Source of the DNA: Woeseiaceae bacterium
GTDB lineage: Bacteria; Pseudomonadota; Gammaproteobacteria; Steroidobacterales; Woeseiaceae
Length of the DNA: 64,000 nt
Direction of reading: 5' to 3'
Assembly: GCA_021773075.1 (NCBI GenBank)
Contig: JAJFKT010000014.1
Coordinates: 1-64,000 of the forward strand
The translations under genes were made by a program, and so were the position numbers. Under the pieces are notes generated by a model. It was not told the origin of the DNA. It saw only the letters and a list, made by a program, of their open reading frames with translations, and did no database searches. Positions 1 through 64,000 of this stretch are shown here, piece by piece; position 1 is the stretch's first letter; each line of letters starts with the position of its first letter.

Positions 1-268
1 GCACAACAAAGACTTCGTCAAAACAGCCGAGGCTGACGGTTTCGCCTACGCGAAACGCTTGGAGGATAAGGAGCAACTGCCGGCAGTTATTCGCGAGTTC
101 ATGGATTTCAAAGGCCCGGCATTTCTCGAAGTCGTGATCGATCGCGACGCCGGTGTTTATCCGATGGTTGGGCCCGGGCAGAGTTACGCCAATATGATTA
201 CAGGCGATTTCATCAAATGCCGCTCGAAACCCAGCGATGAGTCGCCGGGTCCGAGCGAGATGTTCTAG
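1..268 (+). CDS. C-terminal fragment of a thiamine-diphosphate enzyme, probably acetolactate synthase large subunit
   Basis: The window opens inside this gene. The frame runs from base 2 to a TAG stop at 266-268 and gives 88 residues. The segment GPAFLEVVIDRDAGVYPMV, followed by GPGQSYANMI, matches the end of the C-terminal TPP-binding domain of acetolactate synthase large subunits, which condense two pyruvates (or pyruvate and 2-oxobutyrate) in branched-chain amino acid synthesis. The last 20 residues (rich in Ser, Pro and Glu) look like a non-conserved tail. The N-terminal and FAD/TPP regions lie outside the window, so another member of the TPP family cannot be excluded. It converges on the S9 peptidase gene with no gap (268/269). 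Confidence 0.75.
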   Translation, partial: HNKDFVKTAEADGFAYAKRLEDKEQLPAVIREFMDFKGPAFLEVVIDRDAGVYPMVGPGQSYANMITGDFIKCRSKPSDESPGPSEMF

Positions 269-2242
269 CTACAGTCCGCCTGGGCCGCAATCATTTTTCA
301 AGTAGCCGATCATCGTTTCGTACAATGCGATCTGGTGACGATAAAACAGCGTGTTCGAAAAGTGATCAGCACCATCAAGCTCGAGATACTCGTAGTCTTT
401 GTTGTACTTATCCAGAAGCTTGCGGTATTTCTTGGCATGATCCGGTGGTACACGTTGATCCACACTACCGTGGATCAGCAACATCGGAACATTGACTTTT
501 TCCACTTCGTCGAGGGGGGAAATACTGTCGTCCCAGAATCGCAATTGCTCTTCACGGCCGCGGCCGCGAAGTTGAAATCGATAATAGTTGACTTGCATCA
601 AATTGTCGGACACCGCAGCTCCGGCGATGACACATTGATAAATTTGTTTTTCGCGCGCTGATGCTATCAGCGCCGCGTAGCCGCCATACGACCAGCCAAA
701 CATTGCCATTCTCTCAGGATCAACCAGACCGCGTCGAACCAGGTATTCGGCCCCGTCATCTTTGTCGTCCTGCATTTCGTAGCCACCCTGACCGCCTTGC
801 ATGAATGCGTCCAGGTAGAACTTTTTGCCATATCCACGAGAACCACGATATTGCGGCTGCAACACCATATAACCATTGTTTGCGAGCATTTGTGACCACT
901 CGTCATAGAGCACGGTTTCCTGTACGAACGGTCCGCCATGCGGCAGCACGATCAGAGGGAACGGCGGCTCGCCCTGCGGGACCGTCAGGAATCCAGGTAT
1001 CGGCTTACCGTCTCTCGCATCGTATGAAATGTACTCAACGTCAGCGAGATTCTCACTCTCGATAAGTGGTTGCCTACTGCCGACCGACTGAACACGCCCG
1101 TCCTTGAACAAGTAATAGGTTCCAGGATCGCGTGGGCCTGAATTGACAATAGTCATCGTATTGCCTTCACGCGAGCGACTATTGATCCTTAAGTAATAGG
1201 CGTTGGGAATAACGTCCTCAAGTTGACGATACGTCGCGCCTTCCACCTCATCAAAATACTCGAAGTGATATTTGTCTTTGAAATATGCAACACCGGTGAC
1301 CTTATCCGGATGAGCCCACCTATTGCTATGGTATCTGAGACCGGTTACATCGACATCATCGCGCCGATAGATTAACTCGTCGAACTTTTGTGTACTAACA
1401 TCGAAGGACCATAAACCAATCTTGTCGTGGCCATTATTCGCGCGTACCAAAAGGTGATCGGGTTTAGTTTCATCGATCTCCTCGACGCTGAACGTATCAA
1501 AGCTCTCCTCGCTCATACGCTTGATTTCAGCCCATCCGCTACCGCCCGGCTTGCGCCAATACCAGATGAATTCTCCATCTGCAAGATCGAAGCCACGTGC
1601 CAGCCACGGATTGCCTTCGGCATCGAAATCAATATTGCCCAGCGAAATCTTGCCGCGGATGAGCAGTTTCTTAGTGCCCCTGTTTAGATCGAACTCCCAA
1701 TAAGCCCGCGGCCGGAAAGCCTCCGACAACTTCGAACCCGGCCCGTCATCGCCACCTTCGAAGAACGAGATAATGATCTTGTCAGGTTTGCCCGGTAGCA
1801 GGCTGACGATCGATGGACCTTGTTCGTCGAAAGAACGCATTTTTTTCTTTTCGACGTCCGCAACCGCGATGCGATTCTCGTAAACGCCCCGGTTGAAGCC
1901 TTCGATCTTATCGCGAACCTTCTGCCGCAACGTGAAGACAATATCTTTGTCGCTTACCCAACCGAAATTTGTCACCTCCATCTTGTCGGCTCCGATTCGA
2001 AACGGCTTCTTGTCAAGGTTCGCCGTTTCATAAACCTCGATTATCGGATTGGCTGTTTTGGACGGAATCTTCATTAGCCCCAGGTACTTGCCGTCGGGCG
2101 ATACCTGGGCATTGTTGATGACTGCGCGCAGCGCCCAATAATCCAGCGGATACGGCTCAGGCGCTTCGGCCGCGACAGCAGCTCCCGTGGAAATCAATGC
2201 GACCAGGCAAAGCAGGGGTAGAAGGTTTGATTGCTTGTTCAT
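269..2242 (-). CDS. Secreted S9 family (prolyl oligopeptidase / dipeptidyl peptidase-like) serine peptidase
   Basis: The protein has 657 residues. The N-terminus is a signal peptide (hydrophobic residues about 8-24, ending in AAVAAEA), so it acts in the periplasm or outside. Residues about 30-400 form a poorly conserved beta-propeller-like region and about 410-655 an alpha/beta hydrolase. The catalytic triad is visible: Ser518 in GWSYGGYAA, Asp595 in HGSVDQRV and His627 in GADHF. The family cleaves short peptides, often after Pro or Ala. It lies downstream of a TonB-dependent receptor on the same strand but behind a terminator-like hairpin, which suggests separate transcripts serving one peptide-scavenging function. 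A second S9 paralogue is at 59387-61348. Confidence 0.9.
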   Translation of the reverse strand: MNKQSNLLPLLCLVALISTGAAVAAEAPEPYPLDYWALRAVINNAQVSPDGKYLGLMKIPSKTANPIIEVYETANLDKKPFRIGADKMEVTNFGWVSDKDIVFTLRQKVRDKIEGFNRGVYENRIAVADVEKKKMRSFDEQGPSIVSLLPGKPDKIIISFFEGGDDGPGSKLSEAFRPRAYWEFDLNRGTKKLLIRGKISLGNIDFDAEGNPWLARGFDLADGEFIWYWRKPGGSGWAEIKRMSEESFDTFSVEEIDETKPDHLLVRANNGHDKIGLWSFDVSTQKFDELIYRRDDVDVTGLRYHSNRWAHPDKVTGVAYFKDKYHFEYFDEVEGATYRQLEDVIPNAYYLRINSRSREGNTMTIVNSGPRDPGTYYLFKDGRVQSVGSRQPLIESENLADVEYISYDARDGKPIPGFLTVPQGEPPFPLIVLPHGGPFVQETVLYDEWSQMLANNGYMVLQPQYRGSRGYGKKFYLDAFMQGGQGGYEMQDDKDDGAEYLVRRGLVDPERMAMFGWSYGGYAALIASAREKQIYQCVIAGAAVSDNLMQVNYYRFQLRGRGREEQLRFWDDSISPLDEVEKVNVPMLLIHGSVDQRVPPDHAKKYRKLLDKYNKDYEYLELDGADHFSNTLFYRHQIALYETMIGYLKNDCGPGGL

Positions 2243-2300
2243 TTCGATTGGATCCAGATTATTGAACTAGATTAGAAAACGGCGAACGCCGAAAGCAAGA

Positions 2301-2329
2301 AAGGCCCGCAGCTAGTGGCTGCGGGCCTT
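2301..2329 (-). terminator. Rho-independent terminator-like hairpin after the TonB-dependent receptor
   Basis: A perfect 12-bp stem (AAGGCCCGCAGC, 2301-2312, with its complement at 2318-2329) has a 5-nt loop. On the minus strand it is followed by TCTTGCTTTC, a moderately U-rich tail. It sits 34 nt after the receptor stop codon and 58 nt before the S9 peptidase start. Confidence 0.8.
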
Positions 2330-2362
2330 GTATTGCCTAACTGTATCTGACTGATACTCTGA

Positions 2363-5300
2363 TCATTCGCCGCCGCCGAAATCGTACGCTACGTTCATAA
2401 AGTAGGTACGCCCCTGGAGGTCGTAACCGACACCGATCGGCGCATTGTTGATTGCAAACACCTCAGCGCCGTCTACGAATGGTGGCTCTTCTTCAAACAC
2501 GTTGCGTATACCACCGCCCACGGTCCACGTGTCACCGCGGTAAAAGAGTGAGACAGCATGCCGGAAGTAGTTCTCTGCAAAACCAATATTCTTACAAAGT
2601 ACATCGGAAGGCGCACCGAAACAGGTATCGGAAATGCCGCTGATCGCATCGTCAAATTCATCTCTGAACTCAGGACGCTGCTCCATACTGCCGAGGTAGT
2701 TCGTCTCCCAGCTAAGGCGCCAATCATCGTAATTGAATTGTACAATCGAGCGACCTTTCCAAGGTGGGAAGCCGAACGAGCCCTGGAACTCGTTGAAGTC
2801 GCGAACGCCTTCCGTATTGACAAATAGCGTTGATCGCTCAAGCTGGCGATTGGCTCGCATGTCGACCGTGACATCGATAGGACGGTTGAAAACGGTCCAG
2901 GTATCGCTGAACGTCAGGTTGAGATCCACGCCCCGGGCATTCTCACGATCGCGGTTAATGAAACCTTCATCGATCAGCTCGATCATTGGGTCCGTCGGAT
3001 CTGTAAGGTCGCGTGTGATGCGATTGCAAAATGCGCTATTGCCGGTCGCTGAACCGTAACAATCGGCAACGATGAAGTTTGCACTCGGCTCAATAATGCT
3101 ATCGGCGATCTCGATTTCGTAATACGAAACGCCAATCGTCAGGTCGAGTGAATTGAACGGAAGGTCATACACAAAGCCTGCGGTCCAAGACTCCGATTCT
3201 TCAGCAGAAAGGTCGAGCGCACCGCCCGACCGGATTTCAACAGGATACGTCGTTTCGCCATTGCGATTAGCCAAAGTCGGGTCAACCCCGTTGGCCCGGC
3301 AATTCGCGAGTAACACTGGGTCTCTTTGATCGAGGGCAGCATCATACAACTGCGATGCATCATCGATCGCTGAAAGAGGGACATAACACGGGTCAAAGAA
3401 TGCATTGTTGAAACCAGTCTGGTTGGCAAGAAACAGCTCACGCAAATTTGGCGCACGGAACGAGCTACCGAACGTACCGCGAAGCAACAGCGACTCGACC
3501 GGTCGCCAGCCGAGTTTGATGGATTCAGTCCAGGCCCCGCCGTAGATTTCATCGTCAGTATAACGCGTAGACAAGTTGAGAGTTAACTCCTCAAAACCCG
3601 GAACGCCTGCAAGAAGTGGCAACTCCGCTTCGATGAAGAACTCATTCTGGTCTTTATCACCGATGGCGCCCTCATCTACCGAAAAGGCGGCGAACAGCCC
3701 GTTAGCGGCCACTTCATTCGGCAATGATTCGAGATCGTCCTTGCGGTACTCGTAACCTATGCCAATAGCGGCTGTTCCGCCCGGCAATTCAAAAACATCA
3801 CCGGTGACGTAGCCCGTCAGTATGGTCTGTTTGTACTCGGTTTCGAATTCTCGGGTATCAAACAGATAGTCACGTTCAGCCTGACTCGCGAAATTACCGT
3901 TCACGGACCCTTGACTCACATAAGGTTCCAGCAAAGACGGCGCAAACAAGTCGACCGGCACACAACCCGCCTCTGCGCCGAATGGCAACGCAGCGCCCGT
4001 GTCATTCTGGCAAGGCGTAGCGCCGCCAATGGAATTGACGCCCAATGCATGATCCAGGAGGTCGCCACGAATTCCCCGTCGAACAGACGTGCCACTGGAC
4101 GATGAAAAGACACCCGCAATTTCGAATGACCAATTTTCGACGCTGCCGAAAGACAGTCCCGGCAAGTCGCCGCGGACACCGAGTACGCTTCGTAGCTGGT
4201 CAATATCGACGTCGGAATTATTGCGATCACCTTCCACATACACAATATGCTGGGTGCTGCCGACAGCGCCAACTGGGCCGTTTAGACCCAGCACGCCAAG
4301 CGCACCGATGGATTCCGGGCTACACGGGACGAGGCCGAAAAAGGCACACAAGTCACCGAAGGTCGGCCCGAACGCGGCGCCGAATGGCTGTGCCGCCAGA
4401 ACAAAGTCATCAAGAAAGTCCGGGTTCGTTAGCAGCTGGTCGTGGCCTAGCCCGCAATCCACGCCTCGCACACCGTTCGGGTTACAGGGATTGAACGGAT
4501 TGTTTGCCGGAATGGCTCTAAACAGTGGAGCAGCACCATTGTTGCTGTTGGACTGTCGACGACCGTACTGTAATTCGAAAAACGGTGTGATGTTCGCCTC
4601 ACCCTCAAACGTATACTCACCGAACAGCATGGCTGATGTAGACTTGCGCTCACCAAAGAGATCACGAAATTGCTCTTTATCCGTCAGGGAGTAATCACGG
4701 AAATTCACGTCGGCTACACCGTCGTTGTTCAAATCGATGATCGCACTCTCTGACCAATCGGACCAGTTGGGGACACCCATATTGGTTGTGCCCGGCGTGT
4801 AAAACAGCGACTCGCTGAATCCCTCAGCGGCGCTGCCGAAATTCGTGAAAAGGTCAGGGCCACCCTTGCAATCATCCCAGGGCATCTTCCTCAAGACTTC
4901 TTGCCAAACCGATTGGCTTCTGACATTGCCGTTCTCATCGATCTCGGCGTGGCGATCACAGCCGGCAGTCCATGGTCGTTGTTCCAGCGATACTCGATCC
5001 TGTTTCGTGTGCTCGGCACCGAAACCTATGAATCCTCGATCCCAGTTCTTGCCCCAGGTGACAGAAAGCGTGTTTTGTACGCCGCCGCTGTGGTGCGGAG
5101 TTTCGTGGAAAGCTTCGAGTTCAAATCCGTCAAAGTCTTTGCGCATAATGATATTCGCTACGCCTGCAACAGCATCTGAACCGTAAATCGACGATGCACC
5201 GTCTAGTAACAGGTCATATTGCTGTACCAGGGAAGATGGGACCAAACCAAGGTCTGGCGATGTCGGGGCGCCCTCGACGCCAGCCGGCGCAACGCGGCGG

Positions 5301-5740
5301 CCGTTGATTAATACCAGAGTCCGCCCGCCGCCGAGGCCACGTAAATTGATGTTTGTCTGGCCTGGGCCGTTGTCGAGTACGAATCCGTTAAACGTGAGGT
5401 CGATCTGTTGACCCGCTGCCGCGGTCGATTCCTGCAGAATGTCCCCCGCATCCATCAAGCCGACTTCACGCGACACCTGCCCGGAAATAATCTGCAGTGG
5501 CGCAATGCTTGTATAGGTATCGCGCTTCAGGCGAGAACCGGTAACGACGACTTCGTCAATCACGCGTTCCTCGTCATCCTCGGCCTCTGCTGCCGCCAGC
5601 GCAGCTGTTGCCAGCGCCTCTTGTGCGTCACTGTCCTGAGCAAACACCGTTGGTGCCGCGAGGAAACATAAACCTGTCAAGACAATTGCAAATGGACTGA
5701 GCACCCGCGCAAGGATTGCGCGATCTTCATCGACTCTCAT
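2363..5740 (-). CDS. TonB-dependent outer-membrane receptor
   Basis: The protein has 1125 residues. A signal peptide ends near residue 34 (PTVFAQ), followed by an acidic linker and a TonB-box/plug start, DEVVVTGSRLKRD, near residue 63. The plug has the usual NINLRGLGGGRTLVLINGRR pattern around residues 130-150. The rest is a large 22-strand-type barrel with many aromatic-rich strands, ending YFMNVAYDFGGGE. This architecture imports large substrates across the outer membrane using TonB energy; the size and the RLKR-type plug resemble receptors used for peptides or oligosaccharides in marine gammaproteobacteria. The downstream S9 peptidase favours peptides, by inference. The start at 5740 places the signal peptide correctly. 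Confidence 0.93.
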   Translation of the reverse strand: MRVDEDRAILARVLSPFAIVLTGLCFLAAPTVFAQDSDAQEALATAALAAAEAEDDEERVIDEVVVTGSRLKRDTYTSIAPLQIISGQVSREVGLMDAGDILQESTAAAGQQIDLTFNGFVLDNGPGQTNINLRGLGGGRTLVLINGRRVAPAGVEGAPTSPDLGLVPSSLVQQYDLLLDGASSIYGSDAVAGVANIIMRKDFDGFELEAFHETPHHSGGVQNTLSVTWGKNWDRGFIGFGAEHTKQDRVSLEQRPWTAGCDRHAEIDENGNVRSQSVWQEVLRKMPWDDCKGGPDLFTNFGSAAEGFSESLFYTPGTTNMGVPNWSDWSESAIIDLNNDGVADVNFRDYSLTDKEQFRDLFGERKSTSAMLFGEYTFEGEANITPFFELQYGRRQSNSNNGAAPLFRAIPANNPFNPCNPNGVRGVDCGLGHDQLLTNPDFLDDFVLAAQPFGAAFGPTFGDLCAFFGLVPCSPESIGALGVLGLNGPVGAVGSTQHIVYVEGDRNNSDVDIDQLRSVLGVRGDLPGLSFGSVENWSFEIAGVFSSSSGTSVRRGIRGDLLDHALGVNSIGGATPCQNDTGAALPFGAEAGCVPVDLFAPSLLEPYVSQGSVNGNFASQAERDYLFDTREFETEYKQTILTGYVTGDVFELPGGTAAIGIGYEYRKDDLESLPNEVAANGLFAAFSVDEGAIGDKDQNEFFIEAELPLLAGVPGFEELTLNLSTRYTDDEIYGGAWTESIKLGWRPVESLLLRGTFGSSFRAPNLRELFLANQTGFNNAFFDPCYVPLSAIDDASQLYDAALDQRDPVLLANCRANGVDPTLANRNGETTYPVEIRSGGALDLSAEESESWTAGFVYDLPFNSLDLTIGVSYYEIEIADSIIEPSANFIVADCYGSATGNSAFCNRITRDLTDPTDPMIELIDEGFINRDRENARGVDLNLTFSDTWTVFNRPIDVTVDMRANRQLERSTLFVNTEGVRDFNEFQGSFGFPPWKGRSIVQFNYDDWRLSWETNYLGSMEQRPEFRDEFDDAISGISDTCFGAPSDVLCKNIGFAENYFRHAVSLFYRGDTWTVGGGIRNVFEEEPPFVDGAEVFAINNAPIGVGYDLQGRTYFMNVAYDFGGGE

Positions 5741-6082
5741 TTAATACCCCTTATGCCAAAATTGTATCGGCGAACTTATGATTAGCTCTTTGCCGAATCG
5801 CTGCGAATTTCGCAACTCCCATAACGCCATATGATGCGAAATCACAACACATAAGTAAATGCCTGAGGCTAATAAAGTTCATTCTATTTCAAGATGTGTT
5901 GTGAAAATACAACGTTGTTGATCAAACATTTGCGACAAGAGTTCACTATCTGCTGGAAACCCCTCCAAGACCGAAAATGGCGTCGAATTTCTCGACGATC
6001 AATGCTGGGTCAAACGGCTCAATTTCAGTATTATGTGAACCGACGCAACGCATCCTTGCCCGTTTTGGGCGAAATTCGGAAC
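5741..6082. other. Divergent intergenic region between the TonB-dependent receptor and ParA
   Basis: This is the largest gap in the window (342 bp). It is more AT-rich than its flanks and should hold the promoters of both divergent genes. An open frame in phase with ParA begins at 5894, but its translation (Cys/Arg/Trp-rich) does not look like protein and the conserved ParA fold starts after 6083. The one clear structure is the long-range inverted repeat listed separately. I see no RNA gene here. Confidence 0.6.
5842..5904. promoter_or_regulatory. Paired 11-bp inverted repeat, possible operator pair
   Basis: TCACAACACAT at 5842-5852 is repeated in exact inverted orientation as ATGTGTTGTGA at 5894-5904, with 41 bp between the arms. 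It lies about 100 bp upstream of the TonB receptor start and 180 bp upstream of the ParA start. The spacing is close to an integral number of helical turns (arm centres 52 bp apart, about five turns), as expected for two half-sites bound by a looping or cooperative regulator. The site is a prediction only. Confidence 0.4.
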
Positions 6083-6853
6083 ATGCTCATTACGCCGCGC
6101 AAAAACAACCTGAACAAGATCGTTATCCTCAATCCCAAAGGAGGCTGTGGCAAATCCACGATCGCCACCAATTTGGCCGCTTGTTATGCGCATCGCGGCG
6201 CGACACCGGCCGTAATGGACTACGATCCACAAGGCTCAAGCATGGGCTGGCTGGAACGTCGCCCGGCGGAACGACCGACAATTCATGGAATCGCGGCTTA
6301 TAAGAAAACGATGCAGGCAACTCGCAGCTGGCAACTCCGGGTTCCGAATGATACCGATACGCTCCTGATCGACTCGCCAGCGAGCATTGACCACGATGAT
6401 CTTCGCGAACTGACGCGTGACTCCACCAGCATTGTCGTTCCGGTCTTGCCATCGCCGATGGACATTCACGCCGCGTCGCGCTGCATTGCCGACTTGCTGC
6501 TGGTGGCCAAGGTTGACCGTCGTGACCGCAAACTCGCGGTCGTTGCGAACCGGACGCGCAAGAACACCAAGAGTTTAGCGACATTGATGCGCTTCCTCGA
6601 TTCACTGGGAATTCCGATCATTGCGGTTTTGCGCGATACGCAAAACTTTGTGCGCTCATCGGAGCAAGGAATCGGCGTTTGCGAAATGCCGCCATCACGC
6701 GTCAAACCGGACGTAGAACAGGTTCAGAAAATCGCCGACTGGCTCGACGCCTGGCCACAACGCCGCGGCGAATCAACGTCTTCAACGTCAATTAAAAAGC
6801 CGCCATCAGCAGCCCAGGCACTATTGCGTCGAGCTCAATTCGGCTCCGCCTGA
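6083..6853 (+). CDS. Orphan ParA/MinD-family ATPase
   Basis: From the ATG at 6083 the protein has 256 residues. The deviant Walker A motif KGGCGKST (residues 19-26), with its signature lysine at 19, is followed by a Walker A' segment (MDYDPQGSSMGWL) and a Walker B-like LLIDSPAS. These define the dimerising ParA ATPases that position cargo such as plasmids, chromosomes or protein clusters on the nucleoid. No parB, parS cluster or replication gene is adjacent, so cargo is unknown. The frame stays open upstream to 5894, but homologous sequence begins just after 6083, so I place the start there. The 3' end overlaps the convergent ammonia-lyase gene by 19 nt. Confidence 0.85.
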   Translation: MLITPRKNNLNKIVILNPKGGCGKSTIATNLAACYAHRGATPAVMDYDPQGSSMGWLERRPAERPTIHGIAAYKKTMQATRSWQLRVPNDTDTLLIDSPASIDHDDLRELTRDSTSIVVPVLPSPMDIHAASRCIADLLLVAKVDRRDRKLAVVANRTRKNTKSLATLMRFLDSLGIPIIAVLRDTQNFVRSSEQGIGVCEMPPSRVKPDVEQVQKIADWLDAWPQRRGESTSSTSIKKPPSAAQALLRRAQFGSA

Positions 6854-7812
6854 ATCTCCGCAAACAGATCCAAATCAATATTGCCACCGCTAAGGACTAT
6901 CGCAGTCGTTTTGCCTGCTGTCGCGAGTTTTCCGGACAGAATCGCAGCCAGGGCAACAGCGCCGCCCGGTTCGACGACCAGTTTCAGGTTCTTGAACGCA
7001 AATCGAATTGCAGCACGCACTTCGTCGTCGCTAACGGTAAGAACGGCATTCAGTAATTTGCGATTGATCGCAAAGGTTAACTCGCCGGGCATTGGTGTTT
7101 GCAACGCGTCACAGATCGAACGCGCTGATTCAGCTATACGAACACGACGGCCGATTGCAAACGATCTTGCTGTGTCGTCAAAGTCGGCTGGCTCGACAGC
7201 GTAGATCTCGACATTCGGTAGTCGCGACTTCAAAGCGACCGCCGTGCCCGACGAAAGACCACCGCCGCCGCAGGGAATAAGCACCTGATCCGGAGTCAGG
7301 CCCAGCTCGAGCGCATCATCAGCGAGTTCGAGCCCGATCGTGCCCTGCCCTGCAATAATGTGTTCGTGATCGTAGGACGGAACCAACGCTGCATCGCGTT
7401 CTGCCGCAATCTTCTTTGCGATCGCTTCGCGGTCGCCGGTGTAGCGATCATAGAGCACTACTTCACCGCCGAGCTGGCGGGTATTCGCAAGCTTTGCCCG
7501 CGGCGCGTCATCCGGCATTACTATGGTCGTGCCAATTCCCAACATTGCGCCGGCGGCGGCAACACCCTGAGCATGATTGCCTGATGACCAGGCAACCACA
7601 CCATTGCTTGCTTGTTCAGGAGACATCTGGCGCAAACGGTTGTAGGCACCACGAATCTTGAATGAGCCGGTGATCTGCAGGCACTCAGGCTTGATCAGTA
7701 CTTTTCCGCCAGCGGCTTCATCGAGCTCAAAGTTTTGCAGGAGCGGCGTTCGAATACTTATGCTGCTCAGGCGTTCCGCCGCTTCCTCTATATCCTTAAT
7801 TGAGACCATCAA
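6835..7812 (-). CDS. PLP-dependent threonine/serine dehydratase or serine/aspartate racemase (fold type II)
   Basis: The protein has 325 residues. The PLP lysine lies in GSFKIRGAYNRL (about residue 53), the substrate loop is SSGNHAQG and the phosphate-binding loop is CGGGGLSSG. It lacks the C-terminal ACT regulatory domain of biosynthetic IlvA, so it belongs to the short catabolic threonine dehydratase, serine racemase and hydroxyaspartate ammonia-lyase group. These deaminate or racemise small hydroxy-amino acids in the cytoplasm. The sequence alone does not settle which reaction. Its ATG overlaps the stop of the pterin dehydratase gene by 4 nt, so the two are translationally coupled. Confidence 0.85.
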   Translation of the reverse strand: MMVSIKDIEEAAERLSSISIRTPLLQNFELDEAAGGKVLIKPECLQITGSFKIRGAYNRLRQMSPEQASNGVVAWSSGNHAQGVAAAGAMLGIGTTIVMPDDAPRAKLANTRQLGGEVVLYDRYTGDREAIAKKIAAERDAALVPSYDHEHIIAGQGTIGLELADDALELGLTPDQVLIPCGGGGLSSGTAVALKSRLPNVEIYAVEPADFDDTARSFAIGRRVRIAESARSICDALQTPMPGELTFAINRKLLNAVLTVSDDEVRAAIRFAFKNLKLVVEPGGAVALAAILSGKLATAGKTTAIVLSGGNIDLDLFAEIQAEPN

Positions 7813-8156
7813 GTGGCCGCGACTGAAAGCCGGTCGATCTTCGCGGCGCAGATGAAATCGTTATCCGACAGTCCGTTGATCGCATGCGTCGTATAACTGA
7901 CGGCGCAGGAGCCATAGGCGACGGTCAGTACCGGGTGATGACCTTCCGATATCGCGATCCATGCGACGGCGTTCGCGAATCCCAGCGAGCGGCTATAGGC
8001 AGGAAAAGTGAACTGCCTAGAAATTTCCAGTCCGTCAGCACTCAAGGTCCAGTCCGGGTGCAGTGCTGCCATCAATTGAATGCTTTGCTCCGCAGTCAGT
8101 GGCTCGACGCCCCCCTCGCACGGTCTGCATTTTCGATCAGCCAGGTTAGCCGACAT
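7809..8156 (-). CDS. phhB: 4a-hydroxytetrahydrobiopterin dehydratase (pterin-4a-carbinolamine dehydratase)
   Basis: The protein has 115 residues, the usual size for the family. The motif SEGHHPVLTVAYGSCAVSY corresponds to the conserved catalytic EGHHP histidine pair, followed by THAINGLSDNDF at the C-terminus. The enzyme dehydrates 4a-hydroxytetrahydropterin, recycling the cofactor of phenylalanine hydroxylase, and is also a DCoH-type dimer. No phenylalanine hydroxylase gene is in the window. The N-terminal segment MSANLADRKCRPCEGGVEPLT includes the CxxC-EGG start common in bacterial PhhB. The 4-nt overlap with the downstream PLP enzyme suggests an operon. Confidence 0.93.
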   Translation of the reverse strand: MSANLADRKCRPCEGGVEPLTAEQSIQLMAALHPDWTLSADGLEISRQFTFPAYSRSLGFANAVAWIAISEGHHPVLTVAYGSCAVSYTTHAINGLSDNDFICAAKIDRLSVAAT

Positions 8157-8311
8157 TGCTTCATCCTCTGTCTGTTACGCCGCCACACTAGCAATGGTCC
8201 CGAACAATCGCCACTCATAATCTTGCCCATACCGGGCGCACGAAAAAGGGCCGACCCATTACAGGCCGACCCAGGCGGAGACTCAGGATGAGTCACAGGG
8301 GTGTAATTTTC

Positions 8312-9013
8312 CTAGCGCGGATTTGCAGCGACTGACTGAGAGTTCTCGATGAACAGCTTCACGCTAACGCGACGCTCAAGTGCGTAGCTGTCCACATCGG
8401 GATTCTGTGCCACAGATTCGCCATGTGCGGAAGTGCTGATTCGGGTCGGATGCACACCGGCCGTTATGAACAGATTGCGAACAAACTCGACGCGCCTTTC
8501 AGAGAGCGCGTGGTTATAACTGGCATCACCGCGTTCGTCAGCAAAGCCATCCAGCTGGATACGGACACCCGGCATGTTCGCCAATGTGCCTGCCATTTGA
8601 GAAAGACGGTTGCCTGTTGTGTCCGTTAGTGCGAATTCATCCGTACGGAACAGGAGGTCCATGTCGATTCCGGCCTGCATCAAACTGATGAGCTCCGGTC
8701 GTGCAATGTTCTGCAATTGCTCCACTTCGTCGCCGAGCTCATTGACGTCATGCTCCAGTCCAGCTACCGAACGTTGAGAGTTTTGCAGTGAACCTTGCAG
8801 TGATTCGATTCGATCTGACTTCCGGTGCATAGAATCACCGATTTTCCCGCCAAATGCAGCGCCGATGATAAAACCAACCGGCCCACCAGCCAGTGCGCCA
8901 ACAATCGCGCCAGTACCGACGCCGACATTTTCTTCCTTGGAAGCGGCCGCAGAAGCGGATTGAGTCGTAAGTGCCAGAATTGTGAGCAAAGCAATAGTAG
9001 TTGTGTAACGCAT
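8312..9013 (-). CDS. OmpA-family protein with glycine-zipper N-terminus (PdsO-like)
   Basis: The protein has 233 residues. A signal peptide (about 1-23) is followed by a glycine zipper (residues about 30-58, GTGAIVGALAGGPVGFIIG) that may insert in a membrane, a short coiled coil (about 65-105) and a C-terminal OmpA peptidoglycan-binding domain (about 115-225). The OmpA domain has DGFADERGD and the ALSERRVEFVR helix with its diaminopimelate-binding Asp/Arg pair. The layout resembles PdsO of the proteobacterial dedicated sortase system, but no sortase gene is visible. It follows the vWA genes on the same strand after a 122-bp gap and may anchor that system to the cell wall. Confidence 0.8.
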   Translation of the reverse strand: MRYTTTIALLTILALTTQSASAAASKEENVGVGTGAIVGALAGGPVGFIIGAAFGGKIGDSMHRKSDRIESLQGSLQNSQRSVAGLEHDVNELGDEVEQLQNIARPELISLMQAGIDMDLLFRTDEFALTDTTGNRLSQMAGTLANMPGVRIQLDGFADERGDASYNHALSERRVEFVRNLFITAGVHPTRISTSAHGESVAQNPDVDSYALERRVSVKLFIENSQSVAANPR

Positions 9014-9135
9014 GTTTAATTCCTCCGAAAATCATGGCCTGTATTGGCCGGGTTCGGAATCAATTACACCGCGAGAAAGCGTCAGGGAAGCGCTTCTAAT
9101 ATGGGGAGCTAGAGATCAATTGTGACGAAATGTGG

Positions 9136-10125
9136 CTAGCGGCTGGTCAGAGCGACGAACGTCCCACCATGGGTAGCACAGACGGCTCGCATAAAAGTCG
9201 CGAACGCTGCGGCTGAGTTCGGAACTGATGCCGAACCGAAGCGCCCGGGAAATCCGACGCCGTGAATGCGGATCAGACGTTCTCCATCACGGCCAGGTCG
9301 ATTCAATTTGTCGATTGCCGCCATGGCCTTGTCGATACTTCGAATGCCCTGGTAATCATCACCAAATACGTAGATGCTGATTTTTTTGTCATCTTCACGA
9401 AAATCGCGGATTGCCGCCTCGATACCGTTAACCGGGTTACTGTCACTTGAGGCGTTCCAGGTTCGCATACGCGCCACGATTGCTTGCCTGCGACCCGGTG
9501 AATCCGGCATCCAGCGAGCGGTATAGTCCTTGAACATGTACATGCCATCATCGTTCATCACCTGAATACCTTTGACAACGGGATAGGCCTGCAGCGTCTC
9601 GCGCAACATTCTTTGCGCGAGAGTCCAGCTCTGATCCAACATACTGCCCGACGTATCGATGACGAAAATAATGTACTCACTGTCAACGGGGATTCCCGCA
9701 ACAGCGTCCGCGTCCGGCCTGCGGTAGTAAGGTTGTAGGCGTTTTTGTTCTTCCGAGAGTCGCTGTCGCGCCGCACTGAGCTCGCCGATGTCGACTGTTT
9801 CGTCCTCGTTATCCCGACTCGCTTTGTATTGGCCCTCGATATCGCTCAAATCACCTTCCAATTCTCCGAGATGCGTTTTCGTGGCGCGCGTTTCTTCCTT
9901 GACCTCTTTTAGAGTACGGTCAAGAATAGTCGTCGTACCCCGAATATCGAAGAGCTCCTGCTGCAGCAAAGCAATCAATTTTCGCAAGTCCTGATCGGCT
10001 TCTTCCACGACAACGGGTTCGTAGATCTTACTTAGCACCAGCAACAAAATGATTGCGCCAAAGCCACAGCAAATGCAATCAAGGAATGACAGGCTGAATG
10101 CTTGTATGTCTCTGCGTCTCGACAT
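9136..10125 (-). CDS. Membrane-anchored von Willebrand factor A protein with MotB/TolR-like helix (second copy)
   Basis: The protein has 329 residues. The N-terminus RRRDIQAFSLSFLD is followed by one membrane helix (about 11-34) with an acidic residue, Asp16, near its start. This is how MotB, TolR and ExbD plug helices place their proton-carrying Asp. Then come a coiled coil (about 42-135) and a vWA domain (about 150-329) with an intact metal-binding motif, DTSGSM at Asp157. The adjacent paralogue at 10139-11236 has the same plan. Neighbouring ExbB/TolQ-like and FHA genes suggest an ion-driven complex with the vWA domain in the periplasm. Function is inferred; no characterised homologue was recognised. 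Confidence 0.8.
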   Translation of the reverse strand: MSRRRDIQAFSLSFLDCICCGFGAIILLLVLSKIYEPVVVEEADQDLRKLIALLQQELFDIRGTTTILDRTLKEVKEETRATKTHLGELEGDLSDIEGQYKASRDNEDETVDIGELSAARQRLSEEQKRLQPYYRRPDADAVAGIPVDSEYIIFVIDTSGSMLDQSWTLAQRMLRETLQAYPVVKGIQVMNDDGMYMFKDYTARWMPDSPGRRQAIVARMRTWNASSDSNPVNGIEAAIRDFREDDKKISIYVFGDDYQGIRSIDKAMAAIDKLNRPGRDGERLIRIHGVGFPGRFGSASVPNSAAAFATFMRAVCATHGGTFVALTSR

Positions 10126-10138
10126 CCTCTATCTACAC

Positions 10139-11236
10139 CTATGGCCAGTCATGACTGACAGTGATGAACGACCCACGCGACTTCAATGCCAATGCCCAGA
10201 ACGAAACGGACGCTCGAGCGTCGCCTTCCATCGGGTACAACATGATGTTCATCGGAATTCCGCTCGGTACCAGCTGTGTCGCCGCCGTGAAGAGGTTCAG
10301 TCTTTCACCCGCACCAATGCGGGTTTTGTTTGATGTTTCCGCATCCATTGTTGGCATCGAATCAACTAACAATATGACATTGTCTGGCCGCGGGTTCATG
10401 TCCTTGATAACTTGGAACGCAGCGTACATATTGGTGCCGTTTTTCGGCACAGTTCTACGTAAGTTGCGTATCGCCTCCTCGAGCTGATCCGCGTTGTCTG
10501 ACTTTAGCCATAGCCCATCCGTGCCTTTTATGACCGGCTCGCTTACATTGTTGAACATGTAGATTTGGTACTCGCTGTCCGCCTTGAATTGCGCCGTCAA
10601 CCAATCGACACTTGCGACGACCTGGCGCCATTTTCGCGATAGCAGCTGCTGTGATTCCGGCAGATTCTTACGACGAATAATGTTGACGATCGTCTCGTGC
10701 AGCATACTCGCCGATCGATCGACAAGAACTAGCGTGCGCTCGCCGCCAAGCTTGAGTCCAGTCAGGTATTGTCGGTCGCCATCACCCTTGAACGAGCGCA
10801 CTTGTTCCCCAAGTGCATCTTGGTCCTTTTCTATGGCGAGAAGCCGCTTAACTTCTTCTTCCAGTGATTTGATATCGGACTGCAGGCGCTCAATCGCTTT
10901 GATTTTCGCGAGCGTGTCTTCATCGTATTTCGCCAGCTCCGCCTGCAGCTCTGCAATCAATGCCTTGATGATGGAAATCTGATCGCTCGCCTCCTCTTCT
11001 TCGGTTTCGAGCTTTTGAATCGAGGTTCGCGCCAGCGCCAGGTTCTTGCGCCCCTCAAGAACTTCGATCTCCAGCTTATTCGTTTCAGCCTGCAACGCTC
11101 TGGTTTGATCATTGATTGTCACGTCACTGCGTGAATTAATGATCATGAAGAACAGAATCACGGCGCCGAAGCCGCAACTCATGCAGTCCAGAAACGACAT
11201 ACTGAAGATCTCACCGCCGCGACGTTTACGAGCCAC
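10139..11236 (-). CDS. Membrane-anchored von Willebrand factor A protein with MotB/TolR-like helix (first copy)
   Basis: The protein has 365 residues and the same plan as its downstream neighbour. A basic start (MARKRRGGEI) precedes one membrane helix with FSMSFLDCMSCGFGA (Asp17), then a long coiled coil (about 40-145) and a vWA domain. The MIDAS motif is present as DRSASM at Asp173, with the later Thr in NGTNMYAA and Asp in LLVDSMPTMD. The SFLDCxxCGFGA core is shared by both paralogues. The start overlaps the end of the FHA gene upstream by 11 nt and only 13 nt separate it from the second vWA gene, so the genes are co-transcribed and probably form one complex, perhaps as a heterodimer. Confidence 0.8.
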   Translation of the reverse strand: MARKRRGGEIFSMSFLDCMSCGFGAVILFFMIINSRSDVTINDQTRALQAETNKLEIEVLEGRKNLALARTSIQKLETEEEEASDQISIIKALIAELQAELAKYDEDTLAKIKAIERLQSDIKSLEEEVKRLLAIEKDQDALGEQVRSFKGDGDRQYLTGLKLGGERTLVLVDRSASMLHETIVNIIRRKNLPESQQLLSRKWRQVVASVDWLTAQFKADSEYQIYMFNNVSEPVIKGTDGLWLKSDNADQLEEAIRNLRRTVPKNGTNMYAAFQVIKDMNPRPDNVILLVDSMPTMDAETSNKTRIGAGERLNLFTAATQLVPSGIPMNIMLYPMEGDARASVSFWALALKSRGSFITVSHDWP

Positions 11237-12590
11237 CGTGATCCTCCGCAGAGATCAGGCGCAGCTCGAAACCCGGCGTTCCTATGCGTATCAGGTCTCC
11301 CGTCTGCAAGACGGCTGAACCATCGATACGGTGACCGTTCAGGTAGGTTCCATAGCGACTGTGATCTGTTACTACAACTTGCCCGTTGTTGGGACTGACA
11401 ACACAATGTCGACGCGATACGCCCGGCATTTGTTGTTGCAGATCGAGGCAGCGCTCGCTCGAATCAACCTGCGAACCCAGAACGAGCGGCGCCCCCTGCA
11501 AACTAAACGCACTGTGACCGAAGAGAAGATGGGTGGGCAAACCACCATTAAGGTCCGAAGCAACAGTCTCGACGATAACCGGCGCCTGGTCCCAGGGCAT
11601 ATGACGGGACAGCGTAATACCGCCGCTCTTTTGTTCTGTCTGGCAGCGCTTGATGAGGCCGCGCGCTGTTGCGCCGGGCTCAAGCAGAAATACTTCACCA
11701 CCGGCCCGCGTCTTTAATGTGTCGGCGAGCCCTGGCATTCGGGCGGCACGATCTGATAACTGAATTGCCGGTGTTTCTTCGGCTTTAAAAAGCGCCCGCA
11801 AGCTGCTCACGATGTTTTGATACACAGGCGCCGCCGCGGCAACGAATTCCAGTGACTCGATTTCAGCATGGTGGGTGGTGCCACGAAACTCCACTTCAAC
11901 CCGTACCGTTGCCTCGCTTGAGGCCTGCATCATCCAGCCCTCCATACCGCTTCGCAGCGCCTGTTCGGTTTCGGCGGTGTGCAATGGATCGAAGCGCGAC
12001 TGTTGCACAAACGCCTCGGCAATGACTTTCAGCCAATTCTCATGCAACAACAGTAGACCACAATCATCAATGACTTTGCTGCGATCGACCTGTACCTGAC
12101 CTTCCTGCAGCAGGCGCGTTAACATGCTGCAATGCAATCCAAGGTCAATGTGCACCGGAACAGCATGCTCGTAATGCCGCCGCGTCGCACAGACCGCGGC
12201 GTCACTCATCGCAACAATCGGAATATTCAATTCGGTAGCAATACCTAGTAGGAGCCCGAGATTTTCGTTCACCATATACGGCGGTACGGCGATCGCAAGT
12301 CGGTCTCCGTGTGCCGAAACACGATCCCAAATCTGTTCCAGTTGCCGGCTAACCAGATCCGCCGCATTCATGTGATGAAATCTGCGATCCGGCAGTGGCT
12401 CCGTATGCAGATCGAACCAATAGTGATTCTGTATGCATCGTGGTTTCAGGCTTGCCATCGCATGTGCATCGGCACCAGTGACGAGATGATCATCCTCAAG
12501 TAAAGCGAAACCTGGCTCGCGATACAGAATTTTCTCGTCATTTACGACGACGATTTCCGCATCATTCAAATGTGCCGCGAGCAAACCCAT
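11226..12590 (-). CDS. FHA-domain protein with a degenerate Hsp70/actin-like ATPase region
   Basis: The protein has 454 residues. The last 100 residues form a phosphothreonine-binding FHA domain, with PGVSRRHCVV, then HSRYGTYLNGH and the closing GDLIRIGTPGFELRL. The first 340 residues resemble the actin/Hsp70 fold: LAIAVPPYMVNENLGLLLG matches the DnaK VPAYF segment, MSDAAVCA sits where DnaK has NEPTAAALA, and VHIDLGLHCSMLTRL matches the phosphate-2 loop. The N-terminal phosphate-1 loop (DLGT in DnaK) is not recognisable, so ATPase activity may be lost. The gene lies between the channel protein and the vWA genes, so it may link kinase signalling to the complex. The fold call is inference. Confidence 0.7.
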   Translation of the reverse strand: MGLLAAHLNDAEIVVVNDEKILYREPGFALLEDDHLVTGADAHAMASLKPRCIQNHYWFDLHTEPLPDRRFHHMNAADLVSRQLEQIWDRVSAHGDRLAIAVPPYMVNENLGLLLGIATELNIPIVAMSDAAVCATRRHYEHAVPVHIDLGLHCSMLTRLLQEGQVQVDRSKVIDDCGLLLLHENWLKVIAEAFVQQSRFDPLHTAETEQALRSGMEGWMMQASSEATVRVEVEFRGTTHHAEIESLEFVAAAAPVYQNIVSSLRALFKAEETPAIQLSDRAARMPGLADTLKTRAGGEVFLLEPGATARGLIKRCQTEQKSGGITLSRHMPWDQAPVIVETVASDLNGGLPTHLLFGHSAFSLQGAPLVLGSQVDSSERCLDLQQQMPGVSRRHCVVSPNNGQVVVTDHSRYGTYLNGHRIDGSAVLQTGDLIRIGTPGFELRLISAEDHGGS

Positions 12591-12600
12591 TCGATTAGTC

Positions 12601-13401
12601 CTAGTCGGCCTTCAGGTGCCGAATAACTTTCTCGTCACAGTAATTTTCGCTGTCAAACACCAGGCGTTCCTGTACGAGCTGCAGCTGATGCACGAGAAAC
12701 ATCAGGAAAATACTGATCAGAAGAGCGATGAACGTTGAGTTAAACGCAACACCCAGGCTCTGCGTAACGCCTGCGATGTCGCCCCTGACAGCTTTGTCGG
12801 CCTGCGCGAGCGCTTCACCGATGCCACGAACGGTGCCGATAAACCCAATGGAAGGGATAGCCCACGAAATATAGCGAATCATCGATAGCTCAGACTCTAG
12901 TCGCTCAGCCTCAGATTCGCAGATTGTATGCGTACTGGTAGCAACATCCTGGATGCTGCGAGTGGAACTAAATCGCCGCAATGCGCCCAGCAATGCCCTA
13001 GGTAGCAACATTTGCCGGCGATCTTCCGGAAGCGCCTGCACCTGGCGTGCAAATTCGCGCGTGTCCTCGGGCAGTATCCGCATGCCTTCCGCGACCGGCA
13101 CCAGATCAACCTCAAGCAAGCTCCGTTCGTTGCCGATTTTCACGGCCTTATAACCCATGATCGCCAATGCCCAGAACATGAGTATGAAACAAGCTTCCTG
13201 CTCCATGTCTTTAATCAGCACCCAGACACTGCGCACGCGAACAAAGTCCGGATCCGCCTGCGCCTGCATGTTCTGTTCTTCAATCGCTTGTGCCGCGGTC
13301 GGGCGAACAACCGATACGTAAAATGCGTGCACAATAATGATTGCAATAATCAGCGCAAACAATTGATACACGAATTCGACCGGAAAGTTTTTCTTTTTCA
13401 T
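12601..13401 (-). CDS. MotA/TolQ/ExbB-family ion channel protein
   Basis: The protein has 266 residues. Four membrane helices can be placed at about 11-30, 68-86, 176-197 and 216-238. Helix 3 carries IPSIGFIGTVRGIGEAL, the proline-glycine signature of ExbB/TolQ, and helix 4 carries LGVAFNSTFIALLIS, with the conserved small/Thr residues that line the proton path. Such proteins form pentamers around two copies of a single-helix partner (ExbD, TolR or MotB) and convert ion flow into movement. No exbD or tolR lies nearby; the two vWA proteins 1.4-3.5 kb downstream, with an Asp in their helix, are the likely partners. It is 10 nt from the FHA gene, in the same transcript. Confidence 0.87.
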   Translation of the reverse strand: MKKKNFPVEFVYQLFALIIAIIIVHAFYVSVVRPTAAQAIEEQNMQAQADPDFVRVRSVWVLIKDMEQEACFILMFWALAIMGYKAVKIGNERSLLEVDLVPVAEGMRILPEDTREFARQVQALPEDRRQMLLPRALLGALRRFSSTRSIQDVATSTHTICESEAERLESELSMIRYISWAIPSIGFIGTVRGIGEALAQADKAVRGDIAGVTQSLGVAFNSTFIALLISIFLMFLVHQLQLVQERLVFDSENYCDEKVIRHLKAD

Positions 13402-13427
13402 AAGTTCAGACTCATTGGCTAATGCGC

Positions 13428-13691
13428 TTAGATATCGACAGGAAAGTCAATTGACTGTTGGTAGGAAACAGCATCGGTCGGTTTGAACACATCCTCGTCT
13501 TCTTCGGTGTGATCATCCTGGCCGTCAATACCAAGGTCCTCAAACTCTTCTTCGCTGAGCTCGACGATGGATTCAACCTCAAATTCCGTTTCCGTTTCCG
13601 GTACTGTAGCCGTTACATCTTCTTCAGCCGAGTCCTGTGCCCAAACCGCCGTCGCCAGGGCCAGTATCAATAACAATATTATTCGGTACAT
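13428..13691 (-). CDS. Small secreted acidic protein
   Basis: The protein has 87 residues. A signal peptide (about 1-18, ending AVWAQ) precedes a mature part dominated by Glu and Asp (for example ELSEEEFEDLGIDG and HTEEDEDVF) with very few basic residues. It ends YQQSIDFPVDI. I do not recognise a family. It sits between the SUMF1/PEGA protein and the channel gene, 26 nt from the latter, on the same strand, so it is probably a periplasmic component of the same complex. A strong charge could serve to bind divalent cations or a basic partner. The signal peptide and the position support a real gene despite its size. Confidence 0.65.
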   Translation of the reverse strand: MYRIILLLILALATAVWAQDSAEEDVTATVPETETEFEVESIVELSEEEFEDLGIDGQDDHTEEDEDVFKPTDAVSYQQSIDFPVDI

Positions 13692-13744
13692 ATTGGACCT
13701 CCTGATAATTTGACTCGCTGGACTGCAAAAAGTCCCCGCTTTTT

Positions 13745-16186
13745 TTAGTCTACGTTACGTGCGATCCGGAAGCCGACGTCAACACGTTTGTCGCTGCCAT
13801 AATCGCGATAGCTCAAACGCAGCTCTGTAAAGCCTGCATGTCTCCAACTAGAGCCACGAATAACATGGCTGTTGCCGCGTTGGGGCCCTGTCGGATCAAC
13901 TTCGGGTACTGTAATACCCGGCGCCGGCACCGTATACCAGTCATTGACCCATTCGGCTACGTTACCGCCACCATCGTAAATACCGAGTGCATTTGGCGTG
14001 AATTTACCGGCAGGCGCCGAAGACGCATAGCTGTCATTGAATTTGGGGATAATCGACGGTACCAGTTCGCGGGCGGACAGGTCTGAGTAGTTGCCAGCGT
14101 CCTTTGGCGGTGGCCAGTCTTTGCCCCATGGAAATTTACGTGGCACCGGCTGTTGTGCGTAGCGAATAGCCCAGGCCCACTCAGCCTCCGTCGGGAGGCG
14201 ATAGCCGTCGGTGAAAGGGAACACTGTCACCCATTTTCCGAATTCCTGTTTGTAGACTGGTGTACGCCCCTCTTTCTTGCTCAGCCAATTGCAATATTGA
14301 ACAGCATCGGCCCAGGTCACGTTCGCGACCGGATTGTTATCCGCCGCGAGCGAAATATGCACGTCTGCGCCTGAATCGTGGTTCTTGCGAAACTCGGCAA
14401 ACTCCTTGTTAGTAACTTCCTTAACTCCGATCATGAACGGAGACGCGATAGTCACGGGGCGAATGACCTCATTCGCCCGACGTCCATTCTCGGCGCGAGA
14501 TGCTCCCATTGAAAATGTACCGCCTTCAACTCGCCGCAGCATTTGGCCGTCAGCCGTTTGCGTCGTTTTGACAACTGAATCTTGCGCAATTGCTTCCAGT
14601 GAGCGCAAGTTCGCTGTGACCGTCTGGGGATAACCGGGCCGCGGTGTAATTGTCCTGGACCAATCAAGAAAACCGCGTCTCTTGACCTCTATTCGATGTG
14701 GTGCAGAACTTAGCCTGATCGTCGTCTGACCTTTGCCCCGAGCGCGGCCGTCGACATAGACTGTCGCGTCCGCCGGCTGCACATTGAGTGTGACGGTGCC
14801 AACCCGGGCCGACAGGTCGACGGTAATCGACTCGCTCGCGGCCGATTCCAGACGTAAATTGCGACTCGTGATTCCGTATCCGGCTTTCGACATACCTATT
14901 TGATAATCGACGTCTGGCGTGAGTGATAAGGTCAGCGGTGACTGGCCGCGATAACGACCATTAACTGTGACATTCGCGCCGCGCGGGATTGTATTAACCA
15001 ATAAACGTGCATCAGCGGGTTGCAATCGGATCAGCGGTAATGTCTGGTCGACGTTGGGCTCCGCAACCACATTTCCGTCCCAGGCACTAAAACCGTCTTT
15101 TGCAACGGATAAGTCATGCGTGCCCTCGATCAACTGCACAGTGGCCGGTGTCACGCCGACTTCAACGTCGCCGGAAAAAATGACGGCGCCGGCTGGCTCA
15201 GAGCGAACTTCAACTTCTGCCCAGCGCGGCGTCAGCTGAACATACAACGCTTCAAGACGATCGAGTCCACTTACACTAACAACATCGGCGAATGGCAGGA
15301 ATCGCTCCGACTCGACATTCACGGTGTGGTCGCCCGGTTCCAGCTCGACGGGCCCATACGGCGCCTTGCCGACAAGAGAGCCGTCTATTGTCACGACTGC
15401 GTCCGCGACCGGCTCGGTAATGACCAGCATTTGCCCTGGTCGCTTGCGCATCCTGAGCCTTACGGTCATTGAAGGTTCATCGTCAACAATGAACGTCTGA
15501 CTGATCGGGTAGTAACCTTTTTTCTCAACGTCGACGCTGTAATTCCCGGCTCTTAACAGGACTCGATTGCCAACGGGCAATCGGAACCAGCCACCCTCAA
15601 TGCTAAACCCATCCGGCTCTGGCGGGTCAACCTCGAATTCCACCGAACTCGAGGTGAATAACAGGAACGAGGTTGTCAGCAATGCGAACATCGCAATGCC
15701 TACAATGATTTTCAGTGGACTGCGTCGTGTATCCAGACTGAGCGCATGGGTATCTGCGGCCCGTCGAAAAGCCGTCGGCGCTATCGATTCATCGTCTTGT
15801 CTGTCGGTGTCGTCAGCAAGTTCTGGTGGCTTCGTGACATAGGCGCTGTCCTCCAGACGAACGTCCATCGCGATACCGCTTTCGCTGATGCTGACTCGAA
15901 TCTCGCTGCCAAAAAAATGTAAAACATCTCCATCTGAAAGATGTCGACTCGCATCCAGCGGCGAATCGTTGATGCGAAGCGATGTATCACGCCCAACCGG
16001 TTGAACAATGGGCTGCCCGTCAAGAAGGTCCAGCATCGCCGCAGGGGCGCCACCCGGACCAGGAAGACGCAGCTGACAGTCACTACCTGTGCCCAGACGC
16101 AAGGGTAAGTCGTCCCGGCCGAATCTGCGCTCACCGCTGACATCCCTGATAAGCAGATTGTCGAAGCTCAAATCGGCTCCTCGCAT
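13745..16186 (-). CDS. FHA-like / PEGA-repeat / SUMF1-like (formylglycine-enzyme fold) membrane protein
   Basis: The protein has 813 residues. Residues about 1-105 look like a divergent FHA domain (LRLGTGSDCQLRLPG, LSDGDVLHFFGSEIRV), in the cytoplasm. One membrane helix at about 158-178 follows. The outer part has at least four PEGA-type repeats (about 185-540; for example VRSEPAGAVIFSGDVEVG and VNTIPRGANVTVNGRYRG), then a SUMF1/FGE-like domain (about 555-813; VEGGTFSMGASRAENG, YRLPTEAEWAWAIRYA, GFRIARNV). The two catalytic cysteines of true formylglycine-generating enzymes are absent (GSSWRHAGFTELRL in their place), so it is probably a binding domain. Its start overlaps the kinase gene by 19 nt. 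Confidence 0.85.
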   Translation of the reverse strand: MRGADLSFDNLLIRDVSGERRFGRDDLPLRLGTGSDCQLRLPGPGGAPAAMLDLLDGQPIVQPVGRDTSLRINDSPLDASRHLSDGDVLHFFGSEIRVSISESGIAMDVRLEDSAYVTKPPELADDTDRQDDESIAPTAFRRAADTHALSLDTRRSPLKIIVGIAMFALLTTSFLLFTSSSVEFEVDPPEPDGFSIEGGWFRLPVGNRVLLRAGNYSVDVEKKGYYPISQTFIVDDEPSMTVRLRMRKRPGQMLVITEPVADAVVTIDGSLVGKAPYGPVELEPGDHTVNVESERFLPFADVVSVSGLDRLEALYVQLTPRWAEVEVRSEPAGAVIFSGDVEVGVTPATVQLIEGTHDLSVAKDGFSAWDGNVVAEPNVDQTLPLIRLQPADARLLVNTIPRGANVTVNGRYRGQSPLTLSLTPDVDYQIGMSKAGYGITSRNLRLESAASESITVDLSARVGTVTLNVQPADATVYVDGRARGKGQTTIRLSSAPHRIEVKRRGFLDWSRTITPRPGYPQTVTANLRSLEAIAQDSVVKTTQTADGQMLRRVEGGTFSMGASRAENGRRANEVIRPVTIASPFMIGVKEVTNKEFAEFRKNHDSGADVHISLAADNNPVANVTWADAVQYCNWLSKKEGRTPVYKQEFGKWVTVFPFTDGYRLPTEAEWAWAIRYAQQPVPRKFPWGKDWPPPKDAGNYSDLSARELVPSIIPKFNDSYASSAPAGKFTPNALGIYDGGGNVAEWVNDWYTVPAPGITVPEVDPTGPQRGNSHVIRGSSWRHAGFTELRLSYRDYGSDKRVDVGFRIARNVD

Positions 16187-18627
16187 TGAATCACGACCGC
16201 TTCCATTGCAATTTCAGGGGCTACACGAAACTCTAATCGAACGTCGCGGTACCCGGGGCGTGAGCCGACAACCACGTAGGTTCCGGGTCTGAGGTTTACC
16301 TGTTTGCGCATAAATCGACCCATCCTGCCAACCTTATAAATGAATATCTCTGTGACATTGTCTGAAGCCAGCGCCACAGTTAACGGTGTGGCTGCCCGTT
16401 TCAACAACCGCGACAACTCGTCGCGCTGCTCTGCAAGTCGTGCCCCGATGCTTTCTCTTGTTGTGATCTCGACGACCAGCATAGTTGAACTTTGCATCAG
16501 CGACGGAATACTGAGCCGATCAGGCTCTGCAATCAACTTATCGAGCCGAGAATGCAAGGCACTCATTTTGCGTGCGTGCACCAGACCTTCGGTCGCGAAG
16601 GACAGGGAATTGTCGACTTTCAATATTTCCTCATAGGTCTTGACGACCGCATCCCAGTGCTCGTCGTTTTGCAAGGCTTCGGCTTCCATCTCAAGCACCG
16701 TTATTTGGTCAAGGCGAATTCCCTGATCGACCTGCAACAGACCATCCGCCGGCTCGGTGGATTCGGGCATCAACTGTTTGGCTACCCTGAACGCGGCACG
16801 TGCTGCAAGAAAATCACCCGCTGCTATCGCGTCAAATCCTTCTGTCATGCGCGAATCAAATTCCATTTTCGTGCGAGTCACTTGAACCCGCCCAATGCCG
16901 TCGTGGGCTGGCTGCCACAAATTATCCAGTTTCAGCGCCTGCTCGAAACTGCTTAGCGCTGCGTCAAGATCCAGGTCTTCCTCGTATTCGACTCCCTGAT
17001 CGACGAGCCGCAGTACCGTTTGCAGATTTCTGGCACGTTCGTAGCCTGCCAGCGCACCCGCATGCGTTGGCGTTACGGCTACTGCCAGCTCGTAGAGTCG
17101 CAACGCCTCCAATCGATCGCCGGCCTCGAACGCTGCCTTTGCCGCAGCGTAGGCATTCTCGAAAGTTGCTTCGATTCTGTCGTAGAGCGGCTCAAGAACC
17201 GTCAGCGCGCCCAGATAAAGTTCTTCTGAGTACGCGAAATCTTTCTTTAAATAAGCGCGATCGCCCCGCTGATACAAATCACGTGCAGCGCGATGTTCAG
17301 TGATCGCCCAGACCTCAATACCGCGATTTTCGAGTACCTCAAAAGCAGATAACAACTCGCCAAGTGTGGCTTCCGCGTCGAATCGCGCACGTGCTTCTTC
17401 ATCCAATCCGCTGTAATCGGCACGATTCTCTGAGAACGTGATCTCGTCATCACCGGCGAGTTTCTGTGTCGGCGCGTCTGTGGAGCTTTCCAGGCGCTTG
17501 CGTACTTCCGGATCAACATAGACGTCCCCGCGCCCCTCAGAATCGGCTACGACGGGCGAAAGCCTTGTGCCGGTATCACTGTCGACAACCGGGACTTCCT
17601 CTGCCGGCGCTGCGTCGTTCTCAGTAACGTTGTCGGGCAAAATGAATACGACAGCGATCAGAACGAGAACCAGAATAGCGAGTGACAGACCGACCAGTTT
17701 CGGGCTGAGTCCAGCTGTCTCATGCCTAACAATCGTGGCACTTTCAGCACCGACGCGCTCCGGCCGTCGTATAGACTCAACCGATTCAATGACTTCATCG
17801 GCCGCCGCGACGGCACGTGGCCGTGATGTGTCAACTCTGGCCGTTTGCGCTTCAAACCCTGCTTTCTGCAATTCCTCGCCTACGGCAGATGCCGTTGGCC
17901 GATTGCCGGGATTCTTGTCGAGCATTCGAGCCACAAGCTCGGCGATGGGTGCGGCGACCTCGGTTCCATTTACGTGCCGGAGCTGTGGGGCCGGACGATG
18001 TTCGATTGCCTCCGCAATACTCTCGGATGGCCATGGCGGTCGACCGGAAATCAGCTCGAACATTAGGCTGCCGAGCGCAAAAATATCATCCGACGCAACC
18101 GCGGGCTGCCCCTGCAGGGACTGCGGACTCTGCGCGATCAGCGAACCACCGCTGGCAATCTGGCCCACGGGCGAGGACACGCCAAAATCGCTTAAGTAAG
18201 GTGCGCCATTCGCGTCGAGCAAGACATTCGATGCTTTGATGTCACGATGGACCAGACCTTTGGCATGCACATAGGCAATCGCATCGACAACATAACGTAA
18301 CGGCCCGAGTACGTCCGCGAGCGCGGACCCGCTGACAGCAGAAATATCCGGGCCGTCGACGAATTGCTGGCTGTAAAACGCGACATCAGATTCAGCATGG
18401 AACTCAAAAGCGCGAACAATGTGCGCGTGCATCATGCCAATACTTGTTTGCCACTCAGCCCGCAGCCGGGCGCTAATTTGCGGATCGCCAGCGGAAATTT
18501 TCAGTGCAACGGAGGCCCGGGTGAGTCGATCCCTGGCAAGCCACGATTGTGTCTCTGTGTCGCCGCCAAGCCGACGCACAAGCGTGTATCGACCGGCTAG
18601 CTGAATGCCTTTTGTGAGTTCCTGCAT
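16168..18627 (-). CDS. Transmembrane Ser/Thr protein kinase with TPR-like and PEGA-like outer region
   Basis: The protein has 819 residues. An N-terminal Hanks-type kinase (about 14-260) has the ATP lysine in VALKIS (Lys43), catalytic HRDIKASN (Asp129) and SDFGVSS (Asp147), so it should be active. A juxtamembrane stretch rich in Thr/Ser precedes one membrane helix (about 311-330). The outer part is helical with TPR-like repeats (about 430-680; FEAGDRLEALRLYELAV, DLDAALSSFEQALKL) and ends in a PEGA-like beta domain (VNLRPGTYVVVGSRPGY). It probably senses an envelope signal and phosphorylates the FHA proteins. It is 12 nt downstream of a lipoprotein gene and overlaps the SUMF1 gene. Confidence 0.92.
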   Translation of the reverse strand: MQELTKGIQLAGRYTLVRRLGGDTETQSWLARDRLTRASVALKISAGDPQISARLRAEWQTSIGMMHAHIVRAFEFHAESDVAFYSQQFVDGPDISAVSGSALADVLGPLRYVVDAIAYVHAKGLVHRDIKASNVLLDANGAPYLSDFGVSSPVGQIASGGSLIAQSPQSLQGQPAVASDDIFALGSLMFELISGRPPWPSESIAEAIEHRPAPQLRHVNGTEVAAPIAELVARMLDKNPGNRPTASAVGEELQKAGFEAQTARVDTSRPRAVAAADEVIESVESIRRPERVGAESATIVRHETAGLSPKLVGLSLAILVLVLIAVVFILPDNVTENDAAPAEEVPVVDSDTGTRLSPVVADSEGRGDVYVDPEVRKRLESSTDAPTQKLAGDDEITFSENRADYSGLDEEARARFDAEATLGELLSAFEVLENRGIEVWAITEHRAARDLYQRGDRAYLKKDFAYSEELYLGALTVLEPLYDRIEATFENAYAAAKAAFEAGDRLEALRLYELAVAVTPTHAGALAGYERARNLQTVLRLVDQGVEYEEDLDLDAALSSFEQALKLDNLWQPAHDGIGRVQVTRTKMEFDSRMTEGFDAIAAGDFLAARAAFRVAKQLMPESTEPADGLLQVDQGIRLDQITVLEMEAEALQNDEHWDAVVKTYEEILKVDNSLSFATEGLVHARKMSALHSRLDKLIAEPDRLSIPSLMQSSTMLVVEITTRESIGARLAEQRDELSRLLKRAATPLTVALASDNVTEIFIYKVGRMGRFMRKQVNLRPGTYVVVGSRPGYRDVRLEFRVAPEIAMEAVVIQCEEPI

Positions 18628-18639
18628 GCTGCGAACTAC

Positions 18640-19872
18640 TTATCCAGTCGGTTCTGGCACCCGCGCGGGAGCACCCACGTCGGTGGCCCCGGAAAAACCG
18701 GTTTCGGCTTCGTAGATCTCTCTTAGCAGCTCTCGCCAGCTTTCGAATTGTGCTTCGGCGGTTCCGGTCAATCGTCGCTCCTGCCCTTCAATATTGACGA
18801 CCATCGGCGCAGCTTCATTGCCAAATGACTCGGAGAGCTCGGCGATTGCTTCGAGATGCAGGCCAGCTTCGCGGTTTCGCCGCAATGCGCCAAACACGGT
18901 ATTCAAGCCGCGCGAAATTCCCTGATACTGCAGTGCCCGGTTGATATTGCGTGTGTTACGACTGGAGCTATTGGTCTTTATCTGCGTTGAGCCCGCAAGT
19001 ACAACTACACCGACCAGAGCCTGGGTGAATGCAGAACGCTTTTCCTGTCGATATTTAACGGTTTCAGCGCGAGAATTCTTGCGCCAGTTCCGGTACGGGA
19101 TTGCGATGCCGTAGTAGAAATTGGCGTAATGCTCATTCAGCGTGTCAACGACCAAACGATCGCGCTCTCTGATTTGGCGCATGCGCATAACGGATGGATC
19201 GTTTTCTGCGGGCAATCGAACAAGCGTTGTGATGCCGTCTTTACCTGATGCCAAGTGACCGTCGTAGGCGACCGGCGACATGTCCGAGAAAAACTGTAAT
19301 TCCGATATTTGTCGAGTCTGCTGTAGCTGCTTTGGCGGCATTTGCGAAACGTGCTGGTACAAATCATTGGCGAAATCATTGAAGACTTTCTGGTAGGGAT
19401 CACGACGTCGATCGCGTCGATTGGAATAAGACGTCAATCCGGTTTGCGTTTCATAGGAACGCGTGAACCAATGTCGGCCGGCAGCATCAGATACCGTCAT
19501 TTGCAATTCGACGTATTCGCCGTCCGACTTTTCGATCGTACCTTTGATAACCACATCGGTGAATGCGCTTTCCGATGGAATAACACGGACCGCGCCCCAA
19601 TACCCGGAGTTTTGTAAGGTCGTCTTCAGATGGTAAGGAATATACTTCGATTCGGCACGCCGAATATCTTCGTAAATACCGGTTTTCTCGGGTCGGTTGT
19701 TTTCGGGAACCTGAGCATTGAACTCGACAATTCCGACATCAAGCAGCAACGCTTCATCGACAGATGAAGTTGCAATAGCCAACTCGGTCTCTTCTGCAAC
19801 GACCAACTCCTGAACAGCACAACCGGTTCCCAGGAAGGCAATCGTAAATAGTAGTAATGAGCGCTTTTTCAT
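18640..19872 (-). CDS. Predicted lipoprotein of unknown function
   Basis: The protein has 410 residues. The start MKKRSLLLFTIAFLGTGCAV is a lipoprotein signal with the acylated Cys at 18. The N-terminal half (about 40-150) contains a beta-rich region (DVGIVEFNAQVPEN, VVIKGTIEKSDGEYVEL) that loosely resembles lipoproteins handling outer-membrane assembly. Residues about 230-330 are helical with many Arg/Lys and include a short hydrophobic stretch (LVGVVVLAGST) that may contact a membrane. I do not recognise a family. Only 12 nt separate it from the kinase gene and 15 nt from the glycine-rich lipoprotein gene, so it belongs to the same operon and is probably an envelope part of that system. Confidence 0.7.
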   Translation of the reverse strand: MKKRSLLLFTIAFLGTGCAVQELVVAEETELAIATSSVDEALLLDVGIVEFNAQVPENNRPEKTGIYEDIRRAESKYIPYHLKTTLQNSGYWGAVRVIPSESAFTDVVIKGTIEKSDGEYVELQMTVSDAAGRHWFTRSYETQTGLTSYSNRRDRRRDPYQKVFNDFANDLYQHVSQMPPKQLQQTRQISELQFFSDMSPVAYDGHLASGKDGITTLVRLPAENDPSVMRMRQIRERDRLVVDTLNEHYANFYYGIAIPYRNWRKNSRAETVKYRQEKRSAFTQALVGVVVLAGSTQIKTNSSSRNTRNINRALQYQGISRGLNTVFGALRRNREAGLHLEAIAELSESFGNEAAPMVVNIEGQERRLTGTAEAQFESWRELLREIYEAETGFSGATDVGAPARVPEPTG

Positions 19873-19887
19873 ATTTTGTTGTTTGCC

Positions 19888-20862
19888 CTACTTAAGCCCA
19901 GTGTATTTGCGGTACTCCTCCCAGAGACGTTCCCTGTACTTCGGATCGTCCTCGGCCAACGCCGCCTCGCGTAACTGACGGGCCACAATATCCTCGTATT
20001 CGTTAATCTGGATATCTTCGGGGGTACGCGCCTGAATCTCTTGATCGCTCATGCCTTCGAGTGGACCTGCCTGACTTTCTGCGCTGCCCGCCGCGCCACC
20101 GCTACCACCACCCGATCCACCGCCACCGCCGCTGGATCCACCCGACTCCTGCTCACCAAGGCTAATTGATCCGCCGGAATTGCTCGAGCCGTCACCAAAT
20201 CCTTCTGTATCGCGACCGACAGAAGAAACCTGACGCTGTTCTTCACCGAGCGCTTCGTCAAAATCACCGACCGACTGATCCAATTCTTCACCCAATTGCT
20301 CGGCACTCTTGCCATCACCGCCAGGATACTGACCGATATCGCCGGCCTGATCGCAGCCCGCGCCGCCGCCAAAGCCGCCACCGGAGATTCCGCCGTCCTG
20401 ACATTCTTCGCCGTTCCCGCCGCCACCGGAACTACCGCCCAATCCTCCCGCAGGCATGCCCGAAGTTGGGCCGCCAGCCGAACCGCCGCCCGAAGAACCA
20501 CCGCCTGAAGCGCCACCGCCTGGCATGCCACCACCCGAAGACCCGCCGCCTGAGGAACCACCACCTGGCATGCCGCCACCCGAAGAACCGCCGCCTGAAG
20601 AGCCTCCCCCTGGCATACCGCCACCGGAAGAACCGCCGCCCTGCGAACCCCCACCTTCCGAACCACCACCTGATGAGCCGCCGCCTGATGAACCGCCACC
20701 GGGAATGCTGATGCCGCCAGGCATACCCATGCCACCGCCACCGGGCGGTCCGATTGCTGTTGACTGATTAGCGCAGGCACTTAGAAGAATTGCGGAAATG
20801 GCGACTGCCACACCAGTACGTGCAATCGTGAAAACTCGGTTACCGGGATTTGTCTTGCTCAT
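19888..20862 (-). CDS. Glycine/serine-rich repeat lipoprotein
   Basis: The protein has 324 residues. The signal ends in ILLSAC with the lipid-bearing Cys at 30. Residues about 38-155 are nearly all Gly, Ser, Met and Pro in a repeating GGGMPGGGSSGGGSS unit, and a second Gly/Ser-rich stretch follows at about 230-265. The C-terminal 50 residues (from MSDQEIQARTPEDI) are charged and helical (LWEEYRKYTGLK). A long flexible Gly/Ser tether from the outer or inner membrane to a small helical head is the simplest reading. It opens the lipoprotein-kinase-FHA-channel-vWA run after a 194-bp gap, so it may be the first gene of that operon. Confidence 0.75.
   Translation of the reverse strand: MSKTNPGNRVFTIARTGVAVAISAILLSACANQSTAIGPPGGGGMGMPGGISIPGGGSSGGGSSGGGSEGGGSQGGGSSGGGMPGGGSSGGGSSGGGMPGGGSSGGGSSGGGMPGGGASGGGSSGGGSAGGPTSGMPAGGLGGSSGGGGNGEECQDGGISGGGFGGGAGCDQAGDIGQYPGGDGKSAEQLGEELDQSVGDFDEALGEEQRQVSSVGRDTEGFGDGSSNSGGSISLGEQESGGSSGGGGGSGGGSGGAAGSAESQAGPLEGMSDQEIQARTPEDIQINEYEDIVARQLREAALAEDDPKYRERLWEEYRKYTGLK
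20476..20699 (-). repeat. 45-bp tandem repeats inside the glycine-rich lipoprotein gene
   Basis: On the plus strand the marker TGGCATRCC recurs exactly 45 bp apart at 20521, 20566 and 20611, with degenerate 15-bp sub-units (one GGGSS each) on both sides. The units encode GGGMPGGGSSGGGSS. The high identity between copies suggests recent expansion and possible length variation between strains. Confidence 0.85.
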
Positions 20863-21056
20863 CGTCTTCCGCCTCGCTGATGTCTAAGGGTTTGAGCACC
20901 AAAAGGGTCGCGGAGTTCCGCAATTACCACGTGAATAACACTCATTCAACGATACTACTCCCCTCGAATCGGTTCATCATCACCCACGTCACAATTAATT
21001 CTCTTCGACCTGCCTTCACTCATTTAAGGTAAGCCGTTGTTTTACATCCGTTTTAC
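20863..21056 (-). promoter_or_regulatory. Probable promoter region of the lipoprotein-kinase-FHA-vWA operon
   Basis: This 194-bp AT-rich gap is the only sizeable break in the minus-strand run between 23163 and 9136, so it is where a promoter for the lipoprotein-led genes should lie. It contains a near-palindrome, GCGGAGTTCCGC, at 20910-20921, 48 nt upstream of the lipoprotein start. No convincing terminator for the PP2C gene is seen, so read-through from the upstream kinase-phosphatase genes is possible. Confidence 0.35.
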
Positions 21057-21866
21057 TTAATTCGGTTTTCGAAACAGTATTATCGAAAGGTCATCTGGCT
21101 TGCTCGGCTCGCCTTCCCCGGCTTGCTGCATTCGTTGATTCGCGATTTCAACCACCGCTTGAACAGCGTCCGCCAGAGGGCCTTTGCGAACAATATCGAT
21201 GATTTCGTCGACATGGACGTTGTCCATCAGGCCATCACTGGCTAGCAGTACGGTATCTCTTTGGTCGAGTTCAACCGCTGCGCCAACGTCGATTCGCATG
21301 TCAGTTGTGCCGATAAAATTCGACACCAAATGCCGTTCCTCGTGGTGCAAGGCCTCGCGTTCATCCAAAAATCCGGCTTCTACGGCAAAACCCGTTGGGG
21401 AATGTGCCGTCGTTTGCAACTTTACGAGCCCGCGCTGGCCAATCACTATCGCCTCCGAATCACCTATTTGATACGAGCGAGCCAGCCGGCCCTCTATCGT
21501 TACAACAGTCAGAGTCGTCGCCGATCCGTTCGCCAGCCCGAGCACCGCCGTATTGGCGGCCTCGATGCCGTTCAAAATCGCTGTACGCAGCAGCGTCGTC
21601 TTCTCCATCGCACGCTGTAGCGATTCCGCTAAGGTATTAACGGCTGTAAGCGATGCGCGCTTACCGGCCGGGAGGCCGCCGGCGCCGTCTGCAACAGCCA
21701 GAACAACAGCGGCCGGGCCGTACGGCAATATCGCAACACTATCCTCGTTTTCAGAGTCTTTGCCTGGGTCGCGACAGGTATAGGCAACTACCTGCCCACC
21801 GCCGACCGGGGTCTCGACGCTGTCCGGCCCGGTCGCACCGTCCAACAGCAGCGTTTCCAGAAGCAT
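21057..21866 (-). CDS. PP2C-family protein phosphatase
   Basis: From the ATG at 21866 the protein has 269 residues; an in-frame ATG at 21875 would add three and start inside the kinase stop region (ATGAATAG). The PP2C metal-binding signatures are present: SENEDSVAILP near the N-terminus, VADGAGGLPAGKRAS, then LASDGLMDNV and the closing KPDDLSIILFR. These phosphatases reverse Ser/Thr phosphorylation in the cytoplasm. The gene overlaps or abuts the zinc-ribbon kinase gene, the usual arrangement for a cognate kinase-phosphatase pair, and it is probably the off-switch for both kinases in this region. It has no membrane helix. Confidence 0.9.
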   Translation of the reverse strand: MLLETLLLDGATGPDSVETPVGGGQVVAYTCRDPGKDSENEDSVAILPYGPAAVVLAVADGAGGLPAGKRASLTAVNTLAESLQRAMEKTTLLRTAILNGIEAANTAVLGLANGSATTLTVVTIEGRLARSYQIGDSEAIVIGQRGLVKLQTTAHSPTGFAVEAGFLDEREALHHEERHLVSNFIGTTDMRIDVGAAVELDQRDTVLLASDGLMDNVHVDEIIDIVRKGPLADAVQAVVEIANQRMQQAGEGEPSKPDDLSIILFRKPN

Positions 21867-21867
21867 C

Positions 21868-23163
21868 CTATTCATCCGGCACCGGTTCCCTGCACCAGGC
21901 ACAGAATTTCCAATAGTCACGAGCAATTCCCCAATTGCACGACCGGCATGAATGCCGACTGCCTTTCAATTTCCAAACTCGGCGAACCTTTTTTCGGCAC
22001 CACGGGCAATAACGCATAAACGGCATGAGCGGCCCCCTGCATCGGGCACTCTCGCACTTCGCTGTATAACGTTTATCCGGGTAGGTACGACTGGTCTCCT
22101 CGACGAATCCCGGACCGTAGCACCAGGCACAATAATCCCAGTCATTCTTGACACCGCGCTCACACCTTGGGCAACTTGAGGGCATACGCGATTCGGACCC
22201 ACGCGCGGGGTTGTCGAATCCACACCAGGGGCAGCAGTGCATGCTCTCTGCGACCGGCCCCTCACATTTCCTGCAGGAATGAAGCGTTTCCAGCGCAGGC
22301 TTGAATTGCCGTTGAAACTCCCGCCACTGCATTCGTCGCCACGAGGATCCACGCTGTTTGGCGCGTTTGTTACTAACAGGCCTGGCGCGCTTTTGTTTGC
22401 GTACATGACTTTGTGCTTTGTCGAATGCCGCTTTCATTTGCACCGCATCCCGAAAACGGGCTTTTGGGTCCAGCTGAATCGCATGTTGCAGAACCGCAAC
22501 CACTTCGGGGCGAACACGAGACTTTAGTTTGTCGTACCCCTTCAGCGGCCATTCGAACGGCCACTCAGGCAGACTGCCAGATAGCAATCGATACAGAACC
22601 AGGCCTAAAGAAAAAACGTCTGATTGAAACTTGGGCCTGCCCATTGCCTGTTCCGGCGCAATATAGTCAATCGTTCCCGACCCCGACGCTTTAAGGGTAC
22701 GAAGATTCAGTTTTGCGAAACCAAAGTCAGCCAACTTCAGTTGGTTGCCCCCAAACAAAATGTAATTCTCGGGCTTGATATCGCAATGAATAATCTTGTG
22801 CGAATGTGCGTGCGCCAACGAAGCCAGCGCTTGCCCGGCCAAATCCAGAGCGCGCGATGTCGATATGCGGCGTTCTATTCTATCCCCCAGCGATTCCTCA
22901 CCGAGCTCCATCGCAATAACGAAATTGTCATCAATGTAACTTGCATTCATCACCGATAGAATATTCGGGTGTTTGAGCTTCGTCGCGACCTGCACCTCGT
23001 GCAAAAATTCTTCATGACCGGTCTCGTCATCCGATTTTGGGATCTTGAGCGCAACCTTAATCTTTTGAATCGTGTCTTGAGCGCGATAAACGTTGGCGAG
23101 TGGACCAGAAGCGATGCGTCCGAGGATCCTGTATTTACCGAGTCGCTGCCGTGCTTTTAACAA
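21868..23163 (-). CDS. Soluble Ser/Thr protein kinase with four C-terminal zinc ribbons
   Basis: The protein has 431 residues. The kinase domain (about 8-265) has the ATP lysine in VALKIPKS (Lys40), catalytic IIHCDIKPEN (Asp128; Cys replaces the usual Arg, a non-RD kinase) and LADFGFAKL (Asp146). A basic linker (about 265-295, KQKRARPVSNKRAKQRG) leads to four CxxC...CxxC zinc-ribbon units at about 302-431 (CRKCEGP/CPWCGF, CPRCERG/CAWCYGP, CESARCRGP/CPWCRKK, CRSCNWG/CAWCREP). There is no membrane helix. It ends at the PP2C start and begins 6 nt after the glycerol kinase stop, so it may be cotranscribed with metabolic genes. Confidence 0.9.
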   Translation of the reverse strand: MLKARQRLGKYRILGRIASGPLANVYRAQDTIQKIKVALKIPKSDDETGHEEFLHEVQVATKLKHPNILSVMNASYIDDNFVIAMELGEESLGDRIERRISTSRALDLAGQALASLAHAHSHKIIHCDIKPENYILFGGNQLKLADFGFAKLNLRTLKASGSGTIDYIAPEQAMGRPKFQSDVFSLGLVLYRLLSGSLPEWPFEWPLKGYDKLKSRVRPEVVAVLQHAIQLDPKARFRDAVQMKAAFDKAQSHVRKQKRARPVSNKRAKQRGSSWRRMQWREFQRQFKPALETLHSCRKCEGPVAESMHCCPWCGFDNPARGSESRMPSSCPRCERGVKNDWDYCAWCYGPGFVEETSRTYPDKRYTAKCESARCRGPLMPFMRYCPWCRKKVRRVWKLKGSRHSCRSCNWGIARDYWKFCAWCREPVPDE

Positions 23164-23169
23164 GAGTGC

Positions 23170-24654
23170 TTATCCATTAGTTCGTACGCGACTGACTGCC
23201 GCTGTCCACCCATTGAGCAAATTATCGCGTCGATCTTGCTGCATAGATGGTTCGAAGCGCGATTCACAGCTCCAGTTCTCCGTGATTTTGTCGATGCTTG
23301 TTAAGACTCCTGAACCCAGAGCCGCAAGATACGCAGCACCCAGCACCGTCGACTCTACGTTGACAGGTCGCTCCACAGGCGTGTGGAGAATATCGGAGAG
23401 AAATTGCAGGAACCAGTTATTAGCAACCATACCGCCATCCACGCGAATAACCTCCGGAGAAATTCCATCGTCAGCCATTGCGCTTATCAGATCGTATGTC
23501 TGATAGGCGACCGATTGCAGCGTTGCCGTGACGACCTGTTCGTTAGTACTGCCGCGCGTCAGGCCGAGCACGGCACCGCGGGCATCCGGGTCCCAATAGG
23601 GAGCACCGAGTCCGGCAAATGCGGGAACGACGACAACGTCATCGACAATGCCCGTGCGATTCGCAATCGCCTCTGTGTCCGCAGCGGACTCGACCAGCCG
23701 CATTTCATCTCGCAACCATTGAATTGCAGAGCCGGCAACGAACACGCTACCTTCCAAACCAAAAGTCACCTCACCTGCCAGGCGCATTGCAACGGTTGTC
23801 AAAAGCTGATTACGTGACTTCAACGCGTCACGACCGGTATTTGCTATTACAAAACAACCGGTCCCATAGGTGCTTTTAGTCATGCCAGCGCCAAAGCCGG
23901 CCTGACCGATGAGCGCCGCCTGTTGATCGCCGGCCATCCCTGTAACCGGAATGGCCGCACCAAGACAGCTATCGTTTGCGATACCGAAATCATCGGCACA
24001 ATCCTTAACCTCGGGCAGCAATTCACGCGGAACCTTGAACAAACCCAGTAATTCGTCATCCCATTCCTGCGTGTGAATATTGAACAGTAGTGTCCGCGAT
24101 GCATTACTGGCGTCAGTGACGTGGGCCTCCCCACCGCTCAGTCTCCACAGCAGGAAACTATCGATAGTGCCGAACGCCAGCGCGCCAGCCTCTGCGCGTT
24201 GACGAGCGCCTTCAACATTGTCAAGTATCCACGCGAGCTTGGTCGCAGAAAAATACGGATCCAGTCGCAAGCCAGTCTTGTCGCTGACAGTTGACTCATG
24301 CCCTGCTTGTTTGAGGGCGCGACAAGCGGCGGCGGTGCGTCGATCCTGCCAGACAATGGCGTTGTACACGCACTCCCCCGACTCGCGGTCCCAGACAAGT
24401 GTCGTTTCACGTTGATTGGTAATCCCAATGGCAGTGATGTCAGTAGCACTGACTGCAGCATCGTGAATCGCTTTTTCTGTCACCGCGCGAACCGAATCCC
24501 AGATCGCCTCCGGGTCGTGCTCAACCCAACCGGGTTGAGGGTATATCTGCGGAAATTCCTGCTGTGCGCTCGCGATGACGGTCGTATCGTGATCGTAAAC
24601 AAGCGCGCGACTGCTGCTCGTGCCCTGATCGATGGCAAGCAAGTAGTGTCCCAT
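23170..24654 (-). CDS. glpK: Glycerol kinase
   Basis: From the ATG at 24654 the protein has 494 residues, the normal GlpK size. It opens with YLLAIDQGTSSSRALVYD, the ATP phosphate-1 loop of FGGY kinases, and has INQRETTLVWDRESG and the GGMVANNWFLQFLSDIL region typical of glycerol kinases. It phosphorylates glycerol to glycerol 3-phosphate. The frame is open 75 nt further upstream, but the conserved start and the ATGA overlap with the thioesterase stop fix the start at 24654. No glpF, glpD or glpR is close; its neighbours are lipid-related acyl-CoA genes and a protein kinase. Confidence 0.93.
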   Translation of the reverse strand: MGHYLLAIDQGTSSSRALVYDHDTTVIASAQQEFPQIYPQPGWVEHDPEAIWDSVRAVTEKAIHDAAVSATDITAIGITNQRETTLVWDRESGECVYNAIVWQDRRTAAACRALKQAGHESTVSDKTGLRLDPYFSATKLAWILDNVEGARQRAEAGALAFGTIDSFLLWRLSGGEAHVTDASNASRTLLFNIHTQEWDDELLGLFKVPRELLPEVKDCADDFGIANDSCLGAAIPVTGMAGDQQAALIGQAGFGAGMTKSTYGTGCFVIANTGRDALKSRNQLLTTVAMRLAGEVTFGLEGSVFVAGSAIQWLRDEMRLVESAADTEAIANRTGIVDDVVVVPAFAGLGAPYWDPDARGAVLGLTRGSTNEQVVTATLQSVAYQTYDLISAMADDGISPEVIRVDGGMVANNWFLQFLSDILHTPVERPVNVESTVLGAAYLAALGSGVLTSIDKITENWSCESRFEPSMQQDRRDNLLNGWTAAVSRVRTNG

Positions 24655-25181
24655 CAGGGCCGACCCGGTGCTGCATAAACGGGCTTGGGCACACTCATTT
24701 GATTGCCCGCCTCCGCCGGCCATCCCCAATCTTTCTGGCGCTCAGAAAAACCAGCGATCTGATCGCGAATTGCATCTGGCCACGGGGCAACTTTTCGCGT
24801 TGTTAGATCAACGTGCAGATTGAGCCATTCCGCTGTCGATGCCAAAAACCCCTTTTCAGCGTGATACATGCGCATGAATTGATGAATGCGCTTTTCATCA
24901 TACGCCAGCAATTGCGAGGTAATAATGTATGGCTCGTCTTCAGCGAGTTCGCGCTGCCATGTAATGTGGCTTTCAACCGCGAACGTCGAACTACTCGAAA
25001 CATTAATGTGATTTTCAGTTATACCGAAATCTTCCCACAGCGAATCAACCGCGAAATCAAACGCAAGAATGTAGTACGCAACATTCATATGGGAATTAAA
25101 GTCGATCCACTCGGGCAATACCTTGCCACGCACGACCTCAATTCCTTCCATTTGCTCAGCTGATAGATTTTCTTCAGACAA
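24654..25181 (-). CDS. Acyl-CoA thioesterase (4HBT hot-dog fold)
   Basis: The protein has 175 residues. The catalytic loop VLPEWIDFNSHMNVAYYILA is that of 4-hydroxybenzoyl-CoA thioesterase-like proteins, with the active Asp in place, and is followed by a long hot-dog helix and strands (VESHITWQRELAEDEPYII). The closest subgroup known to me is the thioesterase domain often fused or linked to carnitine dehydrogenase, but no such gene is adjacent. It hydrolyses short acyl-CoA esters in the cytoplasm. It lies 10 nt after the acetoacetyl-CoA synthetase gene and shares an ATGA overlap with glpK, so the three genes are one operon. Confidence 0.85.
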   Translation of the reverse strand: MSEENLSAEQMEGIEVVRGKVLPEWIDFNSHMNVAYYILAFDFAVDSLWEDFGITENHINVSSSSTFAVESHITWQRELAEDEPYIITSQLLAYDEKRIHQFMRMYHAEKGFLASTAEWLNLHVDLTTRKVAPWPDAIRDQIAGFSERQKDWGWPAEAGNQMSVPKPVYAAPGRP

Positions 25182-25191
25182 TGACCGCTCC

Positions 25192-27129
25192 TTAGGTTGC
25201 CAGTTCTACACGGTCGCGGTAGTACTGCAGCGCCTCCGGATTTGCCAGCGCCTCAGTATTCTTGATCTCTTCCCCGTGTACAACCGCACGCACAGCCAGC
25301 TCAACAATTTTGCCGCTCTTGGTTCGCGGAATCTCGGGCACGGACAAGACCTTGGCCGGGACATGTCTTGGTGTCGCATTCTCCCGGATCGTTTTGCGGA
25401 TTCGCGCAATCAGTTCGTCATCGAGATCAATACCCTGCTTTAAAAGCACGAAAAGAACTACCCGAACATCATCCTGCCAGTTTTGCCCGATTGCGATGCT
25501 CTCCACGACCTCATCGAGTCTCTCAACCTGACGATATATTTCGGCTGTTCCGATGCGCACACCACCGGGGTTCAGTACCGAGTCAGACCGCCCATGAATA
25601 ACAAGCCCGCCTTGCGGCGTCATCTCGGCAAAATCACCTTGTGACCAAATGCCCGCAAATCGCTCGAAATAGGCGGCACGATAACGTGACCCGTCCGGGT
25701 CATTCCAAAACCCGACGGGCGTCGACGGAAATGGTCTTGTACACACAAGCTCGCCATGCTCACCAATGACCGCTTCACCGTCTTCGTTGTAGATTTCGAC
25801 TGCCATCCCGAGCCCCTTGCATTGCAGCTCGCCTCGACGGACTGGCAAAACCGGGTTGCCCAGCGCGAAGCAACTCAGGATATCGGTCCCTCCTGATATT
25901 GACGCGAGCAGCAGATCGGAACCGATGGCCTCGTAGACGAAATCGAAACTCTCGGGTGCCAGCGGCGACCCGGTCGAAAGAACACTGCGTAGCTCCGGCA
26001 AAGAGAACTCGACAATTGGCCGGATTCCCAGGTTTTCCATTTCTGAAATATATTTCGCGCTGGTTCCAAATATTGAGATTCTCTCGCGCTCAGCGATCTC
26101 CCAAAGAATCCGACCGTTGTTGAAAAACGGCGCCCCATCAAAAAGTATTAACGTTGCTCCTGTCCCCAAACCGCACACGAGCCAGTTCCACATCATCCAG
26201 CCGCAGGTTGTGAAGTAGAACAGTCGATCACCTTCCCCAACGCCGGTATGCAAAACATGCTCTTTGCTCTGTTGCAGCAAGGTGCCGCCATGGCCATGCA
26301 CGATGCACTTCGGTACGCCCGTCGTGCCGGAGGAAAACATGACGTACAAGGGGTGGTTAAACTCGACTGGTGTAATTTCAAGCTTCGCCTCTGCCGCCAG
26401 AAAATCCTGCCATTCGACGGCGGTCCCGGTGTCAATATCAATTGCAAGCTCACGCACGAACGGCACAATGACAGTGGCGACGAGCGAGGGCATGAGATTG
26501 GCCACTGCCGCAACCGTCTCACGTGTATCGCAGGTCTTGCCGTCGTAAAAGTAGGCGTTAGTCGCAAACAGGACTTTAGGTTCTATCTGGCCAAAACGGT
26601 CAACAACACCGTTGGTTCCGAAATCAGGCGAACACGATGACCAGATTGCGCCGATGCTAGTGGTCGCGAGCATCGCGGCGATGGCCTCCGGGCAATTGGG
26701 CAGAAACCCGGCAACACAATCGCCTTCCTCCACACCGACCGCGCGCAAAGATGCTGCTAGTCGAGCCACCATATCGCGCAGCTCGTCACGGCTGATTTCA
26801 TGCCGCGTACCGTCCTCGCCGCAAAATACAATCGCGGCCTCCGGACCCTTATGGCGCAACATGTGACTTGAAAAATTGAGTTGGGCGCCTGCAAACCAAC
26901 CAGCGTCCATCATGTTGTCCGGGCGAGAGAGAATCTTCTCCGGCGGTCGGTCGAAATGTATGCCACATAAATCGCAAAGAGCCGTCCAAAAAGCGGCGGG
27001 CTCTGTTATCGACCATTCATGCAGGTCAGCGTAGTCATCGAAGCCCTGCTGACGCATGAACTGATACATTGCGGACGCACGAATTCGTACCGTGTCAGGT
27101 TGCCAAATTACCGGATTACCGCTCATCAT
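25192..27129 (-). CDS. Acetoacetyl-CoA synthetase (acetoacetate-CoA ligase)
   Basis: The protein has 645 residues, as expected for the AacS branch of the ANL adenylate-forming family. The P-loop-like motif YVMFSSGTTGVPKCIVHG, the later GWMMWNWLVCGL and ISGGTDILSCF segments, and the C-terminal catalytic PRTKSGKIVELAVR lysine are all intact. It activates acetoacetate with ATP and CoA, feeding ketone bodies or leucine carbon into polyhydroxybutyrate or the TCA cycle in the cytoplasm. It opens the minus-strand operon with the thioesterase and glycerol kinase. A divergent redoxin gene lies 46-82 bp away. Confidence 0.93.
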   Translation of the reverse strand: MMSGNPVIWQPDTVRIRASAMYQFMRQQGFDDYADLHEWSITEPAAFWTALCDLCGIHFDRPPEKILSRPDNMMDAGWFAGAQLNFSSHMLRHKGPEAAIVFCGEDGTRHEISRDELRDMVARLAASLRAVGVEEGDCVAGFLPNCPEAIAAMLATTSIGAIWSSCSPDFGTNGVVDRFGQIEPKVLFATNAYFYDGKTCDTRETVAAVANLMPSLVATVIVPFVRELAIDIDTGTAVEWQDFLAAEAKLEITPVEFNHPLYVMFSSGTTGVPKCIVHGHGGTLLQQSKEHVLHTGVGEGDRLFYFTTCGWMMWNWLVCGLGTGATLILFDGAPFFNNGRILWEIAERERISIFGTSAKYISEMENLGIRPIVEFSLPELRSVLSTGSPLAPESFDFVYEAIGSDLLLASISGGTDILSCFALGNPVLPVRRGELQCKGLGMAVEIYNEDGEAVIGEHGELVCTRPFPSTPVGFWNDPDGSRYRAAYFERFAGIWSQGDFAEMTPQGGLVIHGRSDSVLNPGGVRIGTAEIYRQVERLDEVVESIAIGQNWQDDVRVVLFVLLKQGIDLDDELIARIRKTIRENATPRHVPAKVLSVPEIPRTKSGKIVELAVRAVVHGEEIKNTEALANPEALQYYRDRVELAT

Positions 27130-27211
27130 TACTACTTATTAGGGATCTCATGACAGTATCCATAAAACCAACCTTGTGTCCACGCCCAATCGAGAGCGAT
27201 ACTTCACCTCT

Positions 27212-27805
27212 ATGAATACCGTCGCGATTTTAGTTAGCGCTGTTGTAATCCCGCTGGCCGTCTTTTTTTATTGGCGTCGTGGAAACATCGGCAGACAGAT
27301 ACCCGCTTTGCTGCGCCGCGGACAACCGCTGCCTGATTTTCAGGTTGTTGACGAGAATGGCGATCCTGTTCGATCTACAGAATTACATGGCACCGCCGCA
27401 GTTATGCTCTTCGTTCGCGGCAACTGGTGCCCGTTTTGCAGTTCGCAGGTCGAAGATCTGACCGTGCATTACAAAGACATCATTGATCTGGGTGCGCGTT
27501 TGATTCTTGTGACACCCAAACCCCTGGAGACGACGCGCCGCGTGGCTGAGTTTTTTGAGGTCGAATTTGATTTCTGGATGGACGACGATCTCGCCGTGAC
27601 GCGCCAGTTGGGGCTACTGCATGAGTCCGGCGTGCCAGATGATCATCGCAAGGAGTACGGCGACCATACAATTTGGCCAACCTCGCTCGTCATCGACGCG
27701 AATGGCATTATTCAGTTCGTCAAGCTTTCGAAGTTGATTGCCGATCGGCCAAATCCGAAAACCCTGCTGCGGGAACTGCGCAACGCTCTCCGCGCAAAAC
27801 TATAG
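27212..27805 (+). CDS. Membrane-anchored AhpC/TSA (peroxiredoxin-like) redoxin
   Basis: From the ATG at 27212 the protein has 197 residues; an in-frame GTG at 27176 would add 12 residues without homology. An N-terminal hydrophobic anchor (residues about 4-20, AILVSAVVIPLAVFFYW) leads to a thioredoxin-fold domain that begins GQPLPDFQVVDENG. The active site is RGNWCPFCSSQ, a CxxC pair at the position of the peroxidatic Cys of AhpC-like proteins. It probably reduces peroxides or disulfides at the membrane surface. Its 3' end overlaps the convergent DUF2461 gene by 6 nt. Confidence 0.85.
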   Translation: MNTVAILVSAVVIPLAVFFYWRRGNIGRQIPALLRRGQPLPDFQVVDENGDPVRSTELHGTAAVMLFVRGNWCPFCSSQVEDLTVHYKDIIDLGARLILVTPKPLETTRRVAEFFEVEFDFWMDDDLAVTRQLGLLHESGVPDDHRKEYGDHTIWPTSLVIDANGIIQFVKLSKLIADRPNPKTLLRELRNALRAKL

Positions 27806-28495
27806 TTTCACGCCGACCGCCGCACACAGGAACTCCATATACGGAGTCGCCTGCTTAAACGATTTAATGACCTTGTTCTGAAATTCCGGCTGCAAGCAAT
27901 CCTCAACAGCCATAGTCCGTACGGCAATGAAACTCTTGCGCTTTATGTCGTCAATCAGGGGGTGTTCTTTGTCGAATCCGCGCGGAGGCCGCACCAATGA
28001 TTCGCCACCGAGACTATATTGGCGTTTGAACGCCGGCTTAGCGACTGCCCGCTGCCATTCCCCCGGCCTTGCCGCAATACGTTCTCGAATTTGTCGCAAT
28101 GGAACCGAGTCAGGACGCCACATTCCGACACCAATGAAAACTTCGTCCGGGTCGATATGCACATAGTAGCCAGGTGAATGCACATCCTTGGCGCGTTCGT
28201 GCCGAAACTGAATGCCAATGTTCGTCTTATACGGCAGTTTGTTCTTCGAAAAACGCGTATCTCTGTAGACACGCATCAACGAGCCGCCGATGCGTGTCGG
28301 AATTGCAGTGAAATGGGGTGCAAACGCTGTGAGTGGATCTTGCATGTTTTGAATAAAATGCAGTGCAACATCCAGAACATCTTCATCGTAACGAGTCTTG
28401 TTCGCTTTGAACCATTCCCTTTCGTTATTTTTCTTCAGGTCGCGAAGAAACTTGATCGTTTTTTTTTCGAAATGCGATTGGCTTTTTTCGGGCAT
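27800..28495 (-). CDS. DUF2461 family protein (TIGR02453)
   Basis: From the ATG at 28495 the protein has 231 residues. The family signature is plain: the start FLRDLKKNNEREWFKANK, the basic segment VYRDTRFSKNKLPYKTNIG, YYVHIDPDEVFIGVGMW and a closing YMEFLCAAVG. No enzymatic role is established for the family as far as I know. The ATG overlaps the stop of the upstream gene (ATGA), so the two are translationally coupled. A GTG two codons upstream is possible but less likely. It is cytoplasmic: no signal peptide and no membrane helix. Confidence 0.88.
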   Translation of the reverse strand: MPEKSQSHFEKKTIKFLRDLKKNNEREWFKANKTRYDEDVLDVALHFIQNMQDPLTAFAPHFTAIPTRIGGSLMRVYRDTRFSKNKLPYKTNIGIQFRHERAKDVHSPGYYVHIDPDEVFIGVGMWRPDSVPLRQIRERIAARPGEWQRAVAKPAFKRQYSLGGESLVRPPRGFDKEHPLIDDIKRKSFIAVRTMAVEDCLQPEFQNKVIKSFKQATPYMEFLCAAVGVKL

Positions 28496-28878
28496 CAACA
28501 CGCCGCCGTATCGACGTCCGGATTGGGATACATATCGGATTCGTCCTCACCGGGCCGTGGCGCCAGGCACGCGAAGTCTTTTTCGACCAATATCGACAAT
28601 TTTTGACCATCATCGAGAAGCTGTTCGCCCTCAATGGACACCTGCTCGGTCGTTGCCCAGGCCAACACCATTGTCTCGGGCAGTCGAACCGTAATCTCGT
28701 TGTCGGAATAAAATGCAGCTGGATTAACGCTGGCCGGGCTGCTCTCAATCGAATAATTAAACTGGCGGCCGCCGGGAAAGCCGGTGCTCGAGTTGACGAC
28801 GCCGGTTTCACGCGCAGCATCAACTTCGCCTCGGGTCAGCCGCATACGGATTGTGTTGTCCTTGATTCGTATTTTCAA
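28495..28878 (-). CDS. Conserved small protein of unknown function (DUF7009-like)
   Basis: The protein has 127 residues. It starts MKIRIKDNTIRMRLTRGEV and ends with an acidic, Cys-containing tail (KDFACLAPRPGEDESD). The same start (a basic beta-strand followed by RLTRGEV) and the CL.PR motif are what I remember of an uncharacterised family now numbered DUF7009; that assignment is from memory. It is probably a small beta-rich cytoplasmic protein. It is coupled to the DUF2461 gene by a 4-nt overlap and preceded by a 113-bp gap after the cold-shock gene, which contains a hairpin at 28916-28939. Confidence 0.7.
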   Translation of the reverse strand: MKIRIKDNTIRMRLTRGEVDAARETGVVNSSTGFPGGRQFNYSIESSPASVNPAAFYSDNEITVRLPETMVLAWATTEQVSIEGEQLLDDGQKLSILVEKDFACLAPRPGEDESDMYPNPDVDTAAC

Positions 28879-28915
28879 TTTGTATTTTCTAGATTGGTGG
28901 CCGCCAGAAACGGGT

Positions 28916-28939
28916 CGAACCAGCCTTTCCTCTGGTTCG
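28916..28939 (-). terminator. Hairpin between the cold-shock gene and the DUF7009-like gene
   Basis: CGAACCAG at 28916-28923 pairs perfectly with CTGGTTCG at 28932-28939 across an 8-nt loop. It lies 52 nt beyond the cold-shock stop codon. The T-rich tract is on the plus-strand side (TTCTGTTGTTTTCG), so a minus-strand terminator is only weakly supported; it may instead be an mRNA-stabilising end. Confidence 0.4.
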
Positions 28940-28991
28940 TTCTGTTGTTTTCGCTCGTCCTTGCTATGCCGCTCGTTGAACCCGGCAGTAC

Positions 28992-29204
28992 TTAGTCGGC
29001 GACTACGTTTTCCGCCTGCGCGCCTTTTTGGCCCTGGGTCACTTCCATGGTGACTTTTTGTCCTTCTTTAAGGGACTTGAATCCTTCCATCTGAACCGCT
29101 GTGTGGTGAACGAATACGTCCTCTCCACCTTCACGCTCGATAAACCCAAAACCCTTGTCGTCATTGAACCATTTGACGGTTCCTGAAACTCTTTCGCCTG
29201 ACAT
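28992..29204 (-). CDS. Cold-shock protein (CspA family)
   Basis: The protein has 70 residues, a single cold-shock domain. Both RNA-binding motifs are present: KGFGFIER (RNP1) and VFVHHTAVQ (RNP2), and the start [14 protein letters not shown] is typical. It binds single-stranded nucleic acid and melts RNA structure. The preceding 251 bp are AT-rich without a gene, long enough for the structured 5' leader that many csp mRNAs carry. The gene is probably monocistronic; the next gene upstream on the same strand ends at 29456. Confidence 0.95.
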
Positions 29205-29455
29205 ATCTACCTCGTAACAAAACTACCGTTCAATACGGCTTAAACACCGGACCCTCATGGTCACGGCAGCAAAAATCTTACTCGCAATGACGCATCAATT
29301 CATTCAAATTACCGTCTACACGCGACTTTTCGGGCCGATTCGTCGCGTTTCGACGGTATATATGGGCTTTTTGGCACTTTTAGCGTGTAAGGCAAAGGCG
29401 ATTCACAGTTTATCGTTCCACGTAAAACGAAGCGATTTTGCGCAATTTTCACGAT
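29205..29455 (-). promoter_or_regulatory. Long upstream region of the cold-shock gene (possible 5' leader)
   Basis: A 251-bp stretch without a gene precedes the cold-shock gene. It is AT-richer than its surroundings and large enough to contain a promoter and the long, temperature-responsive 5' leader known from enterobacterial cspA mRNAs. I could not identify a conserved cold box by eye, so the leader is inferred from context only. Confidence 0.35.
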
Positions 29456-30604
29456 TTATTTTCGTCGCTGAACGAAACTCGGGCCCAGTTTACCGACAGC
29501 ATCGCAACCCAACAGGGTCATCGTTCTTTCCACCTCGTCGCGCAATAGACCGAGTCCTCTTTCCACGCCCGCCTGCCCACCGGCGGCCAGGGGATACAAG
29601 TATCCCCGACCGATACTGCATGCGTTTGCGCCCATTGCCAGTGCTTTGACGACATGTGTGCCACGACGAATACCACCGTCACAGATAATTTCGAGTTTAT
29701 CGTGAAGTGCATCTGCAACATCGGCAATACAGTCCACAGGTGCGGGCGCAGATTCCAGTTGCCTGCCTCCATGATTGGACAACATCACGGCGCTTGCGCC
29801 AGCGTGCACAGCATTGCGGCAGTCGGCCACCGTCTGAACGCCCTTAATGACGAGCGGACCATCCCATTGTTCTGCCAGCCACTCAACGTCTTTCCAGACC
29901 AACGAGCGATCCAGCTGGCTGTTCAAATACTCCAGCAAACTCATTTCCCGAAACTGATCTGGCCGAACACTGGTCGCGAGATTCACCAACTCCAGATCAT
30001 TTTTCACGAGCACCCGGTATAGCCAGCCAGGATGGCGCAACAAACTCGGAACACTGCGAAACCTGAATTTTCCAGTACCGAACCCGTAAACATGATCGCG
30101 TTCACGATTGCCTGCGACGGGACCATCGACGGTAAGACAAAGAGCCTGAAATCCTGCTTCTTTGCATCGATCAATGAGATCCTTAGTCAGGCCTCGATCC
30201 TTGAACACATACAATTGATACATCTTCGGACCACTGCATGCGACAGAGACATCTTCAATCGTTGTTGTACCGATTGTGGACAGGCTGTACACCATGCCGA
30301 ATTTCTCTATCGCGCGAATTACGCCCATCTCACCAGCGGCATGAAAAAGTTTGGACGCACCCGTCGGTGAAATCATAACCGGCCAGTCAATACGCTCGCC
30401 GAAAAGCGTCGAACTCAAATCGACGGTGCTGACGTCGGAAAGCTGTGCCGGCAGCAGCTCATAATCGTCAAACGCAGACGTATTTCTCCCTAGTGTCCAC
30501 TCGTCATCAGCACCACCATCCAGGTAATGAAATACGGGCGCTGGAAGTTTGCGCCGTGCGATGCGGCGAAAATCCATGATGTTATTGCATGCCTTAATAC
30601 TCAC
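29456..30604 (-). CDS. FMN-dependent alpha-hydroxy-acid oxidase/dehydrogenase (lactate dehydrogenase-like)
   Basis: The protein has 382 residues from a GTG at 30604; an ATG at 30577 gives 373 and is equally plausible. It is an FMN TIM barrel: VFHYLDGGADDEWTL at the N-terminus, ISPTGASKLFHAAGE, LVIKGVQTVADC (FMN-binding Lys) and the catalytic SNHGGRQLES His/Arg segment, then ICDGGIRRGTHVVKALAMGA. The family oxidises L-lactate, glycolate or mandelate. Membrane LldD proteins have an extra loop; which substrate and electron acceptor are used here cannot be told. It points away from the heme-copper gene, with 65 bp between the two starts. Confidence 0.9.
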   Translation of the reverse strand: MSIKACNNIMDFRRIARRKLPAPVFHYLDGGADDEWTLGRNTSAFDDYELLPAQLSDVSTVDLSSTLFGERIDWPVMISPTGASKLFHAAGEMGVIRAIEKFGMVYSLSTIGTTTIEDVSVACSGPKMYQLYVFKDRGLTKDLIDRCKEAGFQALCLTVDGPVAGNRERDHVYGFGTGKFRFRSVPSLLRHPGWLYRVLVKNDLELVNLATSVRPDQFREMSLLEYLNSQLDRSLVWKDVEWLAEQWDGPLVIKGVQTVADCRNAVHAGASAVMLSNHGGRQLESAPAPVDCIADVADALHDKLEIICDGGIRRGTHVVKALAMGANACSIGRGYLYPLAAGGQAGVERGLGLLRDEVERTMTLLGCDAVGKLGPSFVQRRK

Positions 30605-30669
30605 CTGTTGAGATTATCACGCATTGACCTGTACGGTGTTTGGCCTGTAGCGTTCGCGACACGGTTTCA

Positions 30670-32040
30670 ATGGGTCTGTCTGTGTCTGACATTAGCTATG
30701 AGCTTCCAATTCGCGGTGACGCGAACCGACGTAACGTAACGGCGTGGCTAATACTGGGCCTTATCTCCCTGATCGCGGCTGGTGTTTTTTCGATATTGCT
30801 AGTGCTTGCCAGAACACCTTTTGTGCAAGGGCTGATTCCGTTTCTTGACTTCTTCCATGTCGCACTCGTTGTACACGTCACGCTCTCAGTCCTGATCTGG
30901 CTGCTGGCGATATCGGCAGCGAGCTGGAGCCTCAGTACAACGAGTGAAAAACCGTTCTGGGATCGCGTGTCGTTTTCGTTTGCAGCACTTGGCACAGGCA
31001 TCATTATCGCTTGCCCTTTTGTCGGCGTGGGTAATCCGCTAATGAACAACTACGTGCCAATATTGCAACACCCATTGTTCTACGCTGGTCTCGTGTCATT
31101 TGCTGCCGGCATTCTCAGTCACCTGATTCGAGCAATCATCTATCGAATGAGAATTCGGGCCGAACTAAGTGGCACTGCCGCGTTGCAGGCGGGCATCACT
31201 ATCTCAACCCTGCTAACCGGTATTGCGCTTATCGCTATCATCGCGTCCTGGCGCGGTTTGCCAGCCGAAATGGATGGACAGATCTATTTTGAGTTTTTGT
31301 TTTGGGGCGGTGGGCACATCATTCAGTTCAGCTACACCTTGCTCATGATGATCGTGTGGGTCGTCCTCGCTAACAGCAGCGGCTGTCGTTTCGAGCTAAC
31401 ACCGAGACTTACGCTGGTCTTTCTTGTGTTTTTGGCGTTACCTGTCATTACGGTTCCGTTTCTTTATCTGGCGCACGAAATTACATCAGCAGGCCATCGA
31501 CTTGCGTTTACGGAACTCATGAAATACGGGGGTTTATCGTGTTTGCCACTGGGCCTCGCCGTCGCAGCAAGTCTGTGGCGCGCCAGGAAGCCGATGGGTG
31601 AACAACGCTATCTAAGAGCTGCGCTGCTTAGTTCCTTGGGATTGTTCGCAGTTGGAGGGATTCTGGGATTCATGATCGCGGGACTGGATATTGTCATTCC
31701 GGCCCACTATCACGGTGCAACTGTCGGCGTAACGATCGCCTTTATGGGACTAACTTATTATCTTTTGCCACGTTTGGGCTTCGGCGACCTGCCCGAACGC
31801 ATGGCGACCTGGCAACCCTATTTGTACGGCGGTGGACAGTTTTTACACATCATCGGACTTGCCTGGAGTGGTGGCTACGGGGTGCAACGAAAGACAGCAG
31901 GCGCGGCACAGGGACTTGAAGGGCTGGGACAAACAGCAGGAATGGGACTAATGGGCCTTGGAGGACTGATCTCTGTAATCGGAGGGCTGCTATTCTTAAT
32001 CGTTGCTTACAAGTCGATGCGGACGAGGAATTCGAAATGA
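30670..32040 (+). CDS. Lone heme-copper oxidase subunit I-like membrane protein with incomplete copper site
   Basis: From the ATG at 30670 the protein has 456 residues and about 12 membrane helices, like the catalytic subunit of heme-copper oxidases. Helix II has a haem His (VVHVTLSVLIW), helix VI a candidate CuB His (WGGGHIIQFSY) and helix X the HxH pair (VIPAHYHGATVGVTIAFMG). The His-His pair that helix VII normally gives to CuB is missing; that position reads ITVPFLY. So it binds haem but may lack a normal copper centre. No subunit II is near; a 62-residue two-helix protein follows 10 bp downstream. It may be a divergent nitric oxide reductase-like or haem-only protein. Confidence 0.7.
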   Translation: MGLSVSDISYELPIRGDANRRNVTAWLILGLISLIAAGVFSILLVLARTPFVQGLIPFLDFFHVALVVHVTLSVLIWLLAISAASWSLSTTSEKPFWDRVSFSFAALGTGIIIACPFVGVGNPLMNNYVPILQHPLFYAGLVSFAAGILSHLIRAIIYRMRIRAELSGTAALQAGITISTLLTGIALIAIIASWRGLPAEMDGQIYFEFLFWGGGHIIQFSYTLLMMIVWVVLANSSGCRFELTPRLTLVFLVFLALPVITVPFLYLAHEITSAGHRLAFTELMKYGGLSCLPLGLAVAASLWRARKPMGEQRYLRAALLSSLGLFAVGGILGFMIAGLDIVIPAHYHGATVGVTIAFMGLTYYLLPRLGFGDLPERMATWQPYLYGGGQFLHIIGLAWSGGYGVQRKTAGAAQGLEGLGQTAGMGLMGLGGLISVIGGLLFLIVAYKSMRTRNSK

Positions 32041-32050
32041 GTATGCAGAA

Positions 32051-32239
32051 ATGACGGAAGTATTACTTTTCACACTCAATGCAGTGCTCATCTACCTGCT
32101 TGCCGACTGGATAATCCGGACAATGGAAACGAGAAAGGGCGAAGTTCTAAAGAATCGACAGGTCGTATTCTTCGTCGTATTTCTCGCGCTGGCATTGGTA
32201 TCTTTCAATCTGCTGCGAACCTTGTTGACGTCGCTTTAG
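32051..32239 (+). CDS. Small two-helix membrane protein following the heme-copper gene
   Basis: From the ATG at 32051 the protein has 62 residues. Two membrane helices (about 4-19 and 36-58) are separated by a basic loop (RTMETRKGEVLKNRQ). It starts 10 bp after the heme-copper protein's stop and is in the same direction, so it is likely an accessory subunit of that complex. It has no recognisable family. A longer frame from 32003 overlaps the previous gene and has a non-protein-like start, so I reject it. Confidence 0.6.
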   Translation: MTEVLLFTLNAVLIYLLADWIIRTMETRKGEVLKNRQVVFFVVFLALALVSFNLLRTLLTSL

Positions 32240-32254
32240 AGCAGATTCTCCTGC

Positions 32255-33007
32255 CTATCTCTTGGCGGCGAAAATCGCCTCCACTGCTGCCAGGTCATCT
32301 TCCGTGTCAACGCCAGGCCCGGCGGGAACCGTTGCCAACCCAACGCGCAGCTTGATGCCGAGCCACAATGCACGCAGTTGCTCGAGTTTCTCGCATTGCT
32401 CCAGCTCACAGGGGCCCGCTGCGACCAGCTTGCGCAATGCATGACATCGATATGCGTACATTCCATGATGGCGCAGGGCTATTTCACCGGGAAAACCTTC
32501 CGACGATCCATCCCGGCAAAACGGAATCGGGGCCCGGCTGAAATACAGCGCATAATTGTTGCTGTCGATGACGACTTTGGCCGAATTCGGATCATGAAAA
32601 TCCGTCCTCGAATCGAGGGGGCTGGCCAGCGTCCCCATCTCCGCGACGTCGGAGTCGAGCAGTGCGGCGCATTGGTCAATCAACTCCGGCGGCATTAGCG
32701 GCTCATCTCCCTGCAAATTCACGACCACCCGTTCATCCGGCCATCCGCGGGAATCACAAACCTCAGCGAGGCGGTCGGTACCGGACTGATGATCATCCCG
32801 TGTCATGCAGACCTTTGCGCCAAAGCCCAGCGCCACCTCCCTGATCCGCTCGTCATCCGTGGCAATCCATACTTCTTTCGCCGCACTTTGCAGCGCTCGA
32901 TCATGCACATGTCGGATCATGGGTTCGCCAGCGATCAGCCGAAGCGGTTTACCCGGCAAACGCAGACTCGCGTAACGCGACGGAATTACGACAACAAAAT
33001 CACTCAT
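32255..33007 (-). CDS. kdsB: 3-deoxy-manno-octulosonate cytidylyltransferase (CMP-KDO synthetase)
   Basis: From the ATG at 33007 the protein has 250 residues, the normal size for KdsB. It starts FVVVIPSRYASLRLPGKPL, the nucleotide-binding signature, and has VVNLQGDEPLMPPELI, YFSRAPIPFCRD and the closing GVDTEDDLAAVEAI motif. It activates KDO with CTP for lipopolysaccharide assembly, in the cytoplasm. It looks canonical, unlike the KDO-synthesis genes opposite. It is divergent from the first waaA gene (157-bp gap), so both may share a regulatory region. An in-frame ATG four codons upstream is less likely. Confidence 0.95.
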   Translation of the reverse strand: MSDFVVVIPSRYASLRLPGKPLRLIAGEPMIRHVHDRALQSAAKEVWIATDDERIREVALGFGAKVCMTRDDHQSGTDRLAEVCDSRGWPDERVVVNLQGDEPLMPPELIDQCAALLDSDVAEMGTLASPLDSRTDFHDPNSAKVVIDSNNYALYFSRAPIPFCRDGSSEGFPGEIALRHHGMYAYRCHALRKLVAAGPCELEQCEKLEQLRALWLGIKLRVGLATVPAGPGVDTEDDLAAVEAIFAAKR

Positions 33008-33164
33008 CGGACATCTCACTCACTTTCATGTTTGTTGCCGCCAAAAAACCCAGTACGATTGGACTCGTATTAATCTACCAGAAATTGTGGCCAGGCTTGC
33101 GCCGGAAATAAAGCCATCTTTGAGCCGGTCTTACAATCACAATGACCTGCGGGACAATTGAACC

Positions 33165-34490
33165 TTGTTCTTTATCGACCTTATCTACATTCTTGTGTTC
33201 ATCGTGTTATCGCCCTGGTGGTTGGCGATGCTGGTGCTGAAGCCTGCATTCAGGGAAGGGTTTTGGGCCCGATTCAGCCTCCCGGAGAACGAACCCTCAC
33301 AACACAAATCAGTTTGGTTACACGGTTCGTCCGCTGGCGAGGTCGACTTGCTGCGGCCGTTGGTGAATAGAATCGAACAACAAATGACCGGCTGCGAAAT
33401 CGTCGTCTCGGTATTTGCGATTTCCGGTTATGCAGCGGCGAAAAAGGCGTTCCCAAAACATCGTGTGATTTATTTCCCTGCCGATTTTTCGTTTGTCATT
33501 CGACGCTTTCTCAAGGTCTTGCAGCCGCAGTTAGTCGTTCTCGTCGAATCCGAGTTTTGGCCGAATTTCATCGTGACTGCGAACCGCGCCAGCGTTCCAG
33601 TGTGCTTGATTAACGGCAGGATGTCTGACAAGTCTTTTCGCGTACACCAGCGGCTACGCCTTGTCGCCTGGGCACTCAGGAAACTGTCCTTGCTTGCTGT
33701 GCAGACCGACGGCGACGCATCGCGGTTCCGCGACCTGGGTGTGGCGAAGGAGCGGCTCAGTGTTACTGGTAATATGAAGTACGACCTCAACGACCTGGGC
33801 AGGCCCGAGGAGTGGCAGAAAATACGCAGCGAACTTCGCCTGCAGTACGCCATCGATGAGGACATGACGGTTTCCATCGGCGGCAGCCTGCATCGCGGGG
33901 AAGATCTCGCTCTCGCCACGGCCTACGCGCGGCTACTGGAGGAAGGATACCGGCTGCGCATGATCATTGTGCCCCGATATCCAGCCGAATCGGCCGGCAT
34001 TGGGCGGGTTCTCGAGCAACAGGGACTTGTGCCGCAATGTAAATCGAGCGGCTCGACCGAACGCTATCGAATCGACGCTGAATCGCGGCAGGTTTTGATC
34101 GTAGACACGCTCGGAGAACTGAAAAATTTCTACGCGATGTCGGACGTTGCTTACGTTGGCGGCAGCCTGACCTACCGAGGTAGTAACAAAGGGGGCCATA
34201 ATCTCATGGAACCGGCCTCAATGGGTCTCGCCGTAATGTTCGGCCCCTATAACTACAGTTTCCGGGAAACCGTGCGAGATCTGCTCGAAGCCAGAGCCGG
34301 TATCCTTGTTCATGACGCGGATGAAATATATTCGAGTCTCAAGGGTCTATTGGATGACCCCGCGACTATTTCGGACCTCGGGGGAAGAGCGCGTGAGGTT
34401 ATATCGAAAAACCGCGGCGCAAGCGCAAGAAACATTACACTACTCAGCAACTTTATACCGCTGGCCAAGTCGGGCCGTGGAACGACATAG
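33165..34490 (+). CDS. waaA: KDO transferase, first paralogue
   Basis: The protein has 441 residues from a TTG at 33165; no ATG suits the conserved start. An N-terminal membrane anchor (about 3-25, LIYILVFIVLSPWWLAMLVL) leads to a GT-B fold with the catalytic base in HGSSAGEVD (Glu59), VVLVESEFWPNF, VTGNMKYDL and YVGGSLTYRGSNKGGHNLMEP. KdtA/WaaA transfers KDO from CMP-KDO to lipid A precursor on the inner face of the cytoplasmic membrane. A second paralogue ends this run. The stop is 17 nt before kdsA, so it is the first gene of a KDO operon. Confidence 0.92.
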   Translation: MFFIDLIYILVFIVLSPWWLAMLVLKPAFREGFWARFSLPENEPSQHKSVWLHGSSAGEVDLLRPLVNRIEQQMTGCEIVVSVFAISGYAAAKKAFPKHRVIYFPADFSFVIRRFLKVLQPQLVVLVESEFWPNFIVTANRASVPVCLINGRMSDKSFRVHQRLRLVAWALRKLSLLAVQTDGDASRFRDLGVAKERLSVTGNMKYDLNDLGRPEEWQKIRSELRLQYAIDEDMTVSIGGSLHRGEDLALATAYARLLEEGYRLRMIIVPRYPAESAGIGRVLEQQGLVPQCKSSGSTERYRIDAESRQVLIVDTLGELKNFYAMSDVAYVGGSLTYRGSNKGGHNLMEPASMGLAVMFGPYNYSFRETVRDLLEARAGILVHDADEIYSSLKGLLDDPATISDLGGRAREVISKNRGASARNITLLSNFIPLAKSGRGTT

Positions 34491-34507
34491 GGAACTCGAA
34501 TCCGCTT

Positions 34508-35359
34508 ATGAATAATGTAAAACATGTCAACGTTGCAGGTATCGACTGTGGATCAGACGATCTTTTCCTGATAAGCGGCCCATGCGTCATCGAGGAAGAG
34601 TCGATGATGATGAGAACAGCTGAGCGCCTGAAAGAGATCGCTGCAAAGCTCGGCCTGCCCCTGATTTTCAAGTCGTCCTTTACTAAGGACAATCGCAGTT
34701 CACTCGATTATTTTCAGGGACCGGGACTCGAGGAGGGACTGCGAATACTGGCGGCGATAAAGGCAGAATTCGATTTGCCGATACTCACGGACGTCCACTA
34801 CCCGGAACAGGCCGCGCCTGCGGCAGAGGTTGTTGATGTCATACAGATTCCTGCATATCTGTGTATGCAGACTGAGCTCGTCACGACAGCAGCCAAAACC
34901 GGATGTGTTATCAATCTCAAGCATGGACAGTTCATCGCACCGGAAGGAATGTCAAAGCCGGTGCAGAAAATTGAAGCGGTTGGCGGCGACAAGATTATCC
35001 TTACCGAGCGCGGCTACACCTTTGGCTACAACGACCTGATCGTCGACCCACGCAGCTTCTTTATGTTGCGAGAAGCCGGTTACCCGGTCGTTTTTGATGT
35101 CACCCACAGCATTCGAAAATACGGCATACCCAGCAAAGATCCGAAGGGCGGCACGCGACAATATCTGAATGTCCTGGCGCGTTGCGGAATTGCAGCGGGT
35201 GTCGACGGCCTGTTCGTCGAAGCGCACCCCAATCCGCCAGCTGCCTTGTGCGATGCTGCCAGCCAGTATTACCTCGACGACCTGGAAGAGTTTCTGCGGC
35301 CGTTGATCGATATCCACCAGTTAGTCAGATCGCTACCCAATCAATCAGCCGGAAATTAA
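34508..35359 (+). CDS. kdsA: 3-deoxy-8-phosphooctulonate synthase-like protein, with substituted active-site motifs
   Basis: The protein has 283 residues. The KdsA fold is clear: ISGPCVIEEESMM, LPLIFKSSFTKDNRSSLDYF, ILTDVHYPEQAAP, VIQIPAYLCMQTELV, VFDVTHSIRKYG and FVEAHPNP. It should condense PEP with arabinose 5-phosphate. It has the Cys (Cys26) and His/Glu/Asp set of the metal-dependent class. Several strongly conserved motifs are altered: KANRSS is KDNRSS, RQTDL is MQTEL and KKGQF is KHGQF. This could reflect a different aldehyde substrate. It is followed 2 nt later by the transaldolase-CBS gene. Confidence 0.85.
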   Translation: MNNVKHVNVAGIDCGSDDLFLISGPCVIEEESMMMRTAERLKEIAAKLGLPLIFKSSFTKDNRSSLDYFQGPGLEEGLRILAAIKAEFDLPILTDVHYPEQAAPAAEVVDVIQIPAYLCMQTELVTTAAKTGCVINLKHGQFIAPEGMSKPVQKIEAVGGDKIILTERGYTFGYNDLIVDPRSFFMLREAGYPVVFDVTHSIRKYGIPSKDPKGGTRQYLNVLARCGIAAGVDGLFVEAHPNPPAALCDAASQYYLDDLEEFLRPLIDIHQLVRSLPNQSAGN

Positions 35360-35361
35360 CA

Positions 35362-36396
35362 ATGGAACTATATCTCGATTCAGTCAACTTTCAGGAAATC
35401 GAAGAAGCCTTCAATCTGGGTTTCCTGACAGGTCTGACTACGACACCTACATTCATGCACCGTCATGGCATCACCGATGTCGACGGCGCAATCGTTGAAT
35501 TGTCAAAAATGGTGCCAGAGCTTCAGGTTGAGGCACTCGGCAATACGCACGACGAGATTATTGCAGAGGCACACAGAATCCTGGAGCTTCCGCTAGGACT
35601 CAAGCCGGTATTCAAGGTGCCTATATCTGAAGTCGGAGTACGTGCCTGCAAGACATTGACAGATGAGGGTCACCGGGTGAACGTACACCTCATATACACG
35701 CTCAACCAGGCCTACATGGCCATGGCGGCGGGTGCCGCGTTTGTTTGTCCGCTGGCGGGTCGCCTGCAGGACGAAGGACACGATGCGATCTCACTCTTCG
35801 AACAATGCGTCGACGTCGTTGAGAAGTACAACTACCCGACGAAAATAATGTTTTCATCGGTACGATATCCTGAGCACGTACGGCAGGCACTCATCGCCGG
35901 TGTGCACGTTTGTACTGTACCGTGGGGTGTGATGAAGAAGCTTTGCAACAATGCGCTCACGACCGTCGGCACAAACCAGTTCATCGAACACACCGCGTTG
36001 ATGACGTATCGGGTCAGTGAAGTCGTGCGCCAGGAGAACCCAATGTGCAAGACATCGGACTCCGTAACTGAGGCTATGGTCAAGATGACAGAGTCTCGGC
36101 TCGGGGCTGTGACGGTCGCCGACGACTCCGGTGATGTTCTTGGCGTCTTTACCGATGGCGATTTGCGCCGCAACATTCAGGAAAAGGGCTCGGAGGTTGT
36201 TAATTCGACACTGGGTGATCTGGGCTTTTCGGAGTCCCCGATTACGGTATCCGGCGACGCGCTTTTGAATGACGCGGTCGAGTTATTCAAGGAAACACAA
36301 GTTGACACATTGGTCGTTCTTCGTGATGACAAGCCTGTCGGAATTCTTGATATTCAGGACATCGTCAAACTTGGACTGCTTGGCCGCGATCAATGA
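35362..36396 (+). CDS. Transaldolase/fructose-6-phosphate aldolase-like domain fused to a KdsD-type CBS pair
   Basis: From the ATG at 35362 the protein has 344 residues. Residues 1-215 are a TalC/FSA-type aldolase: MELYLDSVNF opens as in FSA, and the Schiff-base lysine is in VFKVPIS at 85, the FSA position. The next 125 residues are two CBS domains close to those of arabinose-5-phosphate isomerase KdsD (LGVFTDGDLRR, PVGILDIQDIVKLGLL). KdsD's SIS catalytic domain is replaced by the aldolase. Asn28 of FSA (TTNPS) is Thr here (TTTPT), and the family's NVTLI reads NVHLI. It sits between kdsA and a kdsC-like gene, so it probably makes or controls the sugar used by KdsA. Function is inferred. Confidence 0.82.
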   Translation: MELYLDSVNFQEIEEAFNLGFLTGLTTTPTFMHRHGITDVDGAIVELSKMVPELQVEALGNTHDEIIAEAHRILELPLGLKPVFKVPISEVGVRACKTLTDEGHRVNVHLIYTLNQAYMAMAAGAAFVCPLAGRLQDEGHDAISLFEQCVDVVEKYNYPTKIMFSSVRYPEHVRQALIAGVHVCTVPWGVMKKLCNNALTTVGTNQFIEHTALMTYRVSEVVRQENPMCKTSDSVTEAMVKMTESRLGAVTVADDSGDVLGVFTDGDLRRNIQEKGSEVVNSTLGDLGFSESPITVSGDALLNDAVELFKETQVDTLVVLRDDKPVGILDIQDIVKLGLLGRDQ

Positions 36397-37112
36397 ATGC
36401 GCCAGGCAGGGACGACATGACTGCCGTCCTTGCCAACTTTCAGGCTATCGGTGCGACTTTCGTTTCGCCGTTGGGGGAAATTGCACAAAAGCTTGGAAAT
36501 TGCCGCGCCGTAGTCTTTGACTGGGACGGCGTTTTCAACGATGGCCGAAAAGGCCAAACAAGCGACAGCGGCTTCAGCGAAGCGGATTCGATGGGCACCA
36601 ACATGCTTCGCTACGCATTGTGGCGCAAGTTAGGGCAACTACCGTATTCGGCAATCATCAGCGGCGAGAACAACGGCAGTGCCGTTAAATTTGCGAAGCG
36701 TGAGCACCTGACGGACGTTTATACCGGGATCGCGGACAAGCGACTCATCATTAACCGTATTTGCCAAAGCCAGGGCTTGGAACCGGATCAGATCGCCTGC
36801 GTGTTTGACGACATCAACGACCTCCCGATGGCCGGTCTTTGTGGCATTCGACTGATGGTTCGCAGAAATGCCAGCCCGCTATTTGCAAAATATGTTGCGC
36901 GTCGCTTCTTATGCGACTACGTCAGCGGCGTTGATTCGCAGCATTATGCCGTCAGAGAAATCTGTGAAATGTTGCTGGGTGTAATGGGTTGTTACGGCGA
37001 GGTCGTGACCTCACGCGTTTCGCTGGACAAGGAATACCGCGATTATCTGGATGCCCGGCAAAGTGTCGTAACCGGAGCATACAACAGCAGTGAGCTCGGG
37101 AATCAGGATTGA
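36393..37112 (+). CDS. KdsC-like HAD phosphatase, enlarged
   Basis: The protein has 239 residues, about 50 more than E. coli KdsC. The HAD motif I is VVFDWDGVFNDG (Asp43, Asp45), motif II is in IISGENNGSAVKF and the metal-binding motif IV is VFDDINDLPMAG. The C-terminal part (about 190-239) is an extension with no clear motif. KdsC hydrolyses KDO 8-phosphate; the position after kdsA and the transaldolase-CBS gene fits that role, but motif changes (DSMGTNML in place of the usual DGxGI) leave room for a related sugar. The start overlaps the previous stop by 4 nt. An alternative ATG is at 36417. Confidence 0.8.
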   Translation: MNAPGRDDMTAVLANFQAIGATFVSPLGEIAQKLGNCRAVVFDWDGVFNDGRKGQTSDSGFSEADSMGTNMLRYALWRKLGQLPYSAIISGENNGSAVKFAKREHLTDVYTGIADKRLIINRICQSQGLEPDQIACVFDDINDLPMAGLCGIRLMVRRNASPLFAKYVARRFLCDYVSGVDSQHYAVREICEMLLGVMGCYGEVVTSRVSLDKEYRDYLDARQSVVTGAYNSSELGNQD

Positions 37113-38404
37113 TTTATTCTCGGAACCTCCTCTATTCAATCGGGGTGTTCCTGCTCCTGCCCTGGGCCATATTTCATCTTGTCAGGCGCGGTTTTCAATA
37201 CAGACCTTACTGGCAGCGCTGGCCTGAACGCTTTGGTTTCGTTCCGAAAGTTGCTGATAAGAGCCTGATCTGGGTCCACGCTGTGTCTGTAGGTGAGGTG
37301 CGAACGGCCGCACGGCTCATTGAGTATCTCCAACATGAACACCCAGAGAGTCGCATTCTCGTCACGACAATGACGCCGGCCGGATCATCGCAGGTCAGGC
37401 AGTACCTCGACGACGATATTCTGCACTGCTACGTACCTTACGATTTTCCGGGATTCGTACGCCGCTTTCTTGACCGGGTGCGACCGACACACGCCGTGAT
37501 CGTCGAGACCGAATTCTGGCCGAACATCTTTCGGCTGTGCAACGAACGCTCGATTCCATTGTTGCTCGTAAACGTGCGGCTTTCACAGAAGTCATATGAC
37601 GGCTACCGACGATTTCCGCATTTCACGCGAAGCATGTTGTCCAGGGTCTCTCTGATGGCCGTACAGACGGAAGATGAAGCCGAGAGACTTAGAGCTCTGG
37701 GTGCGCCGGAAGACGCAATGCACGTCACAGGGAATCTGAAATTTGACGCCCGCTTGCCAGATAACCATACGCTGGAGGCTACGACACTACGCCAAAGCTG
37801 GGGCGAGTCACGCCCGGTCTGGATTGCTGCAAGCACCCATGAGGACGAAGAAAAGTTTGTCCTGGAGTCCTTTCGTGAGTTGCAGCAACAACACCCGGAG
37901 TTGCTGCTCGTATTGGTGCCGCGCCAGCCGGAGCGATTCGCACGCGTGGCGAGACTTTGTCGGAGCAGTGGGCTGCGGGTCATACGGAAAAGCGAGCACA
38001 GCGGCAAATTGCCGCGGGAAATGGATGTGTTGCTGGGCGATACCATTGGCGAACTACACGGGCTGTATGCTGCGGCCGAGGTTGCGTTTATCGGTGGCAG
38101 CCTGATCCGGCACGGCGGTCACAATCTGGTCGAGGCGATGGCCGTAGGTGTGCCTACCGTATTTGGCCCACATATGTCTAATTTTGAGCAAAGCAGTAGA
38201 ATCGCATTGCAAAGCGGCGCCGCCAGTCAGATTCGCAATGCGGACGAACTGGCCGCAACGGTTGGATCGTATCTCGACGATCCGGCGCTTTGCGAACGGG
38301 CGGCTCTCGCTGCGGCCGAAGTCATAAAGAACAATCGCGGTTCGCTACGCGAAACCCAGGAGCTGATTCGGCAAAAAATGGAACCCTGCCCGGTATCGAA
38401 ATAG
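37109..38404 (+). CDS. KDO transferase, second paralogue
   Basis: The protein has 431 residues from a TTG at 37109 that overlaps the KdsC-like stop (TTGA). It has an N-terminal anchor (about 8-27), the catalytic HAVSVGEVRTA (Glu63), VIVETEFWPNIF, VTGNLKFDARL and FIGGSLIRHGGHNLVEA. This matches mainstream KdtA more closely than the first paralogue, which carries SSAGEVD. Two WaaA-like enzymes in one operon could transfer two different residues, or a normal and a modified KDO, to the lipid A core. Its stop is 26 nt from the convergent hemerythrin gene. Confidence 0.9.
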   Translation: MIYSRNLLYSIGVFLLLPWAIFHLVRRGFQYRPYWQRWPERFGFVPKVADKSLIWVHAVSVGEVRTAARLIEYLQHEHPESRILVTTMTPAGSSQVRQYLDDDILHCYVPYDFPGFVRRFLDRVRPTHAVIVETEFWPNIFRLCNERSIPLLLVNVRLSQKSYDGYRRFPHFTRSMLSRVSLMAVQTEDEAERLRALGAPEDAMHVTGNLKFDARLPDNHTLEATTLRQSWGESRPVWIAASTHEDEEKFVLESFRELQQQHPELLLVLVPRQPERFARVARLCRSSGLRVIRKSEHSGKLPREMDVLLGDTIGELHGLYAAAEVAFIGGSLIRHGGHNLVEAMAVGVPTVFGPHMSNFEQSSRIALQSGAASQIRNADELAATVGSYLDDPALCERAALAAAEVIKNNRGSLRETQELIRQKMEPCPVSK

Positions 38405-38430
38405 CGCGCTGACTATTACCGTTCTGGTAG

Positions 38431-38826
38431 CTACCCGCCCAATTTGCCGTGGAGTCGCGCATCGAAGGTCGAGAAATGGCGTGCGAACCAGTCGGAGAGA
38501 CTTCGCTCGAGTTGCGTCGAGTCTGAATTCGGATCGTCATAAAACTGGTCCATCAGATCTCTGATCTGATCGAGCAACTCTTCATGATCGTCCTTGTGTG
38601 CCTGATATTCTGCATAATGGCTGTCGCGCATCAGGCGTTCTTCCAATGCGAAGTGCATCGATATCGTGTTGAACACATCACCGAGACATTCGTCGATCTG
38701 GTCGGCATCCGGGTTCTGCGCCATCTTCGCGTAGGTTTCATTGATGAGCTCGATCATCTCTTGATGCTCGTCATCCATCGACGCAATTCCTACCGAGTAT
38801 TCCGGTTTCCACTGCAGTAGAGTCAT
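38431..38826 (-). CDS. Bacteriohemerythrin
   Basis: The protein has 131 residues. The diiron-binding set is complete: SMDDEHQEMIELIN, TISMHFALEERLM and YQAHKDDHEELL, then WFARHFSTFDARL at the C-terminus. Single-domain bacteriohemerythrins bind O2 and, in several bacteria, NO, in the cytoplasm. It follows the putative NO/O2 reductase operon on the same strand, 7 nt after the 163-residue protein gene, which fits a delivery or detoxifying role for a gas ligand at that enzyme. Confidence 0.93.
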   Translation of the reverse strand: MTLLQWKPEYSVGIASMDDEHQEMIELINETYAKMAQNPDADQIDECLGDVFNTISMHFALEERLMRDSHYAEYQAHKDDHEELLDQIRDLMDQFYDDPNSDSTQLERSLSDWFARHFSTFDARLHGKLGG

Positions 38827-38833
38827 AGCAAAA

Positions 38834-39325
38834 TCACCGAATAGAAAACTGTTGTGTTTCTTCGTTAAACTGAATAATCAAATTGCGACCTGGCAACAAA
38901 TCAATCGTTGCCAAATTCGAGTAATCAAATTCCTCGTTGCCACCACTATCATTCATGCCGATAAATAGTTCGTGCGTACCTGACGGAACTTCAACGCGCT
39001 GGTAAACGTTGGCTTTTCCGTCAGCCCAGATACCGCTGGCCAAGAGTGTTTCGCTGTACAGCACGGTCTCGCCAGTGCGTAACTCAATTCGAACCGGGTG
39101 CCGTCCACGTGGACAATCTGCCGGTTTACGCATATTCGGCGGCAATTTATTTAGTTCTTCCTGACTAAGCTGGCGACACTCACCTATGCGTTCGCCCGCA
39201 TGTATGAAGACCAGCGAGATCATGGCCCGATCCCCTTCTACAAGTTCGTAAGGCGGCCAGGCAGACAATCCGCCAACCACTATCGCGAATAGGGCATACG
39301 TCCCGATTTCCGCGATGATTTTCAT
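38834..39325 (-). CDS. Uncharacterised membrane-anchored protein of the heme-copper cluster
   Basis: The protein has 163 residues. One membrane helix at about 6-26 (YALFAIVVGGLSAWP) is followed by a periplasmic beta-rich domain with a short Cys-containing segment (RIGECRQLS and KPADCPRG) and a final beta sandwich (VPSGTHELFIGMND). The two Cys could form a disulfide. I do not recognise a family. It overlaps the cytochrome b fusion gene by 4 nt and precedes the hemerythrin, so it is likely a small subunit or assembly factor of the reductase. Confidence 0.65.
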   Translation of the reverse strand: MKIIAEIGTYALFAIVVGGLSAWPPYELVEGDRAMISLVFIHAGERIGECRQLSQEELNKLPPNMRKPADCPRGRHPVRIELRTGETVLYSETLLASGIWADGKANVYQRVEVPSGTHELFIGMNDSGGNEEFDYSNLATIDLLPGRNLIIQFNEETQQFSIR

Positions 39326-40839
39326 TGTTTCAGGCTCTGTCGAAATGCCTCAAACTTGTCGATAGCGCTATTGTGCTCCGTCCAGGGCGATTTCCAGCCA
39401 AAAGCGACCTTTGACATGTCCACCCGACGGCGCAGCATCGGATCTCGCTCGCGGCCGAGTCGTTGTTCAGTCCATTCTGCGCCGAATCGATACGAGCAAT
39501 TGCCGTCCTGACAGCCAAGCAGCAATATCCCATCTGCGTGACCTCTGCTCAAAGTGAAGTCCACAAATGACGGCTGCAATTGTCCCATGCAGTTAACTTC
39601 CACGCAGTGGATTCCGGCCTTCTTGATCTCGCGTAGCTGCTTGTCGTCACGACAGGCAAAGACGGTAATCCTTGTCGAGTCCGCGTTGCGACCCGCGGCG
39701 AGGATGTCTTCGCGCAACGCCGCGGCGGTCCGATCCGGCAGGTCAATACCGGGCAACAACGCACCGCGACTTCTAAATGGTGTAGCCGTTGGGCACGACC
39801 CGACACATATGCCGCAACTGATACACAGATCCGGGTCGACCTTTGCCTCATGAGAATAGTTTGTGCCATCAGTCCGTGGCACCATTTCAACGGCACCGAA
39901 CGGACAGTCGTCAACGCAGCGCTCACATCCATTGCAATAGTCCAGAGTGACCAGCGCTGGCTGCTCCGCTTTCTGTTTCGGTGCCCACGGCAAGAAAACC
40001 ATGAACGTACTTGTCCCGACCAACAGGACCCAGACCCAGCCGGGCGACCACGCCTGTATTAGCGGATACACATGCAGGTAAAACCAATCGAGCCTGAGTG
40101 TCTGCGGTGTCATCGCAAGATCTGCCTGCTCGTGACTGATGGCCGGGTATACGGCAGACAGCAACAACATCGCCAAAAGTGACGCGGCCATCACGCGACG
40201 TGGTGGATTTATGCGCGGCCCGGTCAGGCGGAAGACGTGCAGCCAGATACCAAAGACCAGAAAAATCGGCAGCCCGATCAAATGCAGAAATGCCATCAGT
40301 GTGAAGAAACGATTGGACAACAATTCGTCACTTAGAAAGTTGCCGGCCATAGAGTCGGTAAAAATCGGGATCCGATCGATCAGTTCCGCAGAACTGATCG
40401 CCACGTACTGCGCGAGCTCATCCCAGACAAGCCAGTATCCGGTGATTCCCAATGGGAAGATCATCCAAATTAACGGCACGCCAGTTACCCAGGTAAACCA
40501 GCGATTGCGCCGATATCGATTGAAGACGAATTCTTTAACAATGTGAATCAGGATCGTAATGATCGCAGCGTCCGATGCATAGCGATGCAAGCTGCGCATG
40601 ATGCCGCCGAGATACCACTGTTGACGAGTTAGATATTCAACCGATTCGAACGCACCGGAGACGCTCGTGCGAAAAAAAATCAACAACCATATACCGCTGA
40701 CGAGGACAATCCAGAGGAAGAAAATCGTCATTGCGCCAAGGTGATTGAGCGGATTCTCGGCACCGTCGAACGCACGCGCCAGCGGTCGACGCAAAACGCC
40801 GAACGCGGCGCGTCCCAGTCTGTGTACCCGCTCGATCAT
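39322..40839 (-). CDS. Cytochrome b / two-[4Fe-4S] ferredoxin / MvhD-like fusion protein
   Basis: The protein has 505 residues. The N-terminal 290 resemble the cytochrome b/b6 N-terminal part: bis-His haem pairs in SLHRYASDAAIITILIHIV and FLHLIGLPIFLVFGIWLHV, spaced 14 residues each. Then come two [4Fe-4S] motifs (CNGCERCVDDCP and CISCGICVGSCP) and an MvhD-like hydrogenase iron-sulfur domain (FACRDDKQLREIK, EVNCMGQLQPS, GCQDGNCSYRFG). The fusion should move electrons between a quinol, haem and iron-sulfur carriers. It lies after the SCO gene in the heme-copper operon (4-nt overlap). MvhD normally works with heterodisulfide reductases; no such subunit is seen here. Confidence 0.85.
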   Translation of the reverse strand: MIERVHRLGRAAFGVLRRPLARAFDGAENPLNHLGAMTIFFLWIVLVSGIWLLIFFRTSVSGAFESVEYLTRQQWYLGGIMRSLHRYASDAAIITILIHIVKEFVFNRYRRNRWFTWVTGVPLIWMIFPLGITGYWLVWDELAQYVAISSAELIDRIPIFTDSMAGNFLSDELLSNRFFTLMAFLHLIGLPIFLVFGIWLHVFRLTGPRINPPRRVMAASLLAMLLLSAVYPAISHEQADLAMTPQTLRLDWFYLHVYPLIQAWSPGWVWVLLVGTSTFMVFLPWAPKQKAEQPALVTLDYCNGCERCVDDCPFGAVEMVPRTDGTNYSHEAKVDPDLCISCGICVGSCPTATPFRSRGALLPGIDLPDRTAAALREDILAAGRNADSTRITVFACRDDKQLREIKKAGIHCVEVNCMGQLQPSFVDFTLSRGHADGILLLGCQDGNCSYRFGAEWTEQRLGRERDPMLRRRVDMSKVAFGWKSPWTEHNSAIDKFEAFRQSLKQ

Positions 40840-41651
40840 CCGTTCTTGCGCGCTCGCCTGGCCTTTAATATCTCGTTGAAGAGGTAGAACACTATCGCGA
40901 GAATCATGCTCGCACCAACCGCTATCTGCACAAACAGTGAATTATCGAAACGATAACGGCCGGTAGCCGGGTCATAAACCGTGCAAAACAGTTTCACTCT
41001 GTCGAGCAGGCCAGCAAACATGTGCCCTGCACTTGATGGCCGGTTAAAGACGATTTCTTTCAGCGGTTCCACGAGCCACGGAAGCTCGAAGGTCACGCCG
41101 TAAACCTGACCGTAAACCATACCTTTTCTGTCGATGATTGAAGACTGATTGATGTGATCAAAGCCTCTCGGCGTCGGAAAGAAGATGAAGCCGAGGTCAT
41201 CACTGATCTTCTGAATAGTATCGTCCGTCGCACTAAGAAACCGCCAATTCTCCGCATCGACACCCTGCCTGCGGGCAAATGCTGCCATCGCCTGCGGTGT
41301 ATCGTTAGCAACGTCGAAACCGATCGTCACGACGTCAAAGCTATCTTCTCCCAAGGCTTCGCGGGCAGACTCGACCGCAGTCGCGAGGTGTTTGGTGGTG
41401 GTGGGACAAACGTGGTGGCATGACGTAAATATCATGCTGATGACCAACGGCCGGCCATCAAAGTCGGTGCGCAGGTTCACGGGATTGCCAAGTTGATCAC
41501 TAAGCTGATAATCGCCAATAGTCTGGCCAATCGCGTGCTGCGAAAATTGCAAAGCGAGATCCGGGTCGTAGCGGTCTTCTTCGACTGCTGAAACCGGAAA
41601 CGACAGTATGAATCCCGCGACAGGCAGGACAAAAGTGAGCGCTTTTTTCAT
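40836..41651 (-). CDS. SCO/SenC family copper chaperone with C-terminal anchor
   Basis: From the ATG at 41651 the protein has 271 residues. A signal peptide (about 1-22) and the thioredoxin-like domain with FTSCHHVCPTT (Cys78, Cys82) and the copper His in GFDHINQSS are typical of SCO/SenC proteins, which deliver copper to the CuA site of subunit II. A second membrane helix lies near the C-terminus (about 240-260). A longer frame starts at 41846 but overlaps the terminator-like hairpin and lacks homology. Gene order CuA subunit - catalytic subunit - SenC matches norSY-senC clusters. Confidence 0.9.
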   Translation of the reverse strand: MKKALTFVLPVAGFILSFPVSAVEEDRYDPDLALQFSQHAIGQTIGDYQLSDQLGNPVNLRTDFDGRPLVISMIFTSCHHVCPTTTKHLATAVESAREALGEDSFDVVTIGFDVANDTPQAMAAFARRQGVDAENWRFLSATDDTIQKISDDLGFIFFPTPRGFDHINQSSIIDRKGMVYGQVYGVTFELPWLVEPLKEIVFNRPSSAGHMFAGLLDRVKLFCTVYDPATGRYRFDNSLFVQIAVGASMILAIVFYLFNEILKARRARKNG

Positions 41652-41675
41652 AGTCCTAAGTCGTCGATAAAATAA

Positions 41676-41695
41676 GGGCGGGCTTTCGCCCGCCC
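41676..41695 (-). terminator. Terminator or attenuator hairpin between the catalytic subunit and SCO genes
   Basis: GGGCGGGC at 41676-41683 pairs perfectly with GCCCGCCC at 41688-41695 over a 4-nt loop. On the minus strand it is followed by TTATTTTA, a U-rich tail. It stands 36 nt after the catalytic subunit stop and 25 nt before the SCO start, so it probably reduces transcription of the downstream genes. Confidence 0.75.
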
Positions 41696-41731
41696 TGTTC
41701 AAGTGGCTTCGGTCCGGTACCGGGGGGGGGG

Positions 41732-43444
41732 TTAAGACATTGGCCAGACCGACGCCAAGTATTTCCAGTTGACGGCGTAATACAACACAAAGGTAAGCAG
41801 GAAGAACATCGCGAGCAGAAATGTGCCCGGAGCCGCCAGCCCCCATTTACCCAATGCTTCATGACCACCTTGCGGCACCACAATCGGCTCGGCACGCCGA
41901 ACTTTACTGCTCGCAAAACCGAAACTTGATTCCGACTCAACCGGCTTGCCGAAGAACACTGACACGACGGTCACGAGAATGTACATCGCACCACCCACTA
42001 TGGCGACCAAGCCGCCAACACCCATGATGCCCATCATAGTGTAGGCGCTGGCAGGATATACGAAATCGAGCGTTGCATTCGTGAATGCCATGTCCCAATG
42101 ACGGCGTTCTACGCCCAGCGTTCCGGCGCCCATCATCGCCAGTGCGAATACGGACATGCCAAGACCGAAGAAATATGGTTGTAAGCGCGCAATACTCGGA
42201 AACGCAACCTGCTTTCTGAAAAGTGTTGGAATCAGGAAGTAGGTCAGCGACATGAATGCCAGCGTTGATCCGATCACGACAGTCGCATGGAAATGTCCGG
42301 GCACGTAGATCGTGTTGTGAATAATAATATTGATCTGCTCGGTTCCCATCACTACACCCGAGATTCCACCGAGGAAGCCAAAACCGATCAACGAAATGAA
42401 CATGCCCGAAAAAATCGGATTCCCCCATGGCGCCTTGCGTAGCCACTGAAACAGTCCATTGGTATATCCTTTCGCGCGCTGCGCTACTTCGATCGAGCCA
42501 GGAACAGTCAAACCGTGAACCATGCTTGCAAGTACCGCCAGGTACATTGCGTAGCTCGTGTTGAAGATCTTCCATTCCGCACTAAGACCCGGGTCAACGA
42601 GCAAATGATGCGCGCTGGCGAGTTGCAGGAATGCGATGTAAAGAAAGAACGCCATGCGACTGACTTTTTCGGACAATGGTCGGGCGCCGAAGACGATTGC
42701 CGCAATGGCATACCAAACGGCGACATGAGCCGCGACATTAATTTGCTGCGATGAATGGCCCAGGGCCCACCAGACTACACGGTACATAGCGGCATCAATG
42801 TTATTGACGTAACCGAGCGACCAAAGCCAGGTCGGCACCAGAATGACCGCACCGGATGCGATCGTAAACACCGCGATGATGCATGCCGTTAATGCGCCGA
42901 ACGTTACCAGCGGAATGGAGCCCTCGTAGGTTTTTTCATCTTTCGCAACAACCAGGGTCGCCAGAAAAATGAAACAACCGATCAAGGCGCCAACCGCGAA
43001 TAGAATCAGTCCGAGATAAAAATTTGGGTCAGCAGGCATCGGCACATATGAGGTCATCATGACCGATGCGTTGCCGCCATACACGGCGTAGTTATTGACG
43101 ACGATTCCAAGCAGCATCAGCGTGAATCCAAGCCAAGCCAGTTTCGGCGTCGCCAGCCGTACCTTCAACAAGGTTGACGAACAAAAATACAAAATCGCGA
43201 TCTCGAAGGAAATCATCCAGAAAATCAACATGTTAACGCCGTGCGTCGTCAACAGTTGGTAAAACCTGTCCGCCGGAAGAAGATGCACAGCAGGCATACG
43301 AGTCAAAGTAACCAATAAGGCAGCAATGCCGCCAATCAGGAGGATAACCACAGCGACGACAGCGTGTGCTTTCATCAAGCGCTCTGCAGGCTTGTGGAAC
43401 TGCAGTCCAGACTCCGGGCAAGTTCTAAATAGTTCGGTACTCAT
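41732..43444 (-). CDS. Heme-copper reductase catalytic subunit, sNOR-like (NO or O2 reductase)
   Basis: The protein has 570 residues and about 12-14 helices. All six metal histidines are seen: helix II THGVNMLIFW, helix VI LGHSSQQIN, helix VII SAHHLLVD, helix X PGHFHATVV. The cross-linked Tyr typical of oxygen reductases is absent at helix VI +4 (Ile) and at the cbb3 position six residues before the His pair (Leu). That, and the order CuA subunit - catalytic subunit - SenC, suggests an sNOR-type nitric oxide reductase as in norSY-senC clusters of nitrifiers; annotation pipelines usually call such proteins cbb3 oxidase subunit I. A run of ten G lies just after the stop (plus strand). Confidence 0.75.
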   Translation of the reverse strand: MSTELFRTCPESGLQFHKPAERLMKAHAVVAVVILLIGGIAALLVTLTRMPAVHLLPADRFYQLLTTHGVNMLIFWMISFEIAILYFCSSTLLKVRLATPKLAWLGFTLMLLGIVVNNYAVYGGNASVMMTSYVPMPADPNFYLGLILFAVGALIGCFIFLATLVVAKDEKTYEGSIPLVTFGALTACIIAVFTIASGAVILVPTWLWSLGYVNNIDAAMYRVVWWALGHSSQQINVAAHVAVWYAIAAIVFGARPLSEKVSRMAFFLYIAFLQLASAHHLLVDPGLSAEWKIFNTSYAMYLAVLASMVHGLTVPGSIEVAQRAKGYTNGLFQWLRKAPWGNPIFSGMFISLIGFGFLGGISGVVMGTEQINIIIHNTIYVPGHFHATVVIGSTLAFMSLTYFLIPTLFRKQVAFPSIARLQPYFFGLGMSVFALAMMGAGTLGVERRHWDMAFTNATLDFVYPASAYTMMGIMGVGGLVAIVGGAMYILVTVVSVFFGKPVESESSFGFASSKVRRAEPIVVPQGGHEALGKWGLAAPGTFLLAMFFLLTFVLYYAVNWKYLASVWPMS

Positions 43445-44007
43445 TGTAAGCCCCCTGCGGATCCACTCTCAGTCACGTAGATTTTGCCAAGCATGTTGTG
43501 ATGGCCGATTCCGCAAAACTCGTTACAGATAATCGTCTGCTCACCGTCTGTATCCGGAGTGATCGTCAGGACCATTTCATAGCCGGGAATAATCTGGGTA
43601 TTGATATTCACCGGCTGCAGGGAAAAGCCATGATTCCAGTCCAATGAAGATATGTGCAGACGGTAGGTCTGGCCCTTCTCCAGTTCGAGCAACGGCCACC
43701 ACTGCCATAACCTGCCCAGCAGGTATACATCGCTGCCCGGTGGCGGCTTAACGACAGGTAATTTCGCATCCGTCTCGGTTCTTACCGTGTACTGATCGAC
43801 CATGGCTTGCGTCTTGGCCAGGTAGGCTTGCGGAGTGGTTCTATAGGCTTCGCTCGAGAGATTTTGTTTTCCATAAATGTGCCAGAACGGCATCATGAAA
43901 AACATAATCAGCGACCAGACCAGCGCAATGGCGATCCAGGTCCCTTCGACCTTGTCCAATGGTTGCTTCCACCAGACGGTTTCGGCAGGCGGTTGAATGG
44001 CGCTCAT
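43441..44007 (-). CDS. CuA-containing subunit II of the heme-copper reductase
   Basis: The protein has 188 residues. A membrane helix (about 24-45) anchors a cupredoxin domain with the CuA ligands: His in LDWNHGFSLQ, then CNEFCGIGHHNM (Cys161, Cys165, His169, Met172). It takes electrons from a cytochrome c or other carrier and passes them to the catalytic subunit, in the periplasm. Its start follows the small subunit gene by 33 nt and its stop overlaps the catalytic gene by 4 nt. NorY of sNOR clusters and subunit II of B-type oxidases share this short form, so the class cannot be told from this gene alone. Confidence 0.88.
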   Translation of the reverse strand: MSAIQPPAETVWWKQPLDKVEGTWIAIALVWSLIMFFMMPFWHIYGKQNLSSEAYRTTPQAYLAKTQAMVDQYTVRTETDAKLPVVKPPPGSDVYLLGRLWQWWPLLELEKGQTYRLHISSLDWNHGFSLQPVNINTQIIPGYEMVLTITPDTDGEQTIICNEFCGIGHHNMLGKIYVTESGSAGGLQ

Positions 44008-44040
44008 AGTGTCACCTTGTCCTTAATGCAGTGTCTGGTC

Positions 44041-44205
44041 TTACGGTGCTATCGGAATATTTACGATTTCGACAATTCCCCAAATGATGTAGAAAATCGT
44101 CGGAAAGACGACGCCTACAAACAGAAGGATGAATGGATTGTCGAGAATGCGTTGCATCGGTGGAATGCGTTCGCTCGATTGAACGTCGGATGATTCTTCA
44201 CTCAT
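44041..44205 (-). CDS. Small single-helix subunit of the heme-copper reductase
   Basis: From the ATG at 44205 the protein has 54 residues. A polar N-terminus (SEESSDVQSSERIPP) precedes one membrane helix (about 27-47, ILLFVGVVFPTIFYIIWGIV). It is the first gene of the heme-copper operon, 33 nt before subunit II. Small single-helix subunits are common in these complexes. A longer frame from 44265 is possible, but the first 20 residues look unrelated. Confidence 0.7.
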   Translation of the reverse strand: MSEESSDVQSSERIPPMQRILDNPFILLFVGVVFPTIFYIIWGIVEIVNIPIAP

Positions 44206-44351
44206 TGTCTTATGATCCCCAATCAACGGATACAGAAATACAGGGGCTACACTATTCTCAGGCAAGCCCCGGGAACACTAGGGAAACTACCTAGAGCGTT
44301 GACGGGCTTTCCGGCCTACATAAGCGGGAATTTCGGGTAAGCTGCGATCCT

Positions 44352-44960
44352 ATGAAAGCGCTCACTCTGATACTGACACTGTCGTGCCTGGCACTGGTGT
44401 CCTGCACGCCCAATCCAGGCGACACGCCAAATCCGCACGACACGAAATTTACCGCGTCGGAAATTGCAGGGGAAACCTGCGTTTTCGATACGTCGACGCA
44501 ATTACTTTGGCAAAGCAAATCGCCGGATGCCGGCCTCAACAGCGCCGCAAACACGTATTCCTGGTTTGCACCCGATGAGGACTTCGGTGAACTCGACTAT
44601 CGCGGCGTGGAGGATGGTGGCGTTTGTTACGGTAGCGCCTGTGACATCTGGCACTACGTGGAGGCGGTTAATCTGGTCGGACTGTGTGGATTCAACGACT
44701 GGCGCATGCCGAATAAGGACGAAATCTACTCCATCAGCGACCTAAGCCGGGCCGATTCTCCGCCGACCATCAACACGGCTTTTTTTCCGAACACGCGAGC
44801 GGCAGAGTACTGGACTGCCAATGACTACAGTTTTCAATGGGACGCTGCCTGGGCCTGGAATTTTGAGCTGGGCCACGACCGCGTCGACTGGAAGAAAGAA
44901 GCGAAATTCGTACGACTCGTTCGCGGTTCAGCCAGATCACTCGAATCGGTCAAAGAGTAG
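44352..44960 (+). CDS. DUF1566 (Lcl) domain lipoprotein
   Basis: The protein has 202 residues. The start ALVSCTPNPG is a lipoprotein signal with Cys18. The body has the DUF1566 pattern: FDTSTQLLWQSKS, NDWRMPNKDEIYS, TRAAEYWTAND and FVRLVRGSA, a C-type-lectin-like fold found in many secreted proteins. It is divergent from the heme-copper operon with an 146-bp gap and is followed 4 nt later by the first heme A synthase gene, so co-transcription is likely. No enzymatic role is known. Confidence 0.85.
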   Translation: MKALTLILTLSCLALVSCTPNPGDTPNPHDTKFTASEIAGETCVFDTSTQLLWQSKSPDAGLNSAANTYSWFAPDEDFGELDYRGVEDGGVCYGSACDIWHYVEAVNLVGLCGFNDWRMPNKDEIYSISDLSRADSPPTINTAFFPNTRAAEYWTANDYSFQWDAAWAWNFELGHDRVDWKKEAKFVRLVRGSARSLESVKE

Positions 44961-44964
44961 TCTC

Positions 44965-45921
44965 ATGAAGCGGCTGGCGGCGATCTCTTTATTGCTCGTG
45001 ATCACGCTGGTCTCCGTTAGCGCTTACTTGCGACTCGATAATTCCGGAATCGGATGTGCCGACTGGCCGCAGTGTTATGGCTTGATCGGCGCTCAGGACG
45101 AGACTCAGCCGACGGTCAGCAGTACCTATGAAAGACTCGCGGTCGAGGCACAACAGGCAATGTCCTGGGCAACGCCTGTGCATCGACTTGTTGCCAGTGT
45201 GCTGGGCCTGGTTGTGCTGGCCATGGCGCTGTTTTCCTTAAGACAAAAACGTGATCGACTGATCTCGTTCGTATTGCTGGGCCTGACAGTCTTTCTCGCG
45301 TGGCTCGGTATTTATTCAGGTGGTTTGCACAGCCCCGCAGTCGTGATGGGTAATCTTGGTGGCGGGTTTTCGTTGCTGGGACTGCTCGGCTGGATGACAT
45401 TTCGAGACGCATTGCCCCGCGCGAACGCGCCAGCGTCTGTGCGTAAGTGGGTTATCGCCGCACTGCTGTTGTTATGCGTGCAAATCGGACTCGGCGGCTT
45501 GACCAGCGCAAACTTCGCTGCATCTGCCTGTCAGACCCTGCCGGATTGCCACGGCGAATTCTTGCCAGGTAGTGGTCTGTCCAAAGCATTCGATTTGAGC
45601 CGTTCCCATGAAATCGGACCGACGGGTCTCGCCATTGGTGGCAGCGAGCGAGCGGATATACTCAAGGTGCATCGTATCGCCGCGCTGGTCACCGCCGTTA
45701 CTATACTGCTCGCCGGAGCGCTGGCTTTTCGGGCCAGGCTTGGTGTTGCAGCCATCATTGTGATCGCCCTGGTTGCGGCGGAATTCTCGGTCGGCATTGC
45801 AGCGATCCTGACAGACCTACCTATCAGCATAGCGGTGGCACATAACTGGCTTGCAGCGATGCTGCTACTGGGACTGATACGATTGCTGGCTCTTTGCAAT
45901 AACCGACAGGCGCTTCTCTAG
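44965..45921 (+). CDS. COX15/CtaA-family heme A synthase-like protein, first copy
   Basis: From the ATG at 44965 the protein has 318 residues and eight helices. The haem-binding His residues are in TPVHRLVASVLGL and LKVHRIAALVTA, and there is a Cys pair (GIGCADWPQCYG) near the first periplasmic loop, as in the Cys-bearing CtaA type. CtaA/COX15 oxidises haem O to haem A. It is immediately followed by a second, more typical COX15. In-frame sequence upstream of 44965 overlaps the lipoprotein gene and is not conserved. Confidence 0.85.
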   Translation: MKRLAAISLLLVITLVSVSAYLRLDNSGIGCADWPQCYGLIGAQDETQPTVSSTYERLAVEAQQAMSWATPVHRLVASVLGLVVLAMALFSLRQKRDRLISFVLLGLTVFLAWLGIYSGGLHSPAVVMGNLGGGFSLLGLLGWMTFRDALPRANAPASVRKWVIAALLLLCVQIGLGGLTSANFAASACQTLPDCHGEFLPGSGLSKAFDLSRSHEIGPTGLAIGGSERADILKVHRIAALVTAVTILLAGALAFRARLGVAAIIVIALVAAEFSVGIAAILTDLPISIAVAHNWLAAMLLLGLIRLLALCNNRQALL

Positions 45922-46953
45922 GTGAACGAATTGAAGACATCATCTTCACAAAACCGCACGGTCGCGATCTGGCTGTTGATCTGCTGCGGGCTTGTTTTTG
46001 CGATGGTGGTATTGGGCGGCTTCACGCGGCTGACCGGTTCCGGCCTGTCAATGGTCGACTGGCGCCCTCTGATGGGATGGTTACCGCCTGGCACCGACGC
46101 CGAGTGGCAGCGAGTATTTGACCTGTACCAGCAATCGCCAGAGTTTCTGAAGGTGAATACGCATATGGACGTTGAGGCGTTCAAGGGCATCTTTTGGTTG
46201 GAGTTTCTACATCGCCTGCTCGGTCGAACAATCGGCATTGTTTTCTTCCTGCCGTTCGTATTTTTCTTTGCGAAGCGCTATATCCGACCTTCCGAATGGC
46301 CGAAATACCTGTTGATGTTCGTGCTCGGTGGCCTGCAAGGTGTGCTTGGCTGGTACATGGTCAAGAGTGGCTTGGTCGATATCCCCCACGTCAGCCAATA
46401 TCGTTTGACAGCGCACCTCGTCGCGGCATTCATTATTTACGCCTACATGTTCTGGGTAGCGATGTCGCTGTTATTTCCGGCCTCTGGCGACACCAAACAC
46501 CGGTGGTATCGCAAGTCGCTGGCCCTCACGGTGTTGACGTCAGTCACCATTATTTCCGGCGGTTTTGTTGCTGGCCTGAAGGCCGGCAAAATCTACAACA
46601 CATTTCCGATGATGGGTGACTACTGGGTGCCGCCGGGTGCCATGGCGCTCGAGCCATTCTGGCGAAACTTTTTCGACAATATGACCACGGTGCAACTGGA
46701 TCACCGCGTGCTCGCGATTAGTACACTGGTCGCAGTTGTTATCTTCTGGATTAAAGCACGCAAGGCGGATTTGCCAGCACGCAGTCGGCCCGCGCTTAAT
46801 GCTCTGCTACACACTGCCGTGTTACAGGTCATTCTCGGCATCACGACCTTGCTGATGTCTGTCCCCGTAATTCTCGGCGCTGCGCACCAGGCAGTCGCCA
46901 TGTTGCTGTTCACCGTTTCTTTTTACATCCTGCATAGCTTGAGGCGAGTCTGA
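45922..46953 (+). CDS. ctaA: Heme A synthase (COX15/CtaA)
   Basis: The protein has 343 residues from a GTG directly after the previous stop. It has eight helices, the start GGFTRLTGSGLSMVDWRP (a hallmark of COX15 Type 2), EFLHRLLGRTIG and LDHRVLAIST with the haem histidines, and GAAHQAVAMLL near the end. It converts haem O into haem A for aa3- or ba3-type terminal oxidases. Its partner ctaB (haem O synthase) is not in the window. It overlaps hemN by one base, so haem supply is one operon here. Confidence 0.92.
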   Translation: MNELKTSSSQNRTVAIWLLICCGLVFAMVVLGGFTRLTGSGLSMVDWRPLMGWLPPGTDAEWQRVFDLYQQSPEFLKVNTHMDVEAFKGIFWLEFLHRLLGRTIGIVFFLPFVFFFAKRYIRPSEWPKYLLMFVLGGLQGVLGWYMVKSGLVDIPHVSQYRLTAHLVAAFIIYAYMFWVAMSLLFPASGDTKHRWYRKSLALTVLTSVTIISGGFVAGLKAGKIYNTFPMMGDYWVPPGAMALEPFWRNFFDNMTTVQLDHRVLAISTLVAVVIFWIKARKADLPARSRPALNALLHTAVLQVILGITTLLMSVPVILGAAHQAVAMLLFTVSFYILHSLRRV

Positions 46954-48332
46954 TGACAGTCTGTTTCGATACTGACCTTATTATTCGTTACGGCGGCCGC
47001 GGCCCTCGTTATACGTCCTACCCTACGGCGCTGCAATTCAGTGATGAGATGACCGCTGACGACTATCGTGAAAACGCGATCGCCAGCAATAGTAGCGAAC
47101 TACCGCTGTCACTTTATGTACACATCCCATTCTGCCACACGCTTTGTTACTACTGCGGCTGCAACAAAATTGTGACGCGAAATCAGGACCGCGTTGGTCG
47201 CTATATTGAAATGCTGTATCGCGAAATAGACATGCAATCCGAACTGTTCGATAAGAGCCGCAAGATTGAACAGCTGCATTTCGGTGGTGGAACCCCGACC
47301 TATCTTGATCAACAGCAACTTGACGACCTGATGGCGAAATTACGCAGCGCATTCACATTCGACGCAAGTGATAAGCGTGAATTCTCTATCGAAGTTGACC
47401 CACGTACGGTCGACGAATACGACATCAGGCATCTGGCCGAGCTGGGGTTTAACCGCCTGAGCTTAGGCATTCAGGATTTCGACCCGATCGTTCAGAAAGC
47501 AGTAAATCGGACGCAGACGACGGATGATGTATTGAAACTGACCTTAAGCGCACGGGATGCAGGTTTCGAATCAATCTCCTTTGATCTCATCTATGGACTA
47601 CCACACCAGACTGTCGTGAGCTTCGACAGGACATTGGATCTGGTCATCGGTATGCAGCCTGACCGACTGGCAATTTACAACTACGCCCATCTGCCGCAAA
47701 GGTTCAAAGGGCAACGCATGATCAACGATGCCGATATCCCGACACCTGAGGTGAAGCTGGATATCCTGCATCGCACCATCGACACACTGTGTGGTGCCGG
47801 CTATGAATACATCGGCATGGACCACTTCGCACTCCCGGATGATGAACTCGTCCTAGCGCGGCGCGACGGCACCCTGCAACGCAACTTCCAGGGTTATTCA
47901 ACGCATCGCGAATGTGATCTTGTCGCACTTGGCGTGAGCGCAATCGGTCATATCGGAAATGTCTTTGCACAAAGTGCCGTAACAACGATGGAATACGAGG
48001 CGTTAATCGAGAATGGTCAATTACCCATTAGCAAAGGGATTGCCGTTGATGAAGATGACCTGCTCCGAGCGGAAGTCATTCAGTCGTTGATGTGTTACGA
48101 CAAATTGTCGTTTGATGATTTCGGCAAGCAGCACGATATCGATTTCCCAAGCTACTTCGCCGACGAAATCGAACGGCTGCGACCGCTCGCCGACGACAAC
48201 TTAATTAAACTCGATCGGTCGGGCATCGAAATTACCCAGCAAGGCCGATTGTTACTGCGCAGTATTGCGATGGTGTTCGACCGCTATATCAACCAGGCGT
48301 CAAACGACAACCGATTCTCAAAAGCTATTTAA
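46953..48332 (+). CDS. hemN: Oxygen-independent coproporphyrinogen III oxidase
   Basis: The protein has 459 residues, the usual HemN size. The radical-SAM cluster motif is in HIPFCHTLCYYCGCN (Cys61, Cys65, Cys68, and the extra Cys70 of HemN), preceded by RYTSYPTA, followed by FGGGTPTYLD and the substrate segment NYAHLPQRFKGQR. It decarboxylates coproporphyrinogen III without O2, a step of haem synthesis that supports growth at low oxygen. It shares one base (TGATG) with ctaA and its stop overlaps the convergent ilvE gene by 8 nt. Confidence 0.95.
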   Translation: MTVCFDTDLIIRYGGRGPRYTSYPTALQFSDEMTADDYRENAIASNSSELPLSLYVHIPFCHTLCYYCGCNKIVTRNQDRVGRYIEMLYREIDMQSELFDKSRKIEQLHFGGGTPTYLDQQQLDDLMAKLRSAFTFDASDKREFSIEVDPRTVDEYDIRHLAELGFNRLSLGIQDFDPIVQKAVNRTQTTDDVLKLTLSARDAGFESISFDLIYGLPHQTVVSFDRTLDLVIGMQPDRLAIYNYAHLPQRFKGQRMINDADIPTPEVKLDILHRTIDTLCGAGYEYIGMDHFALPDDELVLARRDGTLQRNFQGYSTHRECDLVALGVSAIGHIGNVFAQSAVTTMEYEALIENGQLPISKGIAVDEDDLLRAEVIQSLMCYDKLSFDDFGKQHDIDFPSYFADEIERLRPLADDNLIKLDRSGIEITQQGRLLLRSIAMVFDRYINQASNDNRFSKAI

Positions 48333-49317
48333 CTTCTGTTAGCCAAGCATGGGTATCGGGCGCCAGACCGTACTGTATGTCTTGCAGCGCCTTGCGGAGT
48401 TTCTCAACGTTCGGGCCTGCTGATCCGTCAAGCACCGGAACCTCATCACCATGAAAAACCAGCGTACCTACCGGCGACAAGCAAGCGGCTGTGCCGGAGA
48501 GCGCGGCCTCATGTGTCTTTACGAGCTCCAGGAGTTCGTCGACGGATATATTCCGCTCATTGATCCGGTAGCCATTGTCCGCGGCCAGCTTGAGCACGGA
48601 ATCGCGTGTCATTCCGTGAAGAAACGTACTGTCGAGCGGTTTGGTAATGATTTCATCATCACTGATTAAAAGGAAGTTGGCAGCGCCGGTTTCCTGTACA
48701 TCGCCTTGTGGGCAAAACAAGACCTGATCGACCCCGTATTTTTCCTTCGCGTCCAGCGTGGGGCCCAATGCCGCGGCGTAGTTTCCGCCGGTCTTGGTGC
48801 TGCCCAGTTGTTCGGTCGATCTAGCGCGTTGATCTTCAACCAGCAGCTTCAGCGTGGTTGCCCCACCCGCGAAATAGTCGCCAACAGGTGACGCCAACAC
48901 GAACAGTGTCGCTTCCGACGACGGCGCCGCCGCTGCACCGATGTTTTGCAGCGTTCCGATTAAGGTCGGTCGCAGATACAGGGAACTCGGTGGTGCCGGA
49001 ATGCTGTCCAGTTCTGCAGCGACAAGATCGGTCACCATTGCTGTCAGCATCTGTGCGTTGGGAATCGGCAAACACAGCGATGCAGCGCTTTTCTGCATGC
49101 GTGCAACGTGATCATTCAATCGATAAATTCGTGCCTTGCCGTCTTCCCAGCGATACGCTTTGAATCCCTCAAAGCAGGTGCTCGCATAGTGAAATACATG
49201 CGCTGCAGGGTGTAATGCCAATGGCGTAACCGGTTCGATAGATGCTGCTTGCCAGGCCTTGTTTTCGTAGCGAGCGATCGCAAATTGATCGCAAAATTCT
49301 GTGCCGAACTGGGCCAT
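48325..49317 (-). CDS. ilvE: Branched-chain amino acid aminotransferase
   Basis: The protein has 330 residues. Fold-type IV PLP features are clear: FEGFKAYRWEDG, SLYLRPTLIGT, GSTKTGGNYAAAL (PLP Lys), FCPQGDVQETGAANFLL, LHGMTRDSVL and SGTAACLSPVG. The length and these motifs match the BCAT type II group. It transfers the amino group between glutamate and leucine, isoleucine or valine. It stands alone: convergent with hemN and separated from the upstream XRE-cupin gene by a hairpin that looks like that gene's terminator. Confidence 0.92.
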   Translation of the reverse strand: MAQFGTEFCDQFAIARYENKAWQAASIEPVTPLALHPAAHVFHYASTCFEGFKAYRWEDGKARIYRLNDHVARMQKSAASLCLPIPNAQMLTAMVTDLVAAELDSIPAPPSSLYLRPTLIGTLQNIGAAAAPSSEATLFVLASPVGDYFAGGATTLKLLVEDQRARSTEQLGSTKTGGNYAAALGPTLDAKEKYGVDQVLFCPQGDVQETGAANFLLISDDEIITKPLDSTFLHGMTRDSVLKLAADNGYRINERNISVDELLELVKTHEAALSGTAACLSPVGTLVFHGDEVPVLDGSAGPNVEKLRKALQDIQYGLAPDTHAWLTEVK

Positions 49318-49343
49318 TATTCTAATCTCGATTAAAATTATCT

Positions 49344-49376
49344 GGGGGGCGTAACTTTGCCACTAAGTGGCCCCCA
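49344..49376 (-). terminator. Terminator hairpin after the XRE-cupin regulator
   Basis: GGGGGC (49345-49350) pairs with GCCCCC (49370-49375), and the inner ACTT/AAGT arms continue the stem. On the minus strand it is followed by ATAATTTTAAT. It lies 18 nt after the regulator's stop and 27 nt before the ilvE start, so it separates the two genes. Confidence 0.75.
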
Positions 49377-49393
49377 AATACCAGAGCCAATCG

Positions 49394-49945
49394 TTAAAAA
49401 GTCGGCGGCGTACAAGCGGAGATCAATTCACAGACGTCGTTACCGGTATTACGAAAATGGTGTGGCTGATTGCTCTTGAAATAGTAGGCGTCACCCTTTC
49501 GCAGTACTTCAGTTTGCTCACCAACTGTAATTTCCAGACGGCCGTTCAAGATGATGCCGCACTCCTCACCTTCATGAGTAATCGCGTGCTTGCCAGTGCC
49601 AGCACCCGGTTGATAACACTCCTGGATGAGTTGAATCGCACGATTGGTCAAATTCGCGCCGACCTGACGAAACGAGACGCCACCATCGGCAATCTCGGTC
49701 AATTCTGCCGCACGAAAAAAGACCCGATCGCGCACGTCGAATTCATCGCCGAAGAATTCGCCCAGACTGACGGGAAACCCATCCAGGACCTTTTTCAGCA
49801 TACTCACGGTCGGGTTCAGCTTGCCGGCCTCGATTTGCGAGATCGTCGCATTCGCGACACCGCATTGGCGCGCCAACGCACGCTGCGACATGTTGAATTG
49901 CGTACGAATAGCCTTCAGTCGCAGGCCGATATCCTCTTTCATCAC
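49394..49945 (-). CDS. XRE-cupin transcriptional regulator
   Basis: The protein has 183 residues. Residues about 5-65 are a Cro/C1-type helix-turn-helix (LKAIRTQFNMSQRALARQC, VANATISQIEAGKLNP), and residues about 100-178 form a small-ligand cupin domain (THEGEECGIILNGRLEI, GDAYYFKSNQPHHFRNTG). Such proteins (PuuR group) repress amine, putrescine or beta-alanine catabolism and are released by a metabolite. It is divergent from the aminotransferase gene, with a 24-bp palindrome at 49958-49981 in the 153-bp gap, so it probably regulates itself and that operon. Confidence 0.92.
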   Translation of the reverse strand: MMKEDIGLRLKAIRTQFNMSQRALARQCGVANATISQIEAGKLNPTVSMLKKVLDGFPVSLGEFFGDEFDVRDRVFFRAAELTEIADGGVSFRQVGANLTNRAIQLIQECYQPGAGTGKHAITHEGEECGIILNGRLEITVGEQTEVLRKGDAYYFKSNQPHHFRNTGNDVCELISACTPPTF

Positions 49946-49957
49946 CTAATCTCAGAC

Positions 49958-49981
49958 AAATGTTTACTTTAGTGAACATTT
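49958..49981. promoter_or_regulatory. Palindromic operator between the XRE-cupin regulator and the aminotransferase
   Basis: AAATGTTTAC-TTTA-GTGAACATTT is a near-perfect 24-bp palindrome (nine of ten base pairs match). It begins 13 nt upstream of the regulator's start codon, where a repressor would block its own leader or promoter, and 118 nt before the aminotransferase ATG. The TGTTTAC/GTGAACA half-sites are typical for an HTH dimer. Confidence 0.75.
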
Positions 49982-50098
49982 TGGTCCTTCTATCCAATAA
50001 AATCAACTACTTATAAATTTCTAGCTAACTAATTGTTTAACATCACTATCCGGTTGTAGAATCGTCGGTCTCTGCGAAATCAATCTGGAGCAACACGC

Positions 50099-51421
50099 AT
50101 GAGTTCAGGAAACGACAAGCTCGACGCCTACTGGATGCCGTTCACCGCGAACCGCGATTTCAAGATGAACCCGCGAGTCATAACGGGTGCGTCTGGGCAC
50201 TACTACACCAGTCAGGACGGCTCCAAACTCTACGACACGTTTTCAGGTCTCTGGACGTCGGGTGTCGGACATTGCCACCCCAAGATCGTCGAAGCCGTGC
50301 AAAAACAGGTTGCCGAGCTCGACTACTGCATGACTTTTCAGGTCACCAACAACAAAGCTATCGAGCTTGCCGAAAAAGTTACAGGCATCGCGCCGGAGGG
50401 TATAGACCATTGTTTCTTCACTAACTCCGGCTCGGAGTCTGTCGATACCGCACTCAAGATCGCGCTGGGTTACCACCGCGCCCGAGGCGAAGGCAATCGC
50501 ACCCGGCTGATCGGTCGTGAACGCGGCTATCACGGAGTCAACTTCGGTGGCATGTCGGTTGGCGGCATTGTGCCAAACCGCAAGGTATTTAGTGCAAACC
50601 TGATTCCGGGCGTAGATCACATCCGCCATACCCATGACATTAAACGCAGTGCCTTCACACGTGGGCTGCCGGAACAGGGTGCCGAGCTCGCAGATGATCT
50701 TGAGCGGCTCTGTGCATTGCACGATGGCAGTAATATCGCCGCCGTGATCGTTGAACCCGTCGCAGGATCGACCGGCATATTGCCGCCACCGGTTGCTTAT
50801 CTCAAGCGATTGCGAGAAATCTGCGACCAGCACGGAATTTTATTAATCTTCGATGAGGTCATCACGGCTTTCGGGCGACTCGGCACGGCATTCGCGGCGG
50901 ATCGTTTCGACGTAACACCCGATATCATCACCACCGCAAAAGGCTTGACCAATGGCGTAATTCCGATGGGTGCGGTTCTGGTTCGTGACTCCGTTTACGA
51001 CGCATTTATGCAAGGGCCGGAGAATATGATCGAGCTATTTCACGGCTATACCTATTCGGGCCATCCCGTCGCGGCAGCAGCCGGCCTTGCGACGATGCAG
51101 GTCTATGAAGATGAAGGAATTTTCGAGCAAGCCAATGGTCTCGAAATGCACTTCGAAGACCTTCTGCACTCATTCGCTGATCACAAACACGTGATAGACG
51201 TGCGCAACTTTGGTTTGATGGGCGCTATCGAGATGGCGCCGCGCGACGATGCCCCTGGCGCCCGTGGCGGCGAAACGCATAAAAAATGTTTCTGGGATGA
51301 AAATCATATCGTTCGAAACGGCATGGACACGCTACAGTTGTCGCCCTTCCTGAACTCAGACCCTGACGAGATGGAGCAATCATTTAACGCCATCCGTCGT
51401 GTACTCGATACGCTCGAGTAA
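50099..51421 (+). CDS. Class III (omega-amino acid:pyruvate-type) aminotransferase
   Basis: The protein has 440 residues. The start YWMPFTANRDFKMNPR is a strong signature of beta-alanine:pyruvate and related omega-aminotransferases, and the PLP lysine is in TTAKGLTNGVIPMG (about residue 284); EVITAFGRLGTAF binds the cofactor. It likely turns beta-alanine or another omega-amino acid into malonate semialdehyde, with alanine as coproduct. The mmsA-type dehydrogenase 24 nt downstream would use that product. A GGAG site lies 8 nt upstream of the ATG. Confidence 0.88.
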   Translation: MSSGNDKLDAYWMPFTANRDFKMNPRVITGASGHYYTSQDGSKLYDTFSGLWTSGVGHCHPKIVEAVQKQVAELDYCMTFQVTNNKAIELAEKVTGIAPEGIDHCFFTNSGSESVDTALKIALGYHRARGEGNRTRLIGRERGYHGVNFGGMSVGGIVPNRKVFSANLIPGVDHIRHTHDIKRSAFTRGLPEQGAELADDLERLCALHDGSNIAAVIVEPVAGSTGILPPPVAYLKRLREICDQHGILLIFDEVITAFGRLGTAFAADRFDVTPDIITTAKGLTNGVIPMGAVLVRDSVYDAFMQGPENMIELFHGYTYSGHPVAAAAGLATMQVYEDEGIFEQANGLEMHFEDLLHSFADHKHVIDVRNFGLMGAIEMAPRDDAPGARGGETHKKCFWDENHIVRNGMDTLQLSPFLNSDPDEMEQSFNAIRRVLDTLE

Positions 51422-51445
51422 ACACCGCCTCTTTTGGAGCACAAA

Positions 51446-52975
51446 ATGAACGCTACTCCCGCAAAGAATGTCGACTCCGCTGAAATAATCGGCCACTTCA
51501 TAAACAACGCGGATGTTGCCGACGACAATCGGCCGCAACCCGTGAGCAACCCCGCTACCGGACAGGTGACAAAGCACGTCGCTATGGCATCACAGCAGAC
51601 GGTTGAAGATGCGATTGCAGCGGCAGAGGCGGCATTTCCCGGGTGGCGTAACACGCCGCCCGCGAAGCGCGCTCGTATCATGTTCCGCTTTAAGCAATTG
51701 CTTGAGGAGCACGCAGATGAGATTGCGGCCGCAATTACCGATGAGCACGGCAAGGTGGTTGACGACGCGATGGGTGAGTTCGGTCGCGGTGTTGAAGTCG
51801 TGGACTACGCCTGCGGAATTCCGGAGTTGTTAAAGGGTGAATACTCGAAAAACGTCGGCCCCGGCATAGATAGCTGGTCTGACTTTCAACCCTTGGGCGT
51901 TGTCGCCGGAATCACACCATTCAATTTTCCTGCGATGGTCCCAATGTGGATGTACCCGATGGCGATCGCCTGCGGAAATACCTTCGTATTGAAACCTTCC
52001 GAGAAAGACCCAACGGCACCCATGCTCGCCGCACGCTTATTGAAGGAAGCTGGATTGCCTGACGGTGTATTTAATCTCGTTAATGGCGACAAGGAAGCGG
52101 TCGATACATTGCTGAACGACGATCGAGTACAGGCAATCAGTTTCGTCGGGTCAACCCCCATTGCGGAATACATCTACAGCACCGGTACGAAAAACGGCAA
52201 GCGTGTGCAGGCTCTCGGCGGCGCGAAAAACCATGCCATCGTCATGCCTGACGCGGATATCGACAACGCTGTGAACGCGCTGATCGGTGCGGCCTTCGGT
52301 TCTTGTGGTGAACGTTGCATGGCAATATCAGTTGCAGTTTGCATCGGCGATGAAGTCGCGGATTCTGTCGTAAGTAAGCTGCAAGCGGAGATCGCTGGCC
52401 TCAAGGTCGGCTCCGGCACGGACGTTTCGAATCACATGGGCCCACTTATTACCGATGCCCATTTCGAGAAAGTTCGTAACTATGTTGATCTCGGCGTGGA
52501 AGAAGGCGCCGATCTCGTTGTTGACGGCCGCGGTCTGGTCGTCGAAGGGCTCGAAGATGGATATTTCCTCGGGCCCTGTCTGTTCGACAACGTAACTGAA
52601 GACATGCGCATCTATCAGGAAGAAATCTTCGGTCCGGTCTTGTGCGTTGTACGCGCTGAGTCCGAAGAACAGGCGATGCAACTGATCAACGATCACGAAT
52701 ACGGCAACGGTACCTGTATCTTTACCCGTGACGGCGAAGCCGCGCGCTATTTTGCCGATAATATTCAGGTGGGTATGGTCGGTATCAACGTGCCATTGCC
52801 TGTGCCGGTGTCGTACCACAGCTTCGGTGGCTGGAAACGCTCATTATTTGGTGATCTGTTCGCTTATGGTCCTGACAGTGTCCGTTTCTATACACGCCGC
52901 AAGACCATCACACAACGGTGGCCATCCGGCGGCGTACGTGAAAAAGCGCAATTCGCCTTCCCCGGGCGCCAATAA
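51446..52975 (+). CDS. mmsA: CoA-acylating (methyl)malonate-semialdehyde dehydrogenase
   Basis: From the ATG at 51446 the protein has 509 residues; GGAG at 51436-51439 is a well-placed ribosome site. The catalytic Cys is in GSCGERCMAISVAV and the NAD-binding FVGSTPIAEYIYS and GITPFNFPAMVPMWM are family hallmarks. It oxidises malonate or methylmalonate semialdehyde to acetyl-CoA or propionyl-CoA with loss of CO2. It follows the aminotransferase in a two-step beta-alanine (or valine/thymine) breakdown. Confidence 0.93.
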   Translation: MNATPAKNVDSAEIIGHFINNADVADDNRPQPVSNPATGQVTKHVAMASQQTVEDAIAAAEAAFPGWRNTPPAKRARIMFRFKQLLEEHADEIAAAITDEHGKVVDDAMGEFGRGVEVVDYACGIPELLKGEYSKNVGPGIDSWSDFQPLGVVAGITPFNFPAMVPMWMYPMAIACGNTFVLKPSEKDPTAPMLAARLLKEAGLPDGVFNLVNGDKEAVDTLLNDDRVQAISFVGSTPIAEYIYSTGTKNGKRVQALGGAKNHAIVMPDADIDNAVNALIGAAFGSCGERCMAISVAVCIGDEVADSVVSKLQAEIAGLKVGSGTDVSNHMGPLITDAHFEKVRNYVDLGVEEGADLVVDGRGLVVEGLEDGYFLGPCLFDNVTEDMRIYQEEIFGPVLCVVRAESEEQAMQLINDHEYGNGTCIFTRDGEAARYFADNIQVGMVGINVPLPVPVSYHSFGGWKRSLFGDLFAYGPDSVRFYTRRKTITQRWPSGGVREKAQFAFPGRQ

Positions 52976-53058
52976 GTTCTGACGCCGACCTCCAAATGGC
53001 CGCCAACGGCGACCATTTGGAGGTTACAATCGCTGTCCCACTGAATTTGGAGACAGCG

Positions 53059-53934
53059 ATGAAGAATCTGGCTTTCTTATTTTTGCTTGCAGCGCCGCTT
53101 GCATCTGCTCAGGACTGGATGGCGACATCGTTCGAGCACACCGAAGTTTCACCCGGCATTTACCTGCTAACAGGCGCGGACGGCGAAATGCCAGTCGGTG
53201 CCACTGGTTTGCTGGTGGGTGATGAGTACGTCGTGCTAATTGACGACAGCTTTGCGCAACTGGGTGCGGCGTTGCTCGAGAAAGTCGAAGAACTCGCCGG
53301 CCGACCGGCCGACTTCATTATCAATACGCATGCCCATGGCGATCATACGGGCTCCAATCAATTTCAGGCTGAGCAGGGTGCGATTATCGTTGGTCACGAT
53401 AATCTTCGCAGCCGTATGGAAAGCGACGAGCAACAAAACACTGGCCCTGGTGCGTTGCCAGTCATTACGTTTTCGAACGAAATGACTTTTCACCTGAATG
53501 GGCATGAGGCCTACGTTTTCCATCTGCCAACGGCACACACAGACGGTGATGCGGCGATCCTGTTTCGCGAAGCCAATGTCATCGCGTCAGGCGACCTCTT
53601 GTTTCGAGGGATGTTTCCATTTATCGACCTGGACAGCGGCGGCAGTGTTTCCGGCTATAAGGCTGCCATGCAAAAGCTGATCGATATGGCCGATGACGAA
53701 ACCCGGTTTCTGCCGGGTCATGGACCTGTTGCGTCACGCGCGGACGTGCAACAAGACCTCGACATGTTGACCGATGCAGAGGCCCGTGTGAAAGCGCTTG
53801 TAGACAAGGGCATGAGTGAAGAAGAACTCCTTGCAGCGAATCCACTCAGCATTTATCACGATGAGTACAACTGGGGCTTCATCACTACAGAGCGCATGAC
53901 GCAAGCACTCATCCACTCACTGACCACGGACTGA
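53059..53934 (+). CDS. Secreted metallo-beta-lactamase-fold hydrolase
   Basis: From the ATG at 53059 the protein has 291 residues; GGAG at 53049-53052 is upstream. A signal peptide (about 1-18, ending ASAQ) leads to the MBL fold with INTHAHGDHTGSN (HxHxDH), LPTAHTDGDAAI and RFLPGHGPVAS, which bind two zinc ions. The substrate is not predictable. It stands 84 nt after mmsA and 8 nt before an M20 peptidase, so it may belong to that operon, where it could hydrolyse a periplasmic amide or ester. Confidence 0.87.
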   Translation: MKNLAFLFLLAAPLASAQDWMATSFEHTEVSPGIYLLTGADGEMPVGATGLLVGDEYVVLIDDSFAQLGAALLEKVEELAGRPADFIINTHAHGDHTGSNQFQAEQGAIIVGHDNLRSRMESDEQQNTGPGALPVITFSNEMTFHLNGHEAYVFHLPTAHTDGDAAILFREANVIASGDLLFRGMFPFIDLDSGGSVSGYKAAMQKLIDMADDETRFLPGHGPVASRADVQQDLDMLTDAEARVKALVDKGMSEEELLAANPLSIYHDEYNWGFITTERMTQALIHSLTTD

Positions 53935-53941
53935 GAGCCAA

Positions 53942-55348
53942 ATGGACAATAAAAAGACGGTTGAATTCGTAAACGCAATGTGGGATGACGAGATCATTCC
54001 GCAAATTTCCGAATACATAAAGATCCCCAACAAATCGCCGCACTTTGATCCCGATTGGGACCAGCATGGTCATATGGAAACTGCGGTCGTCATGCTGGAG
54101 GCCTGGTGCAAGACTCAGCCGATCAAAGACATGAGTATAGAAGTCGTGCGAATTGAGGGTCGTACTCCGATCCTGTTTCTCGACATCCCCGGTGACTCCG
54201 AAGACGTGGTGCTGCTATACGGTCACTATGATAAGCAACCGGAATTCAGCGGCTGGGACGATGATCTCGATCCCTGGACGCCCGTTATCAAAGACGGCAA
54301 GTTGTACGGCCGCGGCGGCGCTGATGATGGCTATTCTACGTTCGGCTCGCTAACCGCGATCCGGGCATTGCAGGAACAGGGAATTCCTCACGCGCATTGT
54401 GTAGTGATCATCGAAGGCTGCGAGGAAAGCGGCAGTTTTGATTTGCCCTACTACATCGACCTGCTCGAGGATCGCATCGGTTCGCCCGATTTGGTCGTTT
54501 GCCTTGATGCCGAATGCGGGAACTACGACCAGTTGTGGTGTACGACATCATTGCGCGGCAACCTGACCGGAACCTTGCGAGTTGATGTCCTTACCGAGGG
54601 CGTGCATTCGGGGACCGCGAGCGGGGTCGTGCCCTCCAGTTTCCGCACCGCGAGGCAACTGATCAGCCGCATCGAAGATGAGTCCAACGGTCAAATTCTC
54701 ACGCAAGGATTGCACGTCGAAATCCCGCAGCAACGACTGCAACAAGCCGAGCTTGCGGCGCAGACATTACAGGCTCTAACCTACGAGAAATTTCCATGGG
54801 CCGTTGATGACCCCTCACCGAACGAATCGCATACAGAGCTTCTGCTCAACAACACCTGGCGGCCAACCTTGTCCGTAACCGGCGCAGAAGGAATGCCCGC
54901 GATGATTGACGCTGGTAACGTGCAACTGCCCTATGTGAAATTAAAACTGTCGTTTCGGCTGCCACCGACTTGCGATGCGAACGACGCAGCCAGCGCCGTC
55001 AAGGCTGAGCTTGAAGCAGACAAGCCGCCACTTGCCAAGGTCTCATTCGACGTCGAGTCGACCATGGCGGGTTGGAATGCACCGGAGGTCGCAGACTGGC
55101 TTGAGGCGTCAATGCACAAGGCATCTGACGCCTTTTTCGGTAAACCGTCCATGTACATGGGTACTGGCGGCACGATTCCGTTCATGGGAATGCTCGGCGA
55201 ACGATTCCCGGACGCTCAATTCCTGATTACGGGACTACTTGGACCGAAGTCGAATGCACATGGGCCGAATGAATTCCTGCACATTGAAACCGGCAAGCGC
55301 CTGACGAGTTGTGTTGCACAGGTCCTTGAGGATCATTATCAAAGATAA
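53942..55348 (+). CDS. M20 family metallopeptidase (carnosinase / cytosolic non-specific dipeptidase-like)
   Basis: The protein has 468 residues. The zinc ligands are in LLYGHYDKQPEFSGW, YGRGGADDGYS (bridging Asp) and IEGCEESGSFD (catalytic Glu), and LDAECGNYDQ; the dimerisation domain is about 200-340. Size and motifs match the CNDP2/PepV-like branch that cuts dipeptides such as carnosine. The lack of a signal peptide places it in the cytoplasm. With the omega-aminotransferase and mmsA upstream it would release beta-alanine from carnosine or similar dipeptides. That link is inference. Confidence 0.85.
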   Translation: MDNKKTVEFVNAMWDDEIIPQISEYIKIPNKSPHFDPDWDQHGHMETAVVMLEAWCKTQPIKDMSIEVVRIEGRTPILFLDIPGDSEDVVLLYGHYDKQPEFSGWDDDLDPWTPVIKDGKLYGRGGADDGYSTFGSLTAIRALQEQGIPHAHCVVIIEGCEESGSFDLPYYIDLLEDRIGSPDLVVCLDAECGNYDQLWCTTSLRGNLTGTLRVDVLTEGVHSGTASGVVPSSFRTARQLISRIEDESNGQILTQGLHVEIPQQRLQQAELAAQTLQALTYEKFPWAVDDPSPNESHTELLLNNTWRPTLSVTGAEGMPAMIDAGNVQLPYVKLKLSFRLPPTCDANDAASAVKAELEADKPPLAKVSFDVESTMAGWNAPEVADWLEASMHKASDAFFGKPSMYMGTGGTIPFMGMLGERFPDAQFLITGLLGPKSNAHGPNEFLHIETGKRLTSCVAQVLEDHYQR

Positions 55349-55354
55349 TTCGAC

Positions 55355-56203
55355 CTAGGAACGGCTATACGTCAACGATGTGATTTGCTCAGAAATCAGG
55401 CCGATCAGAAAGATGATCACGGATGCGCTGAATAGCAGCATGCTCATATTAGTGAAACGGCCTGAAGCGATATAGGTGTATGCGTAGTAGCCAATACCGG
55501 TTGTAAAAAACAGGCCGCTGGCTGGCAGGAATATCTTCAATGGCGAGTACAAAGTCGCGATTTTGAAGATAATGATTAGAAAGCGAACGCCGTCACGAAT
55601 CGGCCGGATATGACTCTTGCCAACGCGGGTCGCCGCCGTGATCGGCTCAAAGGTCAGCGGGTAGCCGCTACGCAGGAATGCCATTGTAATCGTCGTGGGA
55701 TAGGAAAATCCGTTCGGTAGCAGGTACAAAAATTGTTTGAATTTCTCCGCACGAGCAACTCTAAAGCCGGACGTAAGATCCAGAATTTTTCTTCCGCTCA
55801 TTACCGAAGCAATTTTGTTGTACAAGCCATTCGCGAACAATCGTCCAACGCTGGCGTGTGAGCCGGTATCGCGCGCCCCAACCGCCATGTCGTAGCCATT
55901 GTCCAACTGCTTGATTAGCGGAGCGAGTTCTGCCGCATCGTGTTGCCCATCACCATCCATGAAAGCAATGAGATCGCCAGTTGCCGCACGGGCACCGGAC
56001 TTCACTGCGGCGCCATTACCAAGGCTCTCCGGGTGCGAAATAACCCTGGCGCCCGCGGCTTCAGCGACTTTCGCCGTATCGTCAGTCGAACCGTCGTTAA
56101 CGACGATAATTTCTGCATCCGAAAAATGCTCACGAGCCCCCGAGACTACGTCACCTATCGCCCCTGCTTCATTTTTCGCCGGAATAACTATTGAAAGTGA
56201 CAT
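55355..56203 (-). CDS. GT2 glycosyltransferase, polyprenyl-phosphate type
   Basis: The protein has 282 residues. A DPM1/GtrB-like GT2 domain (about 1-210) has IVIPAKNEAGAIGDVV, VVNDGSTDDTAKVAE and FMDGDGQHDAAELA (metal-binding DxD-type). Two C-terminal membrane helices follow (about 205-225 and 240-265). It probably loads a sugar onto a polyprenyl phosphate for envelope glycan or O-antigen decoration. It follows oadB on the same strand by 17 nt, without a functional link. Confidence 0.88.
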   Translation of the reverse strand: MSLSIVIPAKNEAGAIGDVVSGAREHFSDAEIIVVNDGSTDDTAKVAEAAGARVISHPESLGNGAAVKSGARAATGDLIAFMDGDGQHDAAELAPLIKQLDNGYDMAVGARDTGSHASVGRLFANGLYNKIASVMSGRKILDLTSGFRVARAEKFKQFLYLLPNGFSYPTTITMAFLRSGYPLTFEPITAATRVGKSHIRPIRDGVRFLIIIFKIATLYSPLKIFLPASGLFFTTGIGYYAYTYIASGRFTNMSMLLFSASVIIFLIGLISEQITSLTYSRS

Positions 56204-56220
56204 TGGTTGGATTCCATTAA

Positions 56221-57351
56221 TTACGAGGCAAACATTATCATGATGCCCGCGGCAACCGCCGAACCGATAACGCCCGCAACATTTGGGCCCATCGCATGCA
56301 TCAGGAGAATGTTTTGCGGATTGGCCTCGAGACCGACTTTGTTCGCAACTCTGGCAGCCATCGGCACAGCCGAAACGCCAGCGGCTCCGATCAAGGGGTT
56401 GATCGGAGTACTGGAAATCTTGTTGAGCATTTTGCCCATCAACAAACCGCTTGCCGTTCCGATAGCGAACGCGACCATACCCAGTAACAGAATGCCGAGT
56501 GTACTCATAACCAGGAATTGATCAGCACTGAGCTTCGATCCGACAGCCAGACCGAGGAAAATTGTGACGATGTTGATCAGTGCATTTTGGGTAGTGTCCG
56601 ACAGGCGATCAACAACGCCGCATTCGCGCATTATATTGCCGAAACACAACATACCAAGTAACGGTGCGGCCGTCGGCAGCAGCAAAGCGACAAGCAACAG
56701 CAACAGCAGCGGAAAAATTATTCGCTCGGCCTTGGAAACCTCGCGCAGTTGCACCATCTCAATTCGCCGTTCAGCTTCGCTCGTGAGAAGTTTCATGATC
56801 GGCGGCTGAATCAACGGCACTAGTGCCATGTAGGAATACGCCGCAACGGCGATAGCACCAAGCAGATTCGGCGCAAGCTGGCCCGCGACGTAAATTGCTG
56901 TAGGTCCATCAGCACCGCCGATAATGCCGATAGCCGCTGCCTCGCGCAGCGTGAAATCCATGACACCCAATTCGGTGAGCCCGAGCGCACCGAGCAAAGT
57001 TGCGAAAATTCCAAACTGTGCCGCAGCACCGAGAAACAGTGTTTTTGGATTCGCCAACAAGGGACCGAAATCGGTGAGCGCGCCGACGCCCATGAAAATG
57101 ATCAATGGAAACGCGCCGGATTTGATGCCGACTTCATACGCGAGATACAAGAGTCCACCGGGCTCGGCGATGCCAGCTCCCGGAATATTACTCAGGAGTC
57201 CACCAAAGCCGATAGTCACAAGCAATAGAGGCTCGAATTTCTTGACGATGCCCAGATACAGCAAGAGCAAACAAACTGCGAGCATGGAAATTTGGCCGCC
57301 ACTGATCTGGTAGATACCAGACTCGACCCATATTTGTCGGATCAGCTCCAT
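56221..57351 (-). CDS. oadB: Sodium-translocating oxaloacetate decarboxylase, beta subunit
   Basis: The protein has 376 residues and about nine to eleven membrane helices, matching OadB/GcdB. The Na+-site residues are in [15 protein letters not shown] (Asp essential in characterised OadB) and [11 protein letters not shown]. The subunit decarboxylates the carboxybiotin delivered by OadA and exports two sodium ions, so the sodium gradient can be used for uptake or motility. The gene is 3 nt from oadA. An in-frame extension is not needed: the start [14 protein letters not shown] is normal. Confidence 0.95.
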
Positions 57352-57354
57352 TGG

Positions 57355-59115
57355 CTAGCCTATGGAGACCATGGCATCGCCTACCTTTACGGCGTCGCCC
57401 TCGCTGACAAAAACGTCTGCGACAATTCCGGACCGGGGTGAACTTATTACCGTCTCCATTTTCATTGCTTCGACGACAAGCAGTGGATCACCTTCGGCGA
57501 CTGTCTGACCTGGCGTGACATGAACTTTGAAAATATTGCCCGCCAGCACAGCCTTTACAGCTTCACCTGATCCAGCCGGCACCGCTGCCGGAGCTGCGGC
57601 GACTGCGCCAAGCTGACCGTTTTCAGCAACTTCGACAGTGAATGACTTGCCATTGACGCGAACCGAGTAAACGCCGGATCCACCTGATGCGGCGGGTGGT
57701 GCGGCAATAACGTCTGTCTCACCGCCCGGCGCTGGTTCGAAGGCGTCAGGATTGTCGCGGTTTTCGAGGAACTTGGTTCCTATCTGCGGAAACAGAGCGT
57801 AGGTCAGTACATCGTCCACAACATCTTTCGCGAGCGAGATACCCTTTTCCTTCGCGATCCGTTGCAGCTCGGCAGTCTGATTGTCGAGCTCAGGCTCGAG
57901 CAAGTCGGCCGGTCGACAGGAAATCGGATCGGCGCCTTGCAATACTTTCGCCTGAATATCGGCGTTTACTGGCAACGGTGTTGCTCCGTACTCGCCCTTC
58001 AATATGCCTGCAGTCTCGTTGCTAATAGTTGCGTATCGAGCTCCAGACAAAACGTTTATTACGGCTTGCGAACCCACGATTTGAGACGTCGGCGTCACCA
58101 GCGGCAGCATGCCAAGGTCTTCACGAACACGCGGGATCTCTTCCAGTACCTCGTCGATTTTTTCGCTGGCGTTCTGCTCTCGTAGCTGATTCTCAAGATT
58201 GGTCAACATGCCACCCGGAACCTGCGCTACAAGAATGCGCGAGTCGACACCGCGCAGTGAGCCTTCGAATTTCGCGTATTTTTTCCGAACCTCACGAAAA
58301 TAGGCAGCAATTTCTTCGATGGGGACTACGTCGAGCCCTGTATCACGTTCCGTACCCTCCAAGGTTGCAACCAGTGACTCGGTAGATGAATGGCCGTAGG
58401 TCATGCTCATCGAAGAAACAGCCGTATCGACATTGTCGATACCCGCCTCAATCGCTTTTAGATAGGTCGCGGTAGACAAACCCGTCGTCGCATGACATTG
58501 CATGTGAATCGGAATCTCCACCGCCGCTTTGAGCCGACTGACCAATTCATAGGCAACATAGGGGCGCAACAAACCCGCCATATCCTTGATACAAATTGAG
58601 TGTGCGCCCATATCCTCAATGCGCTTACCCATATCAACCCAAAGGTCGACGGTATGCACATGGCTCACTGTGTAGGACATAGTGCCCTGTGCGTGCTTGT
58701 CGACGGCCAAGGTCGCTTTGACAGCCGTTTCGAGATTCCTTAAATCATTCAACGCATCGAAAATTCGAAATACGTCGACGCCATTAACTGCGCAACGTTC
58801 TACAAACTTTTCGACGAGATCATCAGCATAGTGTCGATAGCCGAGTATGTTCTGTCCGCGGAATAACATTTGCTGCGGCGTATTCGGCATAGCCGCTTTC
58901 AGGAGCCGAATTCGTTCCCAGGGATCCTCGCCAAGATAGCGAATACACGAATCGAAAGTCGCACCTCCCCAGGATTCCATTGACCAGTAACCGATTTGAT
59001 CGAGCTTCTCCGCAATCGGCAACATATCGTCGATACGCATCCGCGTAGCGAGTAAGCTCTGGTGCGCGTCGCGCAACACCAGCTCGGTTATTCCAAGTGG
59101 TTTCTTATCAGTCAT
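57355..59115 (-). CDS. oadA: Oxaloacetate decarboxylase, alpha subunit
   Basis: The protein has 586 residues. The carboxyltransferase barrel (about 1-470) starts [14 protein letters not shown] and has [20 protein letters not shown] with zinc-binding His; a proline/alanine-rich linker follows; and the biotinyl domain ends the protein, with the biotin lysine in VEAMKMET at 552. It transfers the carboxyl group of oxaloacetate to biotin. The order oadG-oadA-oadB (57-59 kb) forms an operon. The Ala/Pro linker (about 490-530) is typical. Confidence 0.96.
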
Positions 59116-59120
59116 TATTA

Positions 59121-59336
59121 TTAATTCGCCGTATTGCTTCGGTGCCTGCTTATCGCCGCTGTAATGGCCGCAACCTCTTCATCGCTGATATCACTGTCAT
59201 TCGCGACAGGCGTAAATCGCATTGCTATCGCCGACATCAGCGACATCCCGATAACGAGAATCGTCAGGAATACGAAGACCGTACCCATACCGACCAGCAT
59301 GAGCGTAATACCTTGATCCAAAAGAGATGTTTCCAT
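59121..59336 (-). CDS. oadG: Oxaloacetate decarboxylase, gamma subunit
   Basis: The protein has 71 residues. One membrane helix (about 12-35, [21 protein letters not shown]) and a short hydrophilic tail fit OadG, which anchors the alpha subunit and binds zinc. The tail here is short ([16 protein letters not shown]). It starts the oadGAB operon; its stop is 5 nt before oadA. The tail's AAIxxHR pattern is common in OadG. Confidence 0.88.
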
Positions 59337-59386
59337 TGAAACTTCTAATAAGCCTGCGACAACGGCCGATTATAGCGGAACAATTA

Positions 59387-61348
59387 CTAAAGGTGTTCCT
59401 CGATAAAATCCGCCATCGCACGCAATGCCTCCGTCCGTGTATCGGCCTGGGTCAGCCAGTGATCCTCGCCCTTGAGTTCTTTGTAGACGACCACTTTGCC
59501 CGCCTTCTTCAGTGCTTTTCGCATTTTCCGACTTTGTTCGATCAGGACGACCGTATCGTCTTTACCATGCAACAGCAAAACGGGCGCCTGGAAATTTTCA
59601 GCGTGTCTTACCGGCGATATCGATCTCAAAAAACCCCGATCAGCCAACTCCGACCCAACCTGATCTTGCCAGTAGCTAAACACCCAATGGTCCTTGCCGT
59701 GCTCGCTGCGCTCCGATTCCAGCATTGCATGGAGATCAGAAACGCCTGCAAGAGAGACAATACACTTGTACATCTGCGGTGAAAACGCACCCGCAGCGAG
59801 AGCTGCGTATCCGCCGTAACTACTCCCAACAACACAGACTCGATCCTCGTCGACCACGCCTTTCTCAATCAGGTATTGCACGCCGTCATCGAGATCCGAC
59901 TGCATTTTTCGGCCCCATTCACCGCGACCGGCCAGCTCAAAAGTTGGGCCGAAACCGTCGGAACCACGAAATTGCGGTTGCAGCACGACGTAGCCACGGC
60001 TGGCAAAGTACTGTGCCATCCAGTCGAAACCGAAAACATCGTGACTGGACGGCCCCCCATGAGGCATAAGAATAAGTGGCGCATTACCAGTTTCATAGAT
60101 GTCCTGCATCGCTGTAACGAGAGCCGGAATCTTCAGGCCATCACGCGCTTCATACTCATGAACATATACGTCGGCTATCCTTGACTCGTCGATCTCAGGT
60201 CTTGCAACACCAATAGCGCTAATTTCGCCAGGTTGCCTACTATCAATCAGCAGATACTGTCCGGAGGTCCATTTGCCCTCGACATAAAACACCAGTTTGC
60301 TTTTGTCCGAACTCCAGGACACCAACCGCGTGGACGTATTCGGAAACCCCGCTTGAATGCTTTGTACTCGAGCGTTTAATTCTTCGTCGAAAAAATGATA
60401 GCTCGGAAAAAAACCTGCATAGGCAACACCGAGCACGACGCGACTGAGATCCTTAATCACGTGTGACACCTGCGTGTTTTTCCGTTCGAGAATTGGCTCC
60501 GAGATGGAACCGTCGTCAATGCTCATATGGTAGTACTGATCCGAATTGGTCTCCAAATTTGTGGTCAGTAATACCAGCGCAGAAAAGTCAGAGTTCATGC
60601 CAACCAGACTAATCTCCGGTATATCTGTCTCCAGTTCGTACAGCAGTTGGTCTTTCTTACTATCGACACGCCAAATTTGATGCAGGTCTTTTGACTGATC
60701 AAAATCCTCTCGAACTAGCGCTTCACTCCGAGAATTCATAAACCAGTCGACCGTATCCGTCTTTCCGTACTCCACCGTCGTTTCCGTTTGACCGTCCAAT
60801 TTATAATGGAATATCCCGTAGCTGGGATCCTCGTTACTTCTCGTCTTGCGAAAAGCTGGAATGAAAACTGAATGATCTTCCTCATCTACGCTGATTACCC
60901 GCCCAAGCCCACTTTGGTAAGGGAAGATCTTGGCACGCCGCATCAAGCTGTGAATTTCGCCGTTTCGAAGATTGAAGTCGTATGCGGCTGAATAATCAAA
61001 GGCGCCACGCACCTTTTGAGCCCTGACAGTCCTGCCGACAATTAGTAGCAAGTTATTGTTTCCGGCGAAAAACAGAGATCTCGGATTCACCGCATCTGCA
61101 TCGGCGGAGTTAATGAAATCTGATTCTTGGAAATCATAAACGACGATCCGGTCCTGACTAGAATCGGCCTGGCGTCTTGCCATTCGGTTTCCATCAGGCG
61201 AGATCACAACCAGACTGATTTGTGGGAGCGATCCGTATGCTTCCAGTGGAGCGAGCTCTTGAGCGCTCGCACTTGCTACGATCATGTTTGGCACTAAGAT
61301 GCTTGCCGTGACGAGAACGAGCCATTTCCCAAAGCCAGACAGATTCAT
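59387..61348 (-). CDS. Secreted S9 family serine peptidase, second copy
   Basis: The protein has 653 residues. A signal peptide (about 1-29, ending SASAQE) is followed by a propeller-like region and an alpha/beta hydrolase (about 400-650). The triad is Ser510 in GSSYGGYAA, Asp598 in HGKDDTV and His630 in GEDHWL. It is only distantly related to the S9 protein at 269-2242 and lies next to unrelated genes. A role in peptide degradation is assumed. It is divergent from the lipase-like gene with a 146-bp gap that contains an imperfect hairpin (about 61384-61402). Confidence 0.9.
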   Translation of the reverse strand: MNLSGFGKWLVLVTASILVPNMIVASASAQELAPLEAYGSLPQISLVVISPDGNRMARRQADSSQDRIVVYDFQESDFINSADADAVNPRSLFFAGNNNLLLIVGRTVRAQKVRGAFDYSAAYDFNLRNGEIHSLMRRAKIFPYQSGLGRVISVDEEDHSVFIPAFRKTRSNEDPSYGIFHYKLDGQTETTVEYGKTDTVDWFMNSRSEALVREDFDQSKDLHQIWRVDSKKDQLLYELETDIPEISLVGMNSDFSALVLLTTNLETNSDQYYHMSIDDGSISEPILERKNTQVSHVIKDLSRVVLGVAYAGFFPSYHFFDEELNARVQSIQAGFPNTSTRLVSWSSDKSKLVFYVEGKWTSGQYLLIDSRQPGEISAIGVARPEIDESRIADVYVHEYEARDGLKIPALVTAMQDIYETGNAPLILMPHGGPSSHDVFGFDWMAQYFASRGYVVLQPQFRGSDGFGPTFELAGRGEWGRKMQSDLDDGVQYLIEKGVVDEDRVCVVGSSYGGYAALAAGAFSPQMYKCIVSLAGVSDLHAMLESERSEHGKDHWVFSYWQDQVGSELADRGFLRSISPVRHAENFQAPVLLLHGKDDTVVLIEQSRKMRKALKKAGKVVVYKELKGEDHWLTQADTRTEALRAMADFIEEHL

Positions 61349-61494
61349 TGCAATTCTCCCATGATAGAATTTCGGCGGCAGGGCAAAAGACTATCGTCTT
61401 TGCATGCCAATTTCGACATGATTTACAGGTGCTGCAGCATCTCTGCGAGCGAATATTGGTGTGCGCATAGCCCCTCACTTGGAAGATTCATCAG

Positions 61495-62283
61495 ATGAAC
61501 CTCTCTCGACAAACGATAGCCTGCGCAACGCTGCTCACGGCACTCCTGATCGCAGCATGCGCAAGCCAACCCCGAACCGAGGTAGTAACGGCCACGAACA
61601 CGCAGGAGTGCGTTGTTCTTTTGCACGGCCTAAATCGAAGTTGGAGAGCCATGCGACCCATGGCAGCCTCGCTGCAGAAGGTCGGCTTTACAACAGTAAA
61701 TGTTGACTATCCGTCGCAGAGTGGACCCATCGAATTGATTGCTCCGGAGGTCGTGACGCTCGGTCTCGGGGAATGCCGTAAGTCCGGTGCCCAGAAAATT
61801 CATTTTGTAACACACTCGCTAGGTGGCATTTTGCTGCGCTATCAGAATAAGCATTTACCGATTCCAGACCTTGGACGTGTCGTAATGCTTGGCCCGCCGA
61901 ATAAGGGCAGTGAGATCATTGACAAGACGCGGGACTGGCCGGGTTTTGAGATGTTCAGTGGCGAAGCCGGTGCACAGCTAGGTACCGATGCTGACAGCAT
62001 GCCGGTCAGGTTGGGGCCTGTCGAATTCGAACTCGGCGTCATTGCAGGTACCGGCACCATTAACATTTTCACCTCTGCCATGCTGCCCAACCCGGACGAC
62101 GGTAAGGTCTCTGTCGCGAGCACCAGGATTGAGGGCATGAATGACTTTCTGATCGTCGGCAATTCGCACCGCTATATTGCTCGCAGCGATATCGTGTTCA
62201 GAAATACCGAGTCGTTTCTCCGCGACGGCACATTTCTGGCCGCAGACAAAGCAGCGGCAGACAAAGAGGTCGAGGGCGAGTAG
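61495..62283 (+). CDS. Lipase-like alpha/beta hydrolase lipoprotein
   Basis: The protein has 262 residues. The start LLIAACASQ is a lipoprotein signal (Cys22). The hydrolase core opens ECVVLLHGLNRSWRAM and has the nucleophile in HFVTHSLGGILLRY (GxSxG-like THSLGG). The family includes PGAP1-like and triacylglycerol lipase-like proteins that act on esters. Its cell position (outer membrane, facing either side) cannot be told. It converges with creD 3 nt away. Confidence 0.85.
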   Translation: MNLSRQTIACATLLTALLIAACASQPRTEVVTATNTQECVVLLHGLNRSWRAMRPMAASLQKVGFTTVNVDYPSQSGPIELIAPEVVTLGLGECRKSGAQKIHFVTHSLGGILLRYQNKHLPIPDLGRVVMLGPPNKGSEIIDKTRDWPGFEMFSGEAGAQLGTDADSMPVRLGPVEFELGVIAGTGTINIFTSAMLPNPDDGKVSVASTRIEGMNDFLIVGNSHRYIARSDIVFRNTESFLRDGTFLAADKAAADKEVEGE

Positions 62284-62286
62284 TCA

Positions 62287-63630
62287 TCATTCCTTTTCCA
62301 CGACCGTTTCGGCTGCCGTGTACCAGTCAATTTTGCGAGTGAGATACATGACGGCACCGAGAATTACCCAGAGACCGATGGACCCGGCAAGCAGCGCAAA
62401 GCTCTCTGCCATTAGCGTCAGGTAAAGAAACCCGTATAGACCAGACAATACGGCGACCATTACTAAGGCGCGCAGTTTTGTCGCAAGCACAGTCGCGCTG
62501 TAGCCGATAATGAGTGCTGCAGAAGCCGATGAACTGGCAATATAGGCCAGACCAAATCCAATGTGTTCGGCAAGCGATAGCAACAATAGATAGAACAACG
62601 AGTTCGCCAGACCTACCAGTAAGTATTGCAGCGGATGCAAGCGAACTTTGGCCACCGTTTCCATCAGAAAATAGCTTATGAACGTCAGTCCGATAAACAT
62701 AACCGCGTATTTTAGCGCTCTATCCATTTGTTGATACAAGCCGATCGGCATCATGAAGCGGACGCCGAAGATTCCGTTGGAATTCATTGCAGGCGTTGCC
62801 GTGCCCTCGATCCAGGTCGGCGGGAGATTTCGGCCGATGCTGGTTGATTTCCAAGTCGCATCGAACCCGGACTGGGTCACCTCGCGCTCGGTCGGCAGGC
62901 GGCGGCCGGAAAAACTGGGCGACGACCAGTTTGCGGCTGTACTGACTTCCGAGCGCTCTGCCAGAGGCACAAACTGCAGAGAATCCGTACCATTGAACGA
63001 CAGTCGAATATTCGCGCTAAGGGATTTTGAGTCTGCAAGCCGTTGCAAAAACGGCCCGATATTTGTAGTCAGCACTTGCGGCAGACCGGATACCTGATGA
63101 GACGTACCCGCAAACTCTGCCTGATCATTAGCAATCTTAGCGCTTGGCGTTTCATTCATCGCCGCGAGATCCGTCATACCGACAAGCAGCTCCGCCTTTG
63201 GCCAGAGAAATGAATCCGGATCCAGTCCCAGCATCTCAAAGCGGGTCAAGTCGAATCGCACTTTTAGATCTAAGTCTGTTTGATAGACAGGCACCTCGTG
63301 AATACCGCGATACCGCATCTCGACATTAACCTCTGCAGTACCCTCCAGATCGTCGGCAACAAGAAGTGCATATCGTTCTATCGTGTAAATCTCGCCATGC
63401 GCATTCGTGGTTTCGCTGCTGAATGGAACTCGCAGCAGGGGCCCGGCAATAGTCTGGGAACCACCCCAGGATTGACGAATGTCAGCCACCGCCTCAGACG
63501 CTACATTGATACGGTCGTAGACTACGCTCTTGACCATGCTGACCGGAATCAGCAAGACCAGAATGAGCAAACCGATGGATGCTACTTTGACCGTCGCCGA
63601 GCGGCGATTGGAATCGAAGGAAATATTCAC
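62287..63630 (-). CDS. creD: CreD-family inner-membrane protein
   Basis: The protein has 447 residues from a GTG at 63630, which has GGAG eight bases upstream; an upstream ATG at 63669 would add 13 residues without homology. One helix near the N-terminus (about 12-32, GLLILVLLIPVSMVKSVV) is followed by a large periplasmic domain and a C-terminal bundle of about six helices, as in CreD. E. coli CreD is controlled by CreBC and affects colicin and envelope stress tolerance; no creBC is seen here. Confidence 0.88.
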   Translation of the reverse strand: MNISFDSNRRSATVKVASIGLLILVLLIPVSMVKSVVYDRINVASEAVADIRQSWGGSQTIAGPLLRVPFSSETTNAHGEIYTIERYALLVADDLEGTAEVNVEMRYRGIHEVPVYQTDLDLKVRFDLTRFEMLGLDPDSFLWPKAELLVGMTDLAAMNETPSAKIANDQAEFAGTSHQVSGLPQVLTTNIGPFLQRLADSKSLSANIRLSFNGTDSLQFVPLAERSEVSTAANWSSPSFSGRRLPTEREVTQSGFDATWKSTSIGRNLPPTWIEGTATPAMNSNGIFGVRFMMPIGLYQQMDRALKYAVMFIGLTFISYFLMETVAKVRLHPLQYLLVGLANSLFYLLLLSLAEHIGFGLAYIASSSASAALIIGYSATVLATKLRALVMVAVLSGLYGFLYLTLMAESFALLAGSIGLWVILGAVMYLTRKIDWYTAAETVVEKE

Positions 63631-63723
63631 AAGGTGTCTCCGTTGAACTACGGAGATATCAACAATCAAATGTGCAGTAGCAATGACCAGAAAGTGGTCA
63701 ATTGTGGCAAGGGCGGATAATGC

Positions 63724-64000
63724 CTACTTGCAGAGCTCATCCTTTTTCAATTTAGTCTCGGCGAGCGTCGTCTTAGCGTCTTTTTTCGACAAGTACTCTC
63801 GTTCACCGTCTTCGTTCGTGCGATAAAGTTTTGGTGCATTCATGTAGGAGTCGTAGATTTCGGTCGCTTTCTTGCAGTAATGCGCTTCCACTTCTTCACG
63901 CTGTGTGCGTTCCTCCGGAGTCTCTCCGGGGAATGCGAAACCATCATCACTTTCATCCGCGCTCTTGCGGTCATCGAGCGTACCCTTGGACACCCATACC
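63724..64000 (-). CDS. 3' part of a gene that continues beyond the window edge
   Basis: The frame is open to the last base; at least 91 codons are visible. A GTG at 63993 could start an 89-residue protein, but the frame continues upstream (…VWVSKGTLDDRK), so I treat it as partial. The visible sequence is very charged (GETPEERTQREEVEAHYCKK, AKTTLAETKLKKDELCK) with two Cys near the ends of the visible helices. No family is recognised. It is on the same strand as creD, 54 nt upstream. Confidence 0.5.
   Translation of the reverse strand, partial: VWVSKGTLDDRKSADESDDGFAFPGETPEERTQREEVEAHYCKKATEIYDSYMNAPKLYRTNEDGEREYLSKKDAKTTLAETKLKKDELCK

Follow-up and report, generated by a model that had tools for sequence, protein, structure and literature searches.

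An aldolase–CBS fusion encoded beside kdsA is a candidate supplier of the KDO precursor arabinose 5-phosphate

The window analyzed here, a stretch of 64,000 nucleotides from a Woeseiaceae bacterium (GenBank assembly GCA_021773075.1, contig JAJFKT010000014.1; genome G000 below), carries an operon for the synthesis of KDO, which is a core sugar in the outer membrane of Gram-negative bacteria. KDO synthesis is textbook biochemistry, usually essential, and serves as a target for antibacterials; the first committed step is ascribed to a single isomerase family. The family member KdsD, which consists of a SIS isomerase domain and CBS domains, supplies D-arabinose 5-phosphate (A5P) to KdsA. In the operon of the window, the gene that follows kdsA encodes an aldolase barrel fused to a CBS pair (Table 1). 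The five genes run in the order waaA-like, kdsA2, fusion, HADx and waaA, all on the forward strand. The first two gaps measure 17 and 2 nt; after them, the fusion gene overlaps HADx by 4 nt, and HADx overlaps the second waaA by 4 nt. The 2-nt gap lies between kdsA2 and the fusion gene, in agreement with the initial annotation. Two WaaA homologues thus stand in one operon, and a third was found elsewhere in the genome, after an hldE-like gene; the first of the two is divergent and scores below the WaaA cut-offs, so its acceptor or its donor may be a different one. The KDO cluster is flanked by long membrane proteins (30640-32040 and 41732-43444) that, when their translations were read by eye, resembled the main subunits of haem-copper oxidases.

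Table 1. Genes of the KDO cluster in the window.
Feature	Coordinates	Strand	Remarks
kdsB, CMP-KDO synthetase, 254 aa, divergently oriented	32255..33019	-	sole kdsB match in genome
waaA/kdtA-like transferase, 441 aa, divergent, first gene of operon	33165..34490	+	below all five NCBIfam WaaA cut-offs matched
kdsA2, KDO8P synthase paralogue, 283 aa, Cys26 (metal-type residue)	34508..35359	+	above two of three NCBIfam KDO8P synthase equivalog cut-offs
aldolase-CBS fusion gene, 344 aa	35362..36396	+	TAL/FSA barrel at about residues 1-213, CBS pair at about 214-341
HADx, distant KdsC-like HAD phosphatase, 239 aa, extra N- and C-terminal parts	36393..37112	+	DxD, Lys and DD kept
waaA/kdtA-type KDO transferase, 431 aa	37109..38404	+	above PRK05749.1-4 cut-off

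Residues 3-219 of the fusion protein matched the Pfam family TAL_FSA (PF00923) at 108.5 bits, against a cut-off of 27. The barrel was closer to TalC transaldolases (29-33% identity) than to FSA (21-23%), and its Lys85 aligned with Lys85 of E. coli FsaA. The Pfam match and this alignment bear out the initial reading of a TalC/FSA-type barrel with a lysine at the Schiff-base position. Against the NCBIfam model fsa_talC_mipB (TIGR00875), residues 1-209 scored 144.1 bits, below the equivalog cut-off of 245.95, and by this sequence measure the protein lies outside the named equivalog. The C-terminal part matched the Pfam CBS family in two stretches (65.2 bits against a cut-off of 24). The assignment of this CBS pair to the KdsD subtype, also made initially, was confirmed: residues 216-339 or thereabouts matched the CBS part of the NCBIfam kpsF, KdsD and GutQ models, the best sequence match was the KdsD CBS pair of PDB 4o9k, and the top fold matches in Foldseek were 4o9k and 3k2v. 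No match to a SIS domain, the isomerase domain that marks KdsD, was found in the fusion protein with Pfam. The AlphaFold2 models were of high confidence: that of the whole fusion had a pLDDT of 91.0 and a pTM of 0.68, and that of the CBS pair alone a pLDDT of 90.3.

The fusion is under purifying selection, with a dN/dS of 0.05-0.06 against two loci titled Woeseiaceae, at saturated dS; for KdsA2, the value was 0.03, also at saturated dS. In genomes of the window's order, 19 homologues were 61-84% identical to the window protein; 18 of them cover nearly its full length, and one ends at a contig edge, at residue 325. This conservation of homologues, together with the dN/dS values, rules out a chance reading frame or a chance fusion. 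Fusions of other phyla were 59-73% identical to that of the window. The CBS pairs of 37 fusions (the window and 36 loci) grouped apart from 15 KdsD CBS pairs, with a support of 100/99 from a bootstrap that had not fully settled, which is in line with a single origin of the fusions.

According to a study of FSA (PMC13259622), Asp6 and Asn28 serve donor recognition, and Gln59, Thr109 and Tyr131 serve the catalytic water. Compared with E. coli FsaA, the fusion keeps Asp6, Lys85, Arg134 and Ser166 and has Thr for Asn28, Glu57 for Gln59, Asn for Leu107, His for Thr109, Cys for Ala129, Leu for Tyr131 and Arg for Lys168. The FSA donor and water-site residues are thus replaced by Thr28, Glu57, His109 and Leu131. 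Compared with three TalC enzymes (1vpx, 3r8r and 1wx0), Glu57 and Asn107 agree, and Thr28, His109 and Leu131 differ, Asn and Phe being the TalC residues at positions 28 and 131; the positions taken to discriminate TalC, E60 and F132 of the T. acidophilum enzyme, were read from the variant title of PDB entry 4xz9. Thr28, Glu57, Lys85, Asn107, His109 and Leu131 were invariant in 80 of 80 rows of the alignment, from which the short L103 had been left out of the 80 loci with a fusion match. Of the two patterns used in the search for this set of best 80 loci, one was the Thr28 motif, so that the constancy of Thr28 in it is partly selected; however, Thr28, His109 and Leu131 were also invariant in the 20 fusions (the window and 19 others) that were found without the motif pattern. 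Since the donor and water-site residues of FSA are changed and Lys85 is kept, the donor site and the proton relay were rebuilt around a retained Schiff-base lysine. With Asn28, Thr109 and Tyr131 altered, FSA chemistry is not simply transferable to the fusion.

Among the partner enzymes, KdsA2 exceeded two NCBIfam equivalog cut-offs for KDO8P synthase (344.8 bits against 242 and 330.9 against 314) and fell below a third (281.7 against 457). It keeps K55, K60, N62, R63, S64, K138, R168, H202, E239 and D250 of E. coli KdsA. Key residues of the Neisseria KDO8P synthase are listed in PMC6650799, and K55, K60, R63, K138, R168 and H202 would correspond to these at a constant offset of five. Relative to E. 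coli KdsA, KdsA2 has the changes A61D, R120M and K139H, and it has R203 and a loop 7 of G206-I207-P208-S209 (GIPS); each of these was found in 54 of 54 rows, after L049 (cut) and L101 (broken frame) had been left out of the 55 loci with a kdsA match. PMC6650799 names this loop for A5P binding. Where the motif given in PMC3052366 reads Cys-Asp-Gly-Pro, KdsA2 has an alanine after Cys-Asp; this was considered as a hallmark of KdsA2 and dropped, because the KdsA1 of genome G064 (see below) also has it. HADx stayed below both KdsC cut-offs (46.1 bits against 208 and 45 against 106.95), and its catalytic motifs DxD, Lys and DD are kept.

The initial annotation had found the SIS isomerase absent from this cluster and had proposed that an aldolase route replaced it or that a modified octulosonate is made. 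The absence holds for the KDO cluster but not for the genome: a search of G000 for SIS domains returned nine matches, including a SIS+CBS KdsD of 327 aa on a different contig, where KdsC is the next gene. Loss of KdsD from this genome is thereby ruled out. A second kdsA (KdsA1), 49% identical to kdsA2 of the window, lies between pyrG- and eno-like genes (these and the hldE-like neighbor were named by reading translations). KdsB gave one match only, and the fusion was the sole TAL_FSA protein found. At a completeness of 95.8% and a contamination of 6.96%, counts of single and extra copies in this genome need care. Since the fusion module coexists with KdsD and KdsA1 in G000, it is a second, parallel route there. 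The proposed replacement therefore fails for G000, which retains KdsD-KdsC and a second kdsA, and finds support in its relatives, where fusion and KdsD are mostly mutually exclusive in two unrelated orders and where 14 of 21 carriers yielded no kdsA but the one linked to the fusion.

In the window's order, the fusion was found in 21 of 196 genomes (E <= 1e-40) and KdsD in 173 of 196 (E <= 1e-60). KdsD was undetected in 16 of the 21 carriers versus 7 of the 175 non-carriers (Fisher p = 3e-14), the remaining 168 non-carriers having KdsD. Five carriers have KdsD (G000, G157, G095, G116 and G140), and a looser search of the 21 carriers (E <= 1e-20) returned the same five genomes. One of these, G140, which has both KdsD and the fusion, contains an extra SIS-type match (L043, G140:C56:16077-16658), a 198-aa frame 42% identical to KdsD residues 9-203. 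When the comparison was confined to the 145 genomes with a completeness of 90% or more and a contamination of 5% or less, 8 of the 10 carriers were without KdsD (Fisher p = 1e-10), and a single other genome lacked it, so that 8 of the 9 KdsD-less genomes were carriers. These Fisher tests take genomes as independent, kinship being uncorrected, and an absence of KdsD from a draft genome may reflect an assembly gap; in G045, of the window's order, the fusion gene itself is split in two pieces over two contigs.

The exclusion was repeated independently in another phylum. In the order of Thermonema (Bacteroidota, 148 genomes), KdsD was found above the curated cut-off in 72 genomes and the fusion in 54, three of the fusion matches being partial (G292, G318 and G367). 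KdsD was undetected in 52 of these 54 carriers versus 24 of 94 non-carriers (Fisher p = 1.5e-18), and both genes occurred in two genomes (G308 and G331). Neither gene was found in 24 genomes, 20 of which are 0.7-1.8 Mb in size, the exceptions being G254, G277, G286 and G364.

The fusion is also widespread beyond these two orders. A profile built from 20 fusions (the window and 19 others) was scanned over genome contigs and returned 530 related stretches, and the analysis continued with the best 80. The records of these 80 are titled Woeseiaceae, other Gammaproteobacteria, Desulfobacterales, Candidatus Scalindua and Bacteroidota, lineage here being taken from record titles rather than from a tree. 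Cultured carriers among the best 80 are Thermonema rossianum, Raineya orbicola and Thermoflexibacter ruber, in all three of which KdsD was undetected. In the NCBI taxonomy, T. rossianum belongs to the Cytophagales of Bacteroidota and Woeseiaceae to Gammaproteobacteria. In the genomes of 50 of the best 80 loci, full-length KdsD was found in five; eight further KdsD matches covered the CBS part only, in frames of 336-385 aa, as expected from the fusion itself. Within the best 80 of the 530 loci, no KdsD match was found beyond the CBS part of the fusion.

A survey of the fusion beside kdsA, suggested with the initial annotation, showed the linkage to be common. Among the best 80 of the 530 loci, kdsA lies immediately upstream in 53 and downstream in 2 (same strand, <350 bp), HADx lies immediately downstream in 53, and one or the other adjoins the fusion in 65. 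This was the case for all 42 loci outside Bacteroidota and for 23 of the 38 loci titled as Bacteroidota, the fusion standing alone in the other 15. In several Desulfobacterales loci, the order is waaA-kdsB-kdsA2-fusion-HADx, which is a KDO operon without the isomerase; in L107 this is followed by a glycosyltransferase-like gene, as judged from its translation. Two Candidatus Scalindua loci (L077 and L079) have the reversed order, with the fusion before kdsA2, and a waaA-like gene behind on the other strand. In Thermoflexibacter ruber, a KDPG-aldolase-like gene, named from its translation, lies directly upstream of the fusion (L110:9150-9830). Such a gene is absent from the other 79 loci, and a conserved second aldolase was therefore dropped from consideration.

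In all 21 carriers of the window's order, a kdsA of the KdsA2 type, 45-50% identical to KdsA1, lies on the contig of the fusion. KdsA1 is present as well in seven carriers; in the other 14, nothing else matched kdsA. Two genomes of one genus, G064 and G136 (93% and 88% complete), have a KdsA1 that is 63-65% identical to that of G000 and lies behind a pyrG-like gene, in G064 with an eno-like gene after it, and KdsD was detected in neither. If KdsD is truly absent from these genomes, the fusion must feed a canonical KdsA, i.e., make A5P.

Thus, the fusion is real and widespread, and it stands where KdsD is missing in most of the carriers examined. Because it lies beside kdsA, and mostly where KdsD is missing, it probably makes the KDO precursor by a different reaction. 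The reading that we favor, and consider moderately probable, is that a CBS-regulated class I (Schiff-base) aldolase supplies the adjacent KdsA with its aldose phosphate, most likely A5P, and so replaces KdsD. The substrate, product and CBS ligand that we infer are as follows. Lys85 would bind a small carbonyl donor, most plausibly glycolaldehyde, as a Schiff base; the enamine would add to glyceraldehyde 3-phosphate (GAP), and A5P would be released. KdsA2 would then join A5P to phosphoenolpyruvate, HADx would remove the 8-phosphate, KdsB would activate the acid, and WaaA would transfer it to lipid A. The CBS pair of KdsD binds CMP-KDO, and the pair of the same kind in the fusion has probably retained a role in feedback on the committed precursor. 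Formation of A5P by FSA-type chemistry, as initially suggested, is plausible: PMC6900487 reports that E. coli FsaA interconverts A5P and glycolaldehyde plus GAP, with a KM of 0.65 mM and a kcat of 3.6 per s for cleavage, and cites an earlier study in which specificity was higher with A5P than with fructose 6-phosphate.

Some observations do not sit easily with this proposal. KdsD is kept in G000 and four other carriers of its order, in 5 of the 50 genomes from the best-80 set and in 2 of the 54 carriers of the Thermonema order, which speaks against replacement there. The barrel is nearer to TalC than to FSA, and its Glu57 and Asn107 are of transaldolase type, against an FSA-like synthesis of A5P. 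A5P could instead be formed by transaldol release from octulose 8-phosphate, a sub-case with the same product and role that we regard as doubtful. The nearest solved relatives of the barrel are TalC transaldolases, which it also resembles at Glu57 and Asn107, and the route fits this TalC affinity (PMC5854111). However, the donor-contact Asn28, shared by FsaA and the three TalC enzymes, is replaced by Thr in the fusions, which points to a donor that is not a dihydroxyacetone unit, and Phe/Tyr131 is Leu. The supply of glycolaldehyde is the weakest point of the aldol route, and the changed donor contact is that of the transaldol route. An ordinary transaldolase of the pentose phosphate pathway that lies in a lipopolysaccharide operon by chance, its CBS pair sensing the energy state, is very improbable. 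That the fusion is the sole TAL_FSA protein found in G000 would favor it; the adjacency of kdsA or the phosphatase to the fusion in 65 of the best 80 of 530 loci, the avoidance of KdsD in two orders, the KdsD-type CBS pair and the altered transaldolase residues all argue against it, as does a second TAL_FSA-like stretch near the fusion of L113 (L113:15868-16500, 32% identity, about 5 kb away).

The differences of KdsA2 from KdsA1 at A61, R120, K139 and loop 7, along with the missed third cut-off, could also mean another substrate. In that case, the fusion, KdsA2 and HADx might form a module for a different ulosonate, altered in stereochemistry, chain length or substitution, which KdsB would activate and WaaA transfer, in place of KDO or beside it. 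We consider this unlikely, although three consecutive enzymes differ from their KDO counterparts at positions kept over phyla, HADx is a distant relative of KdsC (46.1 bits against 208), and the module would be redundant beside the KdsD, KdsC and KdsA1 of G000 if the products were the same. Against it, KdsA2 keeps its catalytic and phosphate-site residues and surpasses two of the three KDO8P synthase cut-offs, G000 has a single KdsB match, KdsD-less carriers would have no other lipid A ulosonate than this product, and G064 and G136 have KdsA1 with no detected KdsD. Because the three module enzymes depart from their textbook counterparts at conserved positions, a modified octulosonate nevertheless keeps some probability. 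It is likewise a tentative suggestion, and an unlikely one, that beside the textbook route several phyla have a parallel one that starts with an aldolase, and that in certain lineages the latter yields a KDO analogue, with fusion, KdsA2 and HADx as a set matched to a different intermediate.

No report of an aldolase-CBS fusion beside kdsA was found in the open-licence literature, and earlier publication is still possible. If the supply of A5P by the fusion is correct, it would represent a non-orthologous replacement of an isomerase by a C-C bond-forming enzyme in Bacteroidota, Gammaproteobacteria, Desulfobacterales and Scalindua, as named by record titles, with one regulatory module, the CBS pair, placed on two unrelated enzymes for the same step. 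It would also close a gap in metabolic models, put right annotations such as transaldolase and offer a naturally occurring aldolase whose active-site set is new. If the KDO-analogue reading were true instead, an inner-core sugar of many Gram-negative species would so far have gone unrecognised. Which ulosonate the carriers use becomes directly testable.

Like KdsD, GutQ and KpsF, the fusion has a C-terminal CBS pair of the same subtype and a place in the KDO pathway, and the occurrence of the two kinds is largely exclusive in two orders. Unlike them, it has an unrelated TIM-barrel aldolase and no SIS domain, and its CBS pairs form a group of their own. With the TalC/FSA enzymes (PF00923) it shares the barrel fold, Lys85, Asp6, Arg134 and Ser166, and the TalC-like Glu57 and Asn107, whereas N28T, T109H, Y/F131L, the C-terminal CBS pair, a score under the equivalog cut-off and the linkage to kdsA set it apart. 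Similarly, KdsA2 resembles KdsA in its catalytic, PEP and phosphate residues and in scoring above two of three equivalog cut-offs, and differs from it in D61, M120, H139 and the GIPS loop 7, found in 54 of 54 rows. A further parallel is LmbR of lincomycin synthesis, which is described as a transaldolase in PMC5854111. The likeness, drawn from this description, is that of a transaldolase-family enzyme recruited for an unusual sugar phosphate, although the pathway of LmbR differs.
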